In this document: piece by piece, positions 1 through 64,000 of the stretch | How the letters are laid out: every line of letters starts with the position of its first letter | Position numbering within the stretch: the first letter of the stretch is position 1 | Assembly (NCBI GenBank): GCA_903876795.1 | Contig: CAIRBK010000036.1 | Span: forward strand, 62,001-126,000 | Source of the DNA: an uncultured Verrucomicrobiota bacterium | Lineage (GTDB): Bacteria > Verrucomicrobiota > Verrucomicrobiia > Opitutales > Opitutaceae | DNA length: 64,000 bases | Direction: 5' to 3' | The notes under the pieces: model-generated | What the model was told of the DNA's origin: nothing | What the model saw: the letters and a program-made list of their open reading frames with translations, nothing else | Databases searched by the model: none | Position numbers and translations under genes: made by a program

Positions 1-69
1 CGCCGGACGTTCACCGCGTATGCCGACGGCCGCCGCGACCAGATCAAGAGCGCGGCGAAGGCCGCCTGA
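1..69 (+). CDS. C-terminal fragment of a CDS (…RRTFTAYADGRRDQIKSAAKAA*); could be an ArsC-type arsenate reductase given the ACR3 neighbour
   Basis: Open frame from window start to TGA at 67-69; product guess only from context. Confidence 0.4.
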   Translation, partial: RRTFTAYADGRRDQIKSAAKAA

Positions 70-180
70 ACACGGGGTACCGTGTCGGCGCCCAATGTTC
101 GTATTACGAACTTTGGCTGGCTGACGCGCCACCGCCATCGCCCTTAAACGGGCTCCTGTTTTTATCAGACCGATTCAATC

Positions 181-1230
181 ATGGGCACTCTCACGCAAAA
201 ACTTTCGTTTCTCGACCGCTGGCTGACGGCGTGGATTTTCCTGGCGATGGCCGCGGGCGTCGCCCTCGGGCGTTTCGCGCCGGCGCTGGCCGAGACGCTC
301 ACGTCGTGGAGCGTGGGCACGACGTCCGTGCCGATCGCGATCGGGCTGGTGCTCATGATGTATCCCCCGCTGGCCAAGGTTCGCTACGAGGAGCTGCCCG
401 ACGTGTTCCGCGACAAGAAAGTGCTCGGGCTTTCGCTGGTGCAAAACTGGCTGGTCGGGCCGGTGCTGATGTTTGCGCTGGCGGCGGTTTTCCTGCGGGA
501 CCAGCCGGAGTATTTCGCCGGGCTGGTGCTGGTGGGCATCGCCCGCTGCATCGCGATGGTGATCGTGTGGAACGACCTGGCGGGAGGCAGCCGGGAGTAT
601 TGCGCGGGGTTGGTGGCGGCGAACGCGTTGTTCCAGGTGTTCGCATTCGCCCCGTTGGCGTGGATTTTTCTGAAGGTGCTGCCGCCGATGGTGGGCGTGG
701 ATCTGGGTGCCCTGGACCTGTCGGCCATCACCATCGGGAGCATCGCCGAGAGCGTGTTTGTTTACCTGGGCATCCCCTTTATCGCGGGCTGGCTCACGCG
801 GCTGACCTTGCGGCGCGGAGGCCGGACCCAGTGGTTTGACGAGAAACTCCTGCCGGCGATCAGCCCGGTCACGCTGGGGGCGTTGCTGTTCACGATTATG
901 GTGATGTTCAGCCTTCAGGGTAAGCAGGTGCTGGCGCGACCGCTGGATGTGCTGCACATCGCGGTGCCGCTGGTGGTGTATTTCGCGATCATGTTCACGG
1001 GGACGTTCTGGATGAGCGTGAAGGCGGGGGCGGACTACTCGAAGGCGACGACGCTCGGCTTCACGGCGGCGGGCAACAACTTCGAGTTGGCGATCGCGGT
1101 GGCGGTGGGGGTGTTCGGTCTGACCTCGGGCGCGGCCTTCGCGGCGGTGGTCGGGCCGTTGGTCGAGGTGCCGGCGTTGATCGCATTGGTCACCGTCGCG
1201 CTGCGCTGGAAGCGGCGGGTGGCGGTTTGA
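181..1230 (+). CDS. arsB: ACR3 family arsenite efflux transporter
   Basis: Multi-TM protein with ACR3-like motifs ([68 protein letters not shown]). Confidence 0.9.
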
Positions 1231-1338
1231 GCAACACCCGGCGGGGCGCCCCGATTACAAAGCGCCGCTTTGCTTCGGGACGACTCCGGGGTTAGGTTCC
1301 GCGTGTCGGAAAATCCCAACCCCAACCCCGGAGGTCCC

Positions 1339-1608
1339 ATGTCCGCGATCAAGATTCGTCTCGAAATGGCCGAAATAGACGCCGTGCAACGCTACGCCGA
1401 TTCGTTGAATGTCAAGCTCGAGGACGTTGCCTACGCCGCCCTCAACCGGCTGATGCTCACCGCCCGTGATCCCGAGGTGCAGAATGACATCCGTGAAACC
1501 AGCAAGTGGCGGCACGACAATCTCCCGCTCTGGAGCGACTCCGCCGCGAGCGTCCACGCCTACGAGGGCAAACACGACGCCGAGCCGGAGCACAGCAAAT
1601 ACATCTGA
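1339..1608 (+). CDS. hypothetical small protein
   Basis: 89-aa ORF from ATG at 1339 (MSAIKIRLEMAEIDAVQRYADSLNVKLEDV…). Confidence 0.6.
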   Translation: MSAIKIRLEMAEIDAVQRYADSLNVKLEDVAYAALNRLMLTARDPEVQNDIRETSKWRHDNLPLWSDSAASVHAYEGKHDAEPEHSKYI

Positions 1609-1626
1609 GCACGGCCGGGGCCGTCT

Positions 1627-2877
1627 TCACTGCTTCCGCAGCGTGATCACGCACTCGAGGTGGCGCGTCTGCGGGAAGAGGTCGAAGGGTTGCACGGCGG
1701 TGAGTTCGTAACCGGCGGCGAGGAAGGACTTGAGGTCGCGCATCTGCGTGGCCGGGTCGCACGACACGTAAACGACGGCGCGCGGTCCGTAGGCGAAGAG
1801 CTGCGCGAGGAACGACTCGTCGCAGCCTTTGCGCGGCGGGTCGATGAGCACCACCGTGTCGGCGGCGGGAAACGCCAGCCCTGAGAAAATCGCCGCCGCG
1901 TCGCCCGCCTGGAAGGTCACGTTTTTCAGGCCGTTGGCCGCGGCGTTTTGCCGGGCGAAGACGATGCTGCTTTCGCTGATCTCGATGCCGGCGACCTGCT
2001 CGAAGGCGGGCGCGGCGGTGAGCGCGAAGAGTCCGCTGCCGCAATACGCATCGACCATGAAACGCGCGCCGCTGGCGGCGGCCTGGTCGCGCGCGTAGCC
2101 GGTGAAGGCGGGCAGGATGAACGGGTTGTTTTGAAAGAAATCGCGGGCGAGGAATTTTAACTTCAGGTCGCCCACCGTCTCGGTGACGATGTCGTCGTAG
2201 TTCGTCGTGACCGTGCCGGACGCGTCGCGGAGGAGGAGGGTGCCGCCGCGCGCGTAGTCGCCGTTGGCGGCCTTTTGGCGGACGAGCGCGCGCGATTCGG
2301 CGAGGCGGGCGTTGATGGCGTCGGTGGCGATCTCGCAGCGCGGCGCGTCGATTATGTCGAAGCGCGTGCCCTGGCGGAGGAAGCCGATGGGCAGGGGTTT
2401 GCCATCGTCGCGGGGGGCGTTGAAGTGCGGGGTGATCTTGGAACGGTAGCCGTAGTCCTGGGGAGAGCCGATCACGGGCGACACGGGGAAGGTGACATCG
2501 GCCATGAAGCGAAGGAGTTCTTCGACCTGGCGGCGTTTCCAGGCGAGCTGCCCGGCGTAGGCGAGGTTTTGGTATTGGCAGCCGCCGCAGGCGCCAAAGA
2601 GCGGGCAGCGGGGGGCGACACGCGAGGGCGACGGGGAGAGGACGGCGACGAGGTCGGCCTCGGAGAAATTTTTGTGGTTGCGGAAGACGCGGGCACGGAC
2701 GCGTTCACCGGGCAGGGTGAAGAGCACCATCACGACCCATTTCGACTCCGGGTCGTCGGGAAGCGGCACGCGGCCGAGGCCCACGCCGAGGTTGGTGAGC
2801 GTGGCGATCTCCAGTTCGATCTCGTGGTGATAGGCGAAGGGACGGTCGTTGAATTTTTTCTTTGGTTTATGACCCAC
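1627..2877 (-). CDS. 23S rRNA (uracil-5-)-methyltransferase RumA/TrmA family
   Basis: 4Fe-4S motif CPLFGACGGCQYQ, MVDAYCGSGLFALTAA, LIDPPRKGCDESFL, YVSCDPATQMRDL; probable GTG start at 2877, ORF open further upstream through a repeat. Confidence 0.88.
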   Translation of the reverse strand: MGHKPKKKFNDRPFAYHHEIELEIATLTNLGVGLGRVPLPDDPESKWVVMVLFTLPGERVRARVFRNHKNFSEADLVAVLSPSPSRVAPRCPLFGACGGCQYQNLAYAGQLAWKRRQVEELLRFMADVTFPVSPVIGSPQDYGYRSKITPHFNAPRDDGKPLPIGFLRQGTRFDIIDAPRCEIATDAINARLAESRALVRQKAANGDYARGGTLLLRDASGTVTTNYDDIVTETVGDLKLKFLARDFFQNNPFILPAFTGYARDQAAASGARFMVDAYCGSGLFALTAAPAFEQVAGIEISESSIVFARQNAAANGLKNVTFQAGDAAAIFSGLAFPAADTVVLIDPPRKGCDESFLAQLFAYGPRAVVYVSCDPATQMRDLKSFLAAGYELTAVQPFDLFPQTRHLECVITLRKQ

Positions 2878-2967
2878 GGAACACACGGAATACACGGAAA
2901 GGCCGGCGGCGAGGAAAAGGATTTTGTCTTTTTCGGAGATTTCCGCGTGCTCGGTGGGCTCCGTGGG
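2873..2967. repeat. imperfect inverted repeat of CCCACGGAACACACGGAATACACGGAAA type
   Basis: Left arm 2873-2900; right arm 2940-2967 reverse-complements to CCCACGGAGCCCACCGAGCACGCGGAAA (about 22/28 matches by eye). Confidence 0.75.
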
Positions 2968-3781
2968 CACCACTCCTGAAAAAATCTCCAGTCTCCAGAA
3001 TCCGCGCGTGAAGCAGCTGGTGAAGCTCCGCGACCGGCGTCCGCGCGACGAGGCGGGCGTGTTTCTGGTCGAGGGGTATCGCCAGATCCGTCGGGCGCTG
3101 GAGAGAAACGTCACGCTTACCGAACTCTATGTCTCGCCCGACTGGTATCTGGGTGAAAACGAGCCGGCGCTGATCGCCCGGGCGCAGGAGGCCGGGGCGC
3201 AGGTGTTTGAGTTGTCGAAGGAGGCGTTTGCCAAGGTCGCCTACCGCGAGCGGCCGGACGGGCTGCTGGCGGTCGCCCCCCAGTGGAAACGCGCGTTGGC
3301 GGACATCCCGGCGCCGGCGGCGGGCAGGGCCCCGTTTTTGCTCGTGGTCGAGGCGATCGAGAAGCCGGGTAACCTGGGGACGATCCTGCGCAGCGCCGAC
3401 GCGGCGGGGGTGGACGCGCTCATCGTGTGCGACCCGGTGACGGACCTGTTCAATCCCAACGTGGTGCGCGCCTCGACCGGCGTGCTGTTTTCCGTCCCGG
3501 TGGTCATCGCCGGCGGGGCGGAGGTGCGGGAGTGGCTGCGCGGACGCGGGATCAAGGCGGTGGCGACCACGCCCTCGGCGACGGACCTCTACACCGACAC
3601 CGATCTGCGCGGGCCGCTGGCCATCGTGATGGGCAGCGAGCAGTATGGGCTCAGCGATTACTGGTTGAAGGAGGCGGACCGCCGCGTGGTGATCCCGATG
3701 GCGGGTCAGGCGGACTCGCTCAACGTGGCGATGGCGACGATCATCACGCTGTTCGAGGCGGTGCGCCAGCGCGGGGCTTGA
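2963..3781 (+). CDS. TrmH/SpoU family RNA methyltransferase
   Basis: ISSLQNPRVKQLVKLRDRRPRDEAGVFLVEGYRQI, EAIEKPGNLGTILRSADAAGVDALIV, IVMGSEQYGLSDYWL, IPMAGQADSLNVAMA; start GTG 2963 or ATG 2924. Confidence 0.9.
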   Translation: MGTTPEKISSLQNPRVKQLVKLRDRRPRDEAGVFLVEGYRQIRRALERNVTLTELYVSPDWYLGENEPALIARAQEAGAQVFELSKEAFAKVAYRERPDGLLAVAPQWKRALADIPAPAAGRAPFLLVVEAIEKPGNLGTILRSADAAGVDALIVCDPVTDLFNPNVVRASTGVLFSVPVVIAGGAEVREWLRGRGIKAVATTPSATDLYTDTDLRGPLAIVMGSEQYGLSDYWLKEADRRVVIPMAGQADSLNVAMATIITLFEAVRQRGA

Positions 3782-3793
3782 GGGAGGCGCGGT

Positions 3794-5953
3794 TTACGGT
3801 GCGTGGGCGGGCGCGGCGGGCTGCGGCTGCCAGAAGTAGCGGCCGCTCTGGTGGCGATCCCAGCGCACGTAGCCGGCGGCGAGGGCGAGGACGACGAGGA
3901 AGGCGGTGACGAGCTTGCGACGGCGGGCTGCGGCCTTGTCCTCGTAGGGATCGGTGAGGTCGCGTTTGGCCCCGGCCGGCAAGTGGGCGCGGGCGGTGAG
4001 CTTGGTGCCGAAGGGGATGTTGATCTTGACGCGGCCGTTGATGGCCCAGCCGTTGCCTTCGAGGATGGGGCCGAGGTTGCGCTGGCGGAGCTTGAGCCAG
4101 GCGATGAGCATCGAAGGGCCGGAGATGGCGAGGGTGATGCCGAGCACGCCCAGCGGCATCCACATGCCAAGGCCAAGGAAGCCGGAAATAAATCCGCCAA
4201 GCAGCGTGCCCAAGGCGCCGAGGGCCACGCCGAGGGCGGCCACCACGCCGACGTCGAACTTTTTGGGCTCGGCGGCGGGCTTGGCCTTTTTGTCGGCGTT
4301 GACCGTGGTGTCCGCGGCGACGGCAAGTTTGGAGTTGGCCTCGGCATCGGCGGCGGCGGCGCGCTTGGCGACCTGTTCCTCGATGAAGCGGATGAATTTC
4401 TTGTAGGGCGCGAAGAACGCCTGGCGGATGCTGATGGGGTTGTCGGCGATACTGGTGATGGTGGCGTCCCAGTCGCGTCCGCGGCGGTCGTAGAAGATGC
4501 CGTTGCGGCCGACGAAGAGGTAGTCGCTGTCGCCCTGGGTGAAGCAGGCGGCGATCTTGACGGGGGCTTCGCCGGCGCGTTTGCAGTCCACGTAAGCGAT
4601 GTAGGCCTTGCTCATGGCGGCGAGGGGATTGGGCGCGGCGACCTGCACGCAGAACTCGGTGCTGCGGCTGTCGAGGAAGAGCGTGCCGGCCTGGAAAATC
4701 GCGAGTTCGTCGGGCGAGTAGAAATCGAAGAAGTTAACGAAATTGTTGAGCAACGCGCGGAAATCCCGGGAGTAGCGCAGGAGCGTCTCGACGGAGGTGA
4801 TGGCGGTGAACTCGGGGTCGAGGGCCTTGTCCTGGGTGACGAGTGAGGTGAGGGCGTCTTTCTGGTTGGCGGCGAGGAGGGCTTTGATGCGGTCGAGCCC
4901 GAGTTTCTCGACGGCGGCGCCGGTTTTGCCGGCGGACCAGGACTCGGCGGCGGCGAATCTGGCCTTGAGGGCGAGCCATTCGGATTCGACGAGCGCAGTC
5001 TTGGAGGCGCCGAAGACGGGTGTGACCGCGGCGGCGTGCAGCGTGGCGAGGGCGGCGGCCCAGGCGGGGTTGACGGCGTCGAGCAGCGGGAGCGGCTGGT
5101 GGGCGGCGACGCGGGCGAGGGGGAAGCCGGCGATCTCGGGCGCGGTGAGCGCCAGGTCCTTGGCGGCGAGGGCGAGGTAATCGTTTTCTGAGCGGTTGAG
5201 GGCGGCGAGGGCGCGGCCGTCGAAGGCGGCGAGGCGGGTGCGGGCGAAGTAGTCGTCGATTTTGGCGCGCACGGCTTGGAGGGCCGCTAGGGCGGCGGGG
5301 GTGGCGTCGCCGAGGGGGCGGACATCGGGCGAGGCGCCACGTTCGCTCCAGGCGGAGAACGCCGAGAGGTCGGCGTAGAAGGAATCAATGCGGGCCTGAT
5401 CGATGCCGGCGGCACCGCTGCGATCGGGGGTGCCGCCGAGGGTCGCGAGGATGTCGGCGATGACGAGCTTGAGGGCGGGCTCGCCGGCGGAGTCCGGCGT
5501 GATGACACCGTCGCCGTTGAGATGGGTGGCGGCGAACAGGCGGGCGGTGTCGGCGGCGTCGGCGAGGGAAATCTCGGAGGCGTCGGCCTTGCCCAGGCTG
5601 GCGAGGATGCGTTTGGCGGAGGTGTGGGCGGCCTTGGCCTCGGGCGTGGAGGTTTTAAAGGCGGAGAGCGGCAGGGTGTCGCGACCTTTCAGGAGCAGGC
5701 CGACGTCGTCGAGATGGCGGGAGGCCCAGTCGATGGCGGCGAGCAACTCGGGCACGCGAATGCGGCCGTCCTTGTCGGTGTCGATGAGCGCGAGGGTTTT
5801 TTCGTCGAGTTCGAGGCCTTTGACGGGGCAGCTCAGGGCGACCCAGAGTTTTTGGTCGAGGTCCTTGAGGGCGAGGAGGTCGGCGCCGCTTTCGATGGCG
5901 ACCTGGTCGAGACCGCCGATGCGGAAGAATTTCCAAACGTGAGTGGTGGCCAT
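3794..5953 (-). CDS. hypothetical membrane protein with EF-hand-like motif
   Basis: Start MATTHVWKFFRIGG at 5953; DTDKDGRIRVPEL EF-hand-like loop; C-terminal TM segments. Confidence 0.75.
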   Translation of the reverse strand: MATTHVWKFFRIGGLDQVAIESGADLLALKDLDQKLWVALSCPVKGLELDEKTLALIDTDKDGRIRVPELLAAIDWASRHLDDVGLLLKGRDTLPLSAFKTSTPEAKAAHTSAKRILASLGKADASEISLADAADTARLFAATHLNGDGVITPDSAGEPALKLVIADILATLGGTPDRSGAAGIDQARIDSFYADLSAFSAWSERGASPDVRPLGDATPAALAALQAVRAKIDDYFARTRLAAFDGRALAALNRSENDYLALAAKDLALTAPEIAGFPLARVAAHQPLPLLDAVNPAWAAALATLHAAAVTPVFGASKTALVESEWLALKARFAAAESWSAGKTGAAVEKLGLDRIKALLAANQKDALTSLVTQDKALDPEFTAITSVETLLRYSRDFRALLNNFVNFFDFYSPDELAIFQAGTLFLDSRSTEFCVQVAAPNPLAAMSKAYIAYVDCKRAGEAPVKIAACFTQGDSDYLFVGRNGIFYDRRGRDWDATITSIADNPISIRQAFFAPYKKFIRFIEEQVAKRAAAADAEANSKLAVAADTTVNADKKAKPAAEPKKFDVGVVAALGVALGALGTLLGGFISGFLGLGMWMPLGVLGITLAISGPSMLIAWLKLRQRNLGPILEGNGWAINGRVKINIPFGTKLTARAHLPAGAKRDLTDPYEDKAAARRRKLVTAFLVVLALAAGYVRWDRHQSGRYFWQPQPAAPAHAP

Positions 5954-6054
5954 GGAGGGATAAGGGTGTGTGGAGTATCGGCGGGTGAAAAAGAGTGGCA
6001 ACCGGTTTGGCCGGGTGGCGGGTGCTTTATGAACTGAACGCTCGGTTAAGCCGG

Positions 6055-6079
6055 ACAACTAACCCATTGTGTTAGTTGT
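6055..6079. repeat. family A palindrome, copy A1: ACAACTAACCCATTGTGTTAGTTGT
   Basis: 9-bp perfect arms ACAACTAAC/GTTAGTTGT, 7-nt loop CCATTGT. Confidence 0.95.
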
Positions 6080-6985
6080 GCGGTGGGAGGTGCTGTGGAG
6101 TTGCCAGCTGTTCCAGAGGTTGTGCCAGAGGATGTAGCAGGTGGGGCCGAGGGCGACGAGGGGGCTGGCGTAGGTGAGCGCCAGGTAAAGGGTAAAACTG
6201 GTGTTCTTCTGGCCGAGCGACTGGCTGGCTTCGGGGCCGTAGGCGCGTCCGCCGATCCAGCGGCCGAGGGCGAAATTGGCCGCGCAGATCACGAGGGTGA
6301 CGGCCGCGATTTCCACCAGCACGGTGCGAGGGGCGCCGGCTTGCGTGCGCAGGAAATGGGAGGCGTTGGCCATGACGAGAAACAGGGTCAGCATCCATGC
6401 GCCGAACGAGACATCGCGCAGGCGTCCGGGCCAGGCGGCGGAGCGCGGGTGCAGCCTGCGCACCATGAGCGCAAGCACCAGCGGGGCGAAAATGAGCAAC
6501 GCAACGCTGCCGGTGACGCGGACGAAGAGCGTGGCGTCCACCATGCCGAGCACCCAGGGCAACAGCACCGGCAGGAGCGCGGCGACGGCGAGGTTGGTCA
6601 CGATGAAGGTCGCGGTCACATAGGCGACGTCGCGGCGCATGAAGCTGATGATCACGGGCGCGGCGGCGGCGGTCGGGGCCACGCCGGCGAAAAATCCCGC
6701 GAGCGCCACATCGCGTCCGCCGACTAGACCGCCCAGTGCGAGACCGGCGAAGGCCATCACGATATTGGCAACGAGGAGGAGCGCGTGGCTGCGTTGCAGG
6801 CTGCGGCGGCTCCAGGTCGTGCCCAGGAACGTGACGAACAACATGCCCATGATCAGCCACTGGATCGCGCCGGACCAGGCGTGGGCCTGCGGGATAAGCG
6901 CGCCGAGCAGGAAGGCGACGAGGATGGCGGCGGTGCGGGCGAGGCCGGTGAACATGGCGCCGTCACGCAACGCGACCCCGTGCAA
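6059..6985 (-). CDS. bile acid:sodium symporter family-like transporter
   Basis: TM-rich; GVAPTAAAAPVIISFMRRD, FALGRWIGGRAYGPEASQSLGQKNTSFTLYLALTYASPLVALGPTCY; stop codon lies in palindrome A1. Confidence 0.7.
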   Translation of the reverse strand: MHGVALRDGAMFTGLARTAAILVAFLLGALIPQAHAWSGAIQWLIMGMLFVTFLGTTWSRRSLQRSHALLLVANIVMAFAGLALGGLVGGRDVALAGFFAGVAPTAAAAPVIISFMRRDVAYVTATFIVTNLAVAALLPVLLPWVLGMVDATLFVRVTGSVALLIFAPLVLALMVRRLHPRSAAWPGRLRDVSFGAWMLTLFLVMANASHFLRTQAGAPRTVLVEIAAVTLVICAANFALGRWIGGRAYGPEASQSLGQKNTSFTLYLALTYASPLVALGPTCYILWHNLWNSWQLHSTSHRTTNTMG

Positions 6986-7000
6986 CGTGGCAAGGATGCG

Positions 7001-8665
7001 TCAGGGGCCGCCCGCCTCGATGAGGCTGGCGCGGGTGTTGTTGGCGGGGACGGCGTCCGTCACGCCGGGAGGGTTGTCGAGGCGGGTGCGCAGGACGATG
7101 GGGCGGGCGCGGGCGGCTGCATCGAGCGTGAGTGTGACGGTGGTGCTGCGACCGGGGTCGAGCGCGGGGACGGCCTGGGTGGCGACCAAGCCGTTCAGAT
7201 CGACGGTCAACGCGAGCCCGCCGGCGGGGGCGCCGCCGCGATTTTGAACCAGGATGTCGAGCGTGCCGGTGCCGGGGCGGTAGACGTGGCTGGAGATGGC
7301 GTTGTCGACGCGGGTGCGGTCGTCGCGGGCGAGGGCCCAGCCGAGGTTGACGGTGCCTTGGCCGTAGCGGGGATCCGTGCCGGCGGCGCCGGCGTCGTTG
7401 GCGTGGGACTGGAGGATTTCCACGGCCTGGGCGGCGGTCAGCCCGGGCGTCTGCGACATGAGCGCGGCGAGGGCGCCGCTGACGACGGGTGCGCTGGCGG
7501 AGGTGCCGCTGAAGAGGGAGCGTGTCTGGTTGAGGTCGGCGGTGCGGATGCCGACGCCCGGGGCGGTCAGGCGGAGTTGCGCGCCGGAGTTGGAGAAATC
7601 GGCCAGGCGGCCGGTGGCGTCGGTCGCGCCGACGGAGACGACGCGGGGATCGGCGGCGGGCCAGACGAGGCGGTCGGCGCCGTCGTTGCCGGCGGCGGCC
7701 ACGATGACGGCCCCGCGCGATTGTGCGTAGGCGATGGCGCGCGACAACACCTCGGAGGTGCCGTAACCGCCGAGGCTGAGGTTGATGATCTGCGCCCCGG
7801 CGTCGACGGCGGCGACGATGCCCTGGGTCACGGTGAAGACGTCGCTTTGGCCGTCGGTGCCGATCACGCGGATACTCAGCACGGTGGCGGCGGGGGCGAC
7901 ACCGGAGGCATCGGCCGAGGAACCGGCGGCGAGTGCGGCGACGGCGGTGCCGTGGTGGCCGGCCTCGCCGGTGCCGGCGTAGCCCAGGCCGATGTCGAGG
8001 TAGCGCAGGCGCGCGCCGAGCGTGGGATCGGGGATGGCGCCGCCGTCGAGCACGGCGAGGGTGACGCCACGGCCCCAGGTGGACGTGTCGGCGCCCGCCG
8101 GCACGCCGAGGGTGTCGAGCAGGGTGTCGCCGACGGCGACGGAGCGGCCGGTGGCGGAGCGGCCGGTGGCGAGCTCATCGGGCGGCGGGGGCATGGAGAC
8201 AAAAGTGTTGGCGCCGATGCCGCCGTAGTCGCCGGCGCGGGCCACCAGGTCGGCGGCGAACGTATCGTAGGCACGCACGCGGACCCGCACGGCGTTGAGC
8301 GCATCGATCCGCGCGACGACGGTCACGCCGGATTGGGCGGCGCGCAGGAGAAAACGCCGGTAGCCGTCGGCGTCTTTAAAAATCAGGACGGCCTCGTGGG
8401 CGCGGTTGCCCGGGCGGTTGAGGTGGGCCGAAAGTTTTTCGGCGAGTTCGGCGCGGGAGGCGTCGAGCGCCAGCGTGTCGTCGGACATGGAGTTTACGAC
8501 GGCGGCGGCGGCCGGTTCCGGGCGGGAGTCCGGTTGCTTGGCTGGTGTGGTCGCGGGCTGGGTGGCGGTCGCGGGCCGGCGATGCGTGAGCAGGAACAGG
8601 CCGACCAACAACAGGAGCCCGCAGGCCAAGGCGAGGAGGAAGGGTGTGCGGCGCGGTTGGCTCAT
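7001..8665 (-). CDS. S8 family serine peptidase (subtilisin-like)
   Basis: VTLAVLDGG (Asp), HHGTAVAALAAG (His), FSGTSASAPVVSGALA (Ser); N-terminal TM anchor. Confidence 0.9.
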   Translation of the reverse strand: MSQPRRTPFLLALACGLLLLVGLFLLTHRRPATATQPATTPAKQPDSRPEPAAAAVVNSMSDDTLALDASRAELAEKLSAHLNRPGNRAHEAVLIFKDADGYRRFLLRAAQSGVTVVARIDALNAVRVRVRAYDTFAADLVARAGDYGGIGANTFVSMPPPPDELATGRSATGRSVAVGDTLLDTLGVPAGADTSTWGRGVTLAVLDGGAIPDPTLGARLRYLDIGLGYAGTGEAGHHGTAVAALAAGSSADASGVAPAATVLSIRVIGTDGQSDVFTVTQGIVAAVDAGAQIINLSLGGYGTSEVLSRAIAYAQSRGAVIVAAAGNDGADRLVWPAADPRVVSVGATDATGRLADFSNSGAQLRLTAPGVGIRTADLNQTRSLFSGTSASAPVVSGALAALMSQTPGLTAAQAVEILQSHANDAGAAGTDPRYGQGTVNLGWALARDDRTRVDNAISSHVYRPGTGTLDILVQNRGGAPAGGLALTVDLNGLVATQAVPALDPGRSTTVTLTLDAAARARPIVLRTRLDNPPGVTDAVPANNTRASLIEAGGP

Positions 8666-8701
8666 GTGAAGGAGGCGATGGGGCAAACGTACCACGCGGG
8701 C

Positions 8702-9391
8702 TCAAAGTTGCCAATCCACCGGGGTGCGGCCGCGGGAGGCGAGGAGGCGGTTGGCCTCGGCGAAGTGGCCGTTGGCGGCGAATTTCCGCTCGGGTGGAAG
8801 GCGGTTTTGCGCGAGGGGCGACGGGTGATGGTCGGCCAGAATCAGGTGGCGCGAGGTGTCGATGTGCGGACGGGCGGCGGACTCGGCCTTGCCGCCCCAG
8901 AGCATGAAGACGACGAAAGGCGACTCGGCCTGCACGAGACGCAGGGCGGCCTGGGTGAAGGCCTGCCAGCCGAGATTGGCGTGGCTCATCGGCTCGCCGG
9001 AGCGCACGGTGAGGATGGTGTTGAGGAGCAGCACGCCCTGGTGGGCCCACGGTTCGAGATGGCCGGAGGCGGGCGCGCGCCATTCGGGGAAACTGCGGGC
9101 GAGGGAGGCGTGGATGGCTTTGAGCGAGGCCGGCGTGCGCACGGCGGGCGGCACGGAGAAGGAAAGCCCGTGGGCGTTGCCGGGCGTGGGGTAGGGGTCC
9201 TGGCCGAGGATGACGACCTTCACGTCGGCGGGGGGCACGAGGGCGAGGGCGCGGAAAAGGTTTTCCTTGGCGGGAAAAACCTCGGACGTGGCGTAGGCCT
9301 CGTCCACGGCGGCGGACAGCGCGGCGAATTGCCCGCGGGTGTAGCCGTGGTCGAAGAGGGCGTTCCAGGCGGGAGGAAGCGGGATCGGCAT
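8702..9391 (-). CDS. ung: uracil-DNA glycosylase family 1
   Basis: VVILGQDPYPTPGNAHGLSFSVP, GVLLLNTILTVRSGEPMSHANLGW, HHPSPLAQNRLPPERKF. Confidence 0.95.
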   Translation of the reverse strand: MPIPLPPAWNALFDHGYTRGQFAALSAAVDEAYATSEVFPAKENLFRALALVPPADVKVVILGQDPYPTPGNAHGLSFSVPPAVRTPASLKAIHASLARSFPEWRAPASGHLEPWAHQGVLLLNTILTVRSGEPMSHANLGWQAFTQAALRLVQAESPFVVFMLWGGKAESAARPHIDTSRHLILADHHPSPLAQNRLPPERKFAANGHFAEANRLLASRGRTPVDWQL

Positions 9392-9400
9392 GGTCGGGGC

Positions 9401-10501
9401 CTAGGGCAGTACGGTGACAGGCAGCCCGACCCAGGCCAGGGAGAGCAGGGTGCGGGCGTCCCAGTTGGCGAGGCGGAAGCAGCCGTGGGACTCGGTGCGG
9501 CCGACCTGCTCGGGTGTCGGGGTGCCGTGGATACCGTAGCCGGTGCGGTCGAGGCCGATCCAGGCGACGCCGACCGGGTTGTTGGGGCCGGGGGCGAGGA
9601 TGAGCTTGCGGCCCAAGGCCTGCGCCTCGGCGGACTCGGGGAAGGTCTCGGGGTTGAAGGTGTAGTTGGGATCGGCGATGACCGAGATGACGTGGAGCTC
9701 GCCCACGGGGCGCTTTTCGACGTCGCGGGCGATGCTCACGGGAAAGTGGGCAAGGAGACGACCTTGGGAGTCGCGGGCTTGGAGGACGTGCCCGGAGAGG
9801 CGGATTTCGAGGCGGGCGGCCTTGGCGGGGAACGGCGCGGGGGTGACGTCGGGCACCGACAACACGGTGCCGGGGGTGAGGGCGTTCCAGTTTACGGACG
9901 GGTTGAGGGCCGCGATGAAGCGGTGGCCGGAGTGGGTGAGTTCGGCGGCGAGTTCGAGGGCGTTTTCGTGGGCGAGGGTGGTTTGTTGGGATTTTTCGAG
10001 CCAGGTTTTGCCGAGGGGCTGGAGGTCGGCGAGGGCGTCGGCAGGGAGCACGAGCTGGGTGAGCGGCGGGGTGTCGAGCAAGAGCGCGGCGCGGGTGTCG
10101 TCGTCGAGACGGCCGGTGGCGGGGAGGTTTTGCGATTCCTGAAAGGCGCGCAGGGCGGTGGCGGATTGGACGCCGGCCACGCCGTCGATGGGACCGCAGG
10201 AAAAGCCGTGGCGCGCGAGGGCGATCTGAGCCTCGAGCCAGGATTCGGCGGGACGAGGGTAGGTGCGCGGGGCGACGGGTTTGAACTCGACCGCCGGCGC
10301 GGCGGTCTCGGGGGCGGTTTGGGCGGGGCAGTCTTGGCCCGCGAACAGCAGGCCGCAGAGGAGAAGTAAAATTGGAGGTCGGCGTGCCACGGTGATGGTG
10401 AGTTTTCCCGGCCGGGGGCGCGGCGTCGAGGGGATTTCTGGGGTGGGTGGAGGCGACGGGGTTTGTAATCCGGCCGCAGGTGTCGGATAAAAACAGGACA
10501 T
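9401..10501 (-). CDS. L,D-transpeptidase with peptidoglycan-binding domain
   Basis: PG-binding repeat (CGPIDGVAGVQSATALRAFQESQNL…) and YkuD motif GIHGTPTPEQVGRTESHGCFRLANWDA; true start may be GTG 10390 before a signal peptide. Confidence 0.88.
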   Translation of the reverse strand: MSCFYPTPAAGLQTPSPPPTPEIPSTPRPRPGKLTITVARRPPILLLLCGLLFAGQDCPAQTAPETAAPAVEFKPVAPRTYPRPAESWLEAQIALARHGFSCGPIDGVAGVQSATALRAFQESQNLPATGRLDDDTRAALLLDTPPLTQLVLPADALADLQPLGKTWLEKSQQTTLAHENALELAAELTHSGHRFIAALNPSVNWNALTPGTVLSVPDVTPAPFPAKAARLEIRLSGHVLQARDSQGRLLAHFPVSIARDVEKRPVGELHVISVIADPNYTFNPETFPESAEAQALGRKLILAPGPNNPVGVAWIGLDRTGYGIHGTPTPEQVGRTESHGCFRLANWDARTLLSLAWVGLPVTVLP

Positions 10502-11231
10502 GGCCCGAAGTGTCGTTCATCATCCCACGCTGCGTTGCACGCGTTGCCAGCACATCCCGCGCTGGTGTGTGTGCGAGGGGTTGCGGGCCTTCGCGTGTCC
10601 GCTGGCGGTCGATGTGATGATGCATACGCGGGAGTTTTTCCGGCCGAGCAGCACGGGGCATCTGCTCCAGCGTGTCGTCGAAGGAACGCGCACGCATCTG
10701 TGGCGCCACGACGCGGTGCCGCCGCGGGAGCAGGTGATGCGCCCCGGCAAGGAGCTGTGGGTGCTGCATCCGCTCGGCGAGCCGATGCCGGCCGGCGCCG
10801 ATCCGGCGGGAGTGCAGGTGCTGCTGCTCGACGGGAGCTGGGGCGAGGCGGCGGACATGAAGAAGGATGTCGAAGGTTGGGGTCGCCGGGTGAGCCTGCC
10901 GATGACGGGCAGGAGCCGCTACTGGCTGCGCACGCAGCAGGGGCCGGGGCAGTTTTCCACGGCGGAGGCGTTGTTGTTTGTGCTGGCGGCGCTGGGGTTG
11001 CGGGCGGAGCACGACGCGCTGCGGGTGCAATTGGAGCTGCATGTTTACGCTGGGCTGCGCACGCGCGGGCAGGCGGTGATGGCGGCGGATTTTCTGGCGA
11101 CCTCGCCCTTGCGCGAGGCGATGCCCGGGGTGATCGCGCGGATGCATCCGCAGTCGCCGGAGGAGAAGGCGGCGTTCGGCGCGTTGTTGAAGGAGCGCAC
11201 GGCCAACGCCCGGGTGCATACGGGAGGATGA
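10500..11231 (+). CDS. DTW domain-containing protein (TapT-type tRNA-uridine aminocarboxypropyltransferase)
   Basis: LRCTRCQHIPRWCVCEGL Cys cluster, MMHTREFFRPSSTGHLL, LLLDGSWGEAADM. Confidence 0.85.
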   Translation: MARSVVHHPTLRCTRCQHIPRWCVCEGLRAFACPLAVDVMMHTREFFRPSSTGHLLQRVVEGTRTHLWRHDAVPPREQVMRPGKELWVLHPLGEPMPAGADPAGVQVLLLDGSWGEAADMKKDVEGWGRRVSLPMTGRSRYWLRTQQGPGQFSTAEALLFVLAALGLRAEHDALRVQLELHVYAGLRTRGQAVMAADFLATSPLREAMPGVIARMHPQSPEEKAAFGALLKERTANARVHTGG

Positions 11232-11350
11232 GCCCATGTCGGGCTTCGTGCGATCAGCGGGTGTGAAGGAGGTCGATAACCCGTTTGCCAGGAGGTGATG
11301 ACCTCTCAAAATGCGGTTGGCCGGAGGTGAGACCGGCGGTATTCTTAATC

Positions 11351-11812
11351 ATGAAAACGATACTCACTCCGGTAGATTTTTCGGCGGCCACGCAGGGGGT
11401 TTTGGAAGCGGCGGTGGAGCTGGCCCGGGATGCGGGCGGCCGGCTGGTTTTGTTTAACGCGGTGCAGTTGCCGCTGATCAGCACCGACTATGGACTGACG
11501 GTGGACATGATGCAGGAAACGCTGGCCGCCAATCGGGAGGCGGCGGCCCGGCAGCTTGCGCATCTGGAAAAACGGATCGCCGCTCGCGGCGTGGTGGTGA
11601 CGACGGCGCAGGCCGACGGGTTCCCGCCGGGCAGCATCGTGGATCAGGCCCGCAAGGTGCGCGCCGACTACATTGTGATGGGGTCGCACGGGCACACGGC
11701 GTTTTACGAGCTGATCGTGGGCAGCACGACGCATGCGGTGCTCAAGAACGCGCCCTGTCCGGTTTTGATCGTGCCGCCCGCCGGCAAGCCGCGCAAGAAG
11801 GCGGCGAAGTAG
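11351..11812 (+). CDS. universal stress protein UspA family
   Basis: MKTILTPVDFSAATQGVLEAA; ADYIVMGSHGHTAFYELIVGSTTHAVLKNAPCPVLIV. Confidence 0.93.
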   Translation: MKTILTPVDFSAATQGVLEAAVELARDAGGRLVLFNAVQLPLISTDYGLTVDMMQETLAANREAAARQLAHLEKRIAARGVVVTTAQADGFPPGSIVDQARKVRADYIVMGSHGHTAFYELIVGSTTHAVLKNAPCPVLIVPPAGKPRKKAAK

Positions 11813-11829
11813 GCGGGGTGGCTGGCGGG

Positions 11830-13308
11830 CTAGAAGCTCATCATGCTCGCATAGGTGGCCCGATCGTCGGCGGAGACAAACTCGGACCACTGGCTGATGC
11901 CGAGGGGTTCGCCGGAGTCGAGGCCGGCCAGCGACTCGTCGTAGTGGAAACCCTCGTTGCCGGTCATGGCGACGGTGCGGCCGATGAAGGCGCCGTAGGT
12001 GCCGCCGCTGGTGCCGCCGCCCTTCATCTCCAGATCGGCGGACGGCGCGTAGACCACCGCGCTCAACTGGCCGTTGCCGGCGACCTTGATCGTCTGGGCG
12101 GAGGTGTTGGTGCCCCAGATCATGAGATTTTTCGGGCTGCCGATCGCGGTGGTGGAGCCCGAGGGGGAGGTGGTGGTGACGGTGTTGCCCGCTCCTTGGC
12201 CCGCGATATTGACGTTGCCGTTTACGTAGAGGTTGAGGCTGCTGGTCAGGGTCGCGCTGGTGACGGTATTTTTGGTGCTGTTGACCGTGATGGCTCCGGA
12301 GCCGCCGCCGACGCTGACGTTGCCGCTGACGGTGAGGACGACGTTGTAGCCCGGGGAGACGGTGATGGTCTTGTTGGTGAGCGAGACGCTGGTGGCGGTG
12401 TAGTAGTAGGTCACGGTGCCGTCCGCGGCGGTCGTCCTGGCGTCGCTGGCGGCGTTCTTGGGGAGGGTGACGCTGTTGTTGACCGTGCCCAGTGAGGTCG
12501 CGGTGTTGGTCGGCGCGGGGACGGGGTCGAAGTTGGCGGTGAAGTTGGTGGAGACGCGGGTGTAATCAACGGTGCCGCCGGGGGCGTTGAAGTCGCCGGT
12601 GACCTTGCCTTGGGCGCCCACATCGAGGCCGGTGTAGTCGTTGGTGCCCACGCTGGCGTAGCCGTAGATGTCGGCGTTCCCGACATTGAAGGAGTCGCGC
12701 GTGATGGACGCACTGCCGGCGCTGCCGCGGGCAAAGCGGTTGGTGGTGGCCTGGCTGGGGGTGTAGGCGCCGTAGGTGGAGTTGTAACTGTCCACGTAGG
12801 CGTTGTTGCCGGAGAAGCTGAGGCCGTCCTTGGCGACGAGGCCGTTGGAGAAGCGGGAGCGTTGCTGGAGGGAGATCTTGACCCATTTCTCGATGACGCC
12901 GCCGTTTACTGGGGTGACGGTGGCGCGGGCCACGGCATAGGGGTTGGAGCTGGTCAAGTTGCGGTCACTGACCAGAACCCGGACCGAGACCGAAGCGCCG
13001 CCGGAGACGCTCCCGAGGGCGAACGTGCGGCGGGCGGTGCTGCCGCTGGAAGTGTCCCAATCGGACCAGGCGGAGGAGGAGCCGGTCTTTTTTTTCTGGA
13101 TGGACCACATGGCCTGCTCGAGGCCGGATTCGGCGGCGTTCATGGCCACGCCGGCGTAGTGGCTGCGGTAGGCCATTTGGTTGGTGTTGGTGGCGAGCTT
13201 GAGAAACGAGGTAAGTGAGATGGCGATGATGGCCGCCAGGAGCAGGGCGACGATCAGGACGGAGCCGCGGGAGGAGCGCGGCAGATGCCGATCTGGGGTG
13301 GAGTTCAT
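11830..13308 (-). CDS. PilX-like pilus assembly protein / type IV pilus-associated
   Basis: N-term RGSVLIVALLLAAIIAISLTSFLKLATNTNQMAYRSHYAGVAMNAAESGLEQAMW; next to two prepilins. Confidence 0.7.
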   Translation of the reverse strand: MNSTPDRHLPRSSRGSVLIVALLLAAIIAISLTSFLKLATNTNQMAYRSHYAGVAMNAAESGLEQAMWSIQKKKTGSSSAWSDWDTSSGSTARRTFALGSVSGGASVSVRVLVSDRNLTSSNPYAVARATVTPVNGGVIEKWVKISLQQRSRFSNGLVAKDGLSFSGNNAYVDSYNSTYGAYTPSQATTNRFARGSAGSASITRDSFNVGNADIYGYASVGTNDYTGLDVGAQGKVTGDFNAPGGTVDYTRVSTNFTANFDPVPAPTNTATSLGTVNNSVTLPKNAASDARTTAADGTVTYYYTATSVSLTNKTITVSPGYNVVLTVSGNVSVGGGSGAITVNSTKNTVTSATLTSSLNLYVNGNVNIAGQGAGNTVTTTSPSGSTTAIGSPKNLMIWGTNTSAQTIKVAGNGQLSAVVYAPSADLEMKGGGTSGGTYGAFIGRTVAMTGNEGFHYDESLAGLDSGEPLGISQWSEFVSADDRATYASMMSF

Positions 13309-13313
13309 GGGGA

Positions 13314-13904
13314 TCAGGCGGTGGCTCTTTTGTTGCGGAGAATGAAGCGGGCCGAGATGACGGCGTTGGTCGCGTCGGTCACGGTGCGGGTGCTGCGGAT
13401 GGTGCGCAGCGAAATCTGGATCTGCTTGGTGAGGGCGCTGGCGGCTGCCAGGGTGGAGCCGTCGGTCAGGTTGATGCTGGAGGTGTTGATCTTGTAGGCG
13501 GTGAAGACAAAGGACCCGGAGGCGATGCCGGTGATGAGCGAGGTGGTGGCTCCGTCGGCCGTGCGGTTGAAGGCGCCGGTCGACGCGTCGTAGGCGTAGG
13601 CATAGGTGGTGGTCGAGCCGGAGGTGGTCGGCACCGTGAGGGTGAGGGAGGTTGGGCTGTTCCAGGTGACTTCCTGGGCCATGCGCACATCCTCGGCGAA
13701 GCGTTCGATGGCGCGCCGCGCCTGGGCCTCCATTTCGATGTAATTCTGCATGTTGGCGCCGGTGCGTCCGATGAACAGGAAGCCGGTCATCACGGCGAGG
13801 AGCAGGAATCCGGCGATGCCCGCCGAGACCATGACCTCGACGAGGGTGAAACCGCGGCGGCCGCGGGCGCGATCAAGAGCCGGCGAGTGTGTAGTAGTAA
13901 TCAT
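13314..13904 (-). CDS. prepilin-type N-terminal cleavage/methylation domain protein (PilW-like)
   Basis: RRGFTLVEVMVSAGIAGFLLLAVMTGF prepilin signature. Confidence 0.85.
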   Translation of the reverse strand: MITTTHSPALDRARGRRGFTLVEVMVSAGIAGFLLLAVMTGFLFIGRTGANMQNYIEMEAQARRAIERFAEDVRMAQEVTWNSPTSLTLTVPTTSGSTTTYAYAYDASTGAFNRTADGATTSLITGIASGSFVFTAYKINTSSINLTDGSTLAAASALTKQIQISLRTIRSTRTVTDATNAVISARFILRNKRATA

Positions 13905-14343
13905 AGAGACCGTCCTTGCAGTAATAGCCCGTGGTGCTGCGGGTGTGGGTGAGGTTGTCGATCCCGCTCCAGGTGACCGTGATGGTGATGGACTTCATCT
14001 CTCCGGCCTTTCCGGAGACGTCGGCGCAGGCCCGTGCGGCTGTGAAGCGGGCGGTCATCGCCGTCGTGGTTGAGCTGGCGGGAAAAATCTGGGAGAGGTC
14101 GATGTCGGCGCTGGCGGGGAGCGCGTTGACCTCGCTCCAGTTAAGGAGGCGGATGCGCTCCATCTCGCTCTGGATGATTTGCGAGGCGAGGGTGGTGTTG
14201 CGCGCTCCGTCCACCGCTTTCAGCCCCGCCTGGAGGACGACGATGGATCCGGCTATGGCAAAGGCCATGACGGTGGCCGACAAAGCGACCTCTATCACCG
14301 TGAAGGCGCGCATGCCTTTGCGCATGAATGGGGTGATCTTCAT
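13873..14343 (-). CDS. prepilin-like protein (PilV-like)
   Basis: MRAFTVIEVALSATVMAFAIAGSIVVLQAGLKAVDGARN; overlaps downstream prepilin gene. Confidence 0.78.
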   Translation of the reverse strand: MKITPFMRKGMRAFTVIEVALSATVMAFAIAGSIVVLQAGLKAVDGARNTTLASQIIQSEMERIRLLNWSEVNALPASADIDLSQIFPASSTTTAMTARFTAARACADVSGKAGEMKSITITVTWSGIDNLTHTRSTTGYYCKDGLYDYYYTLAGS

Positions 14344-14529
14344 GGCAACCAGTCTACACCTTGCGGGGTGCTATGGTTAGGGGCCATCGGACCCCATTTC
14401 AGGACCTAAGTTGAATAGATATGGTCAGGCCTATCGCTAGGTATTTTCACCGATGGGGGTGGGTAGGGCGACGAACTTCATTTAGGGACATTCTCTGGAT
14501 CTGACCGCCTGAGGTTGCTTGCTGGCGGG

Positions 14530-14556
14530 AACAACTAACCCATTATGTTAGTTGTT
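14530..14556. repeat. family A palindrome, copy A2: AACAACTAACCCATTATGTTAGTTGTT
   Basis: 10-bp perfect arms, loop CCATTAT. Confidence 0.95.
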
Positions 14557-15264
14557 ACGGGGCGCAAGGGGTGTGTCGCCAACGGGGTTGGGGGATTTGC
14601 CGGCGTTGGACTGCACATAGAGGGCGGCGGCCTGGGAGCGGCGCTTGACCCGGAGTTTTTCAAAAACGCTGACGAGGTAGTTCTTTACGGTGTTGTCGCT
14701 AAGGCCGAGTTCACGGCCGATTTCCTTGTTGGTCTTGCCATCGGCGACGAGCACCAGGACGCGTTTCTCCTGGGCCGACAGGCAAGACAGGCTGTGGTCA
14801 TCGTGAGGGTTGCCGCCCCGGACCATGCGCATGACGCCCGCCATGACGTCGGGGGCCAGAATGGACTTGCCGGCGGCGATGTCATGGATCGCCTGCACGA
14901 GCCCTTTGGGGTCGATCTCCTTCAAGAGATAGCCTTGGGCGCCCGCAGTGATGGCATCGTAGATGAAGTTGTCGTTGGTGAAAGAGGTGAGGATCAGCAC
15001 GCGCGTGTCGGGCAGTCGCTTGAGGATTTCGCGGCATGCGTCGAAGCCCGAGCCGTCCGGCAGGCGTATGTCGAGGAGCACTACGTCGGGTTTGAGCCGG
15101 AGGGCGGTGGACACGGCCTCGGCCACGCCCGGAGCTTCGCCGACAACCGTGATCGGAGGGCGGGGTGCCTCGGCGGCCAGGACAGCCTTGATGCCCTGGC
15201 GAACGAGCGCGCTGTCGTCCACCAGAACGACGCGGATGGAGGGAGCTTTGGCGTGGGCGGTCAT
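14548..15264 (-). CDS. NarL/LuxR family response regulator
   Basis: REC domain (VVLVDDSALVRQG, DVVLLDIRLPDGSG) and LuxR HTH (SAQEKRVLVLVADGKTNKEIGRELGLSDNTVKNYLVSVFEKLRVKRRSQAA); stop in palindrome A2. Confidence 0.93.
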   Translation of the reverse strand: MTAHAKAPSIRVVLVDDSALVRQGIKAVLAAEAPRPPITVVGEAPGVAEAVSTALRLKPDVVLLDIRLPDGSGFDACREILKRLPDTRVLILTSFTNDNFIYDAITAGAQGYLLKEIDPKGLVQAIHDIAAGKSILAPDVMAGVMRMVRGGNPHDDHSLSCLSAQEKRVLVLVADGKTNKEIGRELGLSDNTVKNYLVSVFEKLRVKRRSQAAALYVQSNAGKSPNPVGDTPLAPRNN

Positions 15265-16844
15265 GTGACGGATTCGGTAACGGGAAAGATTACGGTGGTG
15301 CGAGTCCCTTTTCCGGGAAACGAGTTGATTTCGGCGGAGGCGCCCAATTGGCGGGCGCGTTCTATGATGTTGTCGAGGCCGTGGCCGCGTTTGACGGTGG
15401 CGGGGTCGAATCCGGCTCCGTCGTCGGCCACGATGAGCCGGACGGCGCGCGGCGAGGTGAGGGTTCGGAGGCTGACTTGCATATGATGAGCGTGGCCGTG
15501 GCGGAAGGCGTTGCTCGCGCATTCACGGATGATCTGAAGGGCGGCGGTGCGGGCGGAGAGGTGGAGTTGTGCGGCGGCGGATTCGTCGATGTCGAGTTCG
15601 CCGTCGGCCGGACCGGCGGTGCGGAGGAGTTTGAACACCCCGGAGACCGCGGAGGTGAAGCTGTGGCTTTGCAGGGCTTCGGGTTCGAGGCCGGTGATGA
15701 AGTTGCGCACGTCGCGGATGGTTTCGTTGAGGGCGTCCCGGACCTGATCGACGCTTTGGGCGGCCTCGACCGGGCGGGTGTACATCAACGTGCGGGCGGC
15801 GGCCAAGCCCATCCCTGCGGCGTAGATCGACTGGATCACGCCGTCGTGAAGGTCGCGGCCGAGCCGGGCGCGTTCACTCACTTCGCGGGAGAGTTCGTCC
15901 TGTTGGGCGAAGGAGATTTTCAGCTGGCGGGCGATGCGGCCGAGTTCCGTGTCTTGGTTGACGATGAGGCGCAGCGGGGCGGGGTCCTGCCGGGTGAGGC
16001 TGTCACCGATGGCGTTGAGCGGTTTAAAAACCCAGGCGTGGAGGCTCAGGCCGAGTGCGGCCATGACCAGCAGGCCGAAGGCCAGGAATATCCGCGCTTC
16101 GACAGCGTCGTTATGCAGGCGGATTGTTATCGTCGGCAGTTCACGGGTCACGCACAGCAGGCTTAATGTGCGGCCGCGCCAGTCGTTGAGCGCCCGGTTG
16201 ACGTTGATTTCGGCCTGGGGCGACGTGTCGGGCGGCGCGGGACTGTCCAGGCTGATGCGGCTTTCGGTGAGAGTGCCCAGGGATTTGAGAAACGTCTCGT
16301 CCCACAGCCGGGAAACGACCAGCCAGCCTTGGGGCGGGCTGGCGCGCCCGCTGTCGTTGGACGGCTGGATCGGCGCTGCACGCACCTCCAAGAGTTGACC
16401 TTTGTGCCGCAGAAAAAAATAGGGGAAGGGATTGCGGGCGGCCAATTGCCGCCATTCCTCCGCAGTTAAACCGAGGTTGACGGTTTGTTCGTCTTTATCC
16501 TATCCGGTCTGGTAAACCAGCTCGCCATCGGGGGAGAGCACCCAAAGCGCATGGGCTTTGAAGGTGTCGAGGCTTTGGCGCAGGTTGACCTCGGCCCAGG
16601 CTTGGTCTCGGGATTTCATGAATGCCACGGTGTCGTCCCAGCGGGAGTAGTCTTCGGAGAACTGGCGGAGGCTGGCCCCGTTGAGGTCGAGCCATCGTTC
16701 AAGCAGGCTGGCGGCCTCGCGACGGGAGGCGGCGAGCGTGTCGGCCAGTTGGGCCTGCTCAATGTGTCGAAGCAGGGCCAGGGAACCTGCAAATGTGAGC
16801 AAAAACAGCCCCAGCAGCAGGGCGAAACGCAGTTTGATGCTCAT
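15261..16844 (-). pseudogene. CHASE4-like sensor histidine kinase (HisKA_3/HATPase) interrupted by in-frame TAG at 16500-16502
   Basis: ORFs 16500-16844 (MSIKLRFALLLGLFLL…DYSRWDDTVAFM…LVYQTG*) and 15261-16445 (…RLGRDLHDGVIQSIYAAGMGL…GHGLDNIIERARQLGA…) share one frame, separated only by one stop. Confidence 0.75.
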
Positions 16845-16965
16845 GACAGGGGTCTTCGATGGGTAGTTTCCCGCCGAAGGGCTGCAATCCCAAAGACCGG
16901 AAATCACCCTTGACTCAGGCGTGCAGGTTTGGGTTTCTGTCCGGCTTACCCATTTTTAATCCGCC

Positions 16966-17226
16966 ATGGCCAACACGAAATCCGCTATCAAAGCCGCCCG
17001 TAAATCCGAGCGACTCACCACCCGCAACAAGGCCGTCAAAACCCGCCTGAAGACCCTCCACAAGAAGCTGGAGAAGGCTTCCGCCGGTTCCGACAAGGAG
17101 GCCGCCAAGGCCGCCGCCGCCGCCTACGTCTCCGCGATGGACAAGGCCACCAAGTCCGGCGTCGTCCACAAGAACGCCGCCTCCCGCGCCAAGGCCCAGA
17201 CCGCGAAGTTCGTCTTCGCCAAGTAA
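16966..17226 (+). CDS. rpsT: 30S ribosomal protein S20
   Basis: MANTKSAIKAARKSERLTTRNKAVKTRLKTLHKKLE…. Confidence 0.97.
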   Translation: MANTKSAIKAARKSERLTTRNKAVKTRLKTLHKKLEKASAGSDKEAAKAAAAAYVSAMDKATKSGVVHKNAASRAKAQTAKFVFAK

Positions 17227-17253
17227 GCCGGCCGCCCGTCCTGCTTTTTTTCG

Positions 17254-17287
17254 CCCTCCCTCGGCCCTGCGCCTCGGAGGGTTTTTT
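17254..17287 (+). terminator. Rho-independent terminator after rpsT
   Basis: CCCTCC…GGAGGG hairpin followed by TTTTTT. Confidence 0.75.
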
Positions 17288-17368
17288 GTTGTCCGGGAAA
17301 AGCGAGTCTTCCCAATATCCGGCCTTGTGGGTTCGCGGTGGTCTCCGTGAAATTGGCGCCGTCTTCGG

Positions 17369-20188
17369 ATGCCTTCGCCCCGCCTCTACATCCTTCCCTG
17401 GAACCAGCCGCCGGTTTACGCCGTCACGGAACGGCTGGCGCGAGGCTGGACCGGCGAAGGTCCGCTCGACTTGTCCGATACGCTGGTGGTCGTGCCCACG
17501 GCCCAGGCCGGCCGCCGTTTGCGCGAGGCGCTGGCGGCGTATGCGGCGGGCAAGGGCCAGGCGGTGTTTCCTCCCCGCGTGCGGATGCCGGATCAATTGA
17601 CGTCGCCCGAAATCCCGGCGGCGTGGGCGCCACCCGCCGCCTCGCGTGCCGAATTGCTGCTGGCCTGGATCGAAACGCTGCGCTCCGCCGATCTTTCCAA
17701 AGTGAGGGAAGTTTTCCCGCTGGATCCGCCCGCGCGCGACTTTGCCTGGGCGCTGCGGCTGGCGCGAGAGTTTGCCCGCCTGCAGGCCGGGCTCGCCGAA
17801 AACGGCCTGCGCATGGCCGACGTGGCCGGACGCGCCGGGGAGGATTTTCCCGAGGCCGCCCGCTGGCGGCGGCTCGGCGAGCTCGAGGCCGCCTGCGACG
17901 CCGCGCTGGCCACCCGGGGGCTGCGCGATCCCCAGGCCGTGAAAATCGCCTTTGCCGCAGCCCCAACCCCACCTGCTGGCGTGCGGTGTATCGTCGTCGC
18001 GGGCACGCCCGACCCGCTGCCGCTGGCCGTGCGGGCGCTGTCCGCCCACGCGGAGTCCGGAGTGCCGGTCGAGGTGCTTGTCGCCGGACCCGCCGACGAG
18101 GCGGAGTCGCGGGCGCTTTTTGACGAGTGGGGCCGGCCGTCGCCGCCGGCCTGGGCCTCGCGGGCGTTTTCGCCGCCCGATTTCGAGCGGCGCGTGCGCC
18201 TGTGCGCCGATCCGGCCGCGCAGGCCGACGTCGTCGTGTCGTGCGCGGTCGGATACGGAAGGCCCGGCGGGCTCCTGGCGGCGGGCGTGGCCGACCCCGA
18301 CGTGCTGCCATCGTTGGAAAACGGACTGGCCCGCGCCGGCGTGCCGGCGTTCAACCCCGAGGGGCGGCCATTGCGCGGCGGGGCCCTGCACGCGCTTTTG
18401 TCCATGCTTGCCGAGCTGGCCGGCGGCGAACCGTCTTTCGCGTCGATCGCGGCCCTGTTGCGTTGCCCCGACGTGCTCGCGTGGCTCGGCGGCCCCTCCG
18501 ACACGATGCTGGCGGAGCTCGACGACCTGCACGCGAAGCACCTGCCGCCGACGCTGGCGGCCGCCCGCGCCCAGGTGAAGCACCCGGCTTTGTCCCGGGC
18601 ACTCGAAGAAGTCGTGAAATTGCGCGCACGGCTTCTTTCCGAAGTGTTTCCCGACAACGTCCGCGCCGTGCTCACGGAGATTTTCCATGATCGCCGCTTC
18701 GAACCGGCGAGGCCCGGGGACGCGCGCACCATCGAGGCGGCGAATGCTTGGGCGGCGGTGCTGGCGGAGATGGCGGCGGCGTTGAACCATTTCCCCGGGC
18801 TGGCCGCCGCCGACGTGTGGGAGCTGGCGCTGCGAGCCCTGGGCGACAGCCCGCGCTTTGACGAGAAACCCGACGGCGCGGTCGAGTTGCAAGGCTGGCT
18901 GGAGCTCCTCTGGGAGGACGCCCCGCACCTGGTCGTCGCCGGACTCAACGACGGACGCGTGCCCGACGCGGTGGTGGGCGACGCCTTTTTGCCCGAGGGC
19001 CTGCGTGAAAGGCTCGGCCTCAAGACCAACGCGGCCCGGTTCGCCCGCGACGCCTATCTGCTGCACGCGCTGGCCGCGTGTCGTGGCGCCGACCGCGGGC
19101 GGCTCGACCTGCTGGTCGGCAAAGTCTCGGCGGCGGGCGATCCCCTGCGACCCTCGCGGCTGCTGTTGCAATGCGCGGACGCCGACCTGCCGACGCGCGT
19201 GGCGTTTTTGTTCGGGCATGCCGAAGCCGAACGGCCCAACCCGGCGTGGCGGCGCGCGTGGAAACTCACGCCGCGAGCCGACGCGCCGATCGAGCGCATC
19301 TCCGTGACGGCGTTTCGCGATTATCTCAAGTGCCCGTTCCGTTTCTATTTGAAGCACGGGCTGCGGATGCAGGCGGTCGATCCTCACAAGACCGAGCTCG
19401 ACGCGATGGACTTCGGCACGCTTTGCCATGCGGCGCTGGAGGCGATGGGCCGGGCGGACTCGCCGGTGCGCGACTCCACGGACGCGGTGGTGCTGCGGGA
19501 TTTCCTGCTCGCGGAACTGGACCGGGCGGCCCGCCGGAGCCACGGCGAACATCCCTCGCTGCCGCTGGTCGTGCAGCTCGAATCCGCACGGCAACGCCTG
19601 GCCAAGCTCGCCGAGGTCCAGGCGCGGGAGCGCGCCGAAGGCTGGGTGATCGAGCACGTCGAGAAGACGATCAATTTCGACCTCGGAGGCCTGCCGGTGC
19701 GCGGGAAGATCGACCGCATCGACCGACATGAACGCACCGGCGCGGTCCGCGTGATCGACTACAAGACCTCCGACAAGCCGGTGAACCCCGCCGTCGCCCA
19801 TGTGCGCAAGCCGAGACGCGCGGAGGACCTCGGCGCGCTGCCGGAGTTTGCGCGCTTTGGGTGGGGCGGCGAGGAGGCGATTTGGGCCGACCTGCAACTG
19901 CCGCTCTACTTGGAGGCGTTGGCCGGGGAGTTCGGGCACGCCTTGGCGTGTGGTTATTTCAACCTGCCGAAGGCGGCGGGCGAGACCGGGGTGCAGCTGT
20001 GGGCGGATTACGACCCGGGTATGCAGGAGGCGGCGATGCGCTGCGCCCGCGGCGTGGCGGCGGCGGTGCGTGCGCGGCGGTTCTGGCCGCCGGCGGAGCT
20101 GCCCGCCGCGGATTCCGACGATTTCGCCGGCCTTTTCCATGCCGGCGCCGACGCCAGCGTGGAGTGGGCGGGGAAGGCCGACGCATGA
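17369..20188 (+). CDS. PD-(D/E)XK nuclease family protein (AddB-like)
   Basis: ISVTAFRDYLKCPFRFYLKHGLRM, FGTLCHAALEAMG, VRGKIDRIDRHERTGAVRVIDYKTSDKP; followed by AddA-like gene. Confidence 0.85.
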   Translation: MPSPRLYILPWNQPPVYAVTERLARGWTGEGPLDLSDTLVVVPTAQAGRRLREALAAYAAGKGQAVFPPRVRMPDQLTSPEIPAAWAPPAASRAELLLAWIETLRSADLSKVREVFPLDPPARDFAWALRLAREFARLQAGLAENGLRMADVAGRAGEDFPEAARWRRLGELEAACDAALATRGLRDPQAVKIAFAAAPTPPAGVRCIVVAGTPDPLPLAVRALSAHAESGVPVEVLVAGPADEAESRALFDEWGRPSPPAWASRAFSPPDFERRVRLCADPAAQADVVVSCAVGYGRPGGLLAAGVADPDVLPSLENGLARAGVPAFNPEGRPLRGGALHALLSMLAELAGGEPSFASIAALLRCPDVLAWLGGPSDTMLAELDDLHAKHLPPTLAAARAQVKHPALSRALEEVVKLRARLLSEVFPDNVRAVLTEIFHDRRFEPARPGDARTIEAANAWAAVLAEMAAALNHFPGLAAADVWELALRALGDSPRFDEKPDGAVELQGWLELLWEDAPHLVVAGLNDGRVPDAVVGDAFLPEGLRERLGLKTNAARFARDAYLLHALAACRGADRGRLDLLVGKVSAAGDPLRPSRLLLQCADADLPTRVAFLFGHAEAERPNPAWRRAWKLTPRADAPIERISVTAFRDYLKCPFRFYLKHGLRMQAVDPHKTELDAMDFGTLCHAALEAMGRADSPVRDSTDAVVLRDFLLAELDRAARRSHGEHPSLPLVVQLESARQRLAKLAEVQARERAEGWVIEHVEKTINFDLGGLPVRGKIDRIDRHERTGAVRVIDYKTSDKPVNPAVAHVRKPRRAEDLGALPEFARFGWGGEEAIWADLQLPLYLEALAGEFGHALACGYFNLPKAAGETGVQLWADYDPGMQEAAMRCARGVAAAVRARRFWPPAELPAADSDDFAGLFHAGADASVEWAGKADA

Positions 20189-23100
20189 AACCCGTCGGCC
20201 ACAAGATGATTCTCGCCTCGGCGGGCTCGGGCAAAACCTACGCGTTGACCAACCGCTTCGTGAGCCTGCTCGCGCACGGCGCCCCGCCGGAGCGCATCGT
20301 GGCGCTCACCTTCACCCGCAAGGCGGCGGGCGAGTTTTTCGACGAGATCCTCAACAAACTGGCGCGGGCGTCCCGCGATCCCGGCGCGGCGAGCCGGCTC
20401 GCCGAGGACATCGGCCGGCCCGGCCTCGGCCCGGAAGATTTTTTGGGGATGCTGCGGGCGACGGTCGGCGCGATGCACCGGCTGGCGCTCGGCACGCTGG
20501 ACAGCTTTTTCGCCAAGGTGGTGCGGGCGTTTCCGCTGGAGCTGGGACTGGGCGGCGACTTCGAGATTTTGCATGAGCACGGCGCGCAACGGGAGCGGCG
20601 ACGCGTGCTCGCGCGGCTGTTTGCGCGCGCCGGCTCGGGACTGGACGACGCGCAGCGGGAGTTCGTCGAGGCGTTCAAGCGGGCCACCTTCGGGTCAGAG
20701 GAAAAACGGCTGGCGGCGCGGCTCGACCGGTTCATCGACGAGCATCAGGACGTCTATCTCGACGCGCCCGCCGCCGAGGCTTGGGGCAATCCCCGCCGCA
20801 TCTGGACCGGGGGCTGCCCGTGGCTGGGCCAGAAAGGCGATTCGCGCCGCGCCGCGCAGGTGCTGCGCCGCTGGGCGGCGGAGACCGGGCTCGCCGACAA
20901 ACAGAGGAAACGCTGGGATGATTTTCTGGATACGCTGGAGACGTGGGCGCCGGGTGCGACGCTGCCCAAGCCGGTGGAATATCTCCTGCCCAAGGCGCTC
21001 GAGGCCTGGACGGGTCTCGGCCGGCAGGCGGTCGAGCTCGCGTTTGACCGGAAGAAACAGACCCTGCCCCTTGAAATCGGCGCGGCCCTGCGGGTGCTCG
21101 TTCACGACGTGTTTGCCGGCGAGCTCCTCAGGCGGCTGGAGACGACGCGCGGCATCCACACGGTGATCGCCGGCTACGAGGCCCTTTACGACGACCTCGT
21201 GCGCCGCGCGGGCAAGCTCACCTTCGCCGACGTGCAGCGGCTGCTCGTTCCCGGGTCGCGCACGCCGCGCTTGACGACCGGCGGCGGGGCGGAGGACGGC
21301 CGGTTGTTGGTCGATTGGCGCCTCGACGCGAAATACGACCACTGGCTGCTCGACGAATTTCAGGACACCAGCCACGCCCAGTGGAGCGTGTTGCGCAACC
21401 TGATCGACGAGGCGGTGCAGGACCCGGAAGGACGACGGAGTTTCTTCTACGTCGGCGACGTCAAGCAGGCGATCTATGCGTGGCGCGGCGGCGATCCCCG
21501 GCTGTTTCGCGAGATTTACGAGCGCTACAACGCGTTCGCCCCCGGCACCATCGAGGAGGGACGGCTCGACCAGTCGTGGCGGTCGGGCCCGGCCATCGTT
21601 GCGACGATCAACCGCGTGTTTGGCGACGCCGAGGCGTTGGCCCGGCTCGTGCCCGGGCCGACCGCCGGACGCTGGACAAGCGAGTGGCGCGATCATGAAA
21701 GCGCGAAACCGCAGCTCGGCGGGCATGTCGCATGGTTGCACGGCGAGGACAAGGAGGCCCGCGCGGCGATGACGCTGCGCTTGTTGTCCGAGATCGCGCC
21801 GCTGGAACGGGGCCTGTCGGTCGCCGTGCTGGTGCAGTCCAATGAAATGGCGACCTGGCTGGCGGATTACCTGCGGCGCGAGGGCGGCCTGCCCGCCGCG
21901 GCCGCCTCGGACCTGCACGTCTGCACGGATAATCCGCTCACGACGGCGGTGCTGGCATTGTTGCGGGTCGCGGCACATCCGGGCGACCGCTTCGCGCGGG
22001 AACAAGTGCGCATGACACCGCTGGCCGCAGCGGCCGACCGCCTGTGCGGGGACGAAGCGTCGGCGTGGACCCGCACGGTGTTGCGGCAAGTGCACGAGGA
22101 CGGTTTCGCGCCCACGGTGGAGGCCTGGCTGCGGCGTCTGGAACCGGTGTTGGCCGCGGACGACGATTTCAGCCGCGAGCGGGCGCGACAGTTGACGGAG
22201 GCCGCGCTGCGTTTTGACGAGACAGGCGGGCGGGACGTGGCGGAGTTCCTGGAATTCGCCGAACGGCACGCGGTGCGCGATACGGAGACGGCGGCGATGG
22301 TGCGCGTGATGACGATCCACAAATCGAAGGGCCTCGGGTTCGACGTGGTCGTGCTGCCGGACTTGGAGGGGAACTCCCTGGATACGCGGCGGAGCGACGG
22401 GTTGGGGGTGTCGCGCACGCCGGAGCGCGACATCGAGTGGGTGCTGGACCTGCCACCGAAGCTCTTCGCCGAAAACGACCCGGTCTTGTCCGCCCATGTA
22501 AACGCGGCCAAAGCCGACGCCGCCTACGAACAATTGTGCCTGTTCTACGTGGCCCTGACACGAGCCAAACGGGCGATGTATCTCCTCACCAAGCCCGCCG
22601 GTGATAAATCGCGCTCCGAAAACTTCCCGCGACTGCTTGCCGAGACGCTGGGCGCCGCCGGTTCCGCGAACCCCGTGAAGATCGGCGGATGGGATGGCGA
22701 GGCGCTTTTCTCCGAAGGCGAAGCGGCCTGGTTCGAAGAGGTCACGCTTCAGCCAGAAGGAGCCGCCGGGGCTTCGGGTCTGGCCGGTCTTTTGCCGATG
22801 GCCCCGGATATTGCGGCGGCAGCCCGACACCCGGCGCGCACGCCGTCCGGCACCAAGGGCGGGGTGATCACGGGTGAGGCGTTGTTTGGCGCGGCCGGCC
22901 CGGGGGCGGCGAATTTCGGCACCGCAGTGCATCGCGCCTTCGCGGCCGTGGAGTGGGGCGGAGTGACGCCGGAGCTGCTGGCCGTCTGGCGGGCGGAGGG
23001 CTTGGGCGAGCCGGTGATCGCCGAGGCGACCGCCTGCCTGGAGGCGCCTGGATTGGCCCGGGTGTTCGCGCATCGCCCCGACGCCGAAGCGTGGCGCGAG

Positions 23101-23394
23101 CGAGTATTCGAGATCGTCATCGACGGAGCGTGGATCACCGGAGTTTTCGATCGCGTGGTGTTGTTGCGTGACGAGGCGGGAAGCGTCGTCGAGGCGACCG
23201 TTTACGATTTCAAGACCGATCGCCACACTCCGCAGGGCATGGCCGACGTGGTGTCGCGCCATGCCGGGCAAATGGACATTTACCGTCGGGCGGCGGCACG
23301 CCTGACCGGGCTGGCCGAGGCTCGGGTGCGCTCCGAACTGGTGCTCACGGCGCAGCGAAGCGTGGTCACGCTGGCGGCGACCGGGGCAGATTGA
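20185..23394 (+). CDS. UvrD/AddA-like helicase-nuclease subunit
   Basis: Walker A ILASAGSGKTYALTNRF, RIVALTFTRKAAGEF, LLDEFQDTSHAQW, VMTIHKSKGLGFDVVVLPDLEG, C-terminal VYDFKTDRHTP. Confidence 0.9.
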   Translation: MKPVGHKMILASAGSGKTYALTNRFVSLLAHGAPPERIVALTFTRKAAGEFFDEILNKLARASRDPGAASRLAEDIGRPGLGPEDFLGMLRATVGAMHRLALGTLDSFFAKVVRAFPLELGLGGDFEILHEHGAQRERRRVLARLFARAGSGLDDAQREFVEAFKRATFGSEEKRLAARLDRFIDEHQDVYLDAPAAEAWGNPRRIWTGGCPWLGQKGDSRRAAQVLRRWAAETGLADKQRKRWDDFLDTLETWAPGATLPKPVEYLLPKALEAWTGLGRQAVELAFDRKKQTLPLEIGAALRVLVHDVFAGELLRRLETTRGIHTVIAGYEALYDDLVRRAGKLTFADVQRLLVPGSRTPRLTTGGGAEDGRLLVDWRLDAKYDHWLLDEFQDTSHAQWSVLRNLIDEAVQDPEGRRSFFYVGDVKQAIYAWRGGDPRLFREIYERYNAFAPGTIEEGRLDQSWRSGPAIVATINRVFGDAEALARLVPGPTAGRWTSEWRDHESAKPQLGGHVAWLHGEDKEARAAMTLRLLSEIAPLERGLSVAVLVQSNEMATWLADYLRREGGLPAAAASDLHVCTDNPLTTAVLALLRVAAHPGDRFAREQVRMTPLAAAADRLCGDEASAWTRTVLRQVHEDGFAPTVEAWLRRLEPVLAADDDFSRERARQLTEAALRFDETGGRDVAEFLEFAERHAVRDTETAAMVRVMTIHKSKGLGFDVVVLPDLEGNSLDTRRSDGLGVSRTPERDIEWVLDLPPKLFAENDPVLSAHVNAAKADAAYEQLCLFYVALTRAKRAMYLLTKPAGDKSRSENFPRLLAETLGAAGSANPVKIGGWDGEALFSEGEAAWFEEVTLQPEGAAGASGLAGLLPMAPDIAAAARHPARTPSGTKGGVITGEALFGAAGPGAANFGTAVHRAFAAVEWGGVTPELLAVWRAEGLGEPVIAEATACLEAPGLARVFAHRPDAEAWRERVFEIVIDGAWITGVFDRVVLLRDEAGSVVEATVYDFKTDRHTPQGMADVVSRHAGQMDIYRRAAARLTGLAEARVRSELVLTAQRSVVTLAATGAD

Positions 23395-23468
23395 GCTTTA
23401 CAGCACGGGGCGCAGGCTGTTTCACGGACGGTTTCTACAGAAACCTTTCACTTCAAACCTGACCACCC

Positions 23469-23570
23469 ATGGGCAACCTCAAAAAGAAACGCCGTCTCCA
23501 GATGAACAAGCACAAGCGCAAAAAGCGCTTGAAAGCCAATCGCCACAAGAAGCGCACTTGGCAGAAATAA
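23469..23570 (+). CDS. AURKAIP1/COX24-type small basic protein ([33 protein letters not shown])
   Basis: 33-aa ORF found by direct translation (absent from ORF track); typical [20 protein letters not shown] composition. Confidence 0.8.
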
Positions 23571-23595
23571 GGCTCCCCGCCCGCGTTTCCTTTTC

Positions 23596-23625
23596 GCCCG
23601 CTCCACACCAGAGCGGGCTTTTTCG
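23596..23625 (+). terminator. Rho-independent terminator
   Basis: GCCCGCTC-cacacca-GAGCGGGC followed by TTTTT. Confidence 0.8.
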
Positions 23626-23808
23626 TGATTCGTCGCCTTCGTCGGTCATGTTGAGATAGGGTAAATCTTTGACCTCTTGTCACTCGGGCGGGAAATAACC
23701 TTGAAGTGTGAAGAGGATACTAGATTTTCAGAGACCATCTCGTCTCACCCCTGTCTGTGCGTTTTGCCGATACGAGCGAAAATTCAAAACCAGTTGAGCT
23801 TCGATTGC

Positions 23809-24861
23809 ATGTTTCTCTCAACAAAGCCCAAAAATTTCTTTTTTGATTCGAGTGAGCACGCGATCCTGCTCGCCCGGACATCGCGGTTGAACGCTCCCTT
23901 GGTGATCGAGGAAATTGTGGAATGCGCTCCCGACGATGCGGCCGCCCTGGGTGCAGCGGTTGTCGCGCTGCAATCGGCAAAATCCTCAAGTGGGTACCTC
24001 CATTCCACGTGTGGCATCAATGTCGGCCGCAGGGTGGTCCGCAAGGTCACGCTGGAGCTGAAGCGTATAAAGGAAGCCAATTACCTGAACGAAGTTACGG
24101 CCCAGCAAGTAAGGATCGAGCCGGACCATTATTCGCTGGCGCTCGTCCACCCGCTCACCGGCGCGGAATATGATGTGAGCAAGGCGTCTCACAAGGAGGT
24201 GCTGATTTGTGGATTGCCGAGCGAAGACCTGGATCGCCAGCAGGACGGGTTGCTGGCCGCCGGTATTTATCCCGAGTCGATCGAGTTGAGCACGGTGGCG
24301 ACCCTGGGTGCTTTGGTGGACTATCTTAGCTTTGCGAAGATCAAAATTCCGGTGTTAGTTCTCGAGGTTGAGGCACACTCAACCAACTCCTACATTGTTA
24401 CCGCGGGCGGGGTGGATGCCTCGCGGCCCATCCCGCATGGATTGGATTCCATGATCCCGGTGGTACAAAAAGAGCTGGGGCTCAAGGACGAGGCCTCGGC
24501 TCGCAAGTTGTTTCTTTCCAATACTTTTGATTTCACCGGGATGGGCTCCCTCTTGATCAAGAAACTTGTAAAAGAGCTTCAATCGTCGATAGGATTCTTT
24601 GAGGTGCAAACCGGTCAATCCATCGGGCATGTCGCCTGTGTATTGTTGCCGGCCAAGTTGGCCTGGTTGGAAACGGCGATTGCCGCCGACTTGGGTGTTA
24701 CGGTTCTGAAAATGGATATTCCCGCTTGGTTGCAGTCTCACCAGATCAGTTTTGCCGACCATTTATCCGCGACCACGCAGGATATTCGCCGACTGGGTCT
24801 CTTTTCGTTGATGGTTCAATATAACCAAAGCCATGCTGCCTTTCCTGAAAAAGCCCAGTGA
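23809..24861 (+). CDS. PilM-like pilus assembly protein
   Basis: First gene of PilMNOPQ-like operon; MFLSTKPKNFFFDSSEHAILLARTSRL…; weak ATPase-fold similarity by eye, context-based. Confidence 0.6.
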   Translation: MFLSTKPKNFFFDSSEHAILLARTSRLNAPLVIEEIVECAPDDAAALGAAVVALQSAKSSSGYLHSTCGINVGRRVVRKVTLELKRIKEANYLNEVTAQQVRIEPDHYSLALVHPLTGAEYDVSKASHKEVLICGLPSEDLDRQQDGLLAAGIYPESIELSTVATLGALVDYLSFAKIKIPVLVLEVEAHSTNSYIVTAGGVDASRPIPHGLDSMIPVVQKELGLKDEASARKLFLSNTFDFTGMGSLLIKKLVKELQSSIGFFEVQTGQSIGHVACVLLPAKLAWLETAIAADLGVTVLKMDIPAWLQSHQISFADHLSATTQDIRRLGLFSLMVQYNQSHAAFPEKAQ

Positions 24862-25477
24862 TAACTCACAAGAGCTACGGGTGCATGTCTGGCATCCTAA
24901 TTTCCGTAATTTTCAACGGCTGCCTGACACCAAGGCGGTTCGCACGACTTTTTTTGTCAACGGGTTGGCAGTTTTAGCGGCAACCGGCATGGCCTTGTAT
25001 GCGGGTTACCGTGAATACATTCTATATTCACTGCGCGCCGACACCGAAACTGCTCGTATTGTGGTGGAGAAAAACAAGCCCGAGAGCGACAAGGCCGTGC
25101 TTTTGTTTAAAAAATTTCAGGAAGAGGAACAGAATATAATCGGATTGCGAGATTTTCTGGCCTCCGGACGACTTACGCTCTCTGATTTTATCCTTAAATT
25201 GGGAGCAGGATTGCCCGATGGGTTCAGTCTGATGGGTATCGATTATACGGCCACCGCCGTGGTGTTGCGCGGGGGGGTGACCGGGGCGGCTGATGAGGCC
25301 AGTGGTCGGGCAGTTGCTTACACCGAGGGACTTAAGTCCGATGTCGAGATTTCAAAATTATTTGACCCAATATCATTGGCCAACATTGCGCGTGATCCCA
25401 CCAGCGGGCAGATTCAATTTGAGATCAATTTAAAGTTCAAGGCTGGCGACGCCAAGCCGGCGGGAGGTAAAAAATGA
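24833..25477 (+). CDS. PilN-like inner-membrane protein
   Basis: Single N-terminal TM plus coiled region, position in operon. Confidence 0.55.
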   Translation: MLPFLKKPSDNSQELRVHVWHPNFRNFQRLPDTKAVRTTFFVNGLAVLAATGMALYAGYREYILYSLRADTETARIVVEKNKPESDKAVLLFKKFQEEEQNIIGLRDFLASGRLTLSDFILKLGAGLPDGFSLMGIDYTATAVVLRGGVTGAADEASGRAVAYTEGLKSDVEISKLFDPISLANIARDPTSGQIQFEINLKFKAGDAKPAGGKK

Positions 25478-26037
25478 GCGTCGACTCCAAGTCTTTGGTT
25501 GAAGCGACCAAGAAACGCCCACTCTTGGTTCTCTGTGGTCTGATTACGGTCGTTCTCGCTGCTTTTGTTTATCTGCGGTCCGATTTGCTGGATGAGCAGG
25601 AGGCGGTCTTGGAGAGATACGTCAAGGAAGGCGGCCGTTATCGGGCCAACGTGGCCAATTCCGCCCAACTTCAGCAACAGCTCGATTTTCTTATACAGGC
25701 CAACAAGGCCATCAAAGACAGATCTTTTAACACGGATGGTGTGGCTCTCAATCTCCAATTTTTTTATAAATTGGAGTCGGAAGTCGGTGTTAAATATATT
25801 GATCTACGTCCAGGAGCCCGACCTCCGGCGCCTGTTGCCGGCAAGCCGGTGGTCAAGACTCGTTATGTGCCCATCAACTATATGGTAACCGCCCAAGGTA
25901 GTTATCCCCAGATCATATCTTTTTTGAGACACTTGGAGCGGGGCGGCTATTTCATCCGCATCAACACGGCATCGGTGGTGAGTATGAATTCTGTGGTCAC
26001 CCTTAATCTTAGCTTGGATTTACTCGGGATCCCATGA
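25474..26037 (+). CDS. PilO-like / GspM-like inner-membrane protein
   Basis: N-terminal TM (KKRPLLVLCGLITVVLAAFVYL), YPQIISFLRHLERGGYFIRINTASV typical of PilO/GspM. Confidence 0.6.
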   Translation: MSVDSKSLVEATKKRPLLVLCGLITVVLAAFVYLRSDLLDEQEAVLERYVKEGGRYRANVANSAQLQQQLDFLIQANKAIKDRSFNTDGVALNLQFFYKLESEVGVKYIDLRPGARPPAPVAGKPVVKTRYVPINYMVTAQGSYPQIISFLRHLERGGYFIRINTASVVSMNSVVTLNLSLDLLGIP

Positions 26038-26531
26038 GGCACATTTTTATCATACTGTTTTTGAGTGTTTTTGGGACGATCTTGCGGGCACAGGGCAAGT
26101 CCGATATTCCGCTGCCGCAGAAAAGAAACGAGACTTTGGATCTCGCGCGGACGCTGCTTACAACCAAGCCTATCGAGGATTCTCACGAGTTTTTGACGAG
26201 CGCCAATCCTTTCAATCCGGTTCGTAAGACCGATGATGTTTCTGAGGAGGGTAGGGCTAAGGCGAAGGCTCCCGTTCCGGCTGTGGATGCAAGCTTGTTA
26301 AAAAATATCATCTCTCAAGTTAATCCCTCGGGTATGATGCAGTTGGGAGGCGATCCAATTTTGCTTTTTGGTCAAAAAAAGCTCAAAATCGGCGACAAGC
26401 TGCCAATTGTCTTCCAAGGCGTGACTTATGAGCTACAGGTAACTTCCATTGAAAGAACCAGTTTCGGAATGCGCCTTAACGGCGAAGAAATCACCCGGCC
26501 AATTAAACCCTCAGCAGTCACCAAACCATGA
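26034..26531 (+). CDS. hypothetical, PilP-like position
   Basis: Signal-peptide-like N-terminus, between PilO-like and secretin genes. Confidence 0.5.
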   Translation: MRHIFIILFLSVFGTILRAQGKSDIPLPQKRNETLDLARTLLTTKPIEDSHEFLTSANPFNPVRKTDDVSEEGRAKAKAPVPAVDASLLKNIISQVNPSGMMQLGGDPILLFGQKKLKIGDKLPIVFQGVTYELQVTSIERTSFGMRLNGEEITRPIKPSAVTKP

Positions 26532-28204
26532 GAACCCGCTTAGCTCTTTTAGCCTCACTTTCAGCCTTTGCTCCGCTTTGGGCTCAGGATGCGACGATTC
26601 CCGCTGCGGTCGCTCCAACTGAGCCGGTGGCGGCTCCTGCTCAAGTTGTTTCTTCCGTCCAGGTTGATCACTCGACCAAACCCAAAGACACGCTTTCGGT
26701 TGATTTCCCCGACGAGGAGATTCGCACCATTTTGCGCAACGTTGCAGATCTTTTTGAACTGAATCTGGTGGTCCCCGACACCTTGCAGGGGCGCACCTCG
26801 CTCAAATTACGCGAGGTGACTTGGAGGCAGATATTCCAAGTGGTGCTCTCACCGATTGGTTATACGTTTATCGAGGATGGGAACATCATTAAAATTGTCA
26901 GCCAGGACAGCTTGGCGGCCGAGCCGGTATCAACTGAGATTTTTCTGATAAATTACGCCAGAGCGGATGAGATTCTCAAGGTTATCACAACCTTGGTCGA
27001 TTCGGCGGCTGGAGGAAAAATTATCATAGATGCGCGTAGCAACGCACTTGTAGTGACGGAGCGTCCCTCTCGTATGGGGCGTATCAGGCCGATTATTGAG
27101 AAACTGGACAAAGCGACGGCTCAGGTGATGATCGAGTCCAAATTTATTGATGTCACCGATGGCGACATTAAAAACATAGGTGTGAATTGGGGCGCGGCCC
27201 TAGGCGGGGAAAAAGGCATAACGGCAGGACCTTTTACTCGCACAAATAGCAAACAATCCGACCGGGGAAGCACGACCACCCTTACCGCAGGGAACACGCA
27301 GGTCGATTTCCTGCAGCAGCAGCAGGCTGCGGCCGGCCAAGTGGTCGGGTCCGGAGGTCCGCTCCGGCCGGCACCGACCAATCAGGCACAATTGGACACT
27401 GGTGTAGCGAAGACGCCCATTTATGATGGGTTTGGTGGCGCGAGCAAAGTCACCGATACGATTTCCGATACAATTTCGCGCACCTCTACTTCTGTTTTCA
27501 GTGCGGATCAATATAAGATTCTACTGAGCGCGATTAAAACGCAGACCAAAGCCAAGGTCGTGTCCAATCCCACCTTGGTCACATTGAATAATGTGGAAGC
27601 ATCCATCAATATCGGCGAGCAGTTTCCGGTCCCGCAGTATACTTACAACCAGCAGACCGGAGCTTATGCAGTTAGCGGATTTGATTATAAGCCTTTGGGC
27701 GTTCTGCTAAAGGTCACTCCCCAGGTTAATGACCAAGGCTTTATTAAATTGATCTTAAAGCCGGAGCTTAGTTCTCGCGGTCGGGACAATGTTTTCCAAG
27801 GGGCCAATATCCCCAGTATTGTAACCAAAAAAACCGAGACCCAGGTTTCTCTGAAGGATGGCTATACCATGGGAATTGGCGGTTTGATGGAGGATTCGAC
27901 CAACAAGGGAGAAACGAAGGTTCCCATTTTGGGTGACATCCCGCTGCTCGGGCGTTTGTTTAAGTCCAACACCTCGACCAAGACCACGAACAATTTGTTG
28001 ATCTTCATTACCGCCAGAACCATTGCGGCCGACGGTGCGCCGGTGGGTGATGTTTTCGATCCGCGCATGACCCGATCCATGGGACTGCGCAAAGATGAAC
28101 TGCCTGGCTTCAGGGATGGTTCCGATTCCTTTGTTCCTGATAACGTTCCGGATGAGAAAAGTAAGAAATCTTTTTTCAGGCTGAAGGGGGATGATAAAAA
28201 ATAA
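26528..28204 (+). CDS. type II/III secretion or PilQ-like secretin
   Basis: DTLSVDFPDEEIRTILRNVADLFELNLVVPDTLQGRTSLKLREVTWRQIFQVVL; secretin domain VPILGDIPLLGRLFKSNTSTKTTNNLLIFITARTI. Confidence 0.93.
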   Translation: MRTRLALLASLSAFAPLWAQDATIPAAVAPTEPVAAPAQVVSSVQVDHSTKPKDTLSVDFPDEEIRTILRNVADLFELNLVVPDTLQGRTSLKLREVTWRQIFQVVLSPIGYTFIEDGNIIKIVSQDSLAAEPVSTEIFLINYARADEILKVITTLVDSAAGGKIIIDARSNALVVTERPSRMGRIRPIIEKLDKATAQVMIESKFIDVTDGDIKNIGVNWGAALGGEKGITAGPFTRTNSKQSDRGSTTTLTAGNTQVDFLQQQQAAAGQVVGSGGPLRPAPTNQAQLDTGVAKTPIYDGFGGASKVTDTISDTISRTSTSVFSADQYKILLSAIKTQTKAKVVSNPTLVTLNNVEASINIGEQFPVPQYTYNQQTGAYAVSGFDYKPLGVLLKVTPQVNDQGFIKLILKPELSSRGRDNVFQGANIPSIVTKKTETQVSLKDGYTMGIGGLMEDSTNKGETKVPILGDIPLLGRLFKSNTSTKTTNNLLIFITARTIAADGAPVGDVFDPRMTRSMGLRKDELPGFRDGSDSFVPDNVPDEKSKKSFFRLKGDDKK

Positions 28205-28222
28205 ACCCCGTTCTTAATCGCA

Positions 28223-28252
28223 AAGCCGCAGCCCATGGTTGCGGCTTTTTTG
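28223..28252 (+). terminator. Rho-independent terminator after secretin gene
   Basis: AAGCCGCA-gcccatggt-TGCGGCTTTTTT. Confidence 0.85.
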
Positions 28253-28257
28253 TGTCT

Positions 28258-28869
28258 TCAATACCATCCGGCCACGTGGCCTTGGGCGGCTTTGATGATC
28301 AGTACACCGAGGTTTTTTACCGCATGGGCGGTGATGCAGGGAAGCAGGGATCGATGTGGGTTGAAGGAGGCAAATCGCACCGTATAAAACCAGAGGGAGG
28401 CGATGAAGACCGTTGCGGTGCTAAACCAGCCTTTAAGTGTGAGGGTCCAGGCAAAGCCATCGTCACCCCAGTGCCATAAAAACGGATGCAGGATGGCAAA
28501 TAGCAGGGATGCGCCGAAGACGCCTGTCCATTGGATGAGTTTGCCTTTGCGTTCGATCACGAGGAAGCCCCGGAAGATCAGTTCTTCAGTGAAGGCCGCG
28601 ATCAACGTGTAGAGACCGAAGAGCAAGGTGATTTTGGACTGTTGATCGCTCAAGCCGAGTTGAATCTCGCCCCACGTTTCGGCGCCCAGGATAAGGAGAG
28701 CCCCTGCGGCAGCAATGACACACGCCTTAAGGCTTGCCGGGGTGGCGCCGGGCAGGCCGCGAGGATCGGGGGCATCGACACGACTGGCCCGGTAATCTTG
28801 TCGCCACAGGTGCATTGCATAAAGGCCGACGGCGGTCATCAGTATGAGCAGGGCGGGATCGTCGTTCAT
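28258..28869 (-). CDS. CPBP family intramembrane glutamic endopeptidase
   Basis: FTEELIFRGFLVIERKGK motif, TM segments. Confidence 0.85.
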   Translation of the reverse strand: MNDDPALLILMTAVGLYAMHLWRQDYRASRVDAPDPRGLPGATPASLKACVIAAAGALLILGAETWGEIQLGLSDQQSKITLLFGLYTLIAAFTEELIFRGFLVIERKGKLIQWTGVFGASLLFAILHPFLWHWGDDGFAWTLTLKGWFSTATVFIASLWFYTVRFASFNPHRSLLPCITAHAVKNLGVLIIKAAQGHVAGWY

Positions 28870-28929
28870 CTGATGATTGAGTTATTGGTTAGCCTTTCGT
28901 CTGCCAAGCTCTAGCGTGTTTCTTAAAAA

Positions 28930-29955
28930 ATGTCTGTGACACCGATTTCCCAATCCAATTCGTCGGCACCCAGCGATTTTGCCACCGTGTTTGCCCGCTT
29001 GAAGCCGCAGATGGCGGCGCTGGATGTTTTTTTACGCGGTCAACTGGCCGCGTTTGAGCCGGAGATACGGGGGATGGCGGATTATTGTATTGATACATCG
29101 GGCAAGCGGATTCGGCCGGCGCTGGTTTTTTTGAGCGGCTGGAATGGTGGAGAAACGCCTTCGCCCGAGCTGGTGCGGGTGGCTGCGGTGGTCGAGCTGG
29201 TCCATTTGGCGACCTTGGTGCACGACGACATCATGGACGAGTCCGAGCTGCGGAGGGGGCGTCGCACGGCGTCGCGGCAGTATGGTCCCGAGGCGGCCGT
29301 GTTGTTGGGCGACGCGTTGTTTGCCCATGCGCTTCACCTGGCTTCGCAGTTTCCCACGACCGAGGTGTGTCACGCCGTTTCCGACTCCACTCGCAAGGTC
29401 TGCGCCGGAGAGATCGTGCAAACGCTGCGCCGCGGGACGACCGACATCACTCGCGCGGATTATTTCCGCGTGATCGATCTGAAGACGGCCGAGCTGTTCC
29501 GTATCTCGTGTTTTCTCGGAGGCAAGCTCGGGGGATTTCCCGATGCATTTGTCGAGGCGGCGAGCCGGTTCGGCCGGCACTTGGGGATCGCCTACCAGAT
29601 TTACGACGATCTGGCGGATTTCTTCGGGCAGGAGAAAAACATTGGGAAGACGCTCGGCACCGATCTGCAAAGCGGCAAGGTGACCTTGCCGTTGTTGGTG
29701 TTGATGGAGCTTTTGCCCGAGGACGAACGTGCGTTGCTCGTCGAAGAAATTCTTCATCGGAGGGAGGTCGATCTGCCCGGTCGTATCCGGCAGATGGGGG
29801 AGATGGGTGTTTTCAAGCGTGTCGCCGCCGAGGTGGAGGCCGAGTTGGCGCAGGCCGAGGCGGCTCTGGTGCCTCACGGCGAATTACCCCCCGCGTGGTT
29901 GCTCCGGCAGCTCTGCGACGTGTTGCGTGCGCAGGTCGGGGGCTTGCAGGCCTAG
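28930..29955 (+). CDS. ispB: polyprenyl synthetase family protein
   Basis: LVHDDIMDESELRRGRRTA, YQIYDDLADFFGQEKNIGKTLGTDLQSGKVTLPLL. Confidence 0.92.
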   Translation: MSVTPISQSNSSAPSDFATVFARLKPQMAALDVFLRGQLAAFEPEIRGMADYCIDTSGKRIRPALVFLSGWNGGETPSPELVRVAAVVELVHLATLVHDDIMDESELRRGRRTASRQYGPEAAVLLGDALFAHALHLASQFPTTEVCHAVSDSTRKVCAGEIVQTLRRGTTDITRADYFRVIDLKTAELFRISCFLGGKLGGFPDAFVEAASRFGRHLGIAYQIYDDLADFFGQEKNIGKTLGTDLQSGKVTLPLLVLMELLPEDERALLVEEILHRREVDLPGRIRQMGEMGVFKRVAAEVEAELAQAEAALVPHGELPPAWLLRQLCDVLRAQVGGLQA

Positions 29956-30133
29956 GGATTGTGGAGTCTCGGCCACCCGCTGATACTCGCGGCCAGAGTT
30001 TATTCAAAACGCTCCGAGGTGTCGGGGCAACAGGAGTGGCGCGTGTTGCCCAGCTCGCCGGCGCGAAACAGCGTCCTGAAGGGGCGACCTGGCGAATTGC
30101 ACCGATCGCCCCCTTGAACAAGAGCCATTCGCC

Positions 30134-30517
30134 TCAGATTTCCTTGGGCAACGCACCGCCGACCTCGATGGTGTGCCGGTGGTGGCGCTTCTCCTTCAAC
30201 GCGCTGTGGCGCTTGCGGAGTAGGCCGTCGAGTTTGTTGATGAGAAGATCGACGGATTTGTAGGCGTCTTCGGAATCGACGGAGGCGATCAGGTCGGGGC
30301 CGCTGATCTCGATCTGGCCCTTGGCGACGAAGTGGGCCTTTGCGCCCTTGGTCTTGTCGTGATCCACGTCGATGCGGATGCGATCAATACGGGGCTCGTG
30401 GCGCAGCAAGCGGCCCACTTTTTCGTGGAAGATGGCCTTCATGGCGTCGGTCAGTTCGAGGTGGATTCCGCGAAGAATGAGCTTCGCGCCGATAACTTCA
30501 GGGGTGATGTTTGTCAT
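30134..30517 (-). CDS. hpf: ribosome hibernation-promoting factor HPF/YfiA family
   Basis: KLILRGIHLELTDAMKAIFHEKVGRLLRHEPRIDRIRIDVDHD…. Confidence 0.85.
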   Translation of the reverse strand: MTNITPEVIGAKLILRGIHLELTDAMKAIFHEKVGRLLRHEPRIDRIRIDVDHDKTKGAKAHFVAKGQIEISGPDLIASVDSEDAYKSVDLLINKLDGLLRKRHSALKEKRHHRHTIEVGGALPKEI

Positions 30518-30670
30518 AACGGGGAAATGAGAAAAGAGATGCGCCGGATTGTGTCGTATAAAAACATCGGCCTTTTCCAGCCTCGGTTAACCGCAATCCG
30601 CCGTCCGCAGCTGGCGCATCCGCTTCTACGTGGCGGCCTCCGGTTCCCCGCTAGGTCCAACAACAAAGCC

Positions 30671-30693
30671 AGTGTCACCTGTTAGGTGACGCC
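30671..30693. repeat. family B palindrome, copy B1: AGTGTCACCTGTTAGGTGACGCC
   Basis: AGTGTCACCT outer arm intact, inner arm AGGTGACGCC degenerate; extends to AAAGCC…GGCTTT. Confidence 0.9.
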
Positions 30694-31062
30694 GGCTTTC
30701 TGGTGTGTGGGCTTAGCGGGCGATTTTTTCTTACGGGCGTGGAGCCAGTGGAGCAGCGTGAGCGTGCGCTCGGCGTCGGGCAGGCGACGGCGGCCGATGA
30801 GAAAATCGTCGATACGCTGGCGCGGCAGGCCGAGTTCGCGGGCGAGGTTGGCTTTCTCACCGTATCTCCAGTCGAGGGTTCTCAGGGCGAGCGCGAGTTC
30901 GTTCCAGAGTGGGGTATCGGTTCCCGGTTTGAGTGCGGCGCCGCGGGGGCCTTGGGTAAGGGCGCGAGCTTTTTTCAAGGCACGCGCCGTTGTTTGGGCC
31001 GCATCGGCCAGGGCACCGGCGAGGGCTGCGGCCAGTTTCAGGCGAGGATGGATCGGTTTCAT
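30682..31062 (-). CDS. small HTH-like DNA-binding protein, paralogue of 54603-55016
   Basis: PGTDTPLWNELALALRTLDWRYGEKANLARELGLPRQRIDDFLIGRRRLPDAERTLTLLHWL; ATG 31062 or GTG 31089; stop TAA lies in palindrome B1. Confidence 0.85.
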   Translation of the reverse strand: MKPIHPRLKLAAALAGALADAAQTTARALKKARALTQGPRGAALKPGTDTPLWNELALALRTLDWRYGEKANLARELGLPRQRIDDFLIGRRRLPDAERTLTLLHWLHARKKKSPAKPTHQKAGVT

Positions 31063-31089
31063 GTCCACACCCGGGCAGATTTCAGCCAC

Positions 31090-31112
31090 AGTGTCACCTA
31101 TTAGGTGACACT
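31090..31112. repeat. family B palindrome, copy B2: AGTGTCACCTATTAGGTGACACT
   Basis: Perfect 10-bp arms around ATT. Confidence 0.97.
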
Positions 31113-31209
31113 ATGGTTGGGGGCGGTTCGGGAGAGGGGCGATAAAAAGCCCGCCGGGGCGGGGCGGCGGGCGGAGGGATGGGCGCGGAGGATTGGCAGG
31201 GGGGGGTAA

Positions 31210-31287
31210 TCAGGGTGATGGGCGGCGGCGGCAGGCGGCCAGATCGAGACCGAGCTCGCCGACGATGGTGGCGTAGCTGGAGGGTTA
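31210..31287 (-). pseudogene. cryptic in-frame PEP-CTERM-like tail: P-stop-PSSYATIVGELGLDLAACRRRPSP
   Basis: Direct translation past TAA at 31285-31287; resembles PEPSSYA…TM…RRR sorting tail. Confidence 0.7.
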
Positions 31288-32745
31288 GGGGATGGCGGGG
31301 GCACTGTAGGTCAGCAGGCTGAGCTGGCCACCCTTGACCAGCTCGCCGGAGATGTCGTAGTGGGCTTGGGTGTCGGCGAGAAAGACCTTGGTGCCGGCGA
31401 CATACCAGGAGGCACCGGTAAACAGGGCGGTCACGTCGATGATGCCGGAGTGCTCTTCGTCCTGTGAGAAGGGGGGTGTCGGGATGAGGAAGCGGGCGCG
31501 GTCAGACTCAAAAATCTGCACGGCGGCATTCGGATTGGCGAGATCGACCTGCCAGATCTTGGCGATGTAGGCGGCGTTGCCCGGGTCTTCCTGGATGTAG
31601 ACCATGCCGTCCAAGCCGACAGCGATGTTATCGAAGGAGCGGGCAGTTTGGCCATCCGTGCCGGTGAGGCTGGCGCTGTTGAGGACCATTGAGATGGTGC
31701 CTTGGCTGAAGGTGTTGTCGCTGAAATCGATTTTGTAGAGCTTGGCGCTGCCGCCGGCTGTGGTGCCAGTGGTGACGAAGACAAAGGTGTCGGCGTCAAC
31801 CCATGCGCCATCCTCGGGGCGGGCGAACTCGGTGACACCGGCCGTTGTGGCGGCGGTCTGTTGCGTGGCGCCGGAGACGGTGGTGTCGATGGCGACGGTG
31901 GTGAAGGCGCCGGAGACGCCCGCGGTGTTATGCGTGGCAGAGACCTCGAGCGGGGTGGAGGCGACTTTGATGCTGGAGAGGGTGCCGTTGGCGAGGCCGG
32001 CGCGTTCGGCGGCGTTGCCTGAGGCCAGCTTGGTGCCGACGTAGACGTAGACCTGGCCGGGGGTGCTGTCGTCGGTGCCGATGACCACGGTCTTGTCACC
32101 GGTCAGGGGATTGGCGACGGAGTTTTCCCAGGAGAACTTTCCTAGTTTAGGCAGTTCGTAGACCTTGCCCGCCTCGGAGCCGGTGGCGACGAAGGCAAAT
32201 GCGCGGCCTTCGGCACCGACTTCCTCGCCGTTCATGAAGATGCGGCCGTTGTAGCCGTTGTTCGAGTTGGTGTTGTAGAAGGCCGAGGCAGAGGGAAGAT
32301 CGGCGGAGCAGAGGCGGCCGATGGCAGTGGTGCCGGATACCCAACTGCTGGTGCCGGAGTTCCAAGTCAGCACATCGTTGGCACGTTGGACAAGATCGCT
32401 GCCGGAGGTGACCTGGAGCGTGTTTTTGTTGATGGTCCATTTTGAGACGAACGCACCCGCAGAGCCATGGGCGCGCGTAATGCCGGCAGTGGAGCCTAGC
32501 TCATGATTCATGAGCACAGTGACGGAGCCGTCACCGTTGTCGTAGGCACCGAGACCGTCGGGGATGCCGACCATCTTATAGCCGCCGATGCTGTCGCCGA
32601 CGCTGATCAAGGCGGTGGAGGACCAGCCTGCGGAGGTCGGCTTCAGGTAGGAGGAAGCCGTTGAGCTCGGACCGGTGTTTTGGGCGAACGTGGCCGTGGC
32701 GGAGGCCAGGGCGGCTGCGAAGACGAGGTGGGAGCGATGGTTCAT
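31285..32745 (-). CDS. secreted PhoX-like (DUF839) phosphatase-like protein, ends just before a PEP-CTERM-like tail
   Basis: Signal peptide MNHRSHLVFAAALASATATFAQ; PDGLGAYDNGDGSVTVLMNHELG, FARPEDGAWVDADTFVFVTTG, GMVYIQEDPGN. Confidence 0.75.
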   Translation of the reverse strand: MNHRSHLVFAAALASATATFAQNTGPSSTASSYLKPTSAGWSSTALISVGDSIGGYKMVGIPDGLGAYDNGDGSVTVLMNHELGSTAGITRAHGSAGAFVSKWTINKNTLQVTSGSDLVQRANDVLTWNSGTSSWVSGTTAIGRLCSADLPSASAFYNTNSNNGYNGRIFMNGEEVGAEGRAFAFVATGSEAGKVYELPKLGKFSWENSVANPLTGDKTVVIGTDDSTPGQVYVYVGTKLASGNAAERAGLANGTLSSIKVASTPLEVSATHNTAGVSGAFTTVAIDTTVSGATQQTAATTAGVTEFARPEDGAWVDADTFVFVTTGTTAGGSAKLYKIDFSDNTFSQGTISMVLNSASLTGTDGQTARSFDNIAVGLDGMVYIQEDPGNAAYIAKIWQVDLANPNAAVQIFESDRARFLIPTPPFSQDEEHSGIIDVTALFTGASWYVAGTKVFLADTQAHYDISGELVKGGQLSLLTYSAPAIP

Positions 32746-32969
32746 GATGTGATGCTGGAATAGCATCCCATGCTGCCCGCTGTATGTGACAAAGTTTGGT
32801 CATGGCGGTGACAAAACCGCCACCTTTGGGTTACGGCGCCCGGGCGGGGATTACCCTGGAGTATCTCAAATGCAGTTATGGCCGGTTTCTTTTTGTGGCC
32901 GCGAGCATGGGCGAGTGGTGGTTCGGCCATTCGCTTACGCTCGCAGCTACGGCTTCTATTGAAATGCCA

Positions 32970-35318
32970 CTAGCGTTTCTTGTTCAGCGCGGCGCTGAAC
33001 CAGTCGTTGGTGAGCGGCTGCTGCGGCCTCGGTGATGGCGCGGCCGCCGGCGCGGGGCGCGCTTGGCCGGGGCTCGTGCGAGGGGCGGACTGGCCGCTCT
33101 TCGCGCCGAGCTGCGGTGCGCTGCGCATCGAGAGCGCGATGCGGCCGCGGGTGAGATCCACCTCGGTCACGGTGACGCTGACTTTCTGGCCGGGCTTCAC
33201 CACGGCGGCGGGGTCTTTCACGAAGCTGTCGGCAAGCTGGGACACGTGCACGAGGCCGTCCTGGTGCACGCCGATGTCCACGAACGCTCCGAAGGCGGTC
33301 ACATTGGTGACGATGCCGGGGAGCCTCATGCCGGGCTTGAGGTCCTCGGGCTTGTTGACGCCCTCCTGAAAACTGAACGCTTCGAATTTTTCGCGCGGGT
33401 CGCGACCGGGCTTGGCCAACTCGGCCATGATGTCGGTGAGCGTGGGCAGGCCGACGTTGTCGGTGACGTAGGCCTGGAGGTTGATTTTTTTGCGGAGTTT
33501 TTCGTCGCGCAGGAGGTCGGCCACGGTGCAGCCGAGGTCCGCGGCCATTTTCTCGACGAGCGGATAACGCTCTGGGTGCACGGCGGAGGCGTCGAGGGGA
33601 TGGGCGGCGTCGCGGATGCGCAGGAAGCCGGCGGCCTGCTCAAACGCCTTGGGGCCGAGGCCGGTGACCTCGAGGAGATCGGCGCGGGTCTTGAACGGGC
33701 CCTTGTCGTTTCGGCGGGAGACGATGGCGGCGGCACTGCGGGAGTTGAGGCCCGAGACCTGGGCAAGGAGCTGTTTGGAGGCGGTGTTGAGCTCGACGCC
33801 GACGCCGTTCACGCAGGAGACGACGGTGTCGTCGAGGGAGCGTTTCAACGCGTTTTGATCGACGTCGTGCTGGTATTGGCCGACGCCGATGGACTTCGGG
33901 TCGAGTTTCACCAGCTCGGCGAGCGGGTCCATGAGACGGCGTCCGATGGAGACGGCGCCGCGCACGGTGAGGTCGTGGTCGGGGAACTCCTCGCGGGCGA
34001 CCTCGCTGGCGGAGTAGATGGAGGCGCCGGACTCGTTGACCATGACGACCGGGATGGACGCCGGGAGCTTGAGGCCGCGCACAAAGGCCTCGGTCTCGCG
34101 GCCGGCGGTGCCGTTGCCGATGGCGACGGCCTCGATTTTGAAGAACTCGACGAAACCCTTGATCTTCTCGGCGGCCTCGACCTCGTGGCGGTCGGGGTAG
34201 ACGACGTCGTTGTGGAGGAGTTTGCCCTGGCGGTCGAGAATGACGGTCTTGCAACCGGTGCGGAAACCCGGGTCGAGGGCGAGCACGGCGCGCTGGCCGA
34301 GCGGGGCGGCGAGGAGGAGCTCGCGGACGTTGTCGGCGAAGACCTTGATGGCGTCGGCGTCGGCCTTCTTTTTGGATTCGAGGCGGAACTCGGTCTCCAT
34401 CGCGGGCGCGAGGAGGCGCTTCAGGGCGTCTGCCAGCATCGGGCGGAGTTGCGCGGTCGCGGCGGGCGCGGTGTTTTTGATGACATGGCGCTCGAGTTCG
34501 GCGAGGGCGAGGACCTCGTCCACGGTGATGCGCATCATCAGGAAGAGTTCCTTTTCGCCTCGGCGCATGGCCAGGAGGCGGTGCGAAGGGCACTTGGCGA
34601 GGGGCTCGGACCACTCGAAGTAGTCCTTGAATTTGGCCCCCTCGGTTTCTTTGCCGGAGATGACCTTCGACGAGATGGCGGCGGAGGATTTGTAGAGGGC
34701 GCGGAGTTTTTCGCGGGAGGAGGCGTCGTCGGAGACGCGTTCGGCGAGGATGTCGCGGGCGCCGGCAAGGGCCTCGTCGGCGGAGGCGATCTTGGAGACG
34801 ACGTTTTTGCCGTCGTCGGCGGTGTATTCTCGGCCGACATACGCCTGGGCGGCGGCTGCGAGATCGATGGCCGGGTCCTGGGCCCAGATCTGTTCGGCGA
34901 GGGGTTCGAGACCCTTCTCCTTGGCGATGGTGGCGCGGGTGCGCTTCTTGGGGCGGAACGGCAGGTAGATGTCCTCCAGACGCGTGAGGGTGTCGGCGTT
35001 GGCGATCTGGTTGGCGAGGGCGTCGGTGAGGAGGTTGCGCTCCTTGAGGGAGGCGAGGATGGAGGCGCGGCGTTCGTCGAGCTGGGCAAGCTGCTCGAGA
35101 CGGTCGCGGATGGTGGTGATCTGGACCTCGTCGAGTTCGCCGGTCATTTCCTTGCGGTAGCGGGCGATGAAGGGGACGGTGGCGCCGTCCTTGAGGAGCT
35201 GGGCGGTGGTGGCGATCTGGTGAACCTTGACCGAGCCGCCGAGTTCTTGGGCGATGCGGAGGACGTGATCGGCGTTGGGAAGGGCGCTGGGCGTGGTCGG
35301 GGTGGCGGGGATGGACAT
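32970..35318 (-). CDS. tex: RNA-binding transcriptional accessory protein Tex (S1 domain)
   Basis: VPFIARYRKEMTGELDEVQI, ALDPGFRTGCKTVILDRQGKLL, C-terminal S1 domain GIVTNVTAFGAFVDIGVHQDGLVHVSQLAD. Confidence 0.95.
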   Translation of the reverse strand: MSIPATPTTPSALPNADHVLRIAQELGGSVKVHQIATTAQLLKDGATVPFIARYRKEMTGELDEVQITTIRDRLEQLAQLDERRASILASLKERNLLTDALANQIANADTLTRLEDIYLPFRPKKRTRATIAKEKGLEPLAEQIWAQDPAIDLAAAAQAYVGREYTADDGKNVVSKIASADEALAGARDILAERVSDDASSREKLRALYKSSAAISSKVISGKETEGAKFKDYFEWSEPLAKCPSHRLLAMRRGEKELFLMMRITVDEVLALAELERHVIKNTAPAATAQLRPMLADALKRLLAPAMETEFRLESKKKADADAIKVFADNVRELLLAAPLGQRAVLALDPGFRTGCKTVILDRQGKLLHNDVVYPDRHEVEAAEKIKGFVEFFKIEAVAIGNGTAGRETEAFVRGLKLPASIPVVMVNESGASIYSASEVAREEFPDHDLTVRGAVSIGRRLMDPLAELVKLDPKSIGVGQYQHDVDQNALKRSLDDTVVSCVNGVGVELNTASKQLLAQVSGLNSRSAAAIVSRRNDKGPFKTRADLLEVTGLGPKAFEQAAGFLRIRDAAHPLDASAVHPERYPLVEKMAADLGCTVADLLRDEKLRKKINLQAYVTDNVGLPTLTDIMAELAKPGRDPREKFEAFSFQEGVNKPEDLKPGMRLPGIVTNVTAFGAFVDIGVHQDGLVHVSQLADSFVKDPAAVVKPGQKVSVTVTEVDLTRGRIALSMRSAPQLGAKSGQSAPRTSPGQARPAPAAAPSPRPQQPLTNDWFSAALNKKR

Positions 35319-35604
35319 GCGTCGTGAAAAGCGGATCAGTCCAACGCCCGCAGTCTGCGGCGCAAGCGAAGACTCGGATGGCCGCAGATGTAAGGTGTTG
35401 CGGGATGCCGAAGGGTGCTTTGCGAATGAGGCCGGACGGGGCGCCTCTGTGGACATTCTGCATCTCATGCCGGAGTCGCGTAGACTCTCGCGGATCGGCC
35501 GTTGGTCGTTTACGTCCTGTCTTTCGGAGCCACCCAATTGAACCACGGCCTGGGTAGCCAGCAGAGGCAATCACGAGGCTCGGTCGATAAATAATTTAAA
35601 AAAA

Positions 35605-35624
35605 CGTCAATGAATGCATTGACG
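35605..35624. promoter_or_regulatory. perfect inverted repeat CGTCAATG-AATG-CATTGACG upstream of the TPR/ExbBD operon
   Basis: 8-bp perfect arms; right arm overlaps a TTGACG that could be a -35 element. Confidence 0.5.
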
Positions 35625-35663
35625 CAGTTTGGGGATGTGTATCGTTTGGCCCCGTATTTCCCT

Positions 35664-38570
35664 ATGCGTTCACCCCTGCGCCGGATTTCGTCTTCGCTTG
35701 CTCCCGCCCGTTTTGCCTGCGGTCTTGGCGTGGCTGTTGTGGCGGTTGTCGAGACTCAAGCCCAAGTTCAGGTTCCCTTGCCTCAGGTTTTGGGAGAGGC
35801 CGACATGCAGATCAAGGCGCGCAAGCTCGGCGACGCCGCTGTTCTTCTGGACACGGCTCTGGCCCGCATAGAAAAGGGCGAGCCGCTTCCTTCCGGTGTG
35901 TCGCTGGACACGGTCCAGCTGCTTGCCGCCAATACGAATTTCCAGACTCTCAATTACGCCCGCGTAGAGGAGATCGCGACCAAGCTGCTCAAGCGCACGT
36001 CAACCGGTCAGTCCGCCGTCGAGGCGCGGTTGATCCTCGGCCTTTCACTGGCACTTCAGAACAAGTTTGCCGAAGCGATTCCGGTTTTTGCCGCGCTGGA
36101 AGAGTCGCCTACCTACCGCGATCAGGCGCTGATGTATCGCTCGATGGCCGCCCAGCAGGCGAAACAGCCCGAGGTGGCCATCGACGCACTCAACCGCCTC
36201 CTGGCGGTAGCCCCACGCGACGCCGACTGGGCGGATTCCGCGCTCACGCTGATCGCGCTCCAGCTGCAGCAGAAAAACCTGGACGCGGCCCGCCGCGGAC
36301 TCGAGCTGTTGCGCGGCAGCCTCAACACGGTGGACAACATGGCGGGCCTGAACGTGCTCAGCCTGCAGCTCGGCGACGCTCTCCTCGCGGCCAATGATCT
36401 TCAGGGAGCCCTGACCGCTTACCGCACCGTCCTTCCCCGCAAGGAGCTGCTGCGCGTCCAAAAAAACCGCACCGCTCGCATGGAGGCCCAGCTCGCCCGG
36501 CAAAGGCAGCTAGGTCGCACCTCAGTCAGAGATCTCGACGATATCCGTCGTGTCGAGGCCCGTATCAAGGCCACCAAGGCCGCGCTCGACGAGATCGGCA
36601 AGCGAGGCGATTATGACGCCACCCTCTTTTTTCGCTTGGGGCACACGTTCCTGTTGCGTGGCGGCGCTTGGGAGGCCGCTCTGGTTTTCGAGCGCCTTAT
36701 CAAGGAGTTCCCCGAAGCCCAGGAGCGCGAGCTGGCCTATTCGGAGCTTGTTCGGGCTTATGCTGACTCCGGTCGCGTGGATAAGATGCGTGTCGCGTTG
36801 GACGACTTCATGAAGGCCCTTCCGGGCAGCAAGCTGCTGCCGCAGGCTCTCTATCTGGCCGCGCAGACCGCCGGTGAACGCGGCCGGGCGGATATGCAGC
36901 TCGAATTCCTCGATGTGGGCGTGAATCAGTTTCCCGAAGCCGAACTCACCGAGTTCATGCTTCTGATGCAGACCAACGCCCACTTTTCCGGCGGGCGTTT
37001 CGAGGAGGCCCGTGCCGCATCTGAGAAATACATCGCGAAATATCCCCAGGGCCGGTTTGCGGAGGACGCCACGTATCTTCACGCGATGGCCACCTTGGTT
37101 CTCGGCAAGGCCGAGGCCGCGATCAAGGAGATCAACGCCTACATCGCCAAGTTTCCCGAGGGGCGTTTTGTGGCGGACGGCCGCTATCGCATCGGCGCGG
37201 CCCAATACGCGATGCAGGACTACGCCGCTTCCGAGAAACAGCTCGAGTCGTGGCTGGCCGACTACCCGCTCGATCACCCGCAACGCGGGGAGGCCCTGTC
37301 CACCCAGGGTGATGTGTTCGTCGGCCAAGGCCGGACCGACGATGCCATCGCCAGTTACCGCTCGGCGCTCTCTACGACGCTGTCCGACGATCTTTTGGGT
37401 TACGTGCTCGACGAACTGACCAAGCAGTATCAATCGAAGCGCGATTTCGGCGCCGCCGCCCAGATGTGGGAAGAGTTTGCGCGGGAGCGGCCCGACCATC
37501 CCTTCGTCATCAATGCGGCCTACTGGATCGGTCGTTTGCGGGGACGCGAGGGCAAGATGGATGTGGCCGTCACGCAGATGTCGGAAATCGCCCGCCGCTA
37601 CATCGCCGATCCCAATCGTGACGCCGTTGAGCGCCTGCTTTCCCAGCTCGCCGCGATCCTGGCCCGCAATCCCAAAGCCGGACCCGACGGCGTGAAACCG
37701 CCCCGGCCGACACCCGCCGAGGTATCCGCCCGCATCCGCCGCGAACTCGCTTCGGACGGCTCCGCCGACAATCCGACGGTGCGCGCCCGCCTTTTATTCA
37801 CCGAGTCGGAGGTCGCCTCCCTGCGCAAGGACGCCGAACTTCGCGACCGGCTGATCGCCCGCATAGGCGACGAAATCTCTCCCGACGCTCTGCCCCCCGG
37901 AATCCTCGGACGTGTTGGCGACCAGTTGTTGCAGCGGGGCAAACTTGAGCGAGCCCGGGCCTTTTACGATCAGCTGGTGCTGAAATATCCGCGTTCGATT
38001 TATGCCGATTACGGTTATGTAGGACTGGGCGAGCTGGCTTATTTGGCGGGCGATTACGACACCGCCCTGGCCCAGTTCGGCAACGCGATCGACCGGGCGG
38101 GAGCCCGCTTTAAGCTGCTTGAGGCCACGCTCGGGCGCGCCAAGACCCTGCTTGCGAGCGGCCGGCTTGACTCGTCCAAGGAGCTTTTCGAGCAGATCGC
38201 CAGCAACCGCTCTTGGCGGGGAGAATCCACCGCCCAAAGCATTTACTCGCTCGGGGAAATCCTCCTCAAGCGGGGCAGTCCCGCCGATCTCGCCCAGGCC
38301 CAGGCTCATTTCCAGCGAGTTTATATTTCCTACAAAAAGTTCACCCCGTGGGTGGCTCGCGCTTACCTGAGCAGCGGACAAACCTTCGAGAAACTCGGCC
38401 AGCCCAGGGAAGCCTTGGCCACTTATAAAGAGATGATCCGCAGTCGTGATCGTTTTGAATCCTACCCTGAATTGAAACGCGCCGAGGAACGCGCGGCCGT
38501 GCTTGAGGCCCAGCTCCCGCCGGCGACACCCGCCGCCACCGCACCGGCGGTCACAGGAGGTGCCTCATGA
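35664..38570 (+). CDS. tetratricopeptide repeat protein, secreted/periplasmic
   Basis: Many TPR-like helical repeats (…YRIGAAQYAMQDYAASEKQLESWLADYPLDHPQRGEAL…). Confidence 0.8.
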   Translation: MRSPLRRISSSLAPARFACGLGVAVVAVVETQAQVQVPLPQVLGEADMQIKARKLGDAAVLLDTALARIEKGEPLPSGVSLDTVQLLAANTNFQTLNYARVEEIATKLLKRTSTGQSAVEARLILGLSLALQNKFAEAIPVFAALEESPTYRDQALMYRSMAAQQAKQPEVAIDALNRLLAVAPRDADWADSALTLIALQLQQKNLDAARRGLELLRGSLNTVDNMAGLNVLSLQLGDALLAANDLQGALTAYRTVLPRKELLRVQKNRTARMEAQLARQRQLGRTSVRDLDDIRRVEARIKATKAALDEIGKRGDYDATLFFRLGHTFLLRGGAWEAALVFERLIKEFPEAQERELAYSELVRAYADSGRVDKMRVALDDFMKALPGSKLLPQALYLAAQTAGERGRADMQLEFLDVGVNQFPEAELTEFMLLMQTNAHFSGGRFEEARAASEKYIAKYPQGRFAEDATYLHAMATLVLGKAEAAIKEINAYIAKFPEGRFVADGRYRIGAAQYAMQDYAASEKQLESWLADYPLDHPQRGEALSTQGDVFVGQGRTDDAIASYRSALSTTLSDDLLGYVLDELTKQYQSKRDFGAAAQMWEEFARERPDHPFVINAAYWIGRLRGREGKMDVAVTQMSEIARRYIADPNRDAVERLLSQLAAILARNPKAGPDGVKPPRPTPAEVSARIRRELASDGSADNPTVRARLLFTESEVASLRKDAELRDRLIARIGDEISPDALPPGILGRVGDQLLQRGKLERARAFYDQLVLKYPRSIYADYGYVGLGELAYLAGDYDTALAQFGNAIDRAGARFKLLEATLGRAKTLLASGRLDSSKELFEQIASNRSWRGESTAQSIYSLGEILLKRGSPADLAQAQAHFQRVYISYKKFTPWVARAYLSSGQTFEKLGQPREALATYKEMIRSRDRFESYPELKRAEERAAVLEAQLPPATPAATAPAVTGGAS

Positions 38571-39370
38571 AGAAGCTGCTCTCACTGCTGGTCTGCGTGA
38601 TGGCCGTATCGCCGCTCTGCGCCCAGCGTTACATCCTCAGGGATGGCAAGGTGGTCAACCAGGCCGATGTCACCTTGAAGGGATCCAACCTTGTCCAGCA
38701 GATTGCCGGCGGCTCGGCTGAAATTTCCTATCCGATTTCGCAGGTTGTCCGCCTGGAGTGGCCTGAGCCCAAGGAGATCAATCAAGCCCGTGAGTTGCTT
38801 GCCGCAGGCAAAGGAGCCGAGGCCGAGGAGAAGATCACGCCGATTTACCGCCAATTCGCGCCTTTCCCCAAGTTGCCAGGCTCATGGTGGAGCGAAGCCG
38901 CGCTGGTCCGCGCCCGCGCCTTGGTGGCGGCCGGTAAATCCGCAGAGGCCGAACGCGCGGCCCGCGAACTTATCTCGACCGCCCCCGATCCGGACGACGT
39001 GTCGGCGGCTCAATTGATCATCGCGCGGCTGCAAATCATCCAAGGCAAGGCCGACATCGCCGATGCCATGCTGGATGAAATCATGCACAAAGATGCCTCC
39101 TCGTACGTGTCGGCCCGAGCCGCCGTCTTGCGCGGGGACATTGCTTTTGAGCGCAAGGAGTTCGAGAAGGCTTTGGAGTTCTATCTTCATGTCCCCGCTT
39201 TCTACGGTGATGAGGAGGAGGTCTTGCCGGCGGCTCTTCTGGGCAGTGCCCGTTCCTATCGCGGCTACGGAGACACCGCCCGGGCCGAGCGCGCCTACCT
39301 CGATGTCACCGTCGCCTATCCCAATAGTTCCGAAGCGGCCGTCGCCAAGCGTGAGATGGCCAAGCTCTGA
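38567..39370 (+). CDS. hypothetical TPR-like protein
   Basis: Signal peptide and TPR-like repeats; overlaps preceding stop (ATGA). Confidence 0.65.
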   Translation: MKKLLSLLVCVMAVSPLCAQRYILRDGKVVNQADVTLKGSNLVQQIAGGSAEISYPISQVVRLEWPEPKEINQARELLAAGKGAEAEEKITPIYRQFAPFPKLPGSWWSEAALVRARALVAAGKSAEAERAARELISTAPDPDDVSAAQLIIARLQIIQGKADIADAMLDEIMHKDASSYVSARAAVLRGDIAFERKEFEKALEFYLHVPAFYGDEEEVLPAALLGSARSYRGYGDTARAERAYLDVTVAYPNSSEAAVAKREMAKL

Positions 39371-39417
39371 GTGTTTTTCTCCCCATAATCATCTAGCTTT
39401 AGTTTTTTTTGCGAATC

Positions 39418-40221
39418 ATGAAATCCACCCTCCGTCGTTTCACGGGCTTCGTCGCCCTTCTCTCCGCCAGTCCGATCGCCCTCTTGGCGGCCGACACCGC
39501 TCCCGCTGTTGTTAGAAAATCACTTCTCGAGGAGCTTAGCGCCCCCGCGATTCTGCCGCTCTGGTTCTGTTCTGCTTTGATCGTTTATCTGGTCATCGAT
39601 CTTTATATGAAGACGACGTCCAAGCAGTTTGTGTCCCCGGCCGCCGTGGAGGCGCTGCGAGCGTTTTTCCGCGCGGGTGATTATCACGGGGCCTATGCAT
39701 GGACCCGCGCGAATCCGGGCATTCTGGCCAACGTCGTTCACGCCGGCCTCAAGCACGCCCCCAGCGGCAAGCAGGCGGCCGAGGACGCCATGGGCTCGGC
39801 CATCATCGGTGAAAACTCCCGCTACCAGAGCAAGATCGCTTATCTTTCGGTCATCGGCGTCATCGCGCCCATGATCGGTCTCACCGGCACGGTCGTGGGC
39901 ATGATCCAAGCCTTCGCGGCCATGGGCCAGGCTGGTGCCGCCGACCCGTCCAAGCTCTCCGGTGCGATCGGTCACGTGCTTCATGCGACCGCTGCCGGTC
40001 TGGCCGTCGCCATCCCGGCTTTCGTGTTCTATTACCTCATTCGTAATCGCGTGGGGCATTCCATCCACGCGCTCTCCGATGCGGCCAATGACCTTTTCCG
40101 CAAGTTCCCCTACGACCACATCGCGGCCGTTGAGTTTGAGGGGGGCGAGAGCTTTGCCGCGACGCCCAACTGGGTCGAAGGCGGTCCCACCTACGTCCAG
40201 CCCGGCCACGGGCAGGCCTGA
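39418..40221 (+). CDS. MotA/TolQ/ExbB proton channel family protein
   Basis: LSVIGVIAPMIGLTGTVVGMIQAFAAMG, IGHVLHATAAGLAVAIPAFVFYYLIRN. Confidence 0.92.
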   Translation: MKSTLRRFTGFVALLSASPIALLAADTAPAVVRKSLLEELSAPAILPLWFCSALIVYLVIDLYMKTTSKQFVSPAAVEALRAFFRAGDYHGAYAWTRANPGILANVVHAGLKHAPSGKQAAEDAMGSAIIGENSRYQSKIAYLSVIGVIAPMIGLTGTVVGMIQAFAAMGQAGAADPSKLSGAIGHVLHATAAGLAVAIPAFVFYYLIRNRVGHSIHALSDAANDLFRKFPYDHIAAVEFEGGESFAATPNWVEGGPTYVQPGHGQA

Positions 40222-40286
40222 TACTTCCCAGGTTGCCGGGTTTTTTCCCGGCGTCCCTTCTTTTTAACCCTTAATCCCTAAAAAAC

Positions 40287-40712
40287 ATGGCAGGCGGAGG
40301 TGGCGGCGGCGAAGGCGAGCCGGAATTCCAAATCGCACCGATGATCGATGTGCTGCTCGTGTTGCTCATTTTCTTCATGAGCATCGCGACGACTGCGGTC
40401 ACGCGGTATGATCCCACGATCGAACTTCCGGTGGCTCCCGATGCCAACAAAAAGGAGGATTCCGAGAGTGAACTTGTCTTCAATGTCGCTTGGAAGCCGC
40501 AGACACAGACGGTGGTGACCACGTTTGAGGAGCAGGCGGTTAATCCTGAAGACGTGATTCCGCGCATGATTGCCCACAAGAACGCCGACCCGAAGGTTCG
40601 CGTCTTGGTTCGGAGTGATGCACTCACCCCGGTTCGTTACATCTCCGCCGTGGTCGAAGCCGCCGCCAAGGCGGGCATATCCGACGTCACGTTCGCCACC
40701 CTGAGCCGCTGA
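40287..40712 (+). CDS. ExbD/TolR family biopolymer transport protein
   Basis: EFQIAPMIDVLLVLLIFFMSIATTAV. Confidence 0.9.
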   Translation: MAGGGGGGEGEPEFQIAPMIDVLLVLLIFFMSIATTAVTRYDPTIELPVAPDANKKEDSESELVFNVAWKPQTQTVVTTFEEQAVNPEDVIPRMIAHKNADPKVRVLVRSDALTPVRYISAVVEAAAKAGISDVTFATLSR

Positions 40713-40721
40713 TACCCAACC

Positions 40722-41165
40722 ATGAAAATGCCCATCCAGCAGGCGAACCCCGACGTGGGCTTTCAGATCGCGCCCATGATCGACGTGGTGTTCGTCATCC
40801 TCGTTTTCTTCATGGCGCTCGCCGCACAGATCAAGATCGAGCAAATCCTGCAGACCAAGTTGCCCGGCGTGGCCGTTGCCTCGACCAGTACGGAGTTTGT
40901 CGATGAGCAGATCCTGCAGATCAGCGACGACGGCGAGGTTTCCTTGAACGAGGAGTCTTACGATTCCACCCAGAGCCGCGAACTACCGCAGCTGACCGGT
41001 ACCCTGATAAGGCTCAAAACCTCCAGCGATGCCGCCAAAAGCAAGCTGGTGGTCACGCTGATAAGTCATCCCGATTCGCCTTACTATCGCACCATCGATG
41101 TGCTCAACGCGTTGGCGGTGGCCGGCATTTCCAACGTTACCTTCACCTCCGATACGGAGCAATAA
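40722..41165 (+). CDS. ExbD/TolR family biopolymer transport protein
   Basis: GFQIAPMIDVVFVILVFFMALAAQIK. Confidence 0.9.
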   Translation: MKMPIQQANPDVGFQIAPMIDVVFVILVFFMALAAQIKIEQILQTKLPGVAVASTSTEFVDEQILQISDDGEVSLNEESYDSTQSRELPQLTGTLIRLKTSSDAAKSKLVVTLISHPDSPYYRTIDVLNALAVAGISNVTFTSDTEQ

Positions 41166-41168
41166 CCC

Positions 41169-42662
41169 ATGTCAGAGGCTCCAAACCAACCCCGCCCCAA
41201 TTTTTACCGTCGCATCACCGCCAGCGTTCCGCTGTTGGTCACGGTCATCGTGCATGTCGTGCTGGTGGCCATCGCCGGCTATTTTGTCGTCAGCGAGCAG
41301 ATCATTGGTAAGAAGAAAACCTTTGAGGCGCCACCGCCTTCGGACAACTCGGTCGCTCAAAAACAAGTGCAGCACCGCCTCCAGGTTGCCCGAAAAGGCG
41401 GCGGCTCAGTCAGTTCATCGCCGGTTTCCGCTTCCCGCATCTTTTCGACAGCCGAGAACGCGCTCCAGATGCCGGAACTTCCTGATCTGCCCAATGTGGG
41501 TACGAGTTCCCTTGGCGGCATGGGCTTCGGGGCGGGTATGGGTGACGCGGGAATGGGTAGCGGCCTGACGACAGGCCTGAATTCCGGCAAGTCTTTGGGT
41601 TCTGGTTTTATGAGTCTTAGCTTTCTCGGTGTCACCACCCAGAAGGCCCAGAAAATCGTGTTCGTTCTGGACATCTCCAAGGCCATGATGGATGTGCGCA
41701 AGGACGGTTTCGAATCGTTCGAGATCGTGCGCTCCCGCATGATGGCGCTGGTCAGTCGCCTGCCTCCGTCCACCGATTTCGGGGTGGTCGTTTTTAACCG
41801 CACGGATTTCTACGATGAGCAGACCCGGCTCGTGCGGCTCTTCAGACCCGAGCTCGTTCCGGCCACTTTGGCCAATAAAAACGCGTTTTTGGAGTGGATG
41901 AAGCCAATCAACTCCGATCCCACCTTGAAGAAGCTGGCGTTCGCTTCGCTGCCCAGTTCCACCGAATGGAAATTCACCCCCGCGCCCTCTCTGGGGTTGG
42001 ACCCCGATTATCGTCCGACCCCTTGGGTGAATGCCTTGCACGCAGCCTTCGAATTCAAGCCGGACACCGTCTACGTTATCACCGCAGCCACCAGTGTGGG
42101 AACAGTTGATGCGTCGGCTGCCACCCTCGCGGCCCGCCAGCGCGAACGCAAGGAACTGGTGGATGAATTGAAGTCCGAGGGCATCGATTTGGCGGAGGCT
42201 GAAAAAGCTCGCGAGGCTGCACTCCGAAAAGCCCGCGCCGAGCTTGACGTCATCAATCAACGGCAGGTCGCTCAAGGAAGGCCGCCTTTTGTGATCGAAA
42301 ACACCTTTCGACTTTTTGCGCCTGATTTCCAGGCGGCCATTCGCAAGGCGGGTTATACCTTGAATGTCGACGGCGAAGGTTGGACGCGTAGAAATGGCCA
42401 GCGTATCATTGGGTCAACCGGCCACATGGCGCGGAATTGGGATACGGCCAGGTTCGAGGATATGCGTGGTCACATCGCTAAACTCCAGGCGGGATTGCTC
42501 CGTGAACGAGCGGTGCTAAACATTTTTTATTTCGTGGGTTCCAATCAAAACACCAAGCGGGAAGAAGAGGATCTCGGTAAAATCGCCCGGGCCAATGGCG
42601 GGAAACTTGAGCTGATCAACGCCGCCAAGCTTCGCGCGCTCAAATCCGCAGGCTCACCGTGA
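41169..42662 (+). CDS. VWA-like domain membrane protein
   Basis: N-terminal TM; KIVFVLDISKAMMDVRKDGFESFEIVRSRMMALVSRLPPSTDFGVVVFN. Confidence 0.7.
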   Translation: MSEAPNQPRPNFYRRITASVPLLVTVIVHVVLVAIAGYFVVSEQIIGKKKTFEAPPPSDNSVAQKQVQHRLQVARKGGGSVSSSPVSASRIFSTAENALQMPELPDLPNVGTSSLGGMGFGAGMGDAGMGSGLTTGLNSGKSLGSGFMSLSFLGVTTQKAQKIVFVLDISKAMMDVRKDGFESFEIVRSRMMALVSRLPPSTDFGVVVFNRTDFYDEQTRLVRLFRPELVPATLANKNAFLEWMKPINSDPTLKKLAFASLPSSTEWKFTPAPSLGLDPDYRPTPWVNALHAAFEFKPDTVYVITAATSVGTVDASAATLAARQRERKELVDELKSEGIDLAEAEKAREAALRKARAELDVINQRQVAQGRPPFVIENTFRLFAPDFQAAIRKAGYTLNVDGEGWTRRNGQRIIGSTGHMARNWDTARFEDMRGHIAKLQAGLLRERAVLNIFYFVGSNQNTKREEEDLGKIARANGGKLELINAAKLRALKSAGSP

Positions 42663-42696
42663 TCTGAGTGTTCTCCAAAGGCCGCCTTATCACCCC

Positions 42697-43086
42697 ATGC
42701 CTGTCAAAAAACTGCTGCATACGCGTTATCGGGTGAACGACGTCGAGCGCTCGGCCAGATTCTACCAAGACGCCCTCGGTCTTGCCATCTCGCGCCGGCA
42801 TACCTCGCCGCGTGGAGCCCAACTCGTGTTCCTGGCGACGCCCAACAGTGACGAGGAGATTGAGCTTTGCCAGATGCCGCCAGGGGCCATCCCCGTGCAA
42901 GTGCAGTCCGATCTCACCCATCTCGCCTTCGAGGTTGAGAATTTGGAGGCGTTTACCGCCGAGTTGAAATCCAAGGGGTACGAGTTGAGCGACGGACCTA
43001 CCAAGACGGGCAGCGGCTCTTGGATCGCCTTCATCGACGCGCCCGAGGGCTACGAGGTGGAGCTTATCCAGCGCTCACCACAATAA
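42697..43086 (+). CDS. VOC family protein / lactoylglutathione lyase-like
   Basis: LLHTRYRVNDVERSARFYQDALGLAISRR, HLAFEVENLEAFTAELKSKG, FIDAPEGYEVELIQ. Confidence 0.88.
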   Translation: MPVKKLLHTRYRVNDVERSARFYQDALGLAISRRHTSPRGAQLVFLATPNSDEEIELCQMPPGAIPVQVQSDLTHLAFEVENLEAFTAELKSKGYELSDGPTKTGSGSWIAFIDAPEGYEVELIQRSPQ

Positions 43087-43105
43087 CCCGGCCTTGCGGA
43101 ATGAA

Positions 43106-43128
43106 ACTGTCACCCAATAGGTGACACT
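43106..43128. repeat. family B palindrome, copy B3 (solo): ACTGTCACCCAATAGGTGACACT
   Basis: Right arm identical to B2; left arm with two mismatches. Confidence 0.85.
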
Positions 43129-44012
43129 TTGCCGGGTCCGCGTTCGTAGGCGAAGAGGTATTGTTGAGCCAAGCCGGCGTAAGGGCCGAAGTGGGTTCGC
43201 CCAAAATGGGCGATTTGCGCGGGTGTCCAGCCGTCCAGCCCGTAGCGGCGGTCCATGACCTTGATGATCCAGGTGTCCACAGGAAAGGCCTCCAGTCGGC
43301 CGGCGCCAAAGAGCAGCACGCAGTCGGCGACTTTCTCACCCACGCCCGGCAGGGACATCAGCCTGGCCTTGGCTTCAGGGTAGGGGGCCGCTTCCGTGGT
43401 TTCCAACCACCCGGGATTCCCGGCCAGAAATCGGGCGGTCTGGTGGATGTAGCGCGCGCGGAAACCCAACAGACATGCCCGCAGGTCGGCCTCCGAGGCC
43501 TTCGCCAATTCTTCCCATGTGGGCAATCGTCGGGGAGTGTCCGTGCCGGTCAGGGGCAAGGCCGCGCCGTGACGTTCGGCCAGCAGGGCCACCATTTGTT
43601 TGATCTGAACGATTTGCTTGGTGGCGCTGCAAAGGAAGCCGAGGAGGGTTTCTCCGAAGGGTTGACGCAGCAGGGTGAGTCCGGGAAAGGCTGCCAGGCA
43701 GCGGGCCAAGTGGGGATCGCTACGCCAGGGCAGGGTGTCGAGCACCGACGCCGTGTCGTGTGCCAGCAGATAAGCGTTCAGCTCCGCTTCCGTCTGCGCG
43801 GTCCTGCTTGTGGGCGCGGCCCATTCGAGGATGCCGGAGTCTGGGCGGAGCCGTAAGCGGACGATGTGGTCGGCCCATTGGCCGATCCAGATGTCCTCCG
43901 GTTCCCGAAGCCAGCGGAACGCCTGGCCTCCGTCCAGCAGCTCGGCTAGGATGGCTGGGGAAAAACGCGGCGCGCCCTTTAGGGGGCTCCATTCGCTCCA
44001 TGGCGACGGCAT
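43110..44012 (-). CDS. OGG1-like 8-oxoguanine DNA glycosylase (HhH-GPD)
   Basis: HhH-GPD motif LMSLPGVGEKVADCVLLFGAGRLEAFPVDTWIIKVM; stop codon in palindrome B3. Confidence 0.88.
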   Translation of the reverse strand: MPSPWSEWSPLKGAPRFSPAILAELLDGGQAFRWLREPEDIWIGQWADHIVRLRLRPDSGILEWAAPTSRTAQTEAELNAYLLAHDTASVLDTLPWRSDPHLARCLAAFPGLTLLRQPFGETLLGFLCSATKQIVQIKQMVALLAERHGAALPLTGTDTPRRLPTWEELAKASEADLRACLLGFRARYIHQTARFLAGNPGWLETTEAAPYPEAKARLMSLPGVGEKVADCVLLFGAGRLEAFPVDTWIIKVMDRRYGLDGWTPAQIAHFGRTHFGPYAGLAQQYLFAYERGPGKVSPIG

Positions 44013-44020
44013 GAACGGGA

Positions 44021-45007
44021 TCAGGCCAGGACCTTGGCGCTGGCGGTGTCGTAATCGACGAAGGTGGCCTGGATGGCGGCGTGAATGTCGGACAGCTTGA
44101 TCTGGATGTCGTCAAGGAACTCGTGGAGGCCGTCGGCGATGACGGAGGGCACGTCGATCATTTCCAGTTCCGCCCGCAGGCTGCGGAGGAGCCGGGCGGG
44201 TTCCGTTTCTTCGAGGTGGTCGGCCCCTGCGGTGATGTGGGCGAGGGCCTGTTCGCCTTCGGAGACGGAGAAGAGGATGCTGCGGGGGAAAACGTCGTCT
44301 CGCACGAGATAATCGACCACGCGTTCGAGGTTGAGTTGGCCGCGGCGGGAGCGGCGGAATGCCTCGAAGGCGGAGCAGGAGCGCAGTACCGATGCCCACT
44401 GGACCATGTCCAGGGCGGACCCGACGGCGTGGAGGTCGGGCAGGAGCATGTAGTATTTCACGTCGAGGATGCGGGAGGTGTTGTCAGCGCGTTCGAGGTG
44501 GCGGCCGAGTTGGAAAAACCACCAGAGGTCGGTGCGCGGGATCATCGACTCGGCCACGCCGAAGAGGAGCTGGATCTGGGTTTTGACGCGGCTGAGGTAG
44601 TCGGCGGACCCGAGTTGGGCGTAGCGGCTGAAGTCGTCGCTTTTGAGTTTCAGGTAAAAGGTGTTCAGCGTTTCCCAGACCTCGCTGGAGAGCTGGTCGC
44701 GGATGCAGCGGGCGTTTTCGCGGGCGAAGGCGATGCAGGAGATGAGCGAGCTCGGGTTGCGCTTGTCGAAGAGCATGAACTCGATGACGGCGCGTTCGGT
44801 GACGGTTTTGCCGTAGAGCTCGAAGAACTTCTCTTCGTCGCCCGTGACGTAGACGAGGGGTTCCCAGGACTTGGGGTCGTCGGCGGCTTGGCGCGACTGG
44901 AGGTCGAGCACCAGTTGGGCGTTCACATCGACGATGCGGGCGGTGTTTTCGGCGCGCTCGAGATAGCGGGCCATCCAGTAGACGAGGTTAGCGACGCGGG
45001 AGAGCAT
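44021..45007 (-). CDS. alpha-E domain-containing protein
   Basis: MLSRVANLVYWMARYLERAENTARIVDVNAQL; adjacent to ATP-grasp partner. Confidence 0.9.
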   Translation of the reverse strand: MLSRVANLVYWMARYLERAENTARIVDVNAQLVLDLQSRQAADDPKSWEPLVYVTGDEEKFFELYGKTVTERAVIEFMLFDKRNPSSLISCIAFARENARCIRDQLSSEVWETLNTFYLKLKSDDFSRYAQLGSADYLSRVKTQIQLLFGVAESMIPRTDLWWFFQLGRHLERADNTSRILDVKYYMLLPDLHAVGSALDMVQWASVLRSCSAFEAFRRSRRGQLNLERVVDYLVRDDVFPRSILFSVSEGEQALAHITAGADHLEETEPARLLRSLRAELEMIDVPSVIADGLHEFLDDIQIKLSDIHAAIQATFVDYDTASAKVLA

Positions 45008-45011
45008 GGGA

Positions 45012-46502
45012 TTAGACGATGATTTTTTCGGGCACCGGCACGGGCGGGTTGGTGATGTCGTCGTTGAGGACCCAGGTGTCCTTCGAGCCGCCGCCCTGGG
45101 AGGAGTTTACGACGAGGCTGCCTTTGCGGAGGGCGACGCGGGTGAGGCCGCCCGGCATGATCTTGATGGTCTCGCCGTTGAGGATGTAAGGGCGGAAGTC
45201 GATGTGGCGGCCCTCGATGGTGCCGCCTTCGATCACGCTGGGGCAGCGGGAGAGGCCGATGGTGGGCTGGGCGATGAAGTTGCGCGGGTGGGCGATGATC
45301 TTGGCGCGGAATTCCTCGATCTGCGTCTGCGTGCTATGGGGGCCCACCAACATGCCGTAGCCGCCGGCTTCGTTGACGCTTTTGACGACCAGTTTGGGGA
45401 GGTTGGCCAGGATGTAGTCCAGTTCGCCGTCGTTGCCCGAGAGATAGGTTTCCACGTTGGGCAGGATGGGGTCCTGGCCGAGGTAGAATTTGATCATCTT
45501 GGGCACGTAGTAATACATCGCCTTGTCGTCGGCAACGCCGGTGCCGATGGGGTTGCAGAGGGCGACGTTGCCCTTGCGGTAGGCCTCGAAGAGACCCGGC
45601 ACGCCCAGGAGCGAGTCTTTGCGGAAGACGGTGGGGTCGAGGAAGTCGTCGTCGATGCGGCGATAGATGACGTGAACGGGCGCGAGGCCGTCGGTGCGGC
45701 GCATGTAGACCTTGTCATTTTCGACCACGAGGTCGCCGCCCTCGACGATCTCGATGCCCATCTGGCGGGCGAGGAAACTGTGCTCGAAGTAGGCGGAGTT
45801 GAAGACACCCGGCGTGAGCAGCACCACGATGGGTTCGGGCACATGGGCGGGCGCGAGGTGGATGAGCAGGTTGAGCAGGTCGTTGGTGTAGTTCTCCACC
45901 GGACGCACGCGGTAGTCGCGGAGCATGTTGGGGAATACACGCTTCATGACCTGGCGGTTTTCGAGCACGTAGCTGACGCCGGAGGGCGTGCGGAGGTTGT
46001 CCTCAAGGACCGAATAGACGCCGGACTCGTCGCGGATCATGTCGGAGCCGTTGATGTGGACGTAGAGGTCCCTGGCGATCTTGCAACCCACGAGTTCCTT
46101 GCGGAAGTTTTTCGACGTTTCGACCATTTCCAGGGGCACGATGCCCTCGGTGATGATGCGCTGGGGTCCGTAGATGTCGGCCAGGAACAGGTTGAGCGCC
46201 TGCATGCGCTGGATGAGGCCGCGCTCAAGGTGCGCCCATTCGTGGGAGGGGATGATGCGGGGCAGCAGATCGAAGGGGAAAATCTTCTCGGTGCCGGCGT
46301 TGTCGGAATAGACCGTGAAGGTGACGCCGCGGTTGATGAAGGTCTGGTCGGCGGTTCGCTGGCGGTCCATGAGCTCCGCCATGCTCTCCATCAAGCTGAA
46401 GCGTTCGTAGAGACGCCGGTAGTGGGGCCGGGCTTTGCCGGGGGCGGCAAACATCTCGTCGTAAAATTTACCGTGCTCGTAGTTCGCGAAAAGGTCTGCC
46501 AT
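45012..46502 (-). CDS. circularly permuted type 2 ATP-grasp protein
   Basis: DAxNG-like [66 protein letters not shown]. Confidence 0.93.
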
Positions 46503-46524
46503 GGGGAGCTTGGAAAGAAATGGA

Positions 46525-47013
46525 TCAGTTGGTTTTGGCGGCGATGGGCGCGTCGGGTTTGGCCCAAAGGTAGCTTTGCTCGCTTGCAAGTTCCGCGCCG
46601 TCCGCCCCGATAAGGCGTAGTTTCCACGCAACCGGCCGGGCTTTGGGGCCCGGCCAGTCTTTGCCGGTCACCCCGAAGCGGATGAGATGGCTCCCCTTGG
46701 GCAGGGAAACCGCGAAGCTCTCGGTGCGGACCTCGGGAGCCGCCGGTGTGATGATTTGCAACTCCACCCAGGCCACATCGATGGCGGATTCGCACCGGGT
46801 GCGGAGGTTGAAATAAAAGCCGTCCCGCGACGAGGACTGGGTGCGGAGGACGGTGGCGCCCCGGGTGTTTTCTTTGCCGTCGAAGAATTCGGAGACCCGG
46901 GCAAACGAGCTGGCGGGCATGTATTCGGGCAGCATACGCTCGATTTTGACGCCTGCGGCCGAGGCCGTGGCGCAGCCAAAAGCGAGGGTGATCAGAAGTG
47001 CGGAAAAACGCAT
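46525..47013 (-). CDS. hypothetical secreted protein
   Basis: Signal-peptide-like N-terminus, 162 aa. Confidence 0.55.
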
Positions 47014-47110
47014 GGGGAGGTCTTTACGCGACGAGAAGGCTCAGCACAAGGACTGTCGCAGTTCGCATGCCTGAGAATGAAAAGTTTTCATTTAGTGCGC
47101 GCTCCGGTTT

Positions 47111-48736
47111 TCAGGGTGCCTGGATGTCGAGGGTGTGGTAGCGGTGAATGCCGAGCAGGGACGGGACCCAGCCTTTGATATCCGGGTGGATCAGGTAGGT
47201 GCGCGCGCCGAAAAAGACCGGGACGGCGGGGGCCTCGGCCACAAGGATGGCCTCGGCTTGCCGGAGCAGGTCGAAGCGGCGGGAGATGTCGAGTTCGCCG
47301 GCCGCCATCTCGATCAGGCGGTCGTAGGCGGGATTTTTCCAGCCGGTGTTGTTGTTGCCGCTGTTGGATGTGAAAAGGTCGGTGAATGTGGCCGGGTCGT
47401 TGAAATCTCCTACCCAGCGGGAGCGCAGCACGTCGAAGTCGAGGGTCTGCATCGCGTCGATGTAGACGCGGAAGTCCATCGACGAGAGGACGCTTTCGAC
47501 GCCGAGTTCGCGGCGCCACATCTGTTGGACCGCCTCGAAGACCTTGGTGTTGACCGGGTCGGCGTTCATTTTGACTTCGATTTTGGGGAAGCCTTTGCCG
47601 CCGGGGTAGCCGGCCTCGGCGAGCAGGAGCCGGGCGGCCTCGAAATCGGTGGGCATCGATGCGGTCGAGGTGTAGCCCGCAGTGTTTGGTGGAATGAAGG
47701 CGTGGGCCGGCGTGCGGCTGCCGCGCATCACGGGCCCCGCGATGGCTTCGCGGTCGATGGCCATCCCGAGGGCGCGGCGCACACGCAAGTCGTCAAACGG
47801 GGGTTTGGTGGTGTTGAAACGCACGTAGAATGTTTCCAGGAACGGATCGACGCGCAGTTTGTCGGGTGCGTCGCGGCGCCAGGCATCGAGACGGTCAGGC
47901 AGCACGTCGTAGGTGACGTGGAGTTGTCCGGCGCGAAATGCGCGTTCTTCCACTCCGGGGTCGGCCACGGGGAAAAACTTCACTCCCGCGATCCGGCTTT
48001 GGGCGGCGCCGTGGTAGCGCGGGTTTTTTTTAACGAGGATGTGCTGGTCCGGTATCCACTCGGAGAGGGTGAAAGCGCCGTTGCCCACGAGAGCGCCGGG
48101 CCGGGTCCAGCCGGTGCCTCGAGCGTGGGCTTCGCCTTGTTTCAGGATCGATGGAGGGTGCACGGGAAACCATGCCTGATGCGCGGTGAGCGAGAGCAGG
48201 TAGGGCGTGGGGTGGTCGAGCGTGAGTTGCAGGGTGCGTGCGTCGAGGGCCTTGGCGCCCACTTGGGAGAAATCGGCGAGCTTGCCCGCGGTGTAGTCGG
48301 CCGCGCCCTTCAAAGGCGCGAGCATGTAGGCGTATTCGGAACCGAGTTTGGGCGAGAGGATGCGTTCGATGGAGAAGACGAAGTCCTGGGCGGTGACCGG
48401 GTCGCCGTTGGACCAGAGGCCGTCGGGGCGGAGGTGGAAAGTGTAAACGAGACCGTCGGCCGAGACATCCCACCTCGCGGCCGCGCCGGGCAGGGGCTTG
48501 GACGTGGCCTCGTCGATCACGGTGAGGCCTTCGAAGAGGGCTATGAGGATGTTGTAATCCGTGAATGCGACGGCGATGTGGGGGTCCAGATCGGCCGGCT
48601 CCGCGCCGTTGCCGATGAGAAGGATCTTGGTTTGGCGGGCCGCCTCGGCGGGAGTGTCTTTTTTCAGGCATCCCGTGAAGACCGAAAAGCCCACCGTTAG
48701 GGTGAGGAGAAAACGCAGGGAACGTTGGAGCGACAT
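47111..48736 (-). CDS. peptide ABC transporter substrate-binding protein (OppA-like)
   Basis: EPADLDPHIAVAFTDYNILIALFEGLTVIDEATSKPLPGAAARWDVSADGLVYTFHLR; lipoprotein-like signal FTGC. Confidence 0.92.
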   Translation of the reverse strand: MSLQRSLRFLLTLTVGFSVFTGCLKKDTPAEAARQTKILLIGNGAEPADLDPHIAVAFTDYNILIALFEGLTVIDEATSKPLPGAAARWDVSADGLVYTFHLRPDGLWSNGDPVTAQDFVFSIERILSPKLGSEYAYMLAPLKGAADYTAGKLADFSQVGAKALDARTLQLTLDHPTPYLLSLTAHQAWFPVHPPSILKQGEAHARGTGWTRPGALVGNGAFTLSEWIPDQHILVKKNPRYHGAAQSRIAGVKFFPVADPGVEERAFRAGQLHVTYDVLPDRLDAWRRDAPDKLRVDPFLETFYVRFNTTKPPFDDLRVRRALGMAIDREAIAGPVMRGSRTPAHAFIPPNTAGYTSTASMPTDFEAARLLLAEAGYPGGKGFPKIEVKMNADPVNTKVFEAVQQMWRRELGVESVLSSMDFRVYIDAMQTLDFDVLRSRWVGDFNDPATFTDLFTSNSGNNNTGWKNPAYDRLIEMAAGELDISRRFDLLRQAEAILVAEAPAVPVFFGARTYLIHPDIKGWVPSLLGIHRYHTLDIQAP

Positions 48737-48809
48737 GGTTGATCACTCAACCCGCTCAGACCCCGCGTGGCAACGTGCTAACCCCGCATTTGGGGCCCGC
48801 TTGAACGGT

Positions 48810-48836
48810 AACAACTAACCCATTGTGTTAGTTGTT
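48810..48836. repeat. family A palindrome, copy A3 (solo): AACAACTAACCCATTGTGTTAGTTGTT
   Basis: 10-bp perfect arms, loop CCATTGT; lies between divergent genes. Confidence 0.97.
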
Positions 48837-48907
48837 CCGTGTGGGCATGAAGAAATCGGCGGGCAATTTCGTTGCCAGTGGGGCGGGGCGGGGGTTTGCA
48901 GGTGGGG

Positions 48908-49726
48908 ATGCAATGGTATTATGCGATCGACGGGCAGCGGTGCGGCCCGGTCACACACCTCGAATTGGAGCGTCTGGTCAGGGCCGGCACGATTGTCGGC
49001 GATACGCTCCTTTGGCGGCAGGGCATGAACGAGTGGCAGACGCTGGCCGCGGTGCGCGCGGTCAACCCGGCTTGGATCGCCGAGCCACCCGGGACCCGAG
49101 AAAAGGGGTCCGCAGGCGAGGTCGCGGCCGCCGCCGAGGCTCCTGTCGCGGGCGGCGAGCCCGCGGCTGCGCCGGCCGGTGACGCAGGCGTGGGCGGCTC
49201 TGCATCGGCGACCGCCGAGGAGGTCGTCTTGAACTACGCCGGGTTCGGGCGACGTGCCGGCGCGCATCTGGTGGATTTCTTCCTGTGGTGGTTGATCTGG
49301 CAGGTGCTGGTCGAGCTGGTTGGTCGAAAGTATTTCCCCGAGGCCATGGTCATTGCCCAGCAAGGGCCGGGTTATCAGCCCAAGCCGGATGAGCTGATGA
49401 TGCTGCTGCGTTTTCTGGGTGTGTCGTTTTTCATCGGTATGGTGTGGGCCGTTATTTATGACGCGCTCTTTGTGCTGCGTTTTGGGGCCACTCCGGGCAA
49501 GCTGATGCTTGGTCTGCGCGTCGTGGGTGCCGACGGCCGTCCCCTTGGGCTGATGCGCATCACGGCCCGTTGCCTCGCGAAGGGGTTGGTCGGCTTTACG
49601 CTCGGGATCGGCTATTTGATCGTGGCCATCGACGATCAGAAGCGCGGTCTGCATGATTTTTTTTGCAAAACCCGCGTCGTGCAAACACGCCCTGGGCGCA
49701 GATCCCGCCTCAATCCGCCAACGTGA
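48908..49726 (+). CDS. RDD family membrane protein with GYF_2-like N-terminus
   Basis: MQWYYAIDGQRCGPVTHLELERLVRAGTI; YAGFGRRAGAHLVDFFLWW, FGATPGKLMLGLRVVGADGRPL. Confidence 0.85.
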   Translation: MQWYYAIDGQRCGPVTHLELERLVRAGTIVGDTLLWRQGMNEWQTLAAVRAVNPAWIAEPPGTREKGSAGEVAAAAEAPVAGGEPAAAPAGDAGVGGSASATAEEVVLNYAGFGRRAGAHLVDFFLWWLIWQVLVELVGRKYFPEAMVIAQQGPGYQPKPDELMMLLRFLGVSFFIGMVWAVIYDALFVLRFGATPGKLMLGLRVVGADGRPLGLMRITARCLAKGLVGFTLGIGYLIVAIDDQKRGLHDFFCKTRVVQTRPGRRSRLNPPT

Positions 49727-50528
49727 TGTCGGCCACGATGCCGCTCGCGCGAAACTCCCCGCCTTTTCGCGTGACGCGGACCACTCGGATCGACGATCCC
49801 TCCACGTCCACCGCGAGGCCGCCGAAAGGCCGCGAGAAGGACCCCGTGTTGATCACCGTGATGTCCGGCCTGCCCGGCACGCGCCAGACTCCGGGGTAGT
49901 GGGTGTGGCCGAGCACGACGACGCGGGCGCGCGGGCGTTGCGCGCGGGCGAGCGCCGCCACGATGCGGGGTGTGTTTCGCCAGGTGTGCAGCATCGACAG
50001 GATGCGTGTCGGCGGGATGAGCGTATGGGCAAGCCGCCGCGACTGCGCAAGGATGCCGGGGTGGAAAAATTCCTCGGGGTCCCGAAGGTCGAGGCAGGCG
50101 ACGCGATTGAGGTGAAGGCGTGTTTCCACGCTCGCCAGGGTGGAGGCGTCCCGGCCCTCGCGCAGTACCGCGAGCCGTCGGTCGATTTCGATTCGTTGAC
50201 GACTCCAAGGCGCGATCGAGTCGAAGAAAACGTCGCCGTGGGTGATCCATACGCGGTCGTCCGCGAGACTCAGCTCGGCCACCTCGGAGATGTCGGGGTC
50301 GTGGTTTCCGCTGATGAAGGTCGTCTCCGCGCAGGTGTTTTTGAAGTGGTTGCGCAACTCGTCCCAGTGTTGGCGCAGCGAAGGGACCACGGTGTCGAGA
50401 GTGTCCCCGTTGAGCACCAGGCGTTCGGTCTCGCGCAGCAGCGGGTTAAGCGCCGCCGGGGACTGCGCCGTGCTGCCCGGGTCGCGATAATGAAGGTCGG
50501 ATAAAATGCGTGTGCGCGGGGCGTGCAT
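49710..50528 (-). CDS. metallophosphoesterase
   Basis: ILSDLHY, LVLNGDTLD, ISGNHDPD, VVLGHTHYPGVW. Confidence 0.85.
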   Translation of the reverse strand: MHAPRTRILSDLHYRDPGSTAQSPAALNPLLRETERLVLNGDTLDTVVPSLRQHWDELRNHFKNTCAETTFISGNHDPDISEVAELSLADDRVWITHGDVFFDSIAPWSRQRIEIDRRLAVLREGRDASTLASVETRLHLNRVACLDLRDPEEFFHPGILAQSRRLAHTLIPPTRILSMLHTWRNTPRIVAALARAQRPRARVVVLGHTHYPGVWRVPGRPDITVINTGSFSRPFGGLAVDVEGSSIRVVRVTRKGGEFRASGIVADITLAD

Positions 50529-50852
50529 GATGCGGAATGCGTTGGGCGCGAGATGGAGGGATGGTCTGGGACGACTGCGGCGACGGCCCGGAGGCAGCCA
50601 AGACGAATCGGCCTTGAGCGGGAAGCCCCATGTCGCTCGCCAGATGGCTTTCGTCCATTCTCCATCGGGTTGATAACCGCCTCGACTCTCCGACTTATCT
50701 CTGCACGTTGGCTGTCTCCTGTCTCTGGACTGTTTGTAATCTAGGTCCGGATTATGCCAGACAAACCCTAGTTTACATCCTTGGGCGCGCGGGTCGCGCG
50801 TCCTCGGCCCGCCTTTGCTGCGCGGGCATTTGGTTCGGCCCGTTTCGCATCC

Positions 50853-52133
50853 ATGTCATTCAAAGATCTCAATCTCGCCGCCGACATCCTCCGCGGCGTC
50901 ATTTCGGCCGGCTACACCGACCCGACTCCCATCCAACTGCGCGCCATCCCGGTGGTGCTTTCCGGTCGCGACCTGATCGCCTCCGCGCAGACCGGCACCG
51001 GCAAGACCGCCGCGTTTGCCCTGCCCATTCTTTCAAAGCTCGGCGCGCATGGCCGTGCGCCGCGCGTGCTCGTCCTCGAACCGACGCGCGAGCTCGCCGC
51101 CCAGGTCGAGACCGCGTTCCGTGATTTCGCGAGACACACCGACATCCGCACGGTCGCCCTCTTCGGCGGCGTCGGCTACGGACATCAGCGCAACGAGCTT
51201 AAGCGCGGCGTCGACGTGATCGCCGCCACGCCCGGCCGCCTGGTCGATTTCATCAAGGGCGGCGAACTCTCGCTCAACACCATCGAGATTCTCGTCCTGG
51301 ACGAAGTCGATCGCATGCTCGACATGGGATTCCTGCCCGTCGTCAAAGACATCATCGCGCGCTGCCCCAAGGGTCGCCAGACGCTGTTTTTCTCCGCCAC
51401 CGTTCCTCCCGAGATCGCCGCCGTCGCGTCGTTTGCGCTGCGCAATCCCGAACGCGTCGAATGCGGCGTGAACCGCTCCGTCAACCAGTCGGTCAACCAC
51501 GCGCTTTATCCGGTCGCGTGGGCCCAGAAGTTCGACCTGCTCGTGGCGCTGCTCGAGAAAACCGATTATCAAAGCGTGCTGATCTTCAGCCGCACCAAGC
51601 ACGGTGCCGACAAGATCGCCGCTCGGCTCAAGGCCGCCAAGCATACCGTCGCCATCCTGCACGCCAACCGCTCGCAGAACCAGCGCATCGAGGCCCTCGC
51701 CGGCTTCAAGAGCGGCAAGTACGAGATCATGGTCGCCACCGACATCGCCGCGCGCGGCATCGACGTCGCCGGCGTGACCCACGTCATCAACTACGACGTG
51801 CCCGAGAATCCCGAAGACTACGTTCACCGTATCGGCCGCACCGGCCGCGCGATGGCCGTGGGCGACGCGTTCACGCTGGTCTCGCCGGAAAACGCCGACG
51901 ACATCCGCGACATCCAGCGTTTCATCGGGGCCAAGATCCCGGAGCTGCGTCTGGAAGGTTTCCCTTACCAGCCCTTCGTCATGAATCCCTCCTATCCGAA
52001 GAAGGGGCAGCAGCAGCGTCGCGGCGGCGGCAATGGCGGAGGCGGCCAACGGCCCCAACGCGGCCCGTCCACCGGTGGAGGTCGCCCAAGCGGCGGCGGC
52101 CGATCCGGCGGTGGCAACCGAGGCCGTCGGTGA
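50853..52133 (+). CDS. DEAD/DEAH-box RNA helicase
   Basis: TPIQLRAIPVVLSGRDLIASAQTGTGKTAAF, LVLDEVDRMLDMGF, ATDIAARGIDVAGVTHVINYDVPENPEDYVHRIGRTGR; glycine-rich C-terminus. Confidence 0.95.
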   Translation: MSFKDLNLAADILRGVISAGYTDPTPIQLRAIPVVLSGRDLIASAQTGTGKTAAFALPILSKLGAHGRAPRVLVLEPTRELAAQVETAFRDFARHTDIRTVALFGGVGYGHQRNELKRGVDVIAATPGRLVDFIKGGELSLNTIEILVLDEVDRMLDMGFLPVVKDIIARCPKGRQTLFFSATVPPEIAAVASFALRNPERVECGVNRSVNQSVNHALYPVAWAQKFDLLVALLEKTDYQSVLIFSRTKHGADKIAARLKAAKHTVAILHANRSQNQRIEALAGFKSGKYEIMVATDIAARGIDVAGVTHVINYDVPENPEDYVHRIGRTGRAMAVGDAFTLVSPENADDIRDIQRFIGAKIPELRLEGFPYQPFVMNPSYPKKGQQQRRGGGNGGGGQRPQRGPSTGGGRPSGGGRSGGGNRGRR

Positions 52134-52253
52134 GGGTGTGTTTCCGCCGTGCCTCCTGACACGTTCAGGAGGCGTGAACGGCGGCGGCAGTTTCAGCGGC
52201 AACGCCCATAATTGTTTTCCTTCCGGTGAGGGACGACTTATCTTGTGGCCAAG

Positions 52254-53315
52254 ATGAGCGAAGAACCCCCGCCGCCCCAACTGCGTCTGCGTCCCCGCAA
52301 GCGCGAGGAAGACCCCGTCCCGCCTGCGCCCGCTCCCGAGCAGGTCGTTGCGCCCGTCTCACCGTCGGTTGACGTCAACCCACCGCCCGTTGCGCCGACG
52401 GATGCGTCTTCGCGTTTCCGTCTCAAGCCCAAGCTGGCGGTTGAGCCTGCCGGTGACACGTCCGTCGCGGCATCGGTCCCGGAGTCCCCGACGCCTGGCA
52501 TTGTCCCGCCACCCGGGGCGGTCGGAGCCGGGCCTCGACCGGAGCCGGAAAAGCCGGAGTCCACCGCCTCGGTGCCGGGGCAAGCGGTCTCCATCACTCC
52601 CGCTCCCGAGACGCCGATCCGGGCCGGACCAGTTCCCGAGGCTCAACGGGCGCTCCCTCGTGAGCCTGCATCCGTCTTGCCACCGATGGCCATGAATCCG
52701 TTGGCGGTCCCTCTGCCGCCCGCGCCATCAAGCGCGCCGGTCGGAGCGGTCGCCCGTCGGCCGGTGGTGCCGGCGCCCGTGGTGAAGCGTGCCCCCGGCA
52801 AGGCGGGGTTGCTGCTCGGTTTGCTGGGTGCCGTCGTGGTGCTGGGCGGCGGAACGCTGTCTTTCCTTTTTATGCGCCCGGAGTCGGCTGAACCGGTTGC
52901 GCCGATCAGGCCCGCCGCAGTTCCAGCGGCAGTGCCCGCCGTCCCCGTTACCGCCCCCGTCCCCGAGACGCCCAAGCCGCCGCCGGCACCGACTCCTGCT
53001 CGGCTCGAAATCGCTCCGCTCCCCTCGTCACCCGAAATGGTTCAGGCGGCTGCGACCGATCAGGCCAAGAGCGCCAAGGCGGCGGTCAATGCCGCCCCGG
53101 TGGTTTCACCCGAGTTCCGGCTGTGGACCGACGGCGTGCGCATCAGCGGCGTGGCCTCGGGCAGTTCACCGCGCGCCATCATCAACGGCCGGCTGGTGCG
53201 TCCCGGCGATCTCATCGACACGGGCGAGGGCATCGTCTTCGAGGGTATTGATGTGGAAAAGAAGCAGGTGATGTTCCGCAACCGTGCGGGCGCGGTCGCC
53301 GGCAAGGCGTATTGA
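52254..53315 (+). CDS. proline-rich hypothetical membrane protein
   Basis: Pro/Ala-rich N-term, TM (GLLLGLLGAVVVLGGGTLSFLFM), conserved-looking C-term FRLWTDGVRISGVASGSSPRAIINGRLVRPGD. Confidence 0.65.
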   Translation: MSEEPPPPQLRLRPRKREEDPVPPAPAPEQVVAPVSPSVDVNPPPVAPTDASSRFRLKPKLAVEPAGDTSVAASVPESPTPGIVPPPGAVGAGPRPEPEKPESTASVPGQAVSITPAPETPIRAGPVPEAQRALPREPASVLPPMAMNPLAVPLPPAPSSAPVGAVARRPVVPAPVVKRAPGKAGLLLGLLGAVVVLGGGTLSFLFMRPESAEPVAPIRPAAVPAAVPAVPVTAPVPETPKPPPAPTPARLEIAPLPSSPEMVQAAATDQAKSAKAAVNAAPVVSPEFRLWTDGVRISGVASGSSPRAIINGRLVRPGDLIDTGEGIVFEGIDVEKKQVMFRNRAGAVAGKAY

Positions 53316-53337
53316 TGGATTTGTTACGAGTGGATTC

Positions 53338-54447
53338 TCACCACGTGTCGACCGGGCCCTTGGGCACCGGGATCGACTCGCGGGCGAAGACGGGATCGTC
53401 GGGATCGCGCATGAACGAGGCGACCATGCGCTCGGGGGCGAACTTGGCCTTGAGCGCGCCGGATTCGTCGCAGAACTGCCGCCGCCAAACCAGAAACTCC
53501 GCGACCGCGGCGTCGAAGTCGGCGCGGGATTGGATGGTGATGATCCGCGCCTTGAACGGCTTGGCCGGACCGAACCTTTTCGCATACCAAGGGGCGACCT
53601 TGCGGAAGAGCTTCGCGCCGTGCTCCTCGCCGTAAAATTCGCAATACCGCTCGAAGTGCCGGCGCAGGACGCGCAGGCGCTCCTCAAACGCCGGTTCGGG
53701 CAGCAACTCTCCGGTGCGCAAGTAGTGGTCGGTGCGTTTGAAAATCCACGGATCGTAAAACGCCCCGCGGCCGACCGACACTCCGGCGCAGCCAGTCTGC
53801 TCGATCATGTGCCTGGCGGCCTCCGGTGTGGTCACGTCGCCGTTGCCGATCACCGGAATGTTCTTCACCGCCTGCACCACGGAACGGATGCCCACGAGGT
53901 TGACCTGGCCGGAAAAGCCCTGCGCGCGGGTGCGCCCGTGGACGAAGATCGCGGCGACCCCGGTGTCTTCCAGCACGCGGGCCAGGTCGGGCGCGGTGAG
54001 GTTGTCGTCGTCCCAGCCCAGGCGCATCTTGGCGGTCACGGGGATTTTCACCGCGTCGATCATGCAGCGCACCAACGCGGCCGTCTTGTCGAGCTCGGTC
54101 ATCATGGCGGACCCGCCGCCTATCTTGACGACCTTTTTCACGGGACAGCCCATGTTGATGTCCACCGATTGGGCGCCCATCTCCTGGCAGATGACGGCGG
54201 CGTCGCGCATCTCCCCGGCCACGGAGCCGAAGAGCTGGATGGCGAGCGGGCGGTCCTCGGCGCACGATTCGACGAGCTTGAGGGCGACTCGATTGCGCTC
54301 GATGAGGGAGCGGGCGTTGACGAGATCGGTGGTGGCCCAGCCGAGACCGCCGAGTTCGCGCACCGTCAGCCGCATGGGCAAGTTGGTGTAGCCGGCCAGC
54401 GGAGACAGGAAGAGATTCGAGGAAAGGGAGTGCGGACCGATGCGCAT
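53338..54447 (-). CDS. dus: tRNA-dihydrouridine synthase
   Basis: LFLSPLAGYTNLPMRLTVRELGG, SVDINMGCPVKKVVKIGGGSAMM, VPVTAKMRLGWDDDN-like, VHGRTRAQGFSG, VIGNGDVTTPEAA, VGRGAFYDPWIF. Confidence 0.93.
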   Translation of the reverse strand: MRIGPHSLSSNLFLSPLAGYTNLPMRLTVRELGGLGWATTDLVNARSLIERNRVALKLVESCAEDRPLAIQLFGSVAGEMRDAAVICQEMGAQSVDINMGCPVKKVVKIGGGSAMMTELDKTAALVRCMIDAVKIPVTAKMRLGWDDDNLTAPDLARVLEDTGVAAIFVHGRTRAQGFSGQVNLVGIRSVVQAVKNIPVIGNGDVTTPEAARHMIEQTGCAGVSVGRGAFYDPWIFKRTDHYLRTGELLPEPAFEERLRVLRRHFERYCEFYGEEHGAKLFRKVAPWYAKRFGPAKPFKARIITIQSRADFDAAVAEFLVWRRQFCDESGALKAKFAPERMVASFMRDPDDPVFARESIPVPKGPVDTW

Positions 54448-54545
54448 GGTGGTGCTGACGCCGAGCACCTTGCCCTTCCATTCCGACGCTACAAACGCAA
54501 AAACCACCACCGCCGCCTCCGCCGTCCCGACTCTAGCCGCCGCAG

Positions 54546-54572
54546 AACAACTAACACAATGGGTTGGTTTTC
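54546..54572. repeat. family A palindrome, copy A4 (inverted orientation, inner arm degenerate): AACAACTAACACAATGGGTTGGTTTTC
   Basis: Outer arm intact; loop ACAATGG is reverse complement of the other copies. Confidence 0.9.
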
Positions 54573-54602
54573 CGGTGCGAGTGCCGGGTGCGGGCAGGGA
54601 AA

Positions 54603-55016
54603 TCAGGGGTTCTCGGAGTCTTTGCGCGGGCGGATGGGTTTGGGGGTGGCGTAGGTCAGCGACGGATCGCGGCCTTCGGCCATTTCGCATAGCCAGTGGG
54701 CGAGGCGCAGGGTGATTTCCGCGTCGGGGAGTCTGGAGCGACCGGAAATATAGTCCGATAGCCGTTGCGGCGGGATGCCCAGGTGGCGCGCCAGCCGGAC
54801 CTTGCTGCCGTAGGGTTTGAGGCGGGCCTGGAGTTGGGTGGCGAGCACGTTCCAGAGCGGCGTGTCGTGTCCCGGTTGCCGCACCAGGCCGCCTGCGTTT
54901 TGGCGTTTAGGGCGCAGGGCTTCGGCGGCGCGGCGGGCCCCGGCTTCCGCAGCCATGGCGGCCGCGACGCCCAGCTCGCCCCACAATTTCAGCGCATAAG
55001 GAAGAGGAGTGTGCAT
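54603..55016 (-). CDS. small HTH-like DNA-binding protein, paralogue of 30682-31062
   Basis: PGHDTPLWNVLATQLQARLKPYGSKVRLARHLGIPPQRLSDYISGRSRLPDAEITLRLAHWL, about 37/62 identical by eye to the other copy. Confidence 0.88.
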   Translation of the reverse strand: MHTPLPYALKLWGELGVAAAMAAEAGARRAAEALRPKRQNAGGLVRQPGHDTPLWNVLATQLQARLKPYGSKVRLARHLGIPPQRLSDYISGRSRLPDAEITLRLAHWLCEMAEGRDPSLTYATPKPIRPRKDSENP

Positions 55017-55029
55017 GGAGTTTTTAAGA

Positions 55030-55056
55030 CACAGCTAACCCATTGTGTTAGTTGTT
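55030..55056. repeat. family A palindrome, copy A5 (inner arm degenerate): CACAGCTAACCCATTGTGTTAGTTGTT
   Basis: Outer arm GTTAGTTGTT intact; inner arm CAGCTAAC. Confidence 0.9.
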
Positions 55057-55132
55057 CAAGGGCGCGAGCGGGGAAATTTGGAGGTGAAAATGGGCGTTGG
55101 CGGCCGGGGTGGGGAACGGACAGGATCGGGAT

Positions 55133-55561
55133 ATGGAGGGAAAATCACCTGGGCCCGTGCTGCTTTACGACGGGGATTGCGGCTTGTGCAACGCGGTCGT
55201 GCGCCGCCTGCTCCGCCACGACCGGCGCGGTGTGCTCATGTTTGCCCCGCTCCAGGGGCGCACCGCCCAGGAGTTTTTGCGCGGCCGCGGGCTGAACACG
55301 GGGGATTTTGACAGCCTGGTGTTCGTCGCCGACCTGTCTCGCGAGGATTCGCCTTATTGGCTGAGGTCCGCCGGCGCGCTGTCCGCCTGCATGGAAATTG
55401 GCGGTTTCCACAGGCGTATCGCCCGCGTCCTGCGGCTCCTGCCGTCGTCGTGGCTCGACGTGGTTTACCGGCTGGTCGCGAGGTCACGCTACCGGCTCTT
55501 CGGGCGTTACCGTCCGACGCCGTTGCCCAGGCCGGAGTGGGCGCGGCGGATACTCGACTAG
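55133..55561 (+). CDS. thiol-disulfide oxidoreductase DCC family protein (DUF393)
   Basis: VLLYDGDCGLCNAVVRRLLRHDRRGVLMFAPLQG. Confidence 0.92.
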   Translation: MEGKSPGPVLLYDGDCGLCNAVVRRLLRHDRRGVLMFAPLQGRTAQEFLRGRGLNTGDFDSLVFVADLSREDSPYWLRSAGALSACMEIGGFHRRIARVLRLLPSSWLDVVYRLVARSRYRLFGRYRPTPLPRPEWARRILD

Positions 55562-55564
55562 GGA

Positions 55565-55633
55565 GTGTTTCGAAGAAACCGGGTGAAAGGTATCAATAAA
55601 AAAGATACTTTCCCCGGGTTTATTGCGAAACAC
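55565..55633. terminator. large imperfect hairpin, candidate bidirectional terminator between convergent genes
   Basis: GTGTTTCG-aag-AAACCGGGtGAAAGGTATC / GATACTTTCccCGGGTTT-attg-CGAAACAC around AATAAAAAA. Confidence 0.6.
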
Positions 55634-55647
55634 GGCCCAGGGCTGGA

Positions 55648-56871
55648 TCAGCCGCGGCGGATTTCGGAGCCGCGGAAACGGATCTGGATGCGGTAGACCT
55701 TTTTGGTGCGGCACTTGATTTGGCCGGTTTTAAGATCGAAACACTCGGGCACCTCGATGCGGTGCAGGTCCACGGTGGCGTGGAAGCCGCGCTCCGAGAA
55801 GATGTCGATGAGCATCGCCAGTGAAATCGGATCGTCCAGCAGGGTTTCCTCGGTGTTGACCAGCGCCGTGCCGGAAATGGCGTGGCGGATGACGATCGGG
55901 ACGACCTTTTTGTCGATGAAGCCGACCACCCGGGCAAACAGTTCGCTGTGTTCCAGCGCGTAGGTGTCGAGACGCTTCACCAGTTCCTGGCGGGCGTGGA
56001 CGATGATCTCGCTGGCCACGGGGATCACGCGGAGGATGTCGTGCGTGCGGGAGTCGAGCTCGAGGGTGCTCTGATACTGGAGCTCCACGAGGATGTTCTG
56101 CTCGACCTCGGAGATGTCGCCTTGCGCGTTGATGAAGTGATAGTGGAAAATCTCCTTCAGCGATTGGAGCGCCTCCCATGTCTGCTCCTTGAAAACGCGA
56201 TAGCGGCGCTGGGCGAGGGCGGTGTCGTAGTCGGTGGGGCGCTCCTCGAGCAGTTCGCCGACGCCGGTGCGGCGCACCTCGGCGTTGTGGGCGAGGATTT
56301 CACGGCCGCGCTTGAGCTGGCGCTCGACGGAAGTCTTTTCATCCACGAAAAGCAGCATGATGTGGATGGTGGTTTGGCGGAAATGGATGCCGAGCGGGGT
56401 GTTGTAGAACTCGCTGCGGAGGGCCTGGATGTGCTCGACGAGGAGTTTGAGGCATTCGACCTGGACCTTGGTGCGCGGGAAGCCGTCGAGGATGACGCCG
56501 TCGCGGAATTGCGGCTCGAGCAGCCGGCCTAGCAGGAGTCCGATGACCTCGCGGTCGCCGACCATGCCGCCGGCGTCCTTGATGCGCTTGGCCTCGGGGC
56601 TGTCGAGCAGGGCGCTGACCACGATGGGCTGGCAGGTGAGACCGCGGGTCTTCAGGATGAAGTCCGTGTGGGTGCCTTTGCCCGAGCCGGGCGCGCCGCC
56701 CAGCAGAATGATTTCCTTGGGGAAGCGCATTTTTTCCCGGCCCACGCTGGCGATCAGCGTCTGCCAGGCCGAAGTGAAGATGATCTGGGCGTCCTTTATC
56801 TCCAGATCTTGGGCTGAGGTTTTGGGCGAGACGGTTTCGACTGAGTCGGGGTCGGGGGAGGGGAGGGACAT
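55648..56871 (-). CDS. adenylate kinase-like nucleoside monophosphate kinase with long C-terminal extension
   Basis: IILLGGAPGSGKGTHTDFIL, GDREVIGLLLGRLLEPQFRDGVILDGFPRTKVQVE. Confidence 0.85.
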   Translation of the reverse strand: MSLPSPDPDSVETVSPKTSAQDLEIKDAQIIFTSAWQTLIASVGREKMRFPKEIILLGGAPGSGKGTHTDFILKTRGLTCQPIVVSALLDSPEAKRIKDAGGMVGDREVIGLLLGRLLEPQFRDGVILDGFPRTKVQVECLKLLVEHIQALRSEFYNTPLGIHFRQTTIHIMLLFVDEKTSVERQLKRGREILAHNAEVRRTGVGELLEERPTDYDTALAQRRYRVFKEQTWEALQSLKEIFHYHFINAQGDISEVEQNILVELQYQSTLELDSRTHDILRVIPVASEIIVHARQELVKRLDTYALEHSELFARVVGFIDKKVVPIVIRHAISGTALVNTEETLLDDPISLAMLIDIFSERGFHATVDLHRIEVPECFDLKTGQIKCRTKKVYRIQIRFRGSEIRRG

Positions 56872-57244
56872 GGAATTGGGAATGTTCGGTTTAGAGGGAT
56901 TCGGGGGTGGAGTTCGATACTAGAAATACGCTTGGCGAAGAATTACGTCCGTTCCGTCCGCGAGATCGATGGATGACATCGGTCAAATTTTGGAACGTTT
57001 GGACGGGAACCCGGGCGCGTGAGTTGTGTCATTCAAGACGGACGATGGTTGAAGGTTTTCCCTGATGCGGCCGAGGTTTCCTCGAAGGCATCGGTGGTGT
57101 GGCCGACAACGGTCTTCCGTGTTCCCCGTGTGATGTGTCAAAAGATATGGATTCCCGGATGTGCGAAGTCCGGGGTTGTTAGTTGAAGCTGGACCTGGCG
57201 GGGTCGCCCTCAAAGGCGGCCCCGCCTTGGCTTGCGAGGCCCGG

Positions 57245-59821
<2,577 letters not shown>

Positions 59822-60294
59822 GGATGTGCGGCGAACGATGCGCGCAGGCCGATGGGGGGCAAGCTCAGCCATTGATCGCCCCGGGTGCATTCCGGCGGGT
59901 GGGGCATGCCCCGCAGGCTGAGGAGCAAGAGCCCGCAGGGCTGCGTGGTCTTAGCCGCTAGAATCATCGAGGACTAAGCACAGCCCCAACTCTCGTGTAT
60001 CTATGTAACGATCTTACCCCTTTGGCTCGACCGCCCCCTTGGACCCGCCCCCGCAAATTTTGTCGTCGGCACCCCTTGACAGGATAAGCCGTATGGCGGC
60101 GGTGCCGATCCCGCGTTGGATGGGTGGCAGCCTGCGGTACGATCACTTCACACGGAATTGTCGACTGAACTGTTACATTTTAGTCACTTAATATATTTGA
60201 ATATTTTTAATCAAACACGCGGCTTGGGGGTCTTGCAACTGTTCCCGATAAAATTCATTTTCCAGTAAAGAATTTTCGCAATAAACGCGGACGC

Positions 60295-62157
60295 ATGAAA
60301 AAAATAAAACGTCTCGTTCTGCTTTCTGGAGTTATTTCAACGCTCCCCGTAGTTTCCTCCTTCGCTCAAAGTTCTGATGCGGATATCACAGTCGCCAAGG
60401 TGCTTACAGTACCTGGATTGGTTTCGTTTTGGGATTTTTCTGAAGCCGGTGGACAACCTCGTGTGGGCTTAGATGAAAATGCATATAGACTAGTCGAAGT
60501 CGGGGGTAAAATTTCTCGTATTGTAGATAAAAACTCTCCCTTTGGTCATGCGGCGGTTTTAAACGGAAGCCAGTTCTTCAAGGCTATCGACCTTGCATCG
60601 ACGCCCAAACTTAACATTAACGGCCCCGGCGCTGCGTCCTCGCTCACGGTAGTCGGTTGGGTTAAGTGGACCGACCGGCTTTCATTTCCCGGGGCGTTTA
60701 TAGCCGGCCGTTGGAATGAGAGCGGAACACGCCAATATGCACTGTTTATTGATTTGCCCTACTACGCAGGCAAAAACCGCGTGGTAGGCCACGTTTCCCT
60801 TACTGGCGGCGACAGCACTCACGCATCCTATCCAGAACTTGTGCTCGAAGGTTACGATGAACCTTTTTCTTGGGATTACTCCGCCAGCGCCAGTGTGGTT
60901 CCCGAGAACAAGTGGGTAATGGTCGCCTTCACTTATGACGGCAGCTATGTGAAGTCCTACCTCAATGGAGTTTTTGAGTATTATGGTCCCCAGAACTACA
61001 ATTATAAAGTTAACGCCAAAGATGCGACCAGTGTTGTGCGCCAAACGGCCGTAAAAAATCCGTATTACTTCCCCTATGGACTTGGTGATATAGAAGAACT
61101 TTTTTGTGTTGGAGGCCATTATGCGAACGTGACCAGATCAGGTGGTGGTGCGCACAACTTGATCGGGAGATTAGGTGGCGTAGCTGTTTTTAATCGCGCA
61201 CTCGCGGCTCAGGAGTTGGCGGATTTGGCCGCCTTGATCCCCACCCCGATAATCGAGACTCCTTCAGCGGTATCGCTTTCTAAGTCATCCCCCTCCTATA
61301 CTCAGGACTTTGACACGCTTGCCGAAGTTGATTCAGGAGAATGGTTTAACGGTGCATCCTACAAGGGATGGTATGCGAGTTTCAACGGTCAGTCCGTCAA
61401 TGATTATACTGCAGCCAACGGCTCTAACTCGCGGCAGAACGCGCTATTGAGTTTAGGCGCAAGCAATAGCCTGGAACGGGCCTTGGGTGCACAAACCAAT
61501 AACAGCCTGCAGCCTGTGCGTTTGGGACTCGCCTTGAAAAACGACACCGGCGTTGTTCAGAACTCGCTGAGCTTGTCTTATGACTTTGAAGTTTGGCGCT
61601 CGGTTGAGTCAGGCGATGGATACGAGGTAGAATATCAAATATTTACGCCTGGTTCGGGTTCGCTTGATAAAGCAACTGGGTGGACAAGCATATCTAAATT
61701 AAAGATTTCGTCTTTACGCACCGGCGGAGCGCTTGATGGGAATGCTGCTGCTAATTCGTCCCGCAATATTGCGGCCTCAATCGATAATCTTAGCTGGGCC
61801 AACGGAGATGAGATTTGGATACGTTGGTCGGATAACAACTCCAAGAGGCAGATGATTGGAATTGATAATGTTAAAGTTGGTTTACTGCTGCCGCCTGTTC
61901 CGAACTCTCTTGAGGTTGTAGAGTGCGCAGATGGATCGCGAGCCTTGCAGTGGTCGACAGAGCAGGGTGATACGACCGGTTTCTTGATTGAGTCTAAAGT
62001 TGGCGGAATTTGGAGTGAAGTCGCCACCTTGTCCGCATATAACCGGAGATATGTTCTCTCATCCCTTAGCAAAGGTATTCAGTATGAATACCGACTGAGT
62101 GCGAGTAACAGCAAGGGAAGCTCTGAATACAATACGATTACTTTTTCTATTCAGTGA
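60295..62157 (+). CDS. secreted LamG-like (concanavalin A-like) domain protein with fibronectin-III-like C-terminus
   Basis: Signal peptide MKKIKRLVLLSGVISTLPVVSSFAQ; LVSFWDFSEAGG, WVMVAFTYDGSYVKSYLNG, LIGRLGGVAVFNRALAAQELADLAAL. Confidence 0.8.
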   Translation: MKKIKRLVLLSGVISTLPVVSSFAQSSDADITVAKVLTVPGLVSFWDFSEAGGQPRVGLDENAYRLVEVGGKISRIVDKNSPFGHAAVLNGSQFFKAIDLASTPKLNINGPGAASSLTVVGWVKWTDRLSFPGAFIAGRWNESGTRQYALFIDLPYYAGKNRVVGHVSLTGGDSTHASYPELVLEGYDEPFSWDYSASASVVPENKWVMVAFTYDGSYVKSYLNGVFEYYGPQNYNYKVNAKDATSVVRQTAVKNPYYFPYGLGDIEELFCVGGHYANVTRSGGGAHNLIGRLGGVAVFNRALAAQELADLAALIPTPIIETPSAVSLSKSSPSYTQDFDTLAEVDSGEWFNGASYKGWYASFNGQSVNDYTAANGSNSRQNALLSLGASNSLERALGAQTNNSLQPVRLGLALKNDTGVVQNSLSLSYDFEVWRSVESGDGYEVEYQIFTPGSGSLDKATGWTSISKLKISSLRTGGALDGNAAANSSRNIAASIDNLSWANGDEIWIRWSDNNSKRQMIGIDNVKVGLLLPPVPNSLEVVECADGSRALQWSTEQGDTTGFLIESKVGGIWSEVATLSAYNRRYVLSSLSKGIQYEYRLSASNSKGSSEYNTITFSIQ

Positions 62158-62266
62158 TCGATTTAGGTGAAGCTGAACCCGTTGGTTAGGGGCATCCTGT
62201 CGAGCTAAGTGCAACAGGTGGCCTAAAGGCATGAAGACCGCGTCAGTTGCTTGCGGGCAGAAAAAA

Positions 62267-62322
62267 ATGACATGGGGTGTTCCGGAGAGCGAAGAGCGCA
62301 AGACCTGACCACCCCATGTCAT
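62267..62322. repeat. 13-bp perfect inverted repeat ATGACATGGGGTG … CACCCCATGTCAT
   Basis: Arms 62267-62279 and 62310-62322, 30-nt spacer. Confidence 0.85.
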
Positions 62323-62997
62323 CTTGGGCCAACGGATCGGAAAGCTGGTTGGGTTGTTTTCAATAAAAACAGCCGTGCGGATTGAAACAGGGGTCGGGTT
62401 GTTGCATGGATACATTTCCCCCTTGGAAAGGGCCGCAAGCCTGATGCGCAGACAGCCGTAAGTAGACTACCATGTTCCGCCGATGCAGATACCGAAGAAT
62501 TCTTCAGCTTCCCCAAGAACCGTCTTGTTTCGACCATTGCGCGCATCGCGCTGCGAAAGCTCTTTCAGCGTATACCAATGTCTGGATGCTTTTAGACAAA
62601 ACGATCTCAAAACCGAAATCGCTCCGCGACTCCACTACAGAGGGAATCCGTAGCGGAACTGCGGAGCCGTTTCCTCCGGACAGACTAAATCACGCAATCC
62701 TTGGTGTTCATCGTGCTGGCCAGTCGGCCGAGTTCCGGCACGGCATCCAGTTCCACTGTGAATTCCGCGCCTGGCTGAGGAGCCAAAGAGCTGACGACCA
62801 AAAGGCGTCCTGCCCGCGCGATCACTCACGCCGCCTGATCGACTGTCTTCGGCCCGGGTCGGAATCTTCCCTTGGCCGTCGGAGGGAAAGGGTTAAAAAA
62901 TGCGGACGCCCCGTGAAGTATCTGGGAGTAGACGCTGCGCTTGAAATAAACTCCCTTGCTTCCACTCCATCCTTGCCGATGGGTTGGAGATCTTTTC

Positions 62998-63882
62998 ATG
63001 CATTTTCCGGCGCATTTGTTTTTTCCGTTGGCGAGCAGCGTGGGCTATGTGTTCGCGGTGTTGTTGCTCAAGCGCACGGCGCATTGGGGCGTGGGTGTGT
63101 GGCGGACGACGTTCGTGTCCAACCTCGCGATGGGGTTGGTGTTCGCGACGCTTTGGCCTCTGGGAGGCCCGGGGCAGCCGGCGGCGATGTTGTGGCAACC
63201 GGTGGTTGGCGGGCTGCTGTTTGTGATCGGTCAGGTGTTCACATTTCTGGCGCTCAACTACGGTGATGTCTCGGTCGCGACCCCGGTGCTCGGGTTGAAG
63301 ATCGTGCTGGTGGCGCTGTCGAGCGTGCTGCTGCTGCCGCAGCCGGTGCCGGTGTTGTGGTGGATTGCGGCGGGATTGAGTTCGCTGGCGGTGCTGCTGC
63401 TGAGCCGCGGGGAATCGCGCCCGCGTCATGCGATCGGGCGCACGGTGGTGTCGGCGGGGTTGGCGGCGGGGAGTTTCGCGATGGCCGATGTGCTGGTGCA
63501 GAAATGGGCGCCGGCGTGGGGAGTGGGACGATTTTTGCCGCTGATGTTCGGGTCGGTGGCGTTGCTGTCGTTTGCGTTGATCCCGTTTTTCAGCGCTTCG
63601 TTGACGGCGGTGCCGAAGGCGGCGTGGGGCTGGCTGGCGGCCGGGAGCGTGCTGCTCGCGATGCAGGCGGCGGGAATGGCGTATGCGCTGGGCGTGTTTG
63701 GCGACGCGACGGCCGTCAACATCGTGTATTCGGCGCGCGGGTTGTGGAGCGTGGCGGCAGTGTGGCTGATCGGGCATTGGTTTGCCAACGAGGAGCAACG
63801 GCTGGGGCCGGCGGTGCTGCGCAGCCGATTGGCGGGCGCGGGGTTGATGCTTGCGGCGATAGCGCTGGTGGTGTTCGGCTGA
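62998..63882 (+). CDS. EamA/DMT family transporter
   Basis: Ten-TM-like protein; FTFLALNYGDVSVATPVLGLKIVLVALSSVLLL. Confidence 0.8.
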   Translation: MHFPAHLFFPLASSVGYVFAVLLLKRTAHWGVGVWRTTFVSNLAMGLVFATLWPLGGPGQPAAMLWQPVVGGLLFVIGQVFTFLALNYGDVSVATPVLGLKIVLVALSSVLLLPQPVPVLWWIAAGLSSLAVLLLSRGESRPRHAIGRTVVSAGLAAGSFAMADVLVQKWAPAWGVGRFLPLMFGSVALLSFALIPFFSASLTAVPKAAWGWLAAGSVLLAMQAAGMAYALGVFGDATAVNIVYSARGLWSVAAVWLIGHWFANEEQRLGPAVLRSRLAGAGLMLAAIALVVFG

Positions 63883-63966
63883 AGCGGGCCAGCCAGCAGC
63901 GACGGGCGCGTCACGCTTGTCGCGCGTTCCGGCAGGATTTTTGTGCATCCCGCGAGGCGAGGAAAA

Positions 63967-64000
63967 TGGTGGAGGTGCCGGGATTTGAACCCGGGTCTCC
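63967..64000 (-). tRNA. partial tRNA, 3' half only, isotype not determined
   Basis: Reverse strand GGAGACCCGGGTTCAAATCCCGGCACCTCCACCA: T-arm CCGGG-TTCAAAT-CCCGG, acceptor CACCTCC, discriminator A, encoded CCA; truncated by window end. Confidence 0.9.

Follow-up and report, generated by a model that had tools for sequence, protein, structure and literature searches.

The window, that is, the whole 64,000-nucleotide stretch analysed here from an uncultured bacterium of the Opitutaceae, carries at 54546-55056 an interval that encodes a 137-aa helix-turn-helix (HTH) protein, HTH-A, between dusB and a gene for a DCC1-like thiol-disulfide oxidoreductase (Table 1). The original prediction described this interval as a transposon-like unit and missed its coding content. 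The perfect 20-bp inverted repeat at its ends is real and beyond chance (0 in 100 shuffles), with the left end AACAACTAACACAATGGGTT at 54546-54565 (+) and its exact reverse complement at 55037-55056. Allowing up to three mismatches, AACAACTAACACAATGGGTT is matched 6 times in the window, against an expectation of 0 from 100 dinucleotide shuffles. Each end of the unit is a complete palindrome, built on the core CTAACCCATTGTGTTAG around a 7-nt centre that is asymmetric. The loop asymmetry and the diverged inner arms (GTTGGTTTT; CACAGCTAAC) were seen again as first described, no target-site duplication was visible at the unit, and decay of the inner arms makes the two copies bracketing HTH-A poor at folding. 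The right-hand copy is probably the operator of HTH-A.

This A-type palindrome occurs five times in the window, the genome has 39 copies within one mismatch, and about 41 recognisable copies were counted in the regions read. Four close inverted pairs (contigs C1, C33, C66 and C91) have a BIME-like arrangement. Based on gene calls from a simple codon-usage script, the context of 39 copies was divergent for 20, tandem for 14, convergent for 2 and within coding sequence for 2. HTH-A has two paralogues in the same genome (G000), and each of the three genes is paired with a palindrome type of its own, present in 41 (A), 18 (B) and 12 (C) copies. The HTH-B unit at 30672-31111 resembles that of HTH-A, with GTGTCACCTATTAGGTGACAC-type palindromes on both flanks.

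Table 1. Genes and palindromes of the window, with HTH-C from elsewhere in the same genome.
Feature	Position	Strand	Remarks
Solo C-type palindrome	97..111		GTTCGTATTACGAAC; cognate of HTH-C
A-type palindrome	6054..6080	+	Core at 6059; at 3' end of predicted gene
A-type palindrome	14530..14556	+	Core at 14535; intergenic
B-type palindrome	30672..30692		GTGTCACCTGTTAGGTGACGC; overlaps 3' end of HTH-B ORF
HTH-B	30685..31062	-	Paralogue of HTH-A
B-type palindrome	31091..31111		GTGTCACCTATTAGGTGACAC; upstream of HTH-B
Solo B-type palindrome	43107..43127		
A-type palindrome	48810..48836	+	Core at 48815; in divergent intergenic region
dusB (tRNA dihydrouridine synthase)	53338..54447	-	Pfam Dus, E=3e-78; syntenic neighbour
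Left A-type palindrome	54546..54572	-	Core 54551-54567; inner arm diverged; 3' of HTH-A stop
HTH-A	54603..55016	-	137 aa; apparently Cro/XRE-like DNA-binding protein; one of a set of 57 homologues
Right A-type palindrome	55030..55056	+	Core 55035-55051; about 20 bp upstream of HTH-A start codon
DCC1-like thiol-disulfide oxidoreductase (DUF393)	55097..55561	+	Pfam DCC1-like, E=1.2e-20; syntenic neighbour
HTH-C	G000:C36:21280-21576		Outside the window

HTH-A gave weak profile matches to HTH_3 (E=9e-4) and YdaS, which fall under the curated cut-offs, and a weak match to HigA. Its AlphaFold model (pLDDT 67 overall, mostly 80-88 over residues 60-120) has a helix-turn-helix at residues 71-91, with the recognition helix predicted at 83-91, and the Foldseek matches of this model are Cro/XRE-like but weak (E>0.1). 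A PDB sequence search returned nothing useful, tblastn of phages and plasmids gave no match, and neither a nuclease signature nor an HUH/Y1 domain was found in the protein. Homologues share the motif RPG..TPLWN...(HTH)...R.PDAE.TL.LL.WL and were found in 31 of 99 related genomes, every one within family f1; across 246 sampled genomes of the phylum, they were confined to f1 apart from one marginal match. The named records belong to Opitutus sp., Opitutaceae and uncultured Verrucomicrobia MAGs. HTH-A is apparently a Cro/XRE-like HTH protein, and its family seems to be undescribed and is restricted to Opitutaceae. The highest number of homologues seen in a single genome was eight (G237, L189).

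Inheritance of the HTH-A unit

The order dusB - HTH - DCC1-like gene is common to the window's genome, its sister G008 and the distant locus L120, and dusB adjoins an HTH gene also in G034, G075, G237 and G262, with the neighbours in L120, G237 and G262 recognised by eye from DNA. In four other genomes (G010, G009, G001 and G011) dusB lies directly beside the DCC1-like gene and the HTH gene is missing; losses of the gene are a simpler reading of this than several separate insertions. The HTH subfamilies keep distinct homes, among them a pdxH-like neighbour in 7 loci; their neighbours are subfamily-specific housekeeping genes, and no conserved transposase-like neighbour was found. As it keeps its syntenic home, the HTH gene looks like a resident of the locus, and a transposon is the less favoured reading. 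In G008 a tandem array of 160 bp x 3.6 with paired palindromes lies between dusB and the HTH gene (L064 1988-2564, contig C28).

We consider it very improbable that the ~510-bp interval is a transposon with 20-bp terminal inverted repeats, moved by a transposase acting in trans. The perfect repeats, and the dusB/DCC1-like junctions that lack the unit in some relatives, would fit such an element, but distant relatives have the unit at that single home, the palindromes flanking the same locus differ in sequence between species, and the other HTH subfamilies likewise stay put. A DNA transposon or MITE with such ends would be expected at several loci and with target-site duplications; the unit has neither, and its own genome yielded no further copy of the complete interval. 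Conservation at one syntenic locus, which the original prediction had itself named as evidence against a transposon, is what was found. The parts of that prediction that hold are the importance of the boundaries and the repetition and mobility of the palindromes. It is also likely that a protein of matching specificity acts in trans. The product encoded in the interval is a DNA-binding protein without a nuclease signature.

Pairing of HTH genes and palindromes across genomes

A matching palindrome on both flanks, i.e. the same palindrome with at most 3 of 19 mismatches, was found for 39 of the 57 HTH homologues, one of which (L046) scores through a duplicated contig stretch and not through its own palindrome, compared to 9 of 2000 random intervals. 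At other genes, called with the same codon-usage script, the figure was 1 of 93. Most homologues failing the rule have palindromes that are one-sided or diverged, and the four HTH loci inspected in later-sampled genomes all fit the pairing when read by eye. The flanking palindrome differs by lineage (GTAACCTATTGGGTTAC, TGTCACCTATTAGGTGACA, TGTCACGTAATACGTGACA, TGTCAACTATTGGTTGACA, ATGTTCGTATTACGAACAT and others).

A degenerate pattern, GTMACBYAWTRVGTKAC, which was composed after viewing the palindromes at about ten HTH loci, has up to 110 copies per genome and occurs in f1 only; the reversed-pattern control gave zero matches in nearly all genomes. Among 60 f1 genomes, at least ten pattern copies were present in 24 of 31 with an HTH gene and in 0 of 29 without (p=7.6e-11, a statistic that ignores kinship), where absences, here as in the other comparisons, may be assembly gaps because most of the genomes are draft MAGs. 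Across 36 f1 genomes, HTH gene number correlated with palindrome copies (rho 0.81), whereas the number of Y1_Tnp genes did not (rho -0.08), kinship being ignored in both statistics. The own-genus genomes without a detected HTH gene (G003, G006 and G012) have 0, 3 and 6 pattern copies, respectively, and about ten A-like palindromes persist in G012. Low pattern scores in the HTH-positive genomes G059, G064, G065 and G068 probably arise because the palindromes there differ.

Protein and palindrome also change together. Glu at residue 88 pairs with G at half-site position 7 (11:1 versus 4:30, p=1e-6), in a test that uses half-sites assigned by hand from the flanking palindromes and ignores kinship. 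Of the 137 residues, 82 and 84-88 belong to those with the strongest coupling to the half-sites, 95 and 49 also score high, and the coupled residues fall partly in the predicted recognition helix. Copies in the sister genome carry CCAACCCATTGTGTTGG, a symmetric T2C/A16G change relative to A, and the orthologous position upstream of the HTH start in G008 has the version of that genome, CCAACCCGTTGTGTTGG. At L120, with an HTH protein 45% identical, the palindrome at the same dusB locus is TTTAACCAATATGGTTAAA. The gene is so inherited in place while the palindromes disperse, the two changing in step.

Hairpin arms and mobility of the palindromes

In 56 A-like copies from four species, the 17-pair stem showed 107 cells changed on both sides compared to 49.8 after shuffling, and this covariation vanished when the pairing partner was slid. 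In G012 (L200-L209) and G002, outer arms have been exchanged as complementary blocks. For the B-type alone (15 copies), outer-arm covariation was not significant. Pairing of the stem exceeds the need of a single dimer site, which suggests, from the aligned copies, that pairing in the single strand, or copying of arms, matters.

Some hairpins have features of terminators. In G070 an HTH homologue (L047) lies between identical hairpins with A and T runs that resemble bidirectional terminators, and the G012 dusB locus has hairpins with terminator-like A/T runs. These hairpins and the compensatory stem changes would agree with palindromes that insulate the HTH gene, as RNA hairpins or as transcription terminators, a reading we find scarcely credible: no terminator was called at either HTH-A palindrome, no Rfam family scored above threshold, and few sites are convergent while many lie between divergent starts and inside coding sequence. 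A promoter scan at the HTH-A palindromes gave nothing.

By the gene calls of the codon-usage script, eight of the 15 B-type copies lie inside coding sequence, always in the one open frame, and encode the peptide KCHLIGDT or one close to it. The hosts are SRAP, aminotransferase class V, 3-beta-HSD/epimerase, Ogt, TatD and a urea-carboxylase-like protein, and folK-pabB carries two such copies. Of the folK-pabB orthologues, those of G000, G001, G010 and G007 carry the peptide, those of G009 and G011 have a decayed form, and those of G003, G005 and G070 lack it. The G002 orthologue (L174) has KTNTTGYF at the same linker, resembling the A-type peptide TTNTMGYL; this spot has apparently taken up palindromes of two families. 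As the orthologues compared are about 70% identical, the boundaries of these insertions are approximate. Within an allophanate hydrolase gene, an A copy is common to the window's genome and its sister. At orthologous sites of these two genomes, one clear aligned copy is shared (C88/C9, in a gene) and another probably so (C1/C36), and in one common intergenic region (C74/C9) the copies lie at different places. At the site of the 48815 copy, G002 and G012 have decayed counterparts, and no palindrome was found there in G001, G004, G005, G006 and G011.

These observations bear on the main rival explanation, in which an ordinary global regulator, the HTH protein, controls its own gene and a regulon whose operators, the palindromes, are kept by selection and move incidentally. 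XRE regulators often bind palindromes 5' of their own gene (PMC12565409), and the apparent Cro/XRE fold and the 19-bp dyad with one copy near the HTH start codon would suit such a role. A-type copies are also largely intergenic, but they show no enrichment at divergent promoters over background, their divergent share (20/36) being near that of the window's intergenic sequence by base count (211/447). The in-frame B-type copies, the turnover of sites between close species, and stems that extend past the core with copy-specific compensatory arms, needless for a shared binding site, argue against a regulon. We regard it as possible but rather unlikely.

Interpretation and comparison with known systems

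Comparison of the genomes demonstrates the co-occurrence of HTH gene and palindrome, their lineage-specific versions, the compensatory hairpin arms and the insertions absent from orthologues. The reading that we prefer, with a probability of about 0.55, is that the palindromes are REP-like and mobile, that the HTH protein binds their cognate dyad, and that the palindrome population depends on the HTH gene. A resident, vertically inherited Cro/XRE-like gene would be bracketed by its own cognate palindrome of about 17-27 bp, and the mobile part would be the solo palindrome, entering between genes and in frame within genes. An HTH dimer would bind the dyad, the palindrome upstream of the start codon would autoregulate the HTH gene, and the repeats would rely on the protein to spread or to be retained, much as REPINs rely on RAYT. 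No catalytic protein linked to the palindromes was found; cutting and joining may come from host replication or repair, or from an unlinked transposase. A bolder proposal, which we offer as speculation, is that a nuclease-free DNA-binding protein propagates or maintains mobile repeats: the HTH dimer would recruit host replication or repair to copy the hairpin, and regulator and sites, evolving together, would form a genomic symbiont, of which one genome would hold as many as three pairs, each independent.

REP-type repeats are widespread and, to our knowledge, the RAYT transposase is their sole well-supported partner. The HTH protein would be a second, unrelated partner, coupled to palindromes across a bacterial family. 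No description of such a pairing was found in the open-access literature, subscription papers being outside the scope of the search. The three pairs of a single genome, and the many versions of the sequences, offer natural replicates, and make testable cases of a DNA-binding protein and its scattered sites changing together and of short DNA entering genes in frame without breaking them.

Like REP/REPIN-RAYT systems, the palindromes are short hairpin repeats dispersed in tens of copies, with inverted pairs, tandem arrays and species-specific versions, around a vertically inherited gene flanked by repeats. REP repeats are also commoner in genomes bearing their gene (PMC8049555), as with the HTH gene here. 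However, the RAYT gene is a Y1/HUH transposase and repeat number tracks Y1, whereas the palindrome-flanked gene here is apparently Cro/XRE-like without Y1/HUH, and repeat number tracks HTH. A reading as classical REP/REPIN repeats, mobilised by a Y1 (RAYT) transposase and associated with HTH genes only secondarily, is in our view improbable. Inverted pairs and a tandem array, Y1 genes in most of these genomes and REP repeats reported inside genes of Opitutus terrae (PMC3733652) are in line with it. However, the two Y1 genes of the window's genome (L031 and L032, on contigs C86 and C24) are surrounded by repeats of other kinds (GGCCTAGGCTGGTATGG-like; GGACGGACC/GGTCCGTCC), which seem to be REP families in their own right, with no A-type palindrome found within 1.5 kb of either gene; roughly 20 palindromes occur in G029, which gave no Y1 match; and in the 56 aligned copies a GTAG at the hairpin foot was not consistent. 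Without a Y1 gene and a GTAG tag, the palindromes do not belong to REP/RAYT.

Other systems share single features. CGTC-tagged REPs have no dedicated transposase, and some of these palindromic repeats lie inside genes (PMC3733652), but the palindromes here have a specific HTH partner gene and no CGTC tag was seen in the aligned copies. Cro/XRE regulators such as YdaS and HigA antitoxins apparently resemble HTH-A in the HTH fold, by weak profile matches, and in the dyad near their own promoter, whereas HTH-A is flanked on both sides and its sites are mobile and occur also in coding sequence. Rickettsia palindromic elements (RPEs) are mobile palindromes found in frame in conserved protein genes (PMC2229807), and in-frame insertion in conserved genes is present here as well (KCHLIGDT; absent in some pabB orthologues). 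However, RPEs measure 105-146 bp, and the palindromes here are about 20-40 bp long, belong to Opitutaceae (Verrucomicrobiota) and have a linked HTH gene. By analogy, the nearest parallel in working is the RAYT-REPIN system.
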